Below, one piece after another: positions 1 to 34,913 of a stretch of 34,913 bases of DNA. Position numbers and translations under genes: made by a program. Under the pieces are notes generated by a model that was given only the letters and a program-made list of their open reading frames with translations, was not told where the DNA came from and did not search any database. This stretch comes from Betaproteobacteria bacterium (GTDB taxonomy: Bacteria > Pseudomonadota > Gammaproteobacteria > Burkholderiales > SG8-41), in contig CANJQI010000039.1 of assembly GCA_947476215.1 (NCBI GenBank), positions 1-34,913 of the forward strand, written 5' to 3'. The first letter of the stretch is position 1; each line of letters begins with the position of its first letter.

Positions 1-112
1 TCCCAAGGTGATCGCATCCTAAACGAGTCGTCGAGCGGCCGGATTGTATTGCTACCGGATATAATCACAAGACTCCCCCCCTGCACCAAACGTTCAATAA
101 GGAAACATACTC

Positions 113-1462
113 ATGCCTACTTGCGCGCAAGAACTTGCGACATTTGCAAGCGAACTCACTTTTTCCAGTATCCCCGCTGCGGTCGTCAGACGCGCAAAGG
201 ACTGCATCATCGATACTGTGGCCGCGTGCACCTATGGCGCCCAGTTTCCCTGGAGCGGTATGGTGGCGGACTACGCGCAGCGATACGGAAGCGGCGGACC
301 ATGTTCGATTTTCGGCTTTCCCGACAGACGCGTACACGCGCCCTATGCCGCGCTCTCAAACGGAGTACTGGCGCACGCTTTTGAACAGGACAGCGTGCGC
401 GACCCCGGCATAGGCGGGCACCCCGGCGCGGCATTAGTGCCGGCCATCCTGGCTGCGTGCCAGGAAACCGGCGCCAGCGGCGAGAAGGCAATAACCGCTT
501 TTGTCGCCGCTTGCGAGGTGATGTTTCGGGTCGGAGGAGCCTCCCATCACAGCAAGATATCGCCTGAACAACTGGGATTTCATGCGCCCGGACTCACGGG
601 CCCATACGGTGCGGCAATCGCCGCAGGACTCGTGTTTGGGCTGGACGCGGAAAAACTCGCTCATGCCCTCGGCATTGCCGGCTCGCTGTCCTCGGGATTG
701 CTCGCCTTCACCAAGTCCAGGAGCGGCGCGATGGTTAAGCGTCTGCACCTCGGGCGTGCGTCTGAATCCGGCATACTTGCCGCCCGGCTCGCAAGCGCCG
801 GCTACACCGGCCCCGAGACCGTCCTCGAGGGAAAGTTCGGATATCTCGATGCGTATTGCCGTGAAGGCGATCCGAAACTTCTTACCGCGGAACTCAACCA
901 GCGTTGGGAGACATTGCGTATCTGCATCAAGCGTTACGCCTGTCACATGCGTGGGCAAATCCCCGTTCAGGCATTGCGCGAAATGATGACGGAACACGGG
1001 ATTCTGGCGGCGGATGTCAAAAAGATCATGCTTGAAGGCAGCGAGAAAGTCCTCAGCCATCACAACATTCCGGAACCCGGCGACCTCATGCAAGCGCAAT
1101 ACAGCGTGCCCTTCTGCGTGTCACTCGCGCTGTTCCGTGATCCCGAGGATCCGCAATCGTTTGCAAAGGACGCGCTCAATGATCCCTCGATCCGTACCAT
1201 GTGCCGCGGGATAGAAATGCGCGCGCACACGTACAAAGCACCCACCGACAAAAGCACGCGCATCATAGTACAGCTCAAGGATGGCCGTGAATTCCGTCGT
1301 GATGGAGAATCCTACAAAGGCATGCCGGATGACCCGCTCAGTCCCGTGGAATTGCGCCGCAAGTTCCTGTTGTTGACTGCTGCCATGGGCGATGCGGCCG
1401 CGGCGCAACTACACGAGCAACTGGAACAACTCGAAGCACGGTCATCGTTTCCGGTGGCTTAG
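113..1462 (+). CDS. MmgE/PrpD family protein (cis-aconitate decarboxylase / 2-methylcitrate dehydratase fold)
   Basis: 449 residues, full length for the MmgE/PrpD superfamily, whose members dehydrate, decarboxylate or isomerise branched di- and tricarboxylic acids in the cytoplasm. Family landmarks visible are the HPG motif at about 103-105, the KRLHLGRASESG stretch at about 209-220 (the usual lysine- and histidine-bearing segment) and the IKRYACH segment at about 272-278, which lies where relatives have a K-x-Y-x-x-C active-site region. The all-helical N-terminal domain and the smaller C-terminal lid after about 270 are both present. ATG is preceded by AAGGA about ten bases upstream. The stop is 50 bases before the UGSC selenoprotein gene on the same strand, so the two are probably cotranscribed. 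It is clearly not orthologous to the PrpD-like protein at 10658-12094. The substrate cannot be told from sequence alone. Confidence 0.9.
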   Translation: MPTCAQELATFASELTFSSIPAAVVRRAKDCIIDTVAACTYGAQFPWSGMVADYAQRYGSGGPCSIFGFPDRRVHAPYAALSNGVLAHAFEQDSVRDPGIGGHPGAALVPAILAACQETGASGEKAITAFVAACEVMFRVGGASHHSKISPEQLGFHAPGLTGPYGAAIAAGLVFGLDAEKLAHALGIAGSLSSGLLAFTKSRSGAMVKRLHLGRASESGILAARLASAGYTGPETVLEGKFGYLDAYCREGDPKLLTAELNQRWETLRICIKRYACHMRGQIPVQALREMMTEHGILAADVKKIMLEGSEKVLSHHNIPEPGDLMQAQYSVPFCVSLALFRDPEDPQSFAKDALNDPSIRTMCRGIEMRAHTYKAPTDKSTRIIVQLKDGREFRRDGESYKGMPDDPLSPVELRRKFLLLTAAMGDAAAAQLHEQLEQLEARSSFPVA

Positions 1463-1512
1463 GGCGATGCGATCGCAACGCTCCATCAACAGATGACCTC
1501 GGAGCAAACCTT

Positions 1513-3132
1513 ATGCCCATGATACTGGCACCTACCGCCACGCTTGGAACGTCTGCGCTGCAACTGCGACGAACCCTTCCGGATCTATCCGGGAAAGTCG
1601 TCGGTTTTATCGACAACACCAAACCCAATTTCAATTTTCTTGCCGATGACCTTGGTGATCTGTTAATCAAGAAATTTGGCGTACGTAACGTCATCAAACA
1701 GCGCAAGCACTCATCGTCTCGAGCCGCGTCCGAAAAACTGATGGCCGCGATGGTGGAAAGCTGCGATGCCGTGATCATAGGGTCGGGCGATTGAGGATCA
1801 TGTACGTCGTGGAGTATCCACGACTGCGTTGAAGCGGCAAAACGCGGGCTGCCCACGCTCGCGGTGTGTTCGACGGCGTTTTCGGCTTTTGGACGAGCGC
1901 AAGCCAGGTCTTTGGGGTTTCCTGACTTGCCGATGGCTGTCATACCGCATCCTTTCGGACCGCGCACGCGTCCGGAGATCACGCAACTTGCGCAAGCTAT
2001 CGTAGCCGACGTCGCTCGCATCTTGTGTAACCCGGGCACCACGGGAACGGCAGGCCGGAACGAATCAACACCCACCGTGCGCCCGCACTTGATCGAAGCA
2101 CCCGATGATTACGAGGAAATGAATGCATTCTTCCGTCAACGACAGTGGGGCGATGGGCTGCCGCTCGTACCGCCGACCCAAGAACGGGTGGCGCGTATGC
2201 TGCAGTACACCCAGCGTAGCCCCGAGGAAGTCGTGGCGACCGTGGCACCCGGCTTCGGGCAGGCAACCGTGGAACATATTGCGATCAATGCGGTTCTGGC
2301 GGGCTGCAGCCCGCCGTTCCTGCCGCTGCTTATCGCAGCAGTTGAGGCAGTATCGGCACCGGAATTCAATCTGCAGTCGGTTCAGACCACGACCAACCCG
2401 GCTACGCCGTGGCTTATCGTCAGCGGCCCCGTGACACGACAATTACAGATCAACAGCGGTATCAACTGTCTAGGCCAAGGCACCTGGGCAAACGCGGTGC
2501 TGGGGCGGGCATTGCGGCTGATACTGCAAAACATCGGAGGCGGCCTTCCGGAGGTGATGGACCGTGCCACGCACGGCCAGCCCGGCAAATACTCATTCTG
2601 TTGCGCGGAAAATGAAGACGGAAATCCGTGGGAGCCGTTGCATATCGAGCACGGCCACGCGCCGGAACACAGCACGGTCACCGTGGTTGCGGCAGCCGGC
2701 ACGTTAAATATCAATACCCACGCCAAGGATGTTACTGACTTGCTGCGCATGATCGCTGATGCGATGTGCTACGCCGCCAGCAACGACTATCGGGCCGAAG
2801 GGGGCGGTGAGCCATGGGTAGTGCTCTCTCCCGAACATGCGGAAATCCTGAAGCAAGCCGGCCTGACCAAAGCTGGCGTAAAAGCCCGCCTGTGGGAATT
2901 ATCCCGTATGCCAGCGCATCTCATGGCAAAAAAAGATCTCATCCGCACCCAGCATAACCGGCGTGCCGAACTGGGTGAACTCTCCCCGGACAGCCTGGTC
3001 CCGATATCAGCCACTCCGGAACTGATAGGTATACTCGTAGCCGGAGGTCCAGGCGGTCATTCGGTCTATATTCCGAGCTACGGAAATACCCGTTCTGTTA
3101 CGCGCAGGGTGGATACGACCTGCAACAAGTGA
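1513..3132 (+). CDS. UGSC-family selenoprotein, in-frame TGA read as selenocysteine (Sec94)
   Basis: Read through a single in-frame TGA at 1792-1794, this is one continuous 539-codon gene. The TGA encodes residue 94 and produces the string GD-U-GSCTSWS, the signature of the UGSC (seleno)protein family, where U may be Sec, Cys, Ser or Thr. Residues 1-165 form the UGSC-type domain, with a Rossmann-like VVGFIDNTKPN start and a conserved LGFPDLPMAVIPHPFG close downstream of the TGA. Both halves are needed for one domain, which argues against two proteins or simple decay. Residues about 205-539 form a second module beginning near WGDGLPLVPPT, with Cys at the INCLG and FCC sites; I do not know its function. 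GGAG lies 8 bases before the ATG. A SECIS-like hairpin follows the TGA. The terminal stop is also TGA, so recoding must be site-specific. A nonsense mutation is the alternative. Probable redox role is inference. Confidence 0.85.
1800..1829 (+). promoter_or_regulatory. Candidate bacterial SECIS element (SelB-binding hairpin)
   Basis: Directly downstream of the in-frame TGA at 1792-1794, bases 1806-1813 (GTCGTGGA) pair perfectly with 1817-1824 (TCCACGAC), leaving a three-base apical loop GTA that begins with G. Below a bulged C at 1805 the stem can continue through 1801-1804 with 1825-1828, including two G-U wobbles. The apical loop starts 19 bases after the TGA. A short loop with a G in its first two positions, some 16-37 bases from the UGA, is what is described for bacterial SECIS elements. 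The hairpin lies within codons for the TSWSIHDC segment. SelB binding itself is inferred. Confidence 0.7.
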
Positions 3133-3181
3133 GGCACCGGAGAATTGTCCTGCTATCGCCTTCTGCATAACTAGTAAATAT

Positions 3182-3200
3182 CCTCAGGCTAAGCCTGGGG
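3182..3200 (+). other. Hairpin downstream of the selenoprotein gene
   Basis: CCTCAGGC at 3182-3189 pairs with GCCTGGGG at 3193-3200 (one T-G wobble) around a TAA loop, 50 bases after the selenoprotein stop. No T-run follows, so it is not a textbook intrinsic terminator; it may still protect the transcript 3' end. It lies in the 337-base gap 3133-3469, whose only other recognisable content is the decayed Bug fragment at 3223-3354. Confidence 0.35.
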
Positions 3201-3222
3201 GACTCCCGCTGACGCTAGTATA

Positions 3223-3354
3223 ATGATCCCACCATTACAAGATCAGTCGGACCTGCGTGTCGAACCTGGAATTTCGGGGAATGTACGCCGAATCAAATCG
3301 GAAATGATCCGATTGGTAAAGGTCATCAAAGAAGCCGGTCTCAATACCCGTTGA
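3223..3354 (+). pseudogene. Remnant of a Bug/TctC solute-binding protein C-terminus
   Basis: A 43-codon frame ends in IKSEMIRLVKVIKEAGLNTR, which matches the C-terminal helix of the intact Bug proteins in this window (for example KSEMTRMGKVIKDAGI in Bug-12). Everything upstream of that helix is missing or unrecognisable, and there is no ribosome-binding site before the first ATG. It is best read as the relic of a deleted Bug gene that once stood between the selenoprotein and the CapA-type gene. It is probably not expressed as a functional product. Confidence 0.6.
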
Positions 3355-3469
3355 TGATTGTTACATACGTGACGACGCGCCCTCATCCCTGCCCGTATCC
3401 CGTGGGCCTGCCATTTAGCGGTTCAGGTAAACCCTAGTCAAAATAACTTCACCTTAAAGGAGCGGAACT

Positions 3470-4534
3470 ATGACTACGAATGACGTCAAGATGGTGCTGG
3501 TGGGCGATACTTTCGTCGGACGGCCTGACCCAGACAATGTTTTCAAGCCGGTCAAACATCTTATCCAGGGAGCGGATATTGCATTCTGCAATCTGGAAAC
3601 AGTCGTTGCCGATAGCAAATATATTGATCAGTATGATCGAGACCCGAGGCCTCACATGGACGAGTCTTCGATAGCGGCGTACCTGCGCGCCGGGTTTAAT
3701 TTTATGAATCAGGCGAATAACCCGCATACCTATCATGGGTTGAATGCCTTGGTGCGCAGTGTGGAAGTCCTGGAAACCATGAATGTGGCGCATGCGGGAG
3801 CAGGTCGGAATCTCGCGGAAGCGAGAAAACCAGCCATCATGGAGCGAAACGGCACCAAGGTTGCATTCGTTTGCAGGACGTCCGTCGGGACGCCTGAAAT
3901 GGCGGCGACAGTTGATACGCCAGGAGTCGCCCGTTACCCGGTCCACACGCTCTACGAAGCCCCTGCGCGAGTACATTCAAATCCGGGCTTGCTGCCCATT
4001 GTCCATACCGTTCCCGACAGAGGCGTGCATCGTGAACAACTCACCGAAGATATCCAGAAGGCACGAGATGCAGCAGATGTGGTGATCGTCTCATGGCACT
4101 GGGGCCTCTCCCCATTTCAGGTTTATCCCGGTGCCGGAGCGGGTGAGGTTGAGGTTATGGATTATCAAAAGGAGATGGGCCGGTATGCCATTGATTGCGG
4201 CGCCGATATGGTCGTGGGTCACCATCCCCACCAACCCCAGCCGATCGAAGTCTATAAGGGTAAGCCTATCCTGTATTCGTTGGCCAATTTCGTGCACGAT
4301 TTGGGGTCTTTCAATGAAAGAACGCTGATGGCATTGCTCGTCCGATGCCTGATACGTGACGGCAAGATTCAACGGCTCAGTTTCGTACCCGGCGTGCTTA
4401 CTGGAAACGGACCGCCAGCTTTCACCCGACCCGCGGAGTCACCTCAGGTTGTAGAGAGGATGATACAGATGTCGACTCCCTTTGGAACACGGTTCGAGGT
4501 TGGGGAAGAGGACGTTACCGTGGTCCTGAAATAG
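3470..4534 (+). CDS. CapA family metallophosphoesterase-like protein
   Basis: 354 residues with the CapA/PgsA calcineurin-like layout. VGD at 11-13 gives the first metal-binding Asp, CNLE at 40-43 follows, NNPHTYHG at 83-90 stands for the usual NNH block, SWHWG is at 208-212, GADMVVGHHPHQ at 244-255 carries the His cluster, and YSLANFV at 269-275 closes the core. CapA was named for the poly-gamma-glutamate capsule, but most relatives in proteobacteria are soluble and of unknown substrate. No signal peptide or membrane anchor is visible here, so a cytoplasmic phosphoesterase or amidase-like role is more likely than capsule export. AAAGGAG sits 8 bases before the ATG, one of the strongest ribosome-binding sites in the window. 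Bug-1 follows after 56 bases on the same strand, suggesting coexpression with an acid receptor. Confidence 0.85.
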   Translation: MTTNDVKMVLVGDTFVGRPDPDNVFKPVKHLIQGADIAFCNLETVVADSKYIDQYDRDPRPHMDESSIAAYLRAGFNFMNQANNPHTYHGLNALVRSVEVLETMNVAHAGAGRNLAEARKPAIMERNGTKVAFVCRTSVGTPEMAATVDTPGVARYPVHTLYEAPARVHSNPGLLPIVHTVPDRGVHREQLTEDIQKARDAADVVIVSWHWGLSPFQVYPGAGAGEVEVMDYQKEMGRYAIDCGADMVVGHHPHQPQPIEVYKGKPILYSLANFVHDLGSFNERTLMALLVRCLIRDGKIQRLSFVPGVLTGNGPPAFTRPAESPQVVERMIQMSTPFGTRFEVGEEDVTVVLK

Positions 4535-4590
4535 CGGGTTGGATGCGCAGCCCCAGGTTTTTGATTGAAGTCGCCTAACAAGGGACGTTC

Positions 4591-5571
4591 ATGCGAATAC
4601 CAAGGCTTCTTGTAACGACATGTTCCATAGGCGTCATGGCTGCGCGCGCGGTAAGCGGCCACGCCGCTTCGACAGGATCGGAACAGGCTTATCCGAACAA
4701 ACCCATACGCATAGTCACCGGGGGGGCGGGTGGGTCCGTGGATTTCGTGGTGCGCATGCTCGCACAGGGGCTTACGGCCAACGTGGGTCAGCAGGTGATA
4801 GTTGACAACCGGCCGCCCGGCGTCATTCCGGGAGTGATAGTGTCGCAGGCGCCACCCGACGGTTATTCCCTGCTGTTCGCCGGTGCCACCCTGTGGATAG
4901 GCTCGCTGCTGCAAAAAACGCCATACGATTCGTTGAAGGATTTTTCACCGATTACCCTGACCAACAAGCAGCCTAACGTCCTCGTCGTGCACCCGTCGGT
5001 GGCGATAAATTCGGTCAGAGACCTGATCGCCATGGCCAAATCCAAGCCGGGCGCGCTCAACTATGCGTCGGGTGGCAACGGCTCTTCGACTCATCTCGCT
5101 GCCGAAGTATTCAAGGACATGGCGGGCGTCAATATCGTGCGCATCGCATATAAAGGAGGCGGGCCTGCACTCATCGATCTGCTCAGCGGCCAGGTTCACA
5201 TGTCGTTCGCCAACGCCGGCCCGGTCATGGCGCACGTCAAAGCCGGCCGCTTGCGGGCGTTGGCTGTCACCAGCGCCAAACCGTCCGCCCTGGCCGCCGA
5301 TCTGCCGACGGTAGCGGCTTCGGGCGTGCCCGGGTATGAAGCGGCAGCAATCGTTGACATGTTTGCGCCAGCCAAAACGCCGGATGCGGTCGTCGTCCGG
5401 CTCAACCGGGAACTCGTGCGCGTATTGAATCAAGCCGATGTGAAGGAAAGATTCCTCGCTTCCGGAGGTGAGGCCGTCGGGAGTACGCCGCAAGAGCTCA
5501 CGGACGTCATGAAATCGGAAATAGCCCGGCTGGGCAAGTTAGTGAAGGCGGGTGTGCTCACCAATGAATAA
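4591..5571 (+). CDS. Bug-1: tripartite tricarboxylate transporter substrate-binding protein (TctC/Bug family)
   Basis: 326 residues. A basic start (MRIPR), hydrophobic core and Ala-rich end (about residue 27) form an export signal, so the protein acts in the periplasm. Bug proteins are two-lobed receptors that bind carboxylated solutes and feed TctA/TctB-type permeases or act as sensors. Landmarks are YPNKPIRIV at 34-42, the GGSVD loop with Asp51, PPDGYSLL, YDSLKDFSPIT, a long LNYASGGNGS stretch, AHVKAGRLRALAVTS, and a C-terminal KSEIARLGKLVKAG helix. It carries a Trp in the ATLWIGSLLQ segment, a signature shared with Bug-5, -6, -7, -8, -9 and -12 that marks one subclade. The ligand is unknown. 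An AAGGGA-type ribosome site precedes the ATG. Confidence 0.93.
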   Translation: MRIPRLLVTTCSIGVMAARAVSGHAASTGSEQAYPNKPIRIVTGGAGGSVDFVVRMLAQGLTANVGQQVIVDNRPPGVIPGVIVSQAPPDGYSLLFAGATLWIGSLLQKTPYDSLKDFSPITLTNKQPNVLVVHPSVAINSVRDLIAMAKSKPGALNYASGGNGSSTHLAAEVFKDMAGVNIVRIAYKGGGPALIDLLSGQVHMSFANAGPVMAHVKAGRLRALAVTSAKPSALAADLPTVAASGVPGYEAAAIVDMFAPAKTPDAVVVRLNRELVRVLNQADVKERFLASGGEAVGSTPQELTDVMKSEIARLGKLVKAGVLTNE

Positions 5572-5583
5572 CCGGAACGTTGA

Positions 5584-5712
5584 GGTCAGGCCTTGCGTTT
5601 TTCCTATCACCGCTGCCACCCAGTGCCAACCGCATCTTCCGCCGCCCTTCTCCTCGTTTTCAGATTTACGAAAATACACTCCACGCGCACTCAAGTGGAG
5701 ACAGGCCTGACC
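5584..5712. repeat. Separated 10-bp inverted repeat
   Basis: GGTCAGGCCT at 5584-5593 recurs inverted as AGGCCTGACC at 5703-5712, 109 bases apart, just before the IS66-like fragment. A second small stem, CTCCAC at 5679-5684 with GTGGAG at 5695-5700, lies inside. It could be the scar of a lost mobile element, but no target duplication is evident and ten bases could pair by chance. Confidence 0.3.
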
Positions 5713-5856
5713 ACCGCAATACGTTGATCTTATGGAATAAAGCCGTAAGATACAGGCATTTTAGACGCTTAGCTGCGCACTTCTATTGATGAATTTTGGT
5801 GACTATTCAGCCTGACACAATTGTACAAATTATGAGCAGAGTGTATGCTGTGAAGC

Positions 5857-5961
5857 ATGCAAGAACTCCCGGACCTTTCGCGCCTTACACACGAACAAAA
5901 GGACGATTTGATGCGTATGCTGTTCCCGTTGATCGAGCAGGTTCGACTGTTGACGGCACGC
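5857..5961 (+). mobile_element. IS66-type transposase (TnpC) N-terminal fragment
   Basis: The frame beginning at ATG 5857 reads MQELPDLSRLTHEQKDDLMR and continues to MLFPLIEQVRLLTAR, which matches the N-terminus of IS66-family TnpC transposases (PDLS-L-x-x-x-QKD-x-L followed by an L-rich coiled segment). After about 35 codons the homology stops and, in a different frame, dioxygenase coding sequence begins. The rest of the transposase, TnpA/TnpB and a right end are absent. It appears to be the residue of an insertion followed by deletion. Identification is from memory of the family, not from a search. Confidence 0.6.
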
Positions 5962-6455
5962 AGTTTGCCAATATGTATCTTGCGTACGACACCTTGTCTG
6001 ACGGCATGAAACAGCTGATCGATCCGCTGGTGGGTATCCACGTACAGGAAGAAAGTTCCCTGGAACACTCATCCCCGGAACGTCTTGAAACATCGAGACG
6101 CTCCAAAACGATAGCGCATGCGCTCGTCAAAGTGCACCCGGAAACCGGCCGCAAGTCGCTATATGTGGAAGACAAAGTCATGCTTTTTGCGGGTATGACA
6201 CCAGAAGAGAGCAGACCGTTGATAGATTTCCTGCGCGGCCATGCGAGGCGTCAGCAATTTGTCTATCGGCACATCTGGCAAAAACATGATCTGCTGATGT
6301 GGGACAACCGCTGCACCAACCACAATGCACTGGGCAACTACGACAGGAGAAATGAAACGCGCCTCATGGAAAAGACGGCCGTGGTCGGTCCGAACTCGGG
6401 CTATCTGTATCATGACACGAGCCAGTCACGTAACATGTCAGTGAGCTATATCTGA
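5952..6455 (+). pseudogene. TauD/TfdA-family 2-oxoglutarate dioxygenase, 5'-truncated
   Basis: The frame reads DGTQFANMYLAYDTLSDGM, then HALVKVHPETGRKSLYVED, GMTPEESRPLIDFL, and WDNRCTNHNALGNYD, all typical of the C-terminal half of TauD/TfdA Fe(II)/2-oxoglutarate dioxygenases. The distal metal-binding His (in CTNH) and the following Arg-rich region are present. The N-terminal half is missing, including the H-x-D metal pair that normally lies before the FANMY segment, and what precedes it is IS66-like sequence in another frame. The open frame does extend upstream to 5796, so a 219-residue polypeptide could be translated, but without H-x-D it cannot be an active dioxygenase. Convergent with Bug-2. 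Confidence 0.8.
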
Positions 6456-6492
6456 TCATCGTCCGCCCCTCGTTTCACCACTCTTGACCGTG

Positions 6493-7503
6493 TCAGTTGT
6501 CGACTTTCAGTCCCGCATCCCGGGCGACCTTGCGATTCCGCGCGATGTCGGCAGCAATAAACTGTCTGAATTCGTCTGGCCGGTTTCCAACTGGTTCCGC
6601 GCCGTCGTCTAAAGTCTTTTTCGCGACTTCGGGTTCTTTCATGATGGTCGCAACGCTCTGTTGAATCTTGCTGATGACCTCAGGCTGCATCCCCGCCGGC
6701 CCCAGCATCCCGCCCCAGCTCACGGCTTCGTAACCCGGCACGCCGGATTCGGCAACTGACGGGATGTTTGGCAATATCGGCGAGCGCTGGGCGGTGCTTA
6801 CGGCCAATAACCGCAATCTTCCGTTCTTGACGTGTGGTAACGCGGAAAGTATGCCGCCCATCATCATTTCGATTCTGCCCGCGATCAGATCTATCTCGGC
6901 TTCGCCCGCACCTTTGTAGGGCACGTGCATGAGGTTCACGCCGGCCATGATGCGGAACAGTTCCTCCGCGAAATGCACACCGGAGCCATACCCCGACGAA
7001 CCAAAATTGATCACGCCCGGTCTGGCCTTGGCCAACGCCACCAGCTCGCGTGGCGTCTTGACCGGCAGCGAGGGATGCACCACCAGCAGATATGGCGAAC
7101 GATTGATCAACGTAATCGGCGAAAAATCCTTGATCGGATCGTAGGCAAGTTTGGTATAAAGCGCCGCGGTGGTGGCAAAACCGCTGCCAGTCACCAGCAA
7201 CGTGTAGCCATCGGCGAGACTTTTTGCGATCGAGCCAAAAGCCACCGTGCCGGCAGCGCCGAGGCGATTCTCGACGATGAACTGGCGATTCATGGCGATG
7301 CTCAGCCGGGCCGCGATCATGCGTGCCGTGATATCGGTGCCCCCGCCTGCTGCCAGCGGCACGACGATGCGCACGGGTTTTGTCGGGTAGGTGTCGGCCG
7401 TGCCCTGCGCATAAACGCCTCTCGCCAGCGATGCCGCGAGCACGACCATCATGACTGTCGTTACGATTTCCAAACGTCCTGATGATTCTCTTAATTTCCG
7501 CAT
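6493..7503 (-). CDS. Bug-2: TctC/Bug-family substrate-binding protein
   Basis: 336 residues from the ATG encoding MRKLRESSG, chosen because AAAGG lies upstream; an earlier in-frame start would add ten residues without a good site. A signal sequence spans about 15-33 and ends in YAQG. It belongs to the classical Bug type: PFAM-like features are YPTKPVRIVVP (Val where the other receptors have Ile), AAGGGTD with Asp57, a KLAYDPIKDFSPIT segment, HVPYKGAGEAEID, and PHVKNGRLRLLAVS. The usual GQPVVVDNR strand is altered to NRQFIVENR. It is the last gene of a five-gene minus-strand run (prpD, Bug-4, hydrolase, Bug-3, Bug-2), 57 bases after Bug-3, and ends facing the broken dioxygenase. Confidence 0.92.
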   Translation of the reverse strand: MRKLRESSGRLEIVTTVMMVVLAASLARGVYAQGTADTYPTKPVRIVVPLAAGGGTDITARMIAARLSIAMNRQFIVENRLGAAGTVAFGSIAKSLADGYTLLVTGSGFATTAALYTKLAYDPIKDFSPITLINRSPYLLVVHPSLPVKTPRELVALAKARPGVINFGSSGYGSGVHFAEELFRIMAGVNLMHVPYKGAGEAEIDLIAGRIEMMMGGILSALPHVKNGRLRLLAVSTAQRSPILPNIPSVAESGVPGYEAVSWGGMLGPAGMQPEVISKIQQSVATIMKEPEVAKKTLDDGAEPVGNRPDEFRQFIAADIARNRKVARDAGLKVDN

Positions 7504-7560
7504 GTCACGACCTTTCTTGTATGGACTTTGCAACCCCGGCCTCGCGCGACGTGATACTCG

Positions 7561-8550
7561 TCACTCCGCACGTATGCCGACGTTTTTTATGACTTTTCCC
7601 CATTTCGCAACCTCCTGCCGGATATGGTTCGCGAATTCCTGCGGGGTCCCGGTTACGACTTCAAGTGCATCGCTGGCGAGGCTGGTGACGATTGCTTCGG
7701 CGCTCATGATGCGGCGAATTTCGTCGTTCAGCTTGCTTACCGCGTGGGCGGGCATGCCGGCCGGACCGAGCACGCCATACCACGATACAAATTCATAACC
7801 CGGCACGCCAGCCTCGGCAATCGTCACCAGCGTCGGCGCGGCGGGGGAGCGCTTGGTGCTTGTCACGCCCAGTGCTTTCAGCTTGCCTGCCTTGACGTGC
7901 GGCATGGAGGAAATGATGGTGTTGAATATAATGGACACCTCACCACCGAGCAACGCGATCACAGCCTGACTGCCGCCTTTGTACGGCACGTGGTTGAGGC
8001 GTATCTGCGCCAGCGATTTGAGAAGTTCCGCCGACAGGTGCGTAGTCCCCCCTACCCCGCCGGAACCGTAGTTAAGCTGATCCGGTTTCGCTTTGGCGAG
8101 TGCAATGAGTTCCTTGACGGTCGTGACGGGAAGGCTGGAATTCACCAGCAGTATATTGGGCGACATCGTGATCTGCGTCACCGGTGTGAAGTCCCTCACG
8201 GCGTCATAGGGCAGATTCTTGTAAAGACCGGGACTGATGGCGTGCGTGCCTATGCTGCCCATGATGAGCGTGTAACCGTCGGGCGCCGATTTCGCGGTAA
8301 TTTCCGCTCCCACGGTGCCGCCTGCACCGGTGCGGTTGTCGACGACCACCGGCTGCCCGAACCTGTCGGTCAGTCGTTGGGCAATCATTCGCCCCAGCAC
8401 GTCCAAACCGCCGCCGGCGGCAAATGGCACGATCAGCCGTATGGGTTTGGTTGGGTATTCGGCGACTGCGGCTGCATGCGCATTGAACGTCGCAAAGATG
8501 GTCGCCAGCACGACCGGCGAGCAAGCGGTTGTGAATTTTAGAAACGGCAC
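7561..8550 (-). CDS. Bug-3: TctC/Bug-family substrate-binding protein
   Basis: 329 residues from a GTG start (MPFLKFTTAC as translated), preferred because a GGGAGGGG purine tract lies about ten bases upstream and because a normal signal peptide (to about residue 28, AHAAA) begins there. The upstream in-frame extension is Arg-rich and unlike a signal peptide. Core landmarks are YPTKPIRLIVPFAAGGGLD with Asp50, VVVDNRTGAGGTVG, APDGYTLIMGS, LPYDAVRDFTPVT, LNYGSGGVGGTTHL, VPYKGGSQAVIALL and PHVKAGKLKALGVTS. This is the commonest Bug type (the GLYKNLPYD form), distinct from the Trp-bearing subclade. It lies between the hydrolase and Bug-2 in the same run. Confidence 0.92.
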   Translation of the reverse strand: MPFLKFTTACSPVVLATIFATFNAHAAAVAEYPTKPIRLIVPFAAGGGLDVLGRMIAQRLTDRFGQPVVVDNRTGAGGTVGAEITAKSAPDGYTLIMGSIGTHAISPGLYKNLPYDAVRDFTPVTQITMSPNILLVNSSLPVTTVKELIALAKAKPDQLNYGSGGVGGTTHLSAELLKSLAQIRLNHVPYKGGSQAVIALLGGEVSIIFNTIISSMPHVKAGKLKALGVTSTKRSPAAPTLVTIAEAGVPGYEFVSWYGVLGPAGMPAHAVSKLNDEIRRIMSAEAIVTSLASDALEVVTGTPQEFANHIRQEVAKWGKVIKNVGIRAE

Positions 8551-8579
8551 GGCGTTTGCCCCCCTCCCTACCCTCCCCC

Positions 8580-8594
8580 GGGCACGATGTGCCC
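8580..8594. repeat. GC-rich palindrome next to a pyrimidine tract
   Basis: GGGCAC (8580-8585), GAT, GTGCCC (8589-8594) forms a perfect six-base stem with a three-base loop, beside a C/T-rich tract at about 8559-8579 (purine-rich on the coding minus strand). It lies in the 92-base spacer between the hydrolase and Bug-3 and is transcribed in the 5' leader of Bug-3. It resembles small dispersed intergenic repeats of proteobacteria, or it may modulate Bug-3 translation; the neighbouring purine tract probably serves as its ribosome site. Confidence 0.4.
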
Positions 8595-8642
8595 AAGTGA
8601 GGGAAAAAGTGTGAGATATCCGTTTCACTCTGGTAGCGGTCA

Positions 8643-9491
8643 TCACTCGTGGCACGATATTCCGTCATACCGTGCCGCGAAATGCAGGACTTCCGACGTA
8701 CACGCCGCCGGTTCGAAGTTCTGTATCGCATGGTATTGGGACGGTATCTGCACCAGACGAAAGTCGTGCAGACTACTCTTCAAAGCGCGCAATTGCTCTT
8801 CGTCGAAGATCTTGTTGTGTGAGGGATAAAGTCCGAGCACCGGCGCTTTGATTCTGGGCAGGAACGGTACCGCGCTGAAGCCGGACACCCAATTAAACAT
8901 GGCCACAAGAACTTCGATACTGCTCGCCGCACGGACTCTCTCGTCCACGTACCACTGCAGCATGGCCGGATCGGAATCGGGCGGGAAGCGTCTGCCGGCG
9001 TTGGACGCTTCGGCCCACGCACGCAATCCCATCTTGCGCAGCGCATCCATTCTCGATTCATGACCATAGGCGGTGCTTTGCTTGTCATGGTCATTGAGAT
9101 AGACGGGCGCTGACACCAGGCTCAGGGTACGAACGCGTTGCGGATATTCCGCTGCAAATGCCATGCCGAGCAGTCCGCCAAACGATTCTCCGCAGTAATG
9201 CACTGACTCGCATCCGGCGTGATTGATGATCGCATTGAAATCGGACAGGTACTGCGCCAGGCCTATGCCTTTTTCAGGATCGAAATCAGTCGACGACTTA
9301 CCCAACCCGCGCAGGTCGGGACGCACGACGCGATAGTAGCGGCTCAGATACGGTATCCAGCTATACCAGAATTGCGACGAGCGGCCGAAGCCGTGTTGCA
9401 GCAACAACGTGGGCGCGGATTTCCACGGATCGGTGTAGTCGTCGAGTTCATAGTAAAGCGTTGGTCCGTCTTTTCGTTCTACGTAGGGCAT
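8643..9491 (-). CDS. Alpha/beta-fold hydrolase
   Basis: 282 residues. LLQHGFGRSSQFW at 30-42 supplies the oxyanion-hole HG, RPDLRGLGKS at 57-66 is the usual second loop, and GESFGG at 101-106 is the nucleophile elbow with Ser103. A histidine in SQYHAIQN (His254) fits the catalytic base, and an acid is probably Asp230 or nearby in LYPSHNKIFDEE. No signal peptide, so cytoplasmic. Probable serine hydrolase of an ester, lactone or C-C bond (meta-cleavage hydrolase type); the substrate is not readable. GGAGAGAGG precedes the ATG. It is flanked by Bug-4 and Bug-3 in a same-strand run, which suggests that it processes a substrate taken up by those receptors. Confidence 0.9.
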   Translation of the reverse strand: MPYVERKDGPTLYYELDDYTDPWKSAPTLLLQHGFGRSSQFWYSWIPYLSRYYRVVRPDLRGLGKSSTDFDPEKGIGLAQYLSDFNAIINHAGCESVHYCGESFGGLLGMAFAAEYPQRVRTLSLVSAPVYLNDHDKQSTAYGHESRMDALRKMGLRAWAEASNAGRRFPPDSDPAMLQWYVDERVRAASSIEVLVAMFNWVSGFSAVPFLPRIKAPVLGLYPSHNKIFDEEQLRALKSSLHDFRLVQIPSQYHAIQNFEPAACTSEVLHFAARYDGISCHE

Positions 9492-9551
9492 GGCCTCTCT
9501 CCAACTAAATTTTTCAGCACGGTGAACAGTGGCCGCAGACGGGAACTTGCC

Positions 9552-10580
9552 TCAGTCCGCACTGGCGCCGGAACTTTTTACGACGCGGGTCCATGTCTCG
9601 ATTTCCTGATGGATAAACTTCGCGAAATCGGCGGAACTGCTGCCGACCGTTTCGATGCCGTCCTTGGCTAATCGATCTTTTGTGTCCGGGGACAGCAACA
9701 AGCGCGCGATTTCCCGTTGTAGCCGCGACACGATTGCAGTTGGAGTGGCAGCCGGCGCCAGTATCCCCCACCAGCCGGTCACCGCGAAGCCGGGCACGCC
9801 GGACTCCGCGACTGTCGGGATATCCGGCGCCATCTGCGCACGGCGTGCCCCGGTCACCGCGAGTGATTTCAGCTTTCCGGCCTTGACCAGCGGCATCAGT
9901 ATCAATACCCCGCTCGCCATGACCTGCACTTCTCCGCTGACGATGGCATTGAGCACCGGGCCACCGCCGTTGTAAGCCACATGCACCAGATCCACTTTGG
10001 CCATGCTCTTGAATAACTCCATTATCAGATGACTGGGCGTACCCTTTCCGGCGGACGCGTAATTGATCTGACCGGGCTTGCTCCTGGCGAGATCGATCAA
10101 CTGTCGAATCGAGGTCACCGGAACGGAAAGGTGAGCCACCACCAGCAGAGGCGCGGCTCCCACTTGCGTCACCGGCGCAAATGCTTTTTCGGTGTCATAG
10201 GGCAGCTTGCTATACAGGCTGGGATTGATCGCATGAGTACCCGCCACAACCAGTAGCGTGTATCCGTCGGGCATCGCCTTGGCGGCAATGGCGGTCCCGA
10301 CAATGCCGGCGGCTCCGGCACGATCATCGACCACGACCTGGTGCCCCCAGCTTTCGCTTAATTTCTGTGCCACGACGCGCCCGAGCGCATCGGCGGTGCT
10401 GCCGGGAGCCGACGGCACGATCAGTCGTATCGGCCTTGTCGGGTAAGAAGCTTGCCGGGTGGCGTCGGCGTTTCGATCCGAAGAGGCCGGCAGCGATTGC
10501 GCCTGCGCGCTCACCGGCCAGATACCGGCAAAGATGCCGCATGACAGAAAAACCGCAACGAAATAACGCGGAGATGACAT
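9552..10580 (-). CDS. Bug-4: TctC/Bug-family substrate-binding protein
   Basis: 342 residues from the ATG preceded by AAAGGGA. A much longer open frame upstream runs antisense through prpD and is rejected. The signal peptide ends about residue 28 (SAQAQ) and is followed by an unusual polar linker (about 29-45, SSDRNADATRQ) before YPTRPIRLIVPSAPG. The GG of the ligand loop is replaced by GSTAD, but the Asp (Asp64) is kept. Other landmarks are VVVDDRAGAAG, MPDGYTLLVVAG, KLPYDTEKAFAPVT, INYASAGKGTPSHL, and a C-terminal HQEIETWTRVVKSSGA helix. It stands 77 bases after prpD and 60 before the hydrolase, consistent with an operon. Confidence 0.92.
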   Translation of the reverse strand: MSSPRYFVAVFLSCGIFAGIWPVSAQAQSLPASSDRNADATRQASYPTRPIRLIVPSAPGSTADALGRVVAQKLSESWGHQVVVDDRAGAAGIVGTAIAAKAMPDGYTLLVVAGTHAINPSLYSKLPYDTEKAFAPVTQVGAAPLLVVAHLSVPVTSIRQLIDLARSKPGQINYASAGKGTPSHLIMELFKSMAKVDLVHVAYNGGGPVLNAIVSGEVQVMASGVLILMPLVKAGKLKSLAVTGARRAQMAPDIPTVAESGVPGFAVTGWWGILAPAATPTAIVSRLQREIARLLLSPDTKDRLAKDGIETVGSSSADFAKFIHQEIETWTRVVKSSGASAD

Positions 10581-10657
10581 TTTATGTTCCCTTTCTGATT
10601 GCCGGGACAGTCCATTCCGAAACTGTCCGGTTTTGGTACGGACCACAACCATTCCGA

Positions 10658-12094
10658 TCATGGCACAAACAGCGCCATGAAATCCTTGAACGGCACTTTT
10701 TTGAGGTCCTGCAGGTTGCTGCACGCCGCCATGATCTTGTCCTGGCGCCTGACGGAAAATATCTGCTTGAGGCTGTCGCGGAATTTCTGCTCCACGATCG
10801 GCAGCCCCTCCTTGCGACGCTTGGGATGGCCGACCGGATAGTCGATGCGCACTTCGGGGGTTCTGGTTCCGTCGCGAAACTCGACATACAAGGCATTGCA
10901 ATTTGTGCGTTTGCGCGCGTCATAGAAGTCGCGCGTAAAACTTTTGTCTTCCTTGACTATCATTTTGGCGCGCAGCCTGTCGATTCTGGGATCCGCGGCC
11001 GCCTTGTTGTCGTAGTCGCGCGCGGCAAGTTTTCCATGGATAAGCACATAGGCCACCACATACTGGACGCAGTGATCACGGCTCGCCGGATCTTTCAATG
11101 GCCCCTCTCTTGAAGCGCTCTTGACGGTCTTTTCGTGCGTGCGCAAATGCACGGACTTAATATCGCCTATGCGGTCCTTGACCAGCGCATGCAGTCGAAG
11201 CGCACATTCACTGGCGCTTTGCGCATGGAAATGCGCGGGAAAGGGTATCTTGAAAAGTACGTTTTCGACCACGAAGGTGCCGAGCGGACGAGCGAGCTCC
11301 ACGGGTTTGCCATGCATCAGCGTATCAGCGAAACCCCAGCGCGGTGCGGTCAATGCATTGGGGAAACCCACTTCGCCGCGCAGCGCCATCAATGCGTGCA
11401 TGACACCGCGAGCCGCCGCATCACCTGCGGCCCATTTCATGCGCCAGCCAGCGCTGCTGCCTATCCGATAGTGCCGCGGATTGGCGCCGTCCAGAAATGC
11501 GTTTGATACGGCATTGATGATCTGGTCACGCCCGCCGCCGAGCATTCGGGTTGCCACCGCGCTGGAGGCAACGGTGACCAGACCGACGGAGTCCAGACCG
11601 ATATCGATAAAGTTTGTTTTCAGATAAAGAACACCCTGTATCTCGTAAACCTTGATCAGCGCGGTTAACACGTCACCCACGGTTAATGCCCGCTTGCGGC
11701 GGGCGGCGGCGTTGCGACTGACGTAGTCTGCAACCGCGAGGACGGCGCCCAGATTATCCGATGGATGACCACCATCAAGTCCAAACCAGGTATCGCTATG
11801 TTCCAGCCAGCGGATGGCGCTGCTGATGTCAAAGGCGGCTTTGACAGGCTCCAGGCTGTAGCGCGTGCCGGGAACCCGGGCGCCATTGGGCAGAGACGCG
11901 CCCGGGACCATGGGGCCAAGCAACTTGGTACATTCCGGATACTCCAATGCATTAAGACCGCAGGCGATGGAATCCAGCAGGCAGCAACGTGCCATCGTGT
12001 AAGCAGCCTGTGACGTGACGCGGTATCCGGTGACGTACTCCGCAATCTGGCGTAGCACCAGATCGGGCGCCGACTTCTTGGTTTGGGATGCCAT
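10658..12094 (-). CDS. prpD: PrpD-like 2-methylcitrate dehydratase
   Basis: 478 residues from ATG (MASQTKKS). Unlike the other two MmgE/PrpD proteins here, it follows bona fide PrpD closely throughout: DSIACGLNALEYPECTKLLG, GHPSDNLGAVLAVADY, WAAGDAAARGVMHALMA, FPAHFHAQSA, DHCVQYVVA and YPVGHPKRRKEG are all PrpD landmarks. PrpD dehydrates 2-methylcitrate to 2-methyl-cis-aconitate in propionyl-CoA oxidation, in the cytoplasm. However no prpB, prpC or acnD lies nearby, and the classical HSDTWL segment reads HSDTWFGLDG here, so a related substrate is possible. No clear ribosome site precedes the ATG; a TTG 24 codons upstream is an alternative start. First gene of the minus run with Bug-4, divergent from Bug-5. 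Confidence 0.85.
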   Translation of the reverse strand: MASQTKKSAPDLVLRQIAEYVTGYRVTSQAAYTMARCCLLDSIACGLNALEYPECTKLLGPMVPGASLPNGARVPGTRYSLEPVKAAFDISSAIRWLEHSDTWFGLDGGHPSDNLGAVLAVADYVSRNAAARRKRALTVGDVLTALIKVYEIQGVLYLKTNFIDIGLDSVGLVTVASSAVATRMLGGGRDQIINAVSNAFLDGANPRHYRIGSSAGWRMKWAAGDAAARGVMHALMALRGEVGFPNALTAPRWGFADTLMHGKPVELARPLGTFVVENVLFKIPFPAHFHAQSASECALRLHALVKDRIGDIKSVHLRTHEKTVKSASREGPLKDPASRDHCVQYVVAYVLIHGKLAARDYDNKAAADPRIDRLRAKMIVKEDKSFTRDFYDARKRTNCNALYVEFRDGTRTPEVRIDYPVGHPKRRKEGLPIVEQKFRDSLKQIFSVRRQDKIMAACSNLQDLKKVPFKDFMALFVP

Positions 12095-12221
12095 GAGTTG
12101 ATCAGTGTGAGAAATGGAAAATCCAGCGGGAGATTGATGCAGCCTGCAATCGCTGCATAATAGCAAACTCGACGGACATCAATTAACCTCGAATACGCGG
12201 CCTGAACATTGCATCCAAGCG

Positions 12222-13193
12222 ATGAAACCTCATCTCAAAGACATCCGGCCCGGCATTGGGCTCATATCAACGGTCTGCATAACGCTCGTCACCGCGAATC
12301 TGGTTTCGGCCCAAAACTATCCCAACAAGCCCATACGCATGGTGACCACCGCGCCGGCCGGCGGCAGCGCCCTCGCCGCACGCCTGATCGCCCCTGGACT
12401 GACAACCAGCCTCGGGCAGCAGGTCGTGGTCGACAGTCGCGGCAACGTCGCAGCGGAAATTGTTGCGAAATCAGCGCCTGACGGGTACACGCTGTTGGTG
12501 TACGGGTCGACGGTGTGGCTAGCGCCGCTGTTGAGCGACATGCCGTACGATCCGGCCAGGGATTTCACGCCCGTCAGCCTGGTTTCGAATTCGCCTAACG
12601 TGCTGGTTGTCAATCCGGCGCTGGGCGTGAAGTCGGTGAAGGAGCTGATTGCGCTTGCCAGGGCGAAACCCGGCGCACTGAACTACGGAGCATCGGGGAT
12701 AGGTTCGTCACTCCACCTCGCGCCGGAGATGTTCAAAGCCATGGCCGGCGTCAATATCGTGCACGTTAACTACAAAGGCAGCGGCCAGGCGCTCACCGAC
12801 CTGATCGGCGGACAAGTGCAGTTGATGTTCCCGGTCGGCCCTTCGGTCGTGCCCCATATCAAGTCCGGACGGCTGCGCGCGCTGGCAGTGACGAGCGCGC
12901 AGCCCACGCCCCAATTTCCCGACCTGCCTACGGTGGCGGCGTCCGGCCTGCCGGGTTACGAAACGGTATCTCGGAGCGGCATACTCGCACCGGCAAAAAC
13001 GTCCATGACCATCATCAACCGTCTGCATCAGGAAATTGTGCGCGCCATGACCAACCCCGATGTGCGCGAGACGTTTTTCAACGGCGGCGCGGATGTGGTG
13101 GCGAGTACGCCCGCGCAGTTTGCGGCCGCCATCAAATCCGACATGACGCGCATGGGCAAGGTCATCAAGGACGCAGGCATACGTGCCGACTGA
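12222..13193 (+). CDS. Bug-5: TctC/Bug-family protein lacking the ligand-loop Asp
   Basis: 323 residues with a signal peptide ending at about 30 (LVSA). YPNKPIRMVTTAPAGG at 33-48 is followed by SALAARLIA, so the Asp found at this position in the other twelve intact Bug proteins of the window is Ala50. The rest is normal: LGQQVVVDSRGN, APDGYTLLVYGS, the subclade Trp in TVWLAPLL, MPYDPARDFTPVS, LNYGASGIGSSLHL, VNYKGSGQALTDLIGG, PHIKSGRLRALAVTS and KSDMTRMGKVIKDAGI. The missing acid may change ligand choice or abolish binding. The ribosome site is weak. The gene is divergent from prpD, with 127 bases between the two starts, and converges on the racemase gene. Confidence 0.92.
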   Translation: MKPHLKDIRPGIGLISTVCITLVTANLVSAQNYPNKPIRMVTTAPAGGSALAARLIAPGLTTSLGQQVVVDSRGNVAAEIVAKSAPDGYTLLVYGSTVWLAPLLSDMPYDPARDFTPVSLVSNSPNVLVVNPALGVKSVKELIALARAKPGALNYGASGIGSSLHLAPEMFKAMAGVNIVHVNYKGSGQALTDLIGGQVQLMFPVGPSVVPHIKSGRLRALAVTSAQPTPQFPDLPTVAASGLPGYETVSRSGILAPAKTSMTIINRLHQEIVRAMTNPDVRETFFNGGADVVASTPAQFAAAIKSDMTRMGKVIKDAGIRAD

Positions 13194-13293
13194 CTTATGC
13201 AGGGGGCGCCGCATGGTAATAGCATGTTTTTATTGGCATTTTGTTCATTCGCCACGCACACGGTATCGCACCTGAACGCAGTACCGCCGCCCC

Positions 13294-14391
13294 TTATCCG
13301 ACCCGCAGTTTCTCTATCAGATCCGGATCCGGATCTACGCCCAGTCCAGGGCCTTGCGGAACGGCGATGCAACCGTTTCCACCGGGCGTAATCGCATCAT
13401 GGAGTGGATTCTCCGCAACATCGGAATCGTAGCGTTCGACCAGACTGTCGTTGGCCATGGCGGCGATGCAGTGCATGGACGCGATCAAGCCCGGGCCCAG
13501 CCCGGATGAGTGCGGCACGACGCTCACGCCAAACGCATCCGCCAGTGCCATCACTTTTCGCATCTGCGTCACACCGCCCACTTTGATGATGCTCGGCTGC
13601 GCATAGGCGATGGCGCCGGCGAGGAACAGGTTTTTGAAATCAGACAACATCGCGTTTTCGCCCGCGGCGAGCGGAATACCGCCCTGCGTTCGCACTCTTG
13701 CAAGACCCGCATAGTCCTCCGGCGGCCATACCGGCTCCTCCATCCATTTGAGATTGAGCGGCTTGAGTTTCTGCGCCAGATCGATGGCCTGCTCCACCGT
13801 GCATGAGGAACTGCAGTCGACCATCAGCGCAACGTCGGGCCCGGCGGTTTTTCGACCGGCACCGATTGCGTCCTCGGTCACCTCATGCAGCTTGATATGC
13901 CGGTAACCGCGCTTGAGCGCACGCTCGACGTAATGTGCGACGGCGCGCGGCTCGCCATAGCGCGGCACGCTCGCGTAAGCCGGCAGTTCCCTGCGCAGCG
14001 ATCCGCCGAGCAGCCGATAAAGCGGCAAGCCGGCCAGCTTGCCGGCGATATCCCATAGCGCAATATCGATCGCCGATATGCCGAACGTGGCCGGACCATT
14101 ACGCCCCAGGTTGCCCATGACATGCTGCAGATGCTCGACCAACGCGCTGATCGCGGTCGGATCGCGACCGATGCACATCGGGCTCATAACGGTGTCGATC
14201 GCCGCCTTGGTCGCGGAGAAAATGCGCGAACCGAATCCCTCGCCCCAGCCGCTCACGCCTTCGTCGGTGTCGACGCGCACCAGCAGCGTCTCGACAACCG
14301 TACGCGCCACGCCGCGCGACATCGGCACCACATTGCCATCCACAACCATCGGCATCTTGATGACGATGGATTCAATCTTCGTAATCTTCAT
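13294..14391 (-). CDS. Mandelate racemase/muconate lactonizing enzyme family protein (enolase superfamily)
   Basis: 365 residues. A capping domain (1-125) with GWGEGFGS at 48-55 is followed by the barrel. Visible catalytic features are HIKLHE with Lys167 and His169 (K-x-H rather than K-x-K), the metal ligands Asp192 (MVDCS), Glu218/219 (MEEP) and Glu245 (GEN), and His294 in VPHSSG on the second acid-base position. This pattern points to a sugar-acid or hydroxy-acid dehydratase or racemase rather than a muconate cycloisomerase; the exact substrate is open. Start chosen at the ATG with GGAGAAG upstream. Cytoplasmic. It is divergent from the Old Yellow Enzyme gene across 133 bases, an arrangement suggesting a shared control region, and convergent with Bug-5. 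Confidence 0.9.
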   Translation of the reverse strand: MKITKIESIVIKMPMVVDGNVVPMSRGVARTVVETLLVRVDTDEGVSGWGEGFGSRIFSATKAAIDTVMSPMCIGRDPTAISALVEHLQHVMGNLGRNGPATFGISAIDIALWDIAGKLAGLPLYRLLGGSLRRELPAYASVPRYGEPRAVAHYVERALKRGYRHIKLHEVTEDAIGAGRKTAGPDVALMVDCSSSCTVEQAIDLAQKLKPLNLKWMEEPVWPPEDYAGLARVRTQGGIPLAAGENAMLSDFKNLFLAGAIAYAQPSIIKVGGVTQMRKVMALADAFGVSVVPHSSGLGPGLIASMHCIAAMANDSLVERYDSDVAENPLHDAITPGGNGCIAVPQGPGLGVDPDPDLIEKLRVG

Positions 14392-14524
14392 AGACTTCTC
14401 CGTTGCACATTTCCCGCAATCTGCAAATAAGTGTAGCGGAATCGGCGCTTGGGTGGCGCGCCCCTGTTCCGCTTGTATGGTGTGCATTACAATCCTGAGC
14501 ACACAGACAAGCCAGGGCGCGCAC

Positions 14525-15655
14525 ATGACCAAACACCTTCCTGCACTCTTCACGTCGCTGAAGATACGCGATGTCACCCTGAAAAACAGAATCATGGTGT
14601 CGCCGATGTCCATGTATTCGGCGATCGATGGCTACGCCACCGAATGGCATTACACACACTACGCCAAATACGCGACCGGGGGCGCCGGACTGGTTTGCAT
14701 CGAAGCGAGCAAGGTGGACACCAACGGCGTCGGCACGCTGGGCGATCTGGGGCTGTGGAAAGACGAACATATCGCACCCATCAAGCGCATCGCCGACATG
14801 ATCCGCAGCGAGGGTTCGATATCCGGCATACAGCTCAATCATTCAGGCCGCAAAGCGGGTACTGCACGGCCGTGGCATGGATTCGGCCCGCTCGATCGCA
14901 GCGTCAAAGTGGAAGGCCGGGACCACTGGCCTGTGGTCGCGCCCAGTCCCATCGCCTATCTCGACGGCTGGCCGGTACCACGGGAACTGACACAGGATGG
15001 CATCGATGAGGTGATCGCGGCGTTTGCGCAGGCAGCACGCCGCGCCAACGATGCCGGCATCGACGTGCTCGAAATTCACGGCGCGCACGGTTATCTGATA
15101 CATGAGTTCCTGTCGCCGGCGGCCAATCAGCGCAAGGATCGCTATGGCGGCAGCATGGAAAACCGCATGCGCTTCGCGCTCGAAGTGACACAAGCCGTGC
15201 GCCGCTGCTGGCCAGCCGGCAAACCGCTGTTCTTTCGCGTCTCGGCGCAGGACGAAAACGGCTGGACGATAGGCGATTCCATCGTGCTGGCGCGCGAACT
15301 CAAACCCTTGGGCGTGGACGCCATAGACTGCTCATCGGGCGGCATCAGCGTGCGCTCCCCCACCGCGTCCAATATCGCGCATCAACTCGGTTTTCAGGTG
15401 CCGTTTGCGGAAGCCATACGCCGCGAAGCCGACATCATGACCATTGCCGTGGGCCTCATCGTCAAGACGCAGCAGGCAGAAGGGATACTGGCAAACGGTC
15501 AGGCGGACATAGTCGCCCTTGGCCGGGAAATGCTCTACAACCCGTTCTGGCCGATACACGCGGCCGCAGAACTGGGGCTCGACCCCGAGTTCAGGAATAT
15601 GCCCGAACAATACGGGTGGTGGCTGGCACGCCGTGCCAAGGCGGGGTACAAGTAA
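14525..15655 (+). CDS. NADH:flavin oxidoreductase, Old Yellow Enzyme family (YqjM-like)
   Basis: 376 residues forming an FMN-binding TIM barrel. N-terminal LKNRIMVSPMSMYSA at 19-33 aligns with the YqjM segment SPMCMYS, but the Cys that tunes FMN in YqjM is Ser29 here; Tyr31 is kept. NHSGRKA at 105-111 and EIHGAHGYLIHEFLSP at 183-198 supply FMN and substrate contacts (His185/His188), and RYGGSMENR follows. Such enzymes reduce activated C=C bonds of enones or enoyl thioesters, and some are 2,4-dienoyl-CoA reductases, though the short length here lacks the Fe-S/FAD part. Start is the ATG following the GCGCGCAC leader. The stop is 3 bases from the convergent acyl-CoA dehydrogenase stop. Confidence 0.9.
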   Translation: MTKHLPALFTSLKIRDVTLKNRIMVSPMSMYSAIDGYATEWHYTHYAKYATGGAGLVCIEASKVDTNGVGTLGDLGLWKDEHIAPIKRIADMIRSEGSISGIQLNHSGRKAGTARPWHGFGPLDRSVKVEGRDHWPVVAPSPIAYLDGWPVPRELTQDGIDEVIAAFAQAARRANDAGIDVLEIHGAHGYLIHEFLSPAANQRKDRYGGSMENRMRFALEVTQAVRRCWPAGKPLFFRVSAQDENGWTIGDSIVLARELKPLGVDAIDCSSGGISVRSPTASNIAHQLGFQVPFAEAIRREADIMTIAVGLIVKTQQAEGILANGQADIVALGREMLYNPFWPIHAAAELGLDPEFRNMPEQYGWWLARRAKAGYK

Positions 15656-15658
15656 TTT

Positions 15659-16789
15659 CTACGCGGCAAAGCGCGCGAGGTGATGATCCGCATCACCGAA
15701 CTGGCGCGCAATCATGGTCAGACGGCGGAACGTATGGCTGATCTTCATTTCATCCGACAAACCCATGCCGCCGTGGAGTTGCACCGCATCCTGGCTGACC
15801 TGACGGCAGGCATCCGCGACGCGGATTTTGGCGGCGGAAATTATTCGCGAGCGTTCGTCAGCGTCAACCGCGGTATCGGCCTGCACACAGGCGAGACATG
15901 CCATGGACTTGACCTGTTCATATGACATCACCATGTCGACGATACGGTGCTGTGTAACTTGAAATGAACCGATAGCCACGCCGAACTGCTTGCGGTTCTT
16001 GATGTAGTCGAGAGTCGCCTCGTTGGCGGATCGGATCGCACCCACGGCTTCCGCGCATAACAAGGCGGTGGCGAAATCAACGACCTCGCGCATCATCACC
16101 AGTCCAGTGCCTTGCGTGCCGAGCAGCGCATCGGCGGCCACGGCCACGTTGTCGAATGTGACATCGGCCGCGCGCAGTCCGTCGAGCGTGGTGTAGCGTT
16201 TCAAACGTATGCCGGGCGTAGCCGTATTCACCATGAATAGCGACAGTCCCTCTGCATCCCTGATATCTCCCGACGTGCGCGCCGACACGATCAACTTGTT
16301 CGATGCAGGCGCATCAATGACAACGCGTTTTTCTCCGTTGATCACCCATCCAGCCGCGGACTTCGCCGCGGTGGTGGCGACATGCCCAAGTTCATAACGC
16401 GAGCCATCCTCAATCTGGGCAAACGCCATCTTGAGACGCCCCTGGGCGATGGCCGGCAGAACTTCCTGTTTTTGCGCGTCGCTGCCCCAGCGCGATACAA
16501 ACTGCGCGCCCAGACCCACCGTCGAAAGATACGGCTCTACGACCAGCGCCTCGCCTATGCACTCCATCATGCCCATCATCTTGACCGCACCGGCACCGAA
16601 GCCGCCGTAGGTCTCGGGTATGGGCAAAGCCAGCAGTCCCATATCGGCGAACGTCTTCCACACGTGATCGCTGCCGCCCGCGGAAGAACGCAGGATTTCG
16701 CGACGCGCATCGAAATCATAGTCCTTGCGCAGCAAGCGACGGATCGAATCGTCCAGTAACTGCTGGTCGTCATCGACATCGAAATTCAA
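15659..16789 (-). CDS. Acyl-CoA dehydrogenase, pimeloyl-CoA dehydrogenase small-subunit-like
   Basis: 376 residues from a TTG start, supported by AGGGA six bases upstream and by the natural N-terminus (MNFDVDDDQQLL as translated). ACAD layout: helical N-domain with LALPIPETYGGFGAG at 53-67, a middle beta domain with GWVINGEKRVV, and a C-terminal helical domain with KQFGVAIGSFQVTQHR and QLHGGMGLSDEMKISH. It oxidises an acyl-CoA at C2-C3 using FAD, passing electrons to ETF. The C-terminal QLHGGMG-SDE-KISH motif and the pairing with a larger ACAD immediately upstream (34 bases) resemble the PimC/PimD dehydrogenase couple. Last gene of a four-gene minus run starting with the BadI-like gene. Confidence 0.9.
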   Translation of the reverse strand: MNFDVDDDQQLLDDSIRRLLRKDYDFDARREILRSSAGGSDHVWKTFADMGLLALPIPETYGGFGAGAVKMMGMMECIGEALVVEPYLSTVGLGAQFVSRWGSDAQKQEVLPAIAQGRLKMAFAQIEDGSRYELGHVATTAAKSAAGWVINGEKRVVIDAPASNKLIVSARTSGDIRDAEGLSLFMVNTATPGIRLKRYTTLDGLRAADVTFDNVAVAADALLGTQGTGLVMMREVVDFATALLCAEAVGAIRSANEATLDYIKNRKQFGVAIGSFQVTQHRIVDMVMSYEQVKSMACLACVQADTAVDADERSRIISAAKIRVADACRQVSQDAVQLHGGMGLSDEMKISHTFRRLTMIARQFGDADHHLARFAA

Positions 16790-16823
16790 ATTATTTCCCT
16801 TTTATATCAGATGTTTATGATGA

Positions 16824-18008
16824 CTACAGCCCGAGCGTCATCTTGGCGATGATGTTGCGCTGGATTTCGTTGGAACCGGCATAGATCGATGACTTGCGCG
16901 TCAGGCAATACACCGGCGCCAGCGACGCAACGAACATGTCCCAGCCGTCGATATCATCTACAGGTAGCGTTGGCTGCGCCAAGGGCCCCACCGCATCCAT
17001 CATCAGTTCGGTGATCAGCTGCGTGATTTCGGTGCCCTTGATCTTGAGCATCGAAACATCAGCGCCCGGCGGCTGTCCCGTGCGCCGCATGCGATCCAGA
17101 AAACGCAGGTTGGTTATTTCCAGCGCCATTAACTCGATCTCAACGCGCGTGAGCCTGTCGCGGAATCGCACGTCGGACATCAGCGGCACGCCATTCCTCA
17201 TCTCTTTGCTTGCGAGCTTTTTCAGCTTTTGCAGTTCGCGCTTGGAGCCGGCGATGCGCCCGGAATTCATGCGCTCGTGCCCAAGCAGGTACTTGGCAAC
17301 CGTCCAGCCCTTGCCTTCTTCATGCACAAGATTTTCGGCCGGCACGCGAACGTCCTCGAAGAACACTTCATTTACGTCGTGCCCGCCATCCATCAGGATG
17401 ATGGGCTTGACCCGGATTCCCGGCGTCTTCATGTCGACGAGCAGGAAGCTGATGCCTTCCTGCCGCTTGCCCGTCTGCGCGCTGGTTCTGACGAGACAGA
17501 ACATCCAGTCGGCGTGATGCGCGATGGTGGTCCAGATTTTTTGTCCGTTGACGACATAAGCATCGCCGCGTTTTTCGGCGCGCGTGCTGAGCGCGGCCAG
17601 ATCCGAACCCGCGCCCGGCTCGGAATAACCCTGGCACCAGATTTCCTCGCCGTTATATATTTTGGGCAGATAACGGCGCTTCTGCGCCTCGGTGCCGAAT
17701 TTGAGCAGGACAGGCGCGCACATCGACAAGCCAAAGCGCGGCAGCTGGGGCGCACCCGCATAACCGCACTCCTCCTCGAAGATATACCGCTGCACCACAT
17801 TCCATCCGGTGCCGCCCCACTCCACGGGCCATGCTGGTGCGATCCAGCCTTGGTCGGCCAGCATCCTGTGCCAGCGCACGATTTCCGCCTTCGACAATCG
17901 TTCGTTGTTGGCCACCTTGTCGCGCAAGTCCCGCGGCATCGTCGCGTTAAGCCAGCTGCGCACTTGATCGCGAAATGCCAGTTCTTCCGCAGAGAAATTC
18001 AAATCCAT
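16824..18008 (-). CDS. Acyl-CoA dehydrogenase, pimeloyl-CoA dehydrogenase large-subunit-like
   Basis: 394 residues. APAWPVEWGGTGW at 57-69 is the N-domain loop typical of this ACAD group, YSEPGAGSDLA at about 128-138 contacts FAD and substrate, YVVNGQKIWTT starts the beta domain, and SSIYAGSNEIQRNIIA near the C-terminus is the characteristic adenine/FAD-binding end. It resembles PimC-type dehydrogenases that act on dicarboxyl-CoA thioesters such as pimeloyl-CoA; sequence alone does not fix chain length. ATG start; only a weak GGA-containing site lies upstream. Placed 26 bases after the GTPase gene and 34 before its smaller partner, consistent with a heteromeric enzyme made from one transcript. 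Confidence 0.92.
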   Translation of the reverse strand: MDLNFSAEELAFRDQVRSWLNATMPRDLRDKVANNERLSKAEIVRWHRMLADQGWIAPAWPVEWGGTGWNVVQRYIFEEECGYAGAPQLPRFGLSMCAPVLLKFGTEAQKRRYLPKIYNGEEIWCQGYSEPGAGSDLAALSTRAEKRGDAYVVNGQKIWTTIAHHADWMFCLVRTSAQTGKRQEGISFLLVDMKTPGIRVKPIILMDGGHDVNEVFFEDVRVPAENLVHEEGKGWTVAKYLLGHERMNSGRIAGSKRELQKLKKLASKEMRNGVPLMSDVRFRDRLTRVEIELMALEITNLRFLDRMRRTGQPPGADVSMLKIKGTEITQLITELMMDAVGPLAQPTLPVDDIDGWDMFVASLAPVYCLTRKSSIYAGSNEIQRNIIAKMTLGL

Positions 18009-18034
18009 AATGTCATCAGTGTCCGTTTTACCGA

Positions 18035-19009
18035 TTAATCCTTGAGTTCGCCCACCAGCACGCCGGCTGCATCGCGCGGGCTCATTTCACGGTTCGCAAC
18101 CTTCTCGCACAACGCTGCAATAGCGCCATCCTGCATGCGCTCGCGCACTCTGCGCACCGCCATTTCCTCGACTGCCCTCCACACCCGCCGCTCGGGAAAT
18201 TTCGCGCGCTGAGTCGATCCGCCATGATCATTCAGAAAACTGCGATGCGCCTCGAGCCGGGCAGCCAAATCGGCCACGCCCAGACCGGATTCCGCACTGG
18301 TAGCCACAACCGGCACCTGCCATGCCGCATCATGCGTGCGCGCCACCGCGCCCAGCATACCGGTCAGATCGTGCACCGTGCGCTCCGCATCCGGTTTATC
18401 GGCTTTGTTGACAACGTGTATATCGGCCATTTCCAGCAGTCCGGCCTTGATGCTTTGCACCGCATCGCCCAACCCTGGCACCGACACTACAACAGTGGTG
18501 TGGGCAGCATACCAGATGTCAAATTCATCCTGACCGACGCCTACGGTCTCGACGATGATGACATCGAACCCGGCTGCGTCGAGCAGATCCACGGCCTCCA
18601 GCGTCGTGCGCGCGAGACCGCCCTGCCGGCCGCGCGACGCCATGCTGCGTATATATACGCCGGGGTCGGCGGACAGTTTGGACATCCGCACCCGGTCACC
18701 GAGTATCGCACCGCCGCTCAAGGCGCTCGACGGGTCAATGGCAAGTATCGCTATGGTCTTGTTGTTAAGCCGCATCTCGGCAGCAAGACGCGCAATCAGC
18801 GTGGATTTCCCCGCCCCTGGCACGCCGGTCACCCCTATCACGTGTGCCTTGCCGGCGCGACAGTAGATCGCATCGAGCACGCCTTCAATTTGCTCGGACT
18901 CGTCCTCGATATAGGACAGCAGGCGCGACACGGCGCGGCGGTCACCGGCGAGTGCTTTTTCCAGCAATGCACCGGCACGCATCGACACCTGATTGCCCCT
19001 AACTGGCAT
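18035..19009 (-). CDS. meaB: MeaB/ArgK-type GTPase (methylmalonyl-CoA mutase chaperone family)
   Basis: 324 residues. G1 Walker A GVPGAGKST at 62-70, AIDPSS at 90-95 with GGAILGDRVRM after it, ETVGVGQDE at 154-162 (G3 region of this family) and NKAD at 201-204 (G4) are all intact. MeaB-type G proteins load and protect B12-dependent acyl-CoA mutases such as methylmalonyl-CoA or isobutyryl-CoA mutase. No mutase gene lies in this window, so its client is elsewhere or it serves another acyl-CoA enzyme. The first ATG has AGGA only two bases away, too close; the ATG nine codons later (18982) has a better-spaced AGG and may be the true start. Lies in the run BadI-like, MeaB, large ACAD, small ACAD. 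Confidence 0.92.
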   Translation of the reverse strand: MPVRGNQVSMRAGALLEKALAGDRRAVSRLLSYIEDESEQIEGVLDAIYCRAGKAHVIGVTGVPGAGKSTLIARLAAEMRLNNKTIAILAIDPSSALSGGAILGDRVRMSKLSADPGVYIRSMASRGRQGGLARTTLEAVDLLDAAGFDVIIVETVGVGQDEFDIWYAAHTTVVVSVPGLGDAVQSIKAGLLEMADIHVVNKADKPDAERTVHDLTGMLGAVARTHDAAWQVPVVATSAESGLGVADLAARLEAHRSFLNDHGGSTQRAKFPERRVWRAVEEMAVRRVRERMQDGAIAALCEKVANREMSPRDAAGVLVGELKD

Positions 19010-19051
19010 ATTCCTGCGCCAGGCACGATATCAGGCGGGAGCGCACATTCA

Positions 19052-19849
19052 CTACCTGAACTTCCAGAAGTCCGGCGCTCGCTTCTCAAGAAATGCGCGC
19101 GCGCCTTCCTGTTGCTCGGTTTCATAGAAGTCGCGCTTCAGGATGTGCCGGCGCACCGAATCGCCCGCCCCCAGCATGGGCTCTATATCGGCGACGAAAG
19201 ATGCTTTCAGCACGCGCACACAGGTCGGCGACAATGCAAGAATCTCCTCGCACCACTTGTCGACTTCCCGATCAAGCTCCACATAGGGCACCACGGCGTT
19301 CACCAGTCCCCAATCGAGCATCTGACTGGCCTTGTACTTGCGGCACAGCATCCACATTTCACGCGCGCGCTTGTGTCCAAGTATGCGCGCCGAATAGCTG
19401 ACCAGCGGCCCGCTGGCTGGACTGCCGACGCGCGGCCCGTTCTGGCCGAATATGGCGTGCTCGGCCGCGATCGTGAAGTCGCAGTAATACGCGAGGTGGT
19501 TGCCCCCGCCTATCGCATAGCCATTCACGCGCGCGATGACGGGTTTGGGGCAACGCGACACCGCGAGATGCAGCGAGTACGGTTCCAGCACCTGGCGTTC
19601 CAGCCCGCCTTCCTTCTCCCAGTTGACATCGCCGCCGACGCAAAACGCGCGCTCACCGCTGCCGGTGAGGACCACGACGCCTACGCTGTCGTTATGTCCG
19701 GCATCCTCTATGGCGAGCATCAGTTCGTTGAGCGTGTCGCCGGTGAAAGCATTCATCTGCGCCGGCCGGTTTATGGTAATGCGCGCCACATGCCGCGCGG
19801 TTTCATAGACAATATCGGAGAACTTGTGGTTAGGACTCAGGAGCGCCAC
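19052..19849 (-). CDS. Enoyl-CoA hydratase/isomerase family, BadI/MenB-like
   Basis: 265 residues from a GTG start with AAAGG seven bases upstream. Crotonase fold: INRPAQMNAF at 26-35, AFCVGGD at 68-74 (oxyanion hole), GYAIGGGNHLA at 110-120, IFGQNGPRVGS at 133-143, and a long MenB/BadI-type C-terminus (REMWMLCRKYKASQMLDWGL). Overall it is closest to BadI, which opens the ring of 2-ketocyclohexanecarboxyl-CoA to give pimeloyl-CoA, and to MenB. The acidic residue that follows VGS/MGS two residues later in BadI and MenB is replaced (GSPASGP, Ala at 145), so catalysis may differ. Together with the paired pimeloyl-CoA-like dehydrogenases it suggests an alicyclic or dicarboxyl-CoA pathway. First gene of its minus run. 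Confidence 0.85.
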   Translation of the reverse strand: MALLSPNHKFSDIVYETARHVARITINRPAQMNAFTGDTLNELMLAIEDAGHNDSVGVVVLTGSGERAFCVGGDVNWEKEGGLERQVLEPYSLHLAVSRCPKPVIARVNGYAIGGGNHLAYYCDFTIAAEHAIFGQNGPRVGSPASGPLVSYSARILGHKRAREMWMLCRKYKASQMLDWGLVNAVVPYVELDREVDKWCEEILALSPTCVRVLKASFVADIEPMLGAGDSVRRHILKRDFYETEQQEGARAFLEKRAPDFWKFR

Positions 19850-20094
19850 GGCATGACCTTTCGCGAATTGATACAGGGGGACCAACAGACATTCGGAAAG
19901 GAGATTACGACAATTGGCATGAACTTGGCAAAGAGTCGCCTTCCCAGACTCTTGCGCACGTCACAAAAATGCAGCTGAACGCGTGTATCGGCGCTGATTA
20001 GCCTTAAAATCGCAACCCGCATATCGTTTGCATACTGCCGGTCTCACCAGGCCGGCATTCCGAATCGAATAATTTTTCAGGAAAGACTCGCTCC

Positions 20095-21075
20095 ATGACT
20101 TTGCTCATCACTGAAGAAGACGTCAAGAAACTGCCGCTGTCGCCAAGAGAAGCGATTCCCATCATCGAAGACACTTTTCGCCAGTCCGGCCAGGGCACGG
20201 CGGAAAATCCACCGCGCTTCCGCATGCCATTCAGGAACGGCTTCATACAATTCGGGCCCGCCGCACTGCATGCCAAGGGCGTCGCCGGCTTCAAGCTGTG
20301 GGCGAACATCGGCAAGGGCACCGGCGTGCACAAGAACGCCTCCGGACACGGCACCAACTATCTCTACAGCACTGAAACCGGTGAGCTGCTCGCTATCGTG
20401 CACGCCTATCTGATCGGCAAGTACCGCACCAGCGCGGTAAGCGCGGTCGCCGCCAAGTATCTGTCCCCTGAGAATGCCAGCACCATAGGCTTGTACAGTG
20501 CCGGCCGCATTGCTGAAGGACAACTTGATGCGGTGTGCGCAGTGCGACCAATAAAAAAGGTTCGCGTCTACAGCCGCAGGCAACCGGAACGCGAAGATTT
20601 CTGCAAGCGCATGTCGGAAAAACTTGCCATCGATGTGGTTCCCGTCAACACGCCCGAAGAAGTGCCGCGCGATGCGGACATCGTCATCACGGCCAGCACA
20701 GCCGAAAATCCCATCCTTTTCGGCGACTGGCTGACGCGACCGACCCTGGTCATTGCTGCCGGCGCCAACCATTGGTATAAGCGCGAAATCGACGGCAAGG
20801 TTTTCGAGAAAGCCAGCCTGGTCGTGTGCGATGAAAAAGAACAATCCAAAGTCGAGAGCGGTAACATGCTGTGGGCAGTTGCCCATGGGCTGACGACCTG
20901 GGATCGCATCGAGGAACTCGGCGATGTCATTACAGGCCGCATAAAAGTGCCCGACTTCAAGACATCCACCATAATCTTCGGATCGCACGGTCTGGCAATC
21001 AACGACGTTGCTATGACGCTGAAAACCTACGAACTGGCCAAGGCAGCAGGCATAGGCGTTGAAATCGGCTTATAG
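20095..21075 (+). CDS. Ornithine cyclodeaminase/mu-crystallin family protein
   Basis: 326 residues. The N-terminal domain contains KLW with Lys67 and GKYRTSAVSAVAAKYL at 108-123, both family hallmarks for substrate carboxylate binding. The dinucleotide-binding segment reads IGLYSAGRIAEGQ at 131-143, a variant of the usual G-x-G-x-Q-A loop, so NAD(P) binding may be altered. FGSHGLAINDVA and ELAKAAGIGVEIGL form the usual C-terminus. Members include ornithine cyclodeaminase, alanine dehydrogenase and imine reductases; this one has no diagnostic motif for any one of them. AGGAAAG precedes the ATG. Bug-6 begins only 16 bases after the stop, so they are very probably coexpressed, and an imino- or amino-acid substrate imported by Bug-6/7/8 is a reasonable guess. 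Confidence 0.88.
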   Translation: MTLLITEEDVKKLPLSPREAIPIIEDTFRQSGQGTAENPPRFRMPFRNGFIQFGPAALHAKGVAGFKLWANIGKGTGVHKNASGHGTNYLYSTETGELLAIVHAYLIGKYRTSAVSAVAAKYLSPENASTIGLYSAGRIAEGQLDAVCAVRPIKKVRVYSRRQPEREDFCKRMSEKLAIDVVPVNTPEEVPRDADIVITASTAENPILFGDWLTRPTLVIAAGANHWYKREIDGKVFEKASLVVCDEKEQSKVESGNMLWAVAHGLTTWDRIEELGDVITGRIKVPDFKTSTIIFGSHGLAINDVAMTLKTYELAKAAGIGVEIGL

Positions 21076-21091
21076 AAACGCAAATTTCAAG

Positions 21092-22045
21092 ATGAAACGG
21101 ATCTCATTCATAGGCGGTTTTCTGGTCGCGGCCGGGATGCTCAGTCCCGGCGTCACAACCGGCCAGGACTACCCGACGAAACCCATACGCATAGTGACAG
21201 CGGAGCCGGGCGGCAATACCGACCTGGTCACGCGCCTGATCGCGGAAGCACTGCACCTGGGCCAACCGGTAATCACCTACAACCGCCCCACGGGTATCGT
21301 CGCGGCCGAAACTGTGCTTAGTTCTCCGCCGGACGGCTATACGCTGCTGCTGCAAAGCAGCGGCTTTTGGGTAGGACCGCTGGTTCAGAAAATGTCCTAC
21401 GATTCGGTGCGCGACTTCACGCCCGTTACGCTGGCCACCAATGCACCATTCTTTTTGTACGTGCATCCCGCGCTTCCAGCGAAGAACGTCAGGGAACTGA
21501 TAGCACTCGCGAAAGCCAAGCCAGGTGCATTGAACTACGGCTCATCAACCGCCGGTGCCTCGAATCATCTATCGGCGGAATTATTCAAAAGCATGACCGG
21601 CGTGAATCTTACGCGCATAGGCTATAAAGGCGCCGGCGCCGCGGGCATCGCGCTGATGAGCAACGAAGTGCAACTGGCGTTCGGTTCCGGTTCGTTCGGC
21701 ATGCCTCATGTCAAGGCGGGGCGGTTGCGGGTGCTGGGCGTCGCGGATGATGAGCGCTCGGCGCTGGCGCCCGATGTTCCGACGATTTCAGAGTCCGGAG
21801 TACCCGACTATGAAGCCGCGGGCATGTCCGGCATCTGGGTGCGCGCCCGAACGCCGAAAAACATCATTGCCCGCCTCAACACCGAAGTCATACGCGCGCT
21901 GGGCAATCGTGACCTCAAGGATAAACTGTTAAGCGTGGGCATCGTCACGGTCGGCAGTTCCGTGGAAAAAGCAGCCGCGTATATCAAGTCCGATATCGTC
22001 AAATGGACCAAGGTCATCAAAGACGCCGGCATGGGCGAGAAATAA
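21092..22045 (+). CDS. Bug-6: TctC/Bug-family substrate-binding protein
   Basis: 317 residues from ATG (MKRISFIGG), with a signal peptide to about 24. An earlier in-frame TTG inside the cyclodeaminase gene is unlikely because it would place polar sequence before the signal. YPTKPIRIV at 27-35, EPGGNTD with Asp44, then IAEALHLGQPVITYNRPTG, which is shorter than in its paralogs and has ITYNRP for VVDNR. The subclade Trp lies in GFWVGPLVQ. LNYGSSTAGASNHL, IGYKGAGAAGIALM and PHVKAGRLRVLGVAD follow. No good ribosome site is visible, so translation may depend on coupling to the cyclodeaminase stop 16 bases upstream. Confidence 0.92.
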   Translation: MKRISFIGGFLVAAGMLSPGVTTGQDYPTKPIRIVTAEPGGNTDLVTRLIAEALHLGQPVITYNRPTGIVAAETVLSSPPDGYTLLLQSSGFWVGPLVQKMSYDSVRDFTPVTLATNAPFFLYVHPALPAKNVRELIALAKAKPGALNYGSSTAGASNHLSAELFKSMTGVNLTRIGYKGAGAAGIALMSNEVQLAFGSGSFGMPHVKAGRLRVLGVADDERSALAPDVPTISESGVPDYEAAGMSGIWVRARTPKNIIARLNTEVIRALGNRDLKDKLLSVGIVTVGSSVEKAAAYIKSDIVKWTKVIKDAGMGEK

Positions 22046-22079
22046 ACGTACGTTCATCGAAATCGAGTCCGGCTTACCC

Positions 22080-23045
22080 ATGCAAATTACACGCTTGATT
22101 CCAGCTGTAACCGTGATCGTCATGCTGACCTGCGCGTCAGGCCTGGCGTCCGGACAAGCCTTTCCGAACAGAGTCATCCGCGTGGTGGTCGGCGGCATAG
22201 GCGGATCGCTGGACATTACCGCGCGCGTGGTGGCGCAGGGCATCTCGGGGCCGCTGGGCCAGCCAGTGATCGTGGAGAATCGGCCGAGCGTCACCATCGC
22301 CGCAGAAGTCGTGTCCAAAGCGCCACCCGACGGCCACACACTGTTGGTGACGGGGCCCAATCTGTGGATACTGCCGTTGATGGACAGCAAGACCAGCTAC
22401 GATCCGATTCGCGATTTCTCCGCAATCACACTCGCGACGCGATCGCCCAGCATAATGGTGGTCACGCCTGCACTTCCCGTCAAAACGGTCAAGGAACTGA
22501 TCGCATTGGCCAAGGCGCGGCCCGGCGACCTTAATTATGCGACTGGATCTTCCGGTTCTGCTTCGCACCTTGCGGCCGAGTTGTTTCTGGCCCAGGCGAA
22601 AGTAAAAATCACCCGCGTCAACTACAAGAGCGCAGCGGCGGGGCTGATTGATCTCGTCAGCGGGCAGGTGCAGGTCATGTTCCCGGTCGCGGCATCCGTG
22701 GCGCCGCACGTCAAGTCCGGCAGACTGCGTGCATTGGCGGTTACGACGCGTGAACCGTCCGCCCTGGTTCCGGGAACGCCCACCATGTCCGCCGCCGGAC
22801 TGCCGGGTTATGAGGCGGTATCTCTCGGCGGTATCTTCGCGCCGGCCCACGTCTCGGATTCCATCATCAACCGCCTGAATCTGGAAATGGTACGCGTGCT
22901 TACGAACGCGGATACCCGGGACAAGTTTCTAAACAACGGCGTGGAGAGCGTGGGCAGCACGCCCGATGCGCTGGTCGCGGCAGTCAAGTCGGAGATGTCC
23001 GCGATCGGTAAACTAATACGTGATGCAGGCATACGAGTGGAGTAA
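22080..23045 (+). CDS. Bug-7: TctC/Bug-family substrate-binding protein
   Basis: 321 residues with a signal peptide to about 26 (LASGQA). It departs from its neighbours at the mature N-terminus: FPNRVIRVV replaces YPxKPIRxV, and GIGGSLD (Asp45) forms the ligand loop. The subclade Trp is in NLWILPLM, followed by TSYDPIRDFSAIT, LNYATGSSGSASHL, VNYKSAAAGLIDLV (Ser replaces the Gly of YKG) and PHVKSGRLRALAVTT. The changes at the loop and at YKS suggest a ligand different from that of Bug-6. It starts 34 bases after Bug-6 and probably shares its transcript; the ribosome site is weak. Confidence 0.92.
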   Translation: MQITRLIPAVTVIVMLTCASGLASGQAFPNRVIRVVVGGIGGSLDITARVVAQGISGPLGQPVIVENRPSVTIAAEVVSKAPPDGHTLLVTGPNLWILPLMDSKTSYDPIRDFSAITLATRSPSIMVVTPALPVKTVKELIALAKARPGDLNYATGSSGSASHLAAELFLAQAKVKITRVNYKSAAAGLIDLVSGQVQVMFPVAASVAPHVKSGRLRALAVTTREPSALVPGTPTMSAAGLPGYEAVSLGGIFAPAHVSDSIINRLNLEMVRVLTNADTRDKFLNNGVESVGSTPDALVAAVKSEMSAIGKLIRDAGIRVE

Positions 23046-23115
23046 CTTTTTGAATCGCCTTTATCATGAAGCATGGCAAATGAAGTTGCTGTTCCGGAAC
23101 GCTCAACAGGGATAG

Positions 23116-23244
23116 AACCATGGCCAAGCGCCCGATCCATCACGCCCCAAGCCTTTCTATGAGGTCAAATACCAAAGCCCGCAGGGCCTGGTGTTCGATT
23201 TGACGGAAAGCGGATGGCCGGGCGCCGTCAAGGATGCACCGTAA
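23116..23244 (+). pseudogene. VOC (glyoxalase-like) family C-terminal remnant
   Basis: A stop-free stretch reads RPKPFYEVKYQSPQGLVFDL then TESGWPGAVKDAP and ends at a TAA. The FYEVKY-x-x-P-x-G-x-VFD-(L/I) and GW-x-G pattern is typical of the last strands of VOC-family dioxygenases and lyases, which need the whole protein for activity. Upstream of it a stop codon at 23113-23115 and no recognisable VOC sequence are found, so only the tail of the gene remains. Its TAA overlaps the ATG of Bug-8 (TAATG), the kind of coupling left when a gene is deleted from an operon while its junction survives. Confidence 0.6.
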
Positions 23245-24200
23245 TGCACATGAAAAAATTCCTTGAAATCGGCGTAGCACTGCTCTGCGGCAGCACGGCA
23301 GGCGCCCAGGATTACCCGCTAAAACCCATACGCGTAATCACCAGCGCGCCGGGCGGCAGTTCCGACTTCGTGGCGCGACTGATCGCGCAGGGCATTTCAC
23401 CCGCCTTGGGCCAACAGGTATTGATCGACAATCGCACCGGGGCCACCACCGGCGGCGACATCGTTTCAAAATCGCCCGCGGATGGCTATACGCTGATTTA
23501 TTGGGGCAGCACGTTCTGGACCCTGCCGCTGATGCGCAAGAGCGTGCCGTACGATCCGGTGAAGGATTTTGCGCCGATCACGATGTCGATCACGGAACCC
23601 CTGATGCTGGTCGTGCATCCGTCGCTGCCGGTCAAATCCACGCGCGAGCTGATCGCGCTCGCAAAGTCGCGCCCCGGCGATCTCAACTATGCGTCGGGTG
23701 GCGTAGGCTCATCCAACCATCTCGCCGCCGAACTGTTCAAATCCATGGCGGATCTCAGGATCGCGACGGTTCAATACCGTGGCAGCGGTGGCGCCGTCAC
23801 GGCGTTGTTGGGCGGTGAAGTTCAGTTGATGTTCAGCACCACGGCAGCGGTGGCGCCGCACATCAAGTCGGGCCGGCTGCGTCCGCTCGCCGTAACCTCG
23901 ACAAAACCCTCCGCGCTCGCGCCTGCCCTGCCTACGATTTCCGCCTCGGGAATATCCGGCTATGAAGCCTCACAGAGAGCCGGACTGCTGGCGCCCGCGA
24001 AAACGTCGCCTAACATCATCCGGCGGCTGCATCAGGAAGTCATCGCCGTTCTCAACAAGCCCGATGTCAAGGAACGCTTCATCAGCCATGGCGTCGAGAT
24101 TCTCGCCAGCACCCCCGATGAATTCGCGAGCATGATGAAATCGGAAATGACGCGGATGGACAAAGTCATCAAGGACGCGGGAATTCGGGACGACGGCTGA
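23244..24200 (+). CDS. Bug-8: TctC/Bug-family substrate-binding protein
   Basis: 318 residues. The ATG overlaps the stop of the VOC remnant and has AAGGA nine bases upstream; a second ATG two codons later is possible. The signal peptide is short (to about 21, TAGA). YPLKPIRVITSAPGGSSD has Asp41, followed by LGQQVLIDNRTGATTGGD, SPADGYTLIYWGS, the subclade Trp in TFWTLPLM, VPYDPVKDFAPIT, LNYASGGVGSSNHL, VQYRGSGGAVTALLGG (Arg for the usual Lys), PHIKSGRLRPLAVTS and KSEMTRMDKVIKDAGI. It closes the cyclodeaminase operon and faces Bug-9. Confidence 0.93.
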   Translation: MHMKKFLEIGVALLCGSTAGAQDYPLKPIRVITSAPGGSSDFVARLIAQGISPALGQQVLIDNRTGATTGGDIVSKSPADGYTLIYWGSTFWTLPLMRKSVPYDPVKDFAPITMSITEPLMLVVHPSLPVKSTRELIALAKSRPGDLNYASGGVGSSNHLAAELFKSMADLRIATVQYRGSGGAVTALLGGEVQLMFSTTAAVAPHIKSGRLRPLAVTSTKPSALAPALPTISASGISGYEASQRAGLLAPAKTSPNIIRRLHQEVIAVLNKPDVKERFISHGVEILASTPDEFASMMKSEMTRMDKVIKDAGIRDDG

Positions 24201-24284
24201 TTGCGAGTGAGTGCATTTCACGTTTATGCGATCAGCATCTTCGTGGCTGAACTCAATCAATCTTGGTCTGACGCAGTGTTCTGG

Positions 24285-24304
24285 ATTCCGGTTGCCACCG
24301 GAAT
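24285..24304. repeat. 20-bp dRS3/REP-like palindrome
   Basis: ATTCCGGT-TGCC-ACCGGAAT is a perfect eight-base stem with a four-base loop, preceded by CTGG and followed by AACGGG. Its length and its ATTCC...GGAAT frame recall the 20-mer dRS3/REP-type repeats (CTGGATTCCC...GGGAATGACG) dispersed in many beta- and gammaproteobacteria. It lies in the 162-base gap between the convergent Bug-8 and Bug-9 genes. There is no T-run, so a terminator role is less likely than a dispersed repeat, but it could stop transcription from both sides. Confidence 0.5.
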
Positions 24305-24362
24305 AACGGGTGAATGTCATGAATTATAGAAAGTTCAAAAAGTTCGGCCCCGTCACCCACTG

Positions 24363-25334
24363 CTACTCCGCGCGTATCCCTGCATCCTTGATAACCTTGC
24401 CGATGCGCGCAATTTCCGCTTTTATTTGCGCGCCAAACTCCTGCGGCGTCTCGGCTGAGGGTTCCGCACCCGACTGAAAAAACTTTTCCTTCACATCCGG
24501 CCGGGCCAAAACCCGTGCGACTTCCTGATTGAGCCGAGTCACTACCGTCCGTGCCGACTTGGCCGGCGCGAAGATCCCCGACATCTGCCCATATTCAAAT
24601 CCCGGCAACCCCGATTCCGCCACCGTGGGCAAATCCGGGAACGAAGGCGAGCGTTTCGCGCCCGTGACCGCCACCGCCCTCACTCGGCCTGCCCTGATTT
24701 GCGACTCCATGCCGCCCGCGCTCGCCATCAGCAGCTGAACCTCTCCCGACACCACGGCCGCCAGCGCCGGTCCTGATCCTTTATAAGGAATCCGCACCAT
24801 GTTCACGCCGGCCATGGACTTGAACAATTCCGCTGCCAGATGACCGGTCGAACCCGCGCCGCCGGAACTGTAGTTAAGCGCGCCTGGTTTGGACTTCGCC
24901 AGCGCGATCAAGTCCTTGATGGTTTTTGCCGGTACTGCGGCGTTTACGATGACGACCACCGGCGAACTGACGACCAGCGCCACCGGCGCGAAGTCCCTGA
25001 GCGTGTCGTATGGCACGCCGTCCTGCAGCAGCGGCAACAGCCACAGTATGCTGCCGTAATAGAGCAGCGTGTAACCATCCGCCGGCGCCTTGACCACGAT
25101 CTCGATGGCGGCAACCCCGCCGCCGCGGTTATCGATGATGACCTGCTGGCCCAAACCTTGCGACATGCCCTGCGCGACCAGGCGCGCGGCAAAATCGGAA
25201 CTGCCACCCGCCGCACTGGTCACCATGCGTATCGGTTTTGTCGGATACGGTTGACCCCAAACCACTCCCGATAGCGGTAGCGCGATACTTGCGACAACCA
25301 ACCCCGAAAAACAATCCGATATTCTGTTACGCAT
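24363..25334 (-). CDS. Bug-9: TctC/Bug-family substrate-binding protein
   Basis: 323 residues from the ATG of MRNRISDCF, chosen for the GAAGGGA site a few bases upstream; another ATG eight codons earlier lacks one. The signal peptide runs to about 28. YPTKPIRMVTSAAGGSSD (Asp47), LGQQVIIDNRGGGVAAIE, PADGYTLLYYGS, the subclade Trp in ILWLLPLLQDG, VPYDTLRDFAPVA, LNYSSGGAGSTGHL, IPYKGSGPALAAVVSG and QIRAGRVRAVAVTG follow. The normal PHVK is replaced by SQIR. Its closest relatives in the window are Bug-8 and Bug-12, suggesting local duplication. Divergent from Bug-10 across 194 bases. Confidence 0.93.
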   Translation of the reverse strand: MRNRISDCFSGLVVASIALPLSGVVWGQPYPTKPIRMVTSAAGGSSDFAARLVAQGMSQGLGQQVIIDNRGGGVAAIEIVVKAPADGYTLLYYGSILWLLPLLQDGVPYDTLRDFAPVALVVSSPVVVIVNAAVPAKTIKDLIALAKSKPGALNYSSGGAGSTGHLAAELFKSMAGVNMVRIPYKGSGPALAAVVSGEVQLLMASAGGMESQIRAGRVRAVAVTGAKRSPSFPDLPTVAESGLPGFEYGQMSGIFAPAKSARTVVTRLNQEVARVLARPDVKEKFFQSGAEPSAETPQEFGAQIKAEIARIGKVIKDAGIRAE

Positions 25335-25528
25335 TCCGTTCCCTTCAAAGTACGCCATCCGTCCGCCGCCTACACCAATATCCCAGCCGGACTCGCTGAT
25401 GATATCAGGGGGAGGATATCCCTCAAAAACATTCTCTTCGCGTTAGTATAGTATTGTAAAGCACGAGCCGGAACCAGTATGATTTGATGCAGACCAGTCA
25501 ACAAAAATCCGCTACGAGAGGCGATACC

Positions 25529-26500
25529 ATGAAACTAACCACTCCCATTGCTGTAGCGATCGCAACTGCGCTGATTGCCGTTAGCGGCATAGTCACCGCT
25601 CAATCCTATCCCTCCAAGCCGATACGCTTCATTCTTCCCTTCGCGCCTGGCGGCATAGGTGACATCACGGCGCGCATCGTGGCGCAAAAAATGGGGGAAA
25701 ACATCGGCCAGCAAGTGGTCATCGACAATAAGCCGGGCGCCGGCATGATAGTCTCGGCGACCGCCGCGATGGCCGCCAATCCGGATGGTTACACAATGAT
25801 AATGGCCGGAAACGGCACCGCGGTCAGCGCCTCTTTGTTCATGTCCCTGCCGTACGACATACTGCGCGACTTCACCCAGGTGTCTACCCTGGCATCGTTC
25901 GATCTGGTATTGGTAGCGCGTTCGGATGCCGCCTACAACTCGTTGGCCGACATGATAGCCTACGCCAAACGCAATCCAGGCAAGCTCAACTTCGGGACCA
26001 TCAATCCTGGATCCACGCAACATCTGGGCGCGGAACTGTTCAAGTCGTTGACCGGAATCGATGCGCAGACCGTCCCCTATAAAGCCACGCCGGCGCTGAT
26101 CGTGGCATTGCGCGGCAGCGACGTCGAACTCGCGTTTGAATTCCTGCCTGCCGTGCTGACGCAAATCAAGGCCAATGCAATCAAAGCGCTCGGCATAGCC
26201 GCGCCCAAGCGTTTTCCTGGCCTGCCCAACCTGCCCACGATAGCCGAGGGCGGCCTTGCGAACTATCAGGTGTCGTCGTGGAACGGCGCCAGTGTGCTCG
26301 CCTCGACTCCGCGCCCCATCGTTGAGCGCCTTAACAGGGAAATAGTCGCGGCGCTTAATTCGTCAGAAGTCAGGAACAAATTGCAGGAACTGGGAGCGGA
26401 CTCGCTGCCCAGCACCACCACCGAAGCACGCAACGTCATGATTTCCGAAATTGCGCGCTGGAAAAAGGTGATCGAAATAGCGAAGATTGAACGGCAATAA
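25529..26500 (+). CDS. Bug-10: TctC/Bug-family substrate-binding protein
   Basis: 323 residues from the ATG of MKLTTPIA, which has AGAGG at proper spacing; an upstream in-frame start would add fifteen polar residues before the signal. Signal peptide to about 25 (IVTA). YPSKPIRFILPFAPGGIGD (Asp45), IGQQVVIDNKPGAGM, NPDGYTMIMAGNGT, LPYDILRDFTQVS, LNFGTINPGSTQHL, VPYKATPALIVALRGSDVEL and TQIKANAIKALGIAA. The YKAT and AFEFLPAV segments are unlike the others, and it lacks the subclade Trp, so it is a separate Bug lineage. It converges on Bug-11, with 10 bases between the stops. Confidence 0.92.
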   Translation: MKLTTPIAVAIATALIAVSGIVTAQSYPSKPIRFILPFAPGGIGDITARIVAQKMGENIGQQVVIDNKPGAGMIVSATAAMAANPDGYTMIMAGNGTAVSASLFMSLPYDILRDFTQVSTLASFDLVLVARSDAAYNSLADMIAYAKRNPGKLNFGTINPGSTQHLGAELFKSLTGIDAQTVPYKATPALIVALRGSDVELAFEFLPAVLTQIKANAIKALGIAAPKRFPGLPNLPTIAEGGLANYQVSSWNGASVLASTPRPIVERLNREIVAALNSSEVRNKLQELGADSLPSTTTEARNVMISEIARWKKVIEIAKIERQ

Positions 26501-26510
26501 AACGCGACAG

Positions 26511-27485
26511 CTATTCGAGCTTGATCCCCGCCGCCTTTACGACTTTCTGCCATCTCGCAAAATCATCTTTGATGATCTGCGCGAACTGCTGTGGCGTGCT
26601 CGATGTCGGATCGAATCCGGTCTCGATCAAGCGCTCCCTGACATCAGACTTCTGCAATGCGGCTCCGATTTCGCGATTGAGTCTGTCGACGACAGGCTTA
26701 GGCGTGCCGGCGGTCGTGACCACGCCATACCACTGCGATGCGTCGACCGCCGGATAGCCTGCTTCCACGAATGTCGGAACGTCTTCAAGACTGCCAAGCC
26801 GTTTGGGCCCACCCATGGCCAGCGCTTTGAGCTTACCCGACTTGACGTGCGGTACCAGCGTCGGGCCGATAAACATCAACTGTATGCGGCCGCTCAACAA
26901 GTCATTGACGGCAGGACTGGCGCCTTTATACGGCACGTGCACCAGCTTGGTTTCGGTGACGATCTGAAACAACTCGGCCGCCATGTGCCCTACGGATCCC
27001 GCACCCGAGGAACCAAACGCGAGCGTCCCCGGGCGTGCTCTGGCATAAGCAACCAGTTCCTTGACGCTAGCCGCCGGCACCGAAGGATGCATCAACAACA
27101 TATTGGGTGATGTCAGCAGCAGCGACACGGCGGCGAAGTCACGCACCGGATGGTAAGGAAGGTCGCTTTGCAGCGCGGGCGAAATCGAGTGAGAACTGCG
27201 TGTAATGATAAGGATCGAATAACCGTCCGGCGCGGCCTTTGCGGTTAACATTGAGGCCACCGCACCGGTGGCGCCGGCGCGATTGTCGACGATCACCTGC
27301 CGCCCCATGCTCTCGCTCATCTTCTGCGCGAAGATCCGGGCTACCGTATCGGTTCCACCGCCAGGCGCATTGCCGACCAGGAAACGTATCGGCTTGGTGG
27401 GGTATTGCTGGGCGTGAATGCTGAACGCAACCGACATAGTGGACAATGCGGCCACACCGCACAATGCAACGAATAAGTTCCTCAA
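26511..27485 (-). CDS. Bug-11: TctC/Bug-family substrate-binding protein
   Basis: 324 residues from a TTG start with a perfect AAAGGAG six to seven bases upstream; the residues after it (MRNLFVALCG as translated) open a normal signal peptide ending about 26 (IHAQ). YPTKPIRFLVGNAPGGGTD (Asp46), MGRQVIVDNRAGATG, APDGYSILIITRSSHS, LPYHPVRDFAAVS (His for the usual Asp), LAFGSSGAGSVGHM, VPYKGASPAVNDLLSG, PHVKSGKLKALAMGG and DDFARWQKVVKAAGI. It is of the common Bug type rather than the Trp subclade. Bug-12 is 69 bases upstream on the same strand, so the two may form a pair. Confidence 0.92.
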   Translation of the reverse strand: MRNLFVALCGVAALSTMSVAFSIHAQQYPTKPIRFLVGNAPGGGTDTVARIFAQKMSESMGRQVIVDNRAGATGAVASMLTAKAAPDGYSILIITRSSHSISPALQSDLPYHPVRDFAAVSLLLTSPNMLLMHPSVPAASVKELVAYARARPGTLAFGSSGAGSVGHMAAELFQIVTETKLVHVPYKGASPAVNDLLSGRIQLMFIGPTLVPHVKSGKLKALAMGGPKRLGSLEDVPTFVEAGYPAVDASQWYGVVTTAGTPKPVVDRLNREIGAALQKSDVRERLIETGFDPTSSTPQQFAQIIKDDFARWQKVVKAAGIKLE

Positions 27486-27554
27486 GAATATCTCCTTTAA
27501 CCAAACGGTAACCGTGCAGCGATCAGGTTGCAGTCATGTTGCGATTGCAGCGCC

Positions 27555-28541
27555 TTACTCCTCCTTGATCCCCGCATCCTTGATCACTTTTCCCATGCGT
27601 GTCATTTCCGATTTTATCTTGTCTGCAAACTGTTCAGGCGACCCGCCAACCGCCTCCAGCCCGGAGCTGCTAAACCGGTCTTTCACGTCGGCGCTATTCA
27701 ACACACGAACGATTTCCCGGTTGAGCTGATCGACGATAGCCTTGGGCGTTCTGGGCGCCGAGAATATGCCCGACATCTGCACCGATTCATAGCCGGGCAC
27801 GCCCGCGGCCGCCAGCGTGGGCAATCCAGGAAACAATGACGACGGTTCAGCGCTGGTAATGGCCAAAGCCCGGATCTTGCCGGCTTTGACATGCGTCATC
27901 ACGGAACCCGCGGACGGAAACGTCAGTTGCACTTCCGCTCCCAGCAACGCATTTAGCGCCGGACCCTGCCCCTTGTACGGGATGCGTACCATGTTAATCC
28001 CCGCCATGGACTTCAACAATTCGGCGGCGAGATGAGTTACCGAGCCTGAAGGACCCGATGAGTAGTTAAACGCTCCCGGCTTCGTTTTGGCCAAAGCGAT
28101 CAGATCCTTGACGGAGTTGGCGGCAACCGCGGCATGAACGACCAATATGGTGGGCGCGCTCACGGCGAGCGCAACCGGCGAAAAATCGCGGACCGGATCG
28201 TATGGCACGTTGCTGCGCAGGAACGGCGCCAGCCATAGCGAACTGCCGAAATAAAGCAGCGTGTACCCGTCAGGCGGCGCTTTGGTCAAAATCTCCACCG
28301 AGATGAACCCGCCACGATTGTCCACAATGATCTGCTGACCGAGATTTGCCGAAAGAGCGGGCGTGATCATGCGCGCCACTACATCCGAACTGCCGCCCGG
28401 CGCACTGCTTAGCATGCGTATCGGCTTGGCCGGATAAGCGTGTCCTGTTCCTTTGGGCAGTGTCTGGCCGCATGCCGCGCCAGCCATCAGCGCCAATAAA
28501 CACGCCGCAGACACACCAACGTAACGAGGTCGCATCAGCAT
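27555..28541 (-). CDS. Bug-12: TctC/Bug-family substrate-binding protein
   Basis: 328 residues from the ATG of MLMRPRYVG, which follows GGGAGGAAG at good spacing; the open frame extends 37 codons upstream without signal-peptide character. Signal peptide to about 25, then a short linker before YPAKPIRMLSSAPGGSSD (Asp53). LGQQIIVDNRGGFISVE, PPDGYTLLYFGS, the subclade Trp in SLWLAPFLRSN, VPYDPVRDFSPVA, FNYSSGPSGSVTHL, IPYKGQGPALNALLGAEV, THVKAGKIRALAITS and KSEMTRMGKVIKDAGI. A Cys near the end of the signal (GAAC) is not in a good lipobox. Divergent from Bug-13 across 144 bases. Confidence 0.92.
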   Translation of the reverse strand: MLMRPRYVGVSAACLLALMAGAACGQTLPKGTGHAYPAKPIRMLSSAPGGSSDVVARMITPALSANLGQQIIVDNRGGFISVEILTKAPPDGYTLLYFGSSLWLAPFLRSNVPYDPVRDFSPVALAVSAPTILVVHAAVAANSVKDLIALAKTKPGAFNYSSGPSGSVTHLAAELLKSMAGINMVRIPYKGQGPALNALLGAEVQLTFPSAGSVMTHVKAGKIRALAITSAEPSSLFPGLPTLAAAGVPGYESVQMSGIFSAPRTPKAIVDQLNREIVRVLNSADVKDRFSSSGLEAVGGSPEQFADKIKSEMTRMGKVIKDAGIKEE

Positions 28542-28685
28542 TAACTTCCTCCCACCAAAAAGTTTGGCCCATGGTAGACCAAATTGGTGCTCAGACGTAG
28601 CGTCTTCGCACTCCTCATCCGCCACTGGAAATGCACTAAAATGCGCGCACAATCAGTGGCATATTCACAAAGGAGAACACGCACC

Positions 28686-29690
28686 ATGACCGTCCACAAG
28701 CTATCCCCCTTGACTTCGGCGCGCTGCTGCGCAGCGCTGCTCACGGCATGCAGCTTTACCCTTGCTGCGCCCAGTTTCGCACAACCCGCATGGAAACCCG
28801 AGCGCGCCGTGGAAATCGTAGTCGGCTCGGCGGCCGGCGGCGGCAATGACAAGACTGGCCGCACCATGCAGAAAATCTGGCAGGAATCGAAATGGTTGGA
28901 AAACGCAACGGTCGTAAACAAGGTCGGCGGCGGCGGTGCTCTTGCATACACCTATACCAATCAGACCGCGGGCGATGGACATCGCATCGCCGTCGCGCGT
29001 ACCGGGCTGCTGACCAACCACATACAGGGCCTGAGTCCATTGAGCTATACCGACATGACACCCATCGCGATGGTTGCTGACGATCCGATGTCGCTGACAG
29101 TGCGCGCCGATTCACAGATCAGATCGGCCAGGGACCTGGTCACGCGCTGGAAAGCCGACCCGCAATCCGTCAGCATTTCCCTGGGAAGCTCACGTGGCTC
29201 AACCACGCATTTCCTGATCGCGCTGATCGCCAAGTCGGGCGGCGTGGATCCGCGCAAGCTCAAACTTCTGACCTTCGGTGGCGGCGCCGACTCCACGACC
29301 AATCTGCTTGGCGGTCATATCGATATGGTGTGCCTGGGACCAGGCAATGTGGTGATGCACGTCAAACAGGGCACAATGCGCATGATAGGCGTGGCGTCGG
29401 CCAAGCGCATGGCGTCTCTGCCTGACGTTCCGACCATCAGGGAACAGGGTATCGATGTCGTGCAGGGCGGCTGGACGCTGATAGTGGCGCCCAAAGGCCT
29501 GTCAGCCGCGCAGATTGCCTACTGGGAAAACCTCCTCGAACGCACTGTCAATCATCCCGAATGGAAGCGCTCGCTTGAAGAAGACAGCGCCGAATGGCTG
29601 TTCATGAAGACGCAGGCCACGCGCGACTTCCTGAAGAAAGAATACGACACCGACCGCGCCCTGCTCGTCGAGCTGGGCATGGTCAAGTAA
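28686..29690 (+). CDS. Bug-13: divergent TctC/Bug-family substrate-binding protein
   Basis: 334 residues from the ATG preceded by AAAGGAG. Signal peptide to about 32 (SFAQ). It has WKPERAVEIVVGSAAGGGND (Asp55) where the other receptors have YPxKPIR, then VVNKVGGGGALAYTY, a segment GLSPLSYTDMTPIAMV in place of LPYDPxxDF, SISLGSSRGSTTHFL, LTFGGGADSTTNLLGG, MHVKQGTMRMIGVAS, and a C-terminus KEYDTDRALLVELGM. This is the distinct TctC branch often found beside true tricarboxylate transporter operons, rather than the orphan Bug type. Followed after 20 bases by an MmgE/PrpD gene and then an MFS transporter, probably one transcript. Confidence 0.9.
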   Translation: MTVHKLSPLTSARCCAALLTACSFTLAAPSFAQPAWKPERAVEIVVGSAAGGGNDKTGRTMQKIWQESKWLENATVVNKVGGGGALAYTYTNQTAGDGHRIAVARTGLLTNHIQGLSPLSYTDMTPIAMVADDPMSLTVRADSQIRSARDLVTRWKADPQSVSISLGSSRGSTTHFLIALIAKSGGVDPRKLKLLTFGGGADSTTNLLGGHIDMVCLGPGNVVMHVKQGTMRMIGVASAKRMASLPDVPTIREQGIDVVQGGWTLIVAPKGLSAAQIAYWENLLERTVNHPEWKRSLEEDSAEWLFMKTQATRDFLKKEYDTDRALLVELGMVK

Positions 29691-29710
29691 TCCGCCCCCC
29701 GGGAACAGTC

Positions 29711-31105
29711 ATGTCCAACACCAAGATCACGCTAGTTTCGCCGGTAATGAAAAAGCTTGCCGACTACATTTCGAATTCGCCTCGCAAGGCGTTGCCCAGG
29801 GATGTAGTGGAAACGACCAAGCACCATGTCCTCGATACCATCGCTGCCATGGTATCCGGAACCAAACTGCTACCCGGCAGAATGGCGGTCAAATACGTCA
29901 AAACCCTGGGCGGCAAGCGCGAGGCCACGGTGGTCGGCACGCGTATCGTCACGAGCGCGTTAAATGCCGCGCTGGCCAACGGCATGCTCGCGCACTCCGA
30001 CGAAACCGACGACTCGCATGCGCCGTCGCTCACCCATCCGGGGTGCGGCATAGTTTCCGCCGCGCTGGCGATGGCCGAGCGCGAACATCGCGACGGCACA
30101 TCATTGCTGCGTGCGGTGACGCTGGGCTACGACGTGAGTTCACGCCTCAGTTACGCCGTGCGTTCCGAAGCGTTTCGCGGCCTCGGCCACTCGACACACA
30201 CCATGGCGCCGGCGTTTGGCGCTGCGGCCGCCGGCGCTGCGCTGGCGCGCATGTCCGCCCGGCAGGTCCGGCACGTGCTCTCTTATACGGCACAGCAGGC
30301 GTGCGGATTGTCCACCTACACCAGTGACGTGGAACATATCGAAAAAGCATTCGACTTTGGCGGTCTGCCGGCGCGCAATGGCGTGGCCGCCGCCACCATG
30401 GTCGCCGCCGGCTGCACGGGTGTGGATGATGTATTTTCGGGCGAGCGCAACTTTTTTATCGCTTACGACGAATCGCGCCGCATCGGCAAGGCGCCCAATC
30501 CGCGTTTGTTGGTGCGCGACCTGGGCAAGACTTACGAAATAATGAACACCAACATCAAGCGCTGGTCGGTCGGTTCGCCGGTGCAGGCGCCACTCGATTC
30601 CCTGCTTGAAGTGATACGCGCCGCGAAAATCAAGGCCGATGATGTCGCAAAACTCGTGGTGCGCGTCTCCAAGCTCGGCGCCAACACCACCGACAACCGC
30701 GACATGCCGGATATCTGCATGCAGTACCTGTGCGCGGTGATGCTGATAGACGGCATCGTGACTTTCGAATCCGCGCACGACGAACCGCGCATGACCGACC
30801 GCAAGGTCATGGACATGCGCAACCGTATCGAACTCATAGGCGATGCGAAGCTGCAAAAGCTGCTGCCCGAACGGCACGGTATCGTTGAGATTACGCTCAG
30901 GGACGGCAGGCAATTGCGGCATCACACGCGCGCCGTGCGCGGCACCGCACGCAACCCCATGACACGCGCCGATGTCGACGAGAAATGTTATCACCTGATG
31001 GCCCCCATTCTGGGTGCCAAACGCGCACGAGCCTTGTGCGACACCGTGTGGCGCATGGAGCGCGTCAAGGATGTCTGCCAGTTGCGATCGCTGTTGCAAT
31101 CGTGA
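29711..31105 (+). CDS. MmgE/PrpD family protein
   Basis: 464 residues from ATG (MSNTKITLVS), 20 bases after Bug-13 with a GGGA site. N-terminal LDTIAAMVSG at 41-50 and HSDETDDSHAPSLTHPG at 95-111 are family hallmarks of the active-site half; AFDFGGLPARNGVAAATM is the mid-protein segment, and IKRWSVGSPVQAPLDSL occupies the K-x-Y/W-x-x-G region near the lid domain. Members isomerise, dehydrate or decarboxylate aconitate-like acids. It is a different subfamily from both the 113-1462 protein and PrpD at 10658-12094, sharing only the fold landmarks. Its position between a TctC receptor and an MFS permease points to metabolism of an imported carboxylate. Confidence 0.9.
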   Translation: MSNTKITLVSPVMKKLADYISNSPRKALPRDVVETTKHHVLDTIAAMVSGTKLLPGRMAVKYVKTLGGKREATVVGTRIVTSALNAALANGMLAHSDETDDSHAPSLTHPGCGIVSAALAMAEREHRDGTSLLRAVTLGYDVSSRLSYAVRSEAFRGLGHSTHTMAPAFGAAAAGAALARMSARQVRHVLSYTAQQACGLSTYTSDVEHIEKAFDFGGLPARNGVAAATMVAAGCTGVDDVFSGERNFFIAYDESRRIGKAPNPRLLVRDLGKTYEIMNTNIKRWSVGSPVQAPLDSLLEVIRAAKIKADDVAKLVVRVSKLGANTTDNRDMPDICMQYLCAVMLIDGIVTFESAHDEPRMTDRKVMDMRNRIELIGDAKLQKLLPERHGIVEITLRDGRQLRHHTRAVRGTARNPMTRADVDEKCYHLMAPILGAKRARALCDTVWRMERVKDVCQLRSLLQS

Positions 31106-31125
31106 CCCTTATTCAATAATCAAAA

Positions 31126-31140
31126 GTCCGCTACGCGGAC
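31126..31140 (+). other. Small hairpin between the PrpD-family and MFS genes
   Basis: GTCCGC, TAC, GCGGAC forms a perfect six-base stem with a three-base loop, 20 bases after the MmgE/PrpD stop. No T-run follows. It may lower downstream expression or guard the upstream message, but a chance palindrome is possible. Confidence 0.3.
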
Positions 31141-31200
31141 GAGGCCGTGCGTACCTTGCCCGGCACAGCCCGGCACAGACAGTCCTGCCAGGAAATTCCC

Positions 31201-32346
31201 ATGCCTGTCGCATACATTATCGCGCTGCATGTTTTCACCATGACCAACGTGCACGCGACGCGCACGCTGCTCACCCTGTACGCGATCAATCTTGGCGCGG
31301 AACCCATCATCATCGGATTGCTGGCGGCGGCGTTCGGCCTGATACCGATTTTGTTTTCGTGGGTGAGCGGGCGGCTTGCGGATCGCTTCGGTTCGCGCTG
31401 GATCATGCTGTTCGGCATCGCCGTTTGCGCAATCGGCATGCTGCTGCCGGCGTTCATACCCAGCGTGACCGTGATAATCATTGCCGGTGTACTCAGCGGC
31501 ACGTCCACGACCTTCTGCACGGTGTCGTTGCAAACCCTGGTCGGACTGCTCAGCAAGCAGGAAACGCGCGCCAGGAATTACGCCAACTTCTCGCTGGCGG
31601 GCGCCGTGACCAATTTCCTCGGCCCGATGATCGCGGGCTTTTCCATAGACCTGGCTGGTTACCACAATACGTGCCTTTTGATGGTCGGTATTGCGCTGAT
31701 ACCGCTCTTGATGCTGCTATTGAAAGGCCAGGGGCTGCCGGCCGGCAGCGGCCATGCGGCACCCGCCGGCAGTCTCAGGGAAACACTGGCGGTACCCGGC
31801 GTATGGCGTGCGCTGGCCGCCAGCGCGATCGGACAAACCGGCGGCGACTTGCTTCAGTTTTACATGCCCGTGCATGCGCATGCGGCAGGCCTGTCAGCGT
31901 CCATGATAGGTATCGTACTGGCGGCGTTCGCCGCCGCGCAGTTCGTGGCGCGACTGGCACTGGCGCCGCTGGTAGCGAGGTCGAACGAGGAGACCGTGCT
32001 CGCGTATGGGTTTGCCGTGGGCGCGGTCGCGTTCGTCCTGGCGCCTATGACCGGAACTGCGGCGACAATAGGCATGGTTTCGTTCCTCCTCGGACTGGGA
32101 CTGGGCTGCGCGCGGCCGATTTCGATGATGCTGATGTTCGCGCATGCGGCCGGCGGACGTTCGGGCGAAGCTATGGGTCTGCGACTCACCGCGGAAAATC
32201 TGACACGCCTGGCGGCCCCGCTGCTATTCGGCATGTTGGCATCGACAGCGGGACTGGCTGTCGTATTCTGGCTGAACGCGGTGATGCTGGGCTCCGGTGG
32301 CGCGTACATGCGGCACGGCAGCACCACCCGTCGTTCTAGACCATAG
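31201..32346 (+). CDS. Major facilitator superfamily transporter
   Basis: 381 residues with about eleven to twelve hydrophobic membrane segments. The MFS motif A between helices 2 and 3 reads GRLADRFGSRW (about 58-68), and a polar central loop near residues 178-195 (LPAGSGHAAPAGS) divides the two six-helix halves. The N-terminus is short for the family. ATG is preceded by AGGAAA seven bases upstream; an earlier in-frame codon would add eighteen polar residues. Substrate is not identifiable; given the Bug-13 and MmgE/PrpD genes just upstream, an organic acid or its product is a fair inference, and export is as likely as import. A possible terminator lies about 70 bases past the stop. Confidence 0.88.
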   Translation: MPVAYIIALHVFTMTNVHATRTLLTLYAINLGAEPIIIGLLAAAFGLIPILFSWVSGRLADRFGSRWIMLFGIAVCAIGMLLPAFIPSVTVIIIAGVLSGTSTTFCTVSLQTLVGLLSKQETRARNYANFSLAGAVTNFLGPMIAGFSIDLAGYHNTCLLMVGIALIPLLMLLLKGQGLPAGSGHAAPAGSLRETLAVPGVWRALAASAIGQTGGDLLQFYMPVHAHAAGLSASMIGIVLAAFAAAQFVARLALAPLVARSNEETVLAYGFAVGAVAFVLAPMTGTAATIGMVSFLLGLGLGCARPISMMLMFAHAAGGRSGEAMGLRLTAENLTRLAAPLLFGMLASTAGLAVVFWLNAVMLGSGGAYMRHGSTTRRSRP

Positions 32347-32414
32347 CCCGGGAGCTCGATAACAGCACCGTCCGCTCATGCGACTTGGTTTGCTTCACAC
32401 GCAATCAAGGATTT

Positions 32415-32446
32415 GCGCCACGCTCACGCGTAACGGTGCGCTTTTT
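32415..32446 (+). terminator. Possible intrinsic terminator after the MFS gene
   Basis: GCGC-C-AC at 32415-32421 can pair with GTGCGC at 32436-32441 (one bulged C), with a smaller ACGC/GCGT stem inside, followed by TTTTT at 32442-32446. It sits between the MFS gene and the convergent cupin gene. The stem is short and imperfect, so the call is tentative. Confidence 0.35.
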
Positions 32447-32455
32447 CGATTGCGA

Positions 32456-32935
32456 TCACACTTGCGCCAGCAAGACCTCCATACGCCGAACAAAGTCCGC
32501 AGCTTCCGGCGCACCTTCCGCCGGAGCAAATTGGGCGACTTCGTCTGCCGTATTGGGTAAATAGGGGCCCGCTTTGGCTTCAAAAATCACGGTGGGCGAC
32601 AACGCCACGCAGGTGTGAAACACGCCGGCAGGTATGCTGATGGCGCGCACCGGTCCACCTTCTTCGAGCTTGGTCTTTAGAGTTACCGCTCCATTTTCGT
32701 CAAACAGCACGATGCCCATGCAGCCGCTGACTACGATCATGAATTCATCTTTATTTTCATGAATATGCCTGTGCGGCCTGACATACGAACCGGGCAACAT
32801 GGCATTCAGCAATCTCTGACAGGGATGCCCGGCATACTCGTGAAAATTCAGATTCTTGCGCTGGCGCGGAACGCCCTTCGCTTCCGCCAACAAGCCCTGA
32901 ATCATGGCCACATCGACTTCCGTTGCTTTACTCAT
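32456..32935 (-). CDS. WbuC family cupin-fold metalloprotein
   Basis: 159 residues, a single-domain cupin. PHRHIHENKDEF at about 54-65 gives the metal-binding H-x-H and Glu of cupin motif 1, GGPVRAISIPAGVFHTCVAL at about 93-112 is motif 2 with the last His, and FEAKAGPYLP followed by FAPAEG is the C-terminal signature of the WbuC group. WbuC-type proteins are small metal-binding cupins first seen in O-antigen clusters, with no agreed reaction. Here there is no polysaccharide gene nearby; the gene follows the fumarylacetoacetase-family hydrolase by 60 bases, suggesting a role as isomerase or lyase in the same acid pathway. ATG is preceded by GGAAAT. Confidence 0.85.
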   Translation of the reverse strand: MSKATEVDVAMIQGLLAEAKGVPRQRKNLNFHEYAGHPCQRLLNAMLPGSYVRPHRHIHENKDEFMIVVSGCMGIVLFDENGAVTLKTKLEEGGPVRAISIPAGVFHTCVALSPTVIFEAKAGPYLPNTADEVAQFAPAEGAPEAADFVRRMEVLLAQV

Positions 32936-32995
32936 GCGGGAATTTCCAATTCGCGTTAATCGACTGTCGCCCCGGCCTCACTCTGGGTTCAAACA

Positions 32996-33778
32996 TCATA
33001 CCGCCTTGGCAATCGGATTACTCAAGGTGCCTATGCCGGTGATCTCGGCTTCCACTACGTCCCCATCCTTCAGGTTCCGTGGCACCCCGTCGGTGCCCAT
33101 CCAAATGACATCGGTCGGATGCCGCGTCATGTAACGGCTCATCGTGCTGATGAACCTCGCGATACCGAACAGCATGTCGTTGGTCTTGACGCGCGTTTTT
33201 TCAGTGCCGTTCAGCCGCACTATCGTTTCCATGGCGTCAAGCTTGACGTCGGTCTCTATCCACGGCCCCATGGGATTAAACGTGTCCGAATTCTTTGCAC
33301 GCCAGTGGGTACGGTCCGATATCTGCCAGGTGCGCTCGGAAACATCATTGCCCATCGTGCAGCCTAACACACAACTCAGCGCATCAGCTTCGCTCAGGCT
33401 CTTTACCTTCTTGCCGATGACGACCACCAGTTCGCCCTCATACTGCACGCGTTCGGTGGCGTCGCGCGGGATAACGATAGTCTCATTGTGGGCGATTAAC
33501 GCGCTGGGGCCGCGATAAGCAATGTCTGGCTGGGTCGGAATGTTCGCCTTGCCTACGCCGTGCGCCGCCATGACCGCGACGTGGCTGACGTAATTCAGAC
33601 CGGCGCAATAAAACGTGCGCGGCATCACCGGGACCTCGATTTTGACGGACGCGAGTGCGTGTATTCGCGCGGTTTTCTGGTAACCGTTAAATGGATCGCC
33701 CGTTACTTCCGTGATCTGTTTGTCTTCCAGTATCCCGTATGCCGTTCTGTTCACCGTGGTAAATCGCAGCCAGCGCAC
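32996..33778 (-). CDS. Fumarylacetoacetate hydrolase family protein
   Basis: 260 residues from a GTG start. YCAGLNYVSHV at about 57-67 opens the FAH domain, YEGELVVVIGKK at about 112-123 holds the E-x-E metal ligands, GNDVSER at about 142-148 supplies the Asp ligand, and AKNSDTFNPMGPW follows. Members hydrolyse or decarboxylate acylpyruvates and 2-hydroxyhepta-2,4-diene-1,7-dioate type acids with Mg2+ or Mn2+ in the cytosol. AGGAGG directly abuts an ATG at 33784, which leaves no spacer; the GTG two codons later is six bases from it and gives the family-typical MRWLRF start, so I prefer it. The ATG overlaps the stop of the hydantoinase B gene, showing translational coupling. Confidence 0.9.
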   Translation of the reverse strand: MRWLRFTTVNRTAYGILEDKQITEVTGDPFNGYQKTARIHALASVKIEVPVMPRTFYCAGLNYVSHVAVMAAHGVGKANIPTQPDIAYRGPSALIAHNETIVIPRDATERVQYEGELVVVIGKKVKSLSEADALSCVLGCTMGNDVSERTWQISDRTHWRAKNSDTFNPMGPWIETDVKLDAMETIVRLNGTEKTRVKTNDMLFGIARFISTMSRYMTRHPTDVIWMGTDGVPRNLKDGDVVEAEITGIGTLSNPIAKAV

Positions 33779-33780
33779 GA

Positions 33781-34913
33781 TCATCCTCCTGTGGTGATAT
33801 CGACCCCAAAATCCTGCTTTATTTTTCCCGCGGACATCTTGCCATCGAGATAGTCCGACTTCAGCGACGCACGGTTGCGACGGGCAGGGCCGCCAAAGCC
33901 GCCGCCTCCGGACTGTATGACGACCAGTCTGCGGCCACGCTGAGTCTGTCCGCCAAACTTGCTGGGGATGGGATGCATCTTGCCGTCGTCGCCTTCAAGG
34001 AAGGCCGTACTCAGACTGCCGTTGCCACCGCCGTGTGAACCGCGCGGCGCGAACGCAGAGCGCTCGCCACGCACATTGAAGGTTGCCGTTTCCGCGAGCA
34101 TCTCGTACTCTGGCTTGAGTCTCAGGCCACCGCGAAACTCTCCGCTGCCGCCGGAATCGCGCACCAGTTCGAAGCGGTGTATGCGTATCGGATAGTTCAT
34201 TTCCGCCACTTCGGCGGGGATATTCTGCGGATTGGCCACGCCGCAATTTATTCCATCCGCGCCGTCGCCTGAACGAGTGCCGCCCAAAGCGCCACAATAC
34301 GCTTCGTAAAACACGAAGTTTTTTCCGGTGCGCGGATCCACACCGCCGAATGACACGCCCACCACCACGCCGCACGACTGCGCACCGAAGCGCTCGGGAA
34401 CCGCCTGTACCGGCGCGCCCAGCACCGCGTCGACTATCCGCTGCAGCGTCACCGAGCGCACGTTGACCGGCGCGGGGGGGCGCGGATTGATGATGGCGCC
34501 CTCCGGCGCATGAACTTCGATCGCCCGCGTCATGCCTTCGTTAAACGGGACATCGTCGGGCAGGATGCAGCTTACGCACACAAATACGGTGGTCCACGTC
34601 AGCGACATCGTGGCATTGATGGCCCCTTGCACCTGCGGATCCGTACCCGTGAAGTCAAACCGCAAACAGTCGTCAAAAACCTCCAGACGGCACTTGATCT
34701 TGACCGGCTTGTTCAATTTGAAGCCGTCATGATCCATGTAGTCTTCAAACTCATAACTACCGTTGGGGATGGCTGCAATCGCCTCCCTGGTCTTGCGTTC
34801 GGAATAGGCGATAAGCATTTCCATGGCCTCGGTCACGCCGGTGCTGCCGTAGCGGTCCAGCAGGTCGCCCAGCCGTTGCTCGCCCTTGAGCAAAGCGGCC
34901 TCCTGCGCGCGCA
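33781..34913 (-). CDS. Hydantoinase B/oxoprolinase family protein, 5' end beyond the window
   Basis: The last 377 or so codons of a gene whose frame is still open at the right edge. FEDYMDHDGF, DFTGTDPQVQGAINAT, GMTRAIEVHAPEGAIINPRPPAPVN, RDSGGSGEFRGGLRL and a C-terminal GGGGFGGPARR are signatures of HyuB, the smaller subunit of ATP-dependent hydantoinases, 5-oxoprolinases and acetone/acetophenone carboxylases. Full HyuB proteins are some 500-600 residues, so about a third is missing to the right, and the HyuA partner is expected there (not visible). No damage is seen in the part present. It overlaps the fumarylacetoacetase-family gene and leads the run with the cupin. The substrate class cannot be told without HyuA. 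Confidence 0.9.
   Translation of the reverse strand, partial: RAQEAALLKGEQRLGDLLDRYGSTGVTEAMEMLIAYSERKTREAIAAIPNGSYEFEDYMDHDGFKLNKPVKIKCRLEVFDDCLRFDFTGTDPQVQGAINATMSLTWTTVFVCVSCILPDDVPFNEGMTRAIEVHAPEGAIINPRPPAPVNVRSVTLQRIVDAVLGAPVQAVPERFGAQSCGVVVGVSFGGVDPRTGKNFVFYEAYCGALGGTRSGDGADGINCGVANPQNIPAEVAEMNYPIRIHRFELVRDSGGSGEFRGGLRLKPEYEMLAETATFNVRGERSAFAPRGSHGGGNGSLSTAFLEGDDGKMHPIPSKFGGQTQRGRRLVVIQSGGGGFGGPARRNRASLKSDYLDGKMSAGKIKQDFGVDITTGG

Follow-up and report, generated by a model that had tools for sequence, protein, structure and literature searches.

A predicted fused UGSC selenoprotein gene of a betaproteobacterium, one of 54 TGA-containing copies in its genome, and the likeness of its domain to the selenocysteine domain of glycine and proline reductases

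A gene of 539 codons at positions 1513 to 3132 (forward strand) of the window, that is, of the whole 34,913-nucleotide contig analysed here (C39 of the Betaproteobacteria bacterium assembly GCA_947476215.1), carries an in-frame TGA that is almost certainly read as selenocysteine. The sequence evidence indicates that this TGA (1792 to 1794, residue U94) would be decoded by the SelA, SelB, SelD and tRNA-Sec of the same genome, directed by a hairpin at 1806 to 1824. The gene belongs to UGSC, a known family (passages of PMC2398784, PMC9312934, PMC13188914, PMC5029168 and PMC9402790), and its UGSC domain is probably a relative of the selenocysteine domain of GrdB and PrdB, working with a fused or adjoining second domain. 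The family itself and one UGSC fusion were already known, as passages of PMC2398784 show. What goes further here is the presence of 54 TGA-containing copies and at least 59 interrupted genes in one genome, together with the likeness of UGSC to the glycine and proline reductase domain. The preliminary description, made from the letters of the window, could not see that the gene is one of 54 such genes and is fused to a second, unnamed domain.

Codon 94, in the context IGSGD-U-GSCTSW, is the sole internal stop of the frame, which ends with a TGA of its own (3130 to 3132). Both points had been made in the preliminary description, which placed the internal TGA at the U of U-G-S-C-T, and both were confirmed. 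The standard code gives a 93-residue stub and a 422-residue N-truncated ORF, the two products it had expected from annotation. The UGSC profile PF24696 matched the read-through protein with an E-value of 5.5e-46 (domain at 1522 to 2028, forward strand, with alternating strands and helices in the predicted structure). Taken singly, the stub (3.8e-15, profile positions 2-92) and the segment beyond the TGA (1.1e-21, positions 94-171, adjoining those of the stub) matched as well, which bears out the claim that the same domain lies on either side. The PF24696 score was 157.3 bits against a curated cut-off of 25, while NF041046 scored the whole protein at 122 bits, slightly below its cut-off of 125, and the 178-residue domain at 125.5 bits. 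The family motif, U-G-S-C with selenocysteine or cysteine at its first place, is present as the TGA of codon 94 followed by GSC. The TGA stands at the same codon in 22 of 24 related loci, and the other two (L065 and L067) start past the motif, at a contig edge. The UGSC and partner domains do not share a single uninterrupted frame in eight of the 24 (L063, L064, L066, L068 and L070 to L073). Comparison with 12 relatives showed that divergence over codon positions 1, 2 and 3 is of the coding type on either side of the TGA. Five loci (L056, L066, L067, L068 and L071) come from environmental bins recorded as Bordetella parapertussis, a name that looks doubtful in view of their gene content.

The source genome (5.75 Mb, 326 contigs, 98.46% complete, 1.17% contamination) contains all four of the components whose presence the preliminary description had proposed to check. 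The profile scores were 446 bits for selB, 584 for selA and 424 for selD, and the tRNA-Sec, with anticodon TCA, scored 74.1 bits; a second tRNA-Sec match (45.5 bits) is a tRNA-Ser. The selA and selB genes, a Pyr_redox_2 gene and the tRNA-Sec lie on one strand of contig C221, while selD, on C41, has its own in-frame TGA at SHGGG-U-GCKLP. The Pyr_redox_2 gene is thioredoxin-reductase-like, lies between selB and the tRNA-Sec (L119, 434-1351, reverse strand) and is a candidate electron donor for the selenoproteins. In a sample of 60 related genomes including this one, a tRNA-Sec scoring 70 bits or more was found in 35 of the 39 that bear UGSC versus 5 of the 21 that do not (p 4e-7, for genomes that are related and not independent). 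The line at 70 bits was our own choice, the next score below it being 49.7, and the four UGSC genomes that fell under it are 80-91% complete.

Bacterial SECIS elements have a small apical loop that starts with G and lies 16-37 nucleotides from the UGA (passages of PMC13188914). The putative SECIS-like hairpin of the window gene (1806 to 1824, forward strand) has an 8-bp stem (1806-1813 with 1817-1824) and a GTA loop (1814-1816), the G of which is 20 nucleotides from the A of the TGA; its p-value against synonymous shuffles was 0.007. Strict stems, made of 6 or more base pairs including 4 or more G-C pairs, were present in 48 of the 54 copies of this genome when 7.1 were expected from synonymous codon redraws, and in all 21 relatives examined when 2.0 were expected. 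A good hairpin is absent from the remaining six copies, which counts against its generality. An earlier criterion, under which 53 of 54 copies qualified when 42.6 were expected (mean z of -1.51), was too loose and was discarded, and the strict count was therefore used. In 25 A-type copies of this genome, the serine at +15 is always encoded by TCG (background 0.27) and that at +21 always by AGT (background 0.11). Covariation was scored on 29 of the 30 A-type copies (C7 omitted) and on 19 of the 24 B-type copies (C106:13347, C104, C136, C14:44693 and C307 omitted). In the A-type set, 98.7% of cells were paired and seven cells had changed on both sides, neither value being reached in 500 shuffles, and three pairs had changed on both sides (5 of 500 shuffles as high). 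In the B-type set, 87.2% of cells were paired, with five two-sided cells (0 of 500 shuffles) and two such pairs (52 of 500), while further pair types did not exceed the shuffles (375 of 500), which counts against covariation in that set. These shuffles overstate certainty because the copies are related. A search of Rfam at the TGA gave nothing useful. The hairpin lends independent support to selenocysteine, and the selenoprotein reading of the preliminary description is well supported by the profiles, the decoding genes, the hairpin and the relatives that keep the TGA. All of its proposed checks that sequence data allow turned out in its favour.

The partner domain (2092 to 3129, forward strand, about 350-370 residues) had no Pfam or NCBIfam match at an E-value of 1 or less. 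A partner ORF also adjoins each of the 17 stand-alone UGSC genes of the genome, downstream in 11 and upstream in six. An AlphaFold2 model of the protein, with cysteine in place of selenocysteine, had a mean pLDDT of 83.2 and a pTM of 0.85. The best PDB structure match of the fused model, of NagZ type (E 2.5e-4, TM 0.19), was not convincing. The matches of the partner domain alone to fumarate hydratase (7xky, E 2.9e-4, TM 0.25) and to cyclic-amide-hydrolase entries at ranks 2-6 were too weak. A PDB sequence search returned one irrelevant match (E 0.18).

The likeness of the UGSC domain to GrdB and PrdB was found with family profiles. Across 50 domains of this genome, U94, G95, C97 and P7 are invariant while the mean column identity is 30%. 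When these 50 domains, with U entered as C, were scanned with NCBIfam at E 0.1 or less, TIGR01917 (GrdB) matched 22, PrdB 17, GrdF 12, TIGR01918 10 and GrdH 7, whereas every unrelated family matched two at most. Alignment with hhalign against eight GrdB sequences gave 80.4% (P 1.3e-5), with selenocysteine on selenocysteine. Several results count against the kinship, among them that the GrdB match fell to 39.6% (P 3e-4) when U was entered as X, that PrdB-like sequences gave 3.4%, and that the partner domain showed no similarity to GrdB, to PrdB-like sequences or to one GrdE-like sequence. Reversed GrdB scored 22.3 versus 43.3 for the real alignment, and among 150 column shuffles one 8-column artefact reached 133.6, above the real score, the next best being 27.1. 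Six of 17 short GrdB-like loci (L124-L140) were used (L128, L134, L135, L136, L138 and L139); the others, which lacked an orientation or had been read in a wrong frame, were dropped. A circular permutation, with the partner domain as the front part of GrdB, was unsupported (2.7%). In the open-licence literature searched, which took in PMC2398784 and PMC9312934 except for their GrdB passages, no link of UGSC to GrdB or TctC was found. Contig C148 (L145) carries a glycine-reductase-like cluster, in a betaproteobacterium, with GrdA, GrdB (in-frame TGA), a PF09338 subunit and a DUF5940 protein; the GrdA gene has one TGA inside its profile match. PF09338 (GrdE/PrdA-type), found in one gene on that contig, was not among the 25 families, of 57, listed for UGSC neighbours.

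The protein could instead be a selenoprotein of another kind, a thioredoxin-like thiol-disulfide or peroxide enzyme and not a substrate reductase. A survey of 2008 considered the UGSC protein likely to be a Trx-like redox protein (passages of PMC2398784), U-x-x-C is a typical redox-centre motif, and the Pyr_redox_2 gene stands between selB and the tRNA-Sec. However, the model predicts strand-helix repeats in an order unlike that of thioredoxin, with the selenocysteine starting a helix after the third strand (residues 86-90), and no thioredoxin was among the best 50 of its 1642 PDB structure matches. The family profiles favour GrdB/PrdB, with TrxA matching one of the 50 domains, and fifty divergent copies beside substrate receptors are a better fit to substrate enzymes. 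We consider the thioredoxin-like enzyme improbable, although it is the best placed of the alternatives.

PF24696 had 58 matches in the genome, and 54 of them have a TGA at the first place of the motif (UGSC in 31, UGGC in 12, UGAC in seven, UGTC in three and UESC in one), which agrees with the earlier claim that chance would hardly place a stop there. Cysteine, serine or threonine was found at this place in none of the 54. Fifty copies are without other lesion, 33 of them fused and 17 stand-alone, and one of the fifty (C104) is cut by a contig end. The other four are broken or incomplete (C7, L116; C307, L103; C45, L113; C37:36241, L092), and copies are therefore also being lost. Two TGA-less matches are motif-less fused UGSC-partner paralogues (C76:16708-17226, L117, and C80:22300-22671, L118), 69.5% identical to each other, with LCNAGITQPTS instead of the motif; of the remaining two, C158:2894 starts past the motif and C7:47087 is part of a broken copy. 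With SelD, GrdA, GrdB and two PrdB-like genes, the 54 copies give at least 59 TGA-interrupted genes, a count confined to these families. UGSC was found in three of 200 genomes sampled from the phylum, this one included. One distant genome of that sample has a UGSC match free of stops (G201:C6:378247-378738), possibly a cysteine form.

A copy number inflated by a mixed metagenome bin is very unlikely. The assembly does consist of 326 contigs with 1.17% contamination, and a review of 2026 cautions about such bins (passages of PMC13188914). However, no two copies are more than 72.7% identical, hence there are no strain duplicates, and several copies lie on single contigs (six on C27). UGSC was moreover present in 36 of 36 genomes sampled from the same family, at 2 to at least 48 copies (median 12.5, this genome entered as at least 48); one of these genomes, 100% complete and in 30 contigs, has 21 copies. 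That the gene is decaying or was hit by a nonsense mutation has a negligible chance of being the explanation: decay does occur in the four defective copies, but the window frame is free of further lesions, and the TGA shared by 54 copies and 22 of 24 relatives, the coding-type divergence downstream, the constrained hairpin and the full decoding machinery all stand against it. Genome-wide reassignment of TGA, or its reading as another residue, would fit the 54 in-frame TGA codons of one family, but can be dismissed as nearly impossible, since the window gene and many paralogues terminate in TGA in a genome with tRNA-Sec, SelA, SelB and SelD.

Upstream of the window gene, at a distance of 50 bases, lies an MmgE/PrpD family gene (113 to 1462), followed on the other side by a PGA_cap (CapA-like) gene (3470 to 4534) and by a gene for a substrate receptor of the TctC type, belonging to a tripartite tricarboxylate transporter (4591 to 5571), all on the forward strand. 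TctC was found among 44 of 92 immediate neighbours of UGSC genes versus 24 of 100 distant genes (p 4.6e-4 one-sided, 8.3e-4 two-sided), whereas MmgE/PrpD was not enriched (9 of 92 versus 8 of 100). The neighbours came from a simple custom gene caller, and the distant control was 100 of 140 genes, many of them from the TctC-rich window. TctC proximity is weak evidence because TctC genes are very common in this genome (at least 150). TctC-like genes were present in the loci of 20 of the 24 relatives, a figure without background control. The receptors are hugely expanded, with at least 150 scored matches in the genome search, 995 first-look candidates, and window genes at 4591-5571, 6493-8655 and elsewhere.

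By analogy with GrdB and PrdB, the window protein may be a substrate-specific selenocysteine reductase of a TctC-imported carboxylate, a proposal to which we give slightly less than an even chance. The partner domain would help to bind the carboxylate brought in with the TctC receptor, and the selenolate would attack a polar carbon-heteroatom bond of the substrate. The selenium centre would then be reset via the conserved cysteine of U-G-x-C and a thiol donor, possibly thioredoxin. On this reading the protein would be a GrdB/PrdB-type reductase in which another part binds the substrate. The range of GrdB-like enzymes has a published precedent in a relative of GrdB that is implicated in cleaving carbon-fluorine bonds (passages of PMC10838667). 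Selenocysteine incorporation, GrdB/PrdB kinship and reductase activity, taken as a whole, are on balance the explanation that we favour. If the reductase link is true, it provides testable chemistry for a family that has been known since 2007-2008 but has no assigned function, and such chemistry would work in bacteria that carry an oxidase gene of the oxygen type. More tentatively, dozens of two-part reductases may have arisen in an environmental betaproteobacterial family through multiplication of a selenocysteine domain derived from GrdB/PrdB, many of them with a substrate receptor next to them. Should this hold, oxygen-respiring bacteria would gain a selenium-based use of many carboxylates, and the selenoproteome would be among the largest known. 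A survey of 2006 listed for Betaproteobacteria a single selenoprotein family and a total of ten selenoproteins (passages of PMC1794560). The main selenium-using family of the group is largely hidden in annotation, because standard gene finding splits every such gene.

Comparison with GrdB and PrdB showed that the selenocysteine regions align Sec on Sec, with U-G-[ST]-C-T, an alignment that is weak when U is masked. GrdB has PF07355 before its selenocysteine domain, whereas the window protein has no PF07355 match at E 1 or less and carries its partner domain after the selenocysteine domain, dissimilar to GrdB and to the one GrdE-like sequence tested. Dedicated transport genes are known beside grdB genes too (passages of PMC10838667). 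The published UGSC/Unknown_1 fusion, compared by its description in passages of PMC2398784, has a UGSC domain and a second conserved domain, as here; the present analysis describes the two-gene form, in which the partner gene precedes or follows the UGSC gene. The window protein shares with the UGSC family (PF24696, NF041046) the whole-domain match and the U-G-S-C motif, and the selenocysteine form is dominant here as it was in the ocean survey (255 Sec and 21 Cys in passages of PMC2398784). This genome differs in having 54 TGA copies in one betaproteobacterium and no cysteine form among its motif-bearing copies. The largest published bacterial counts, in passages of PMC13188914, are similar predicted gene totals of 57 in the Olavius Delta 1 symbiont and 63 in a Methylomirabilota bin, whereas here 54 of at least 59 come from one family, in a genome in which a COX1-family oxidase gene is present.
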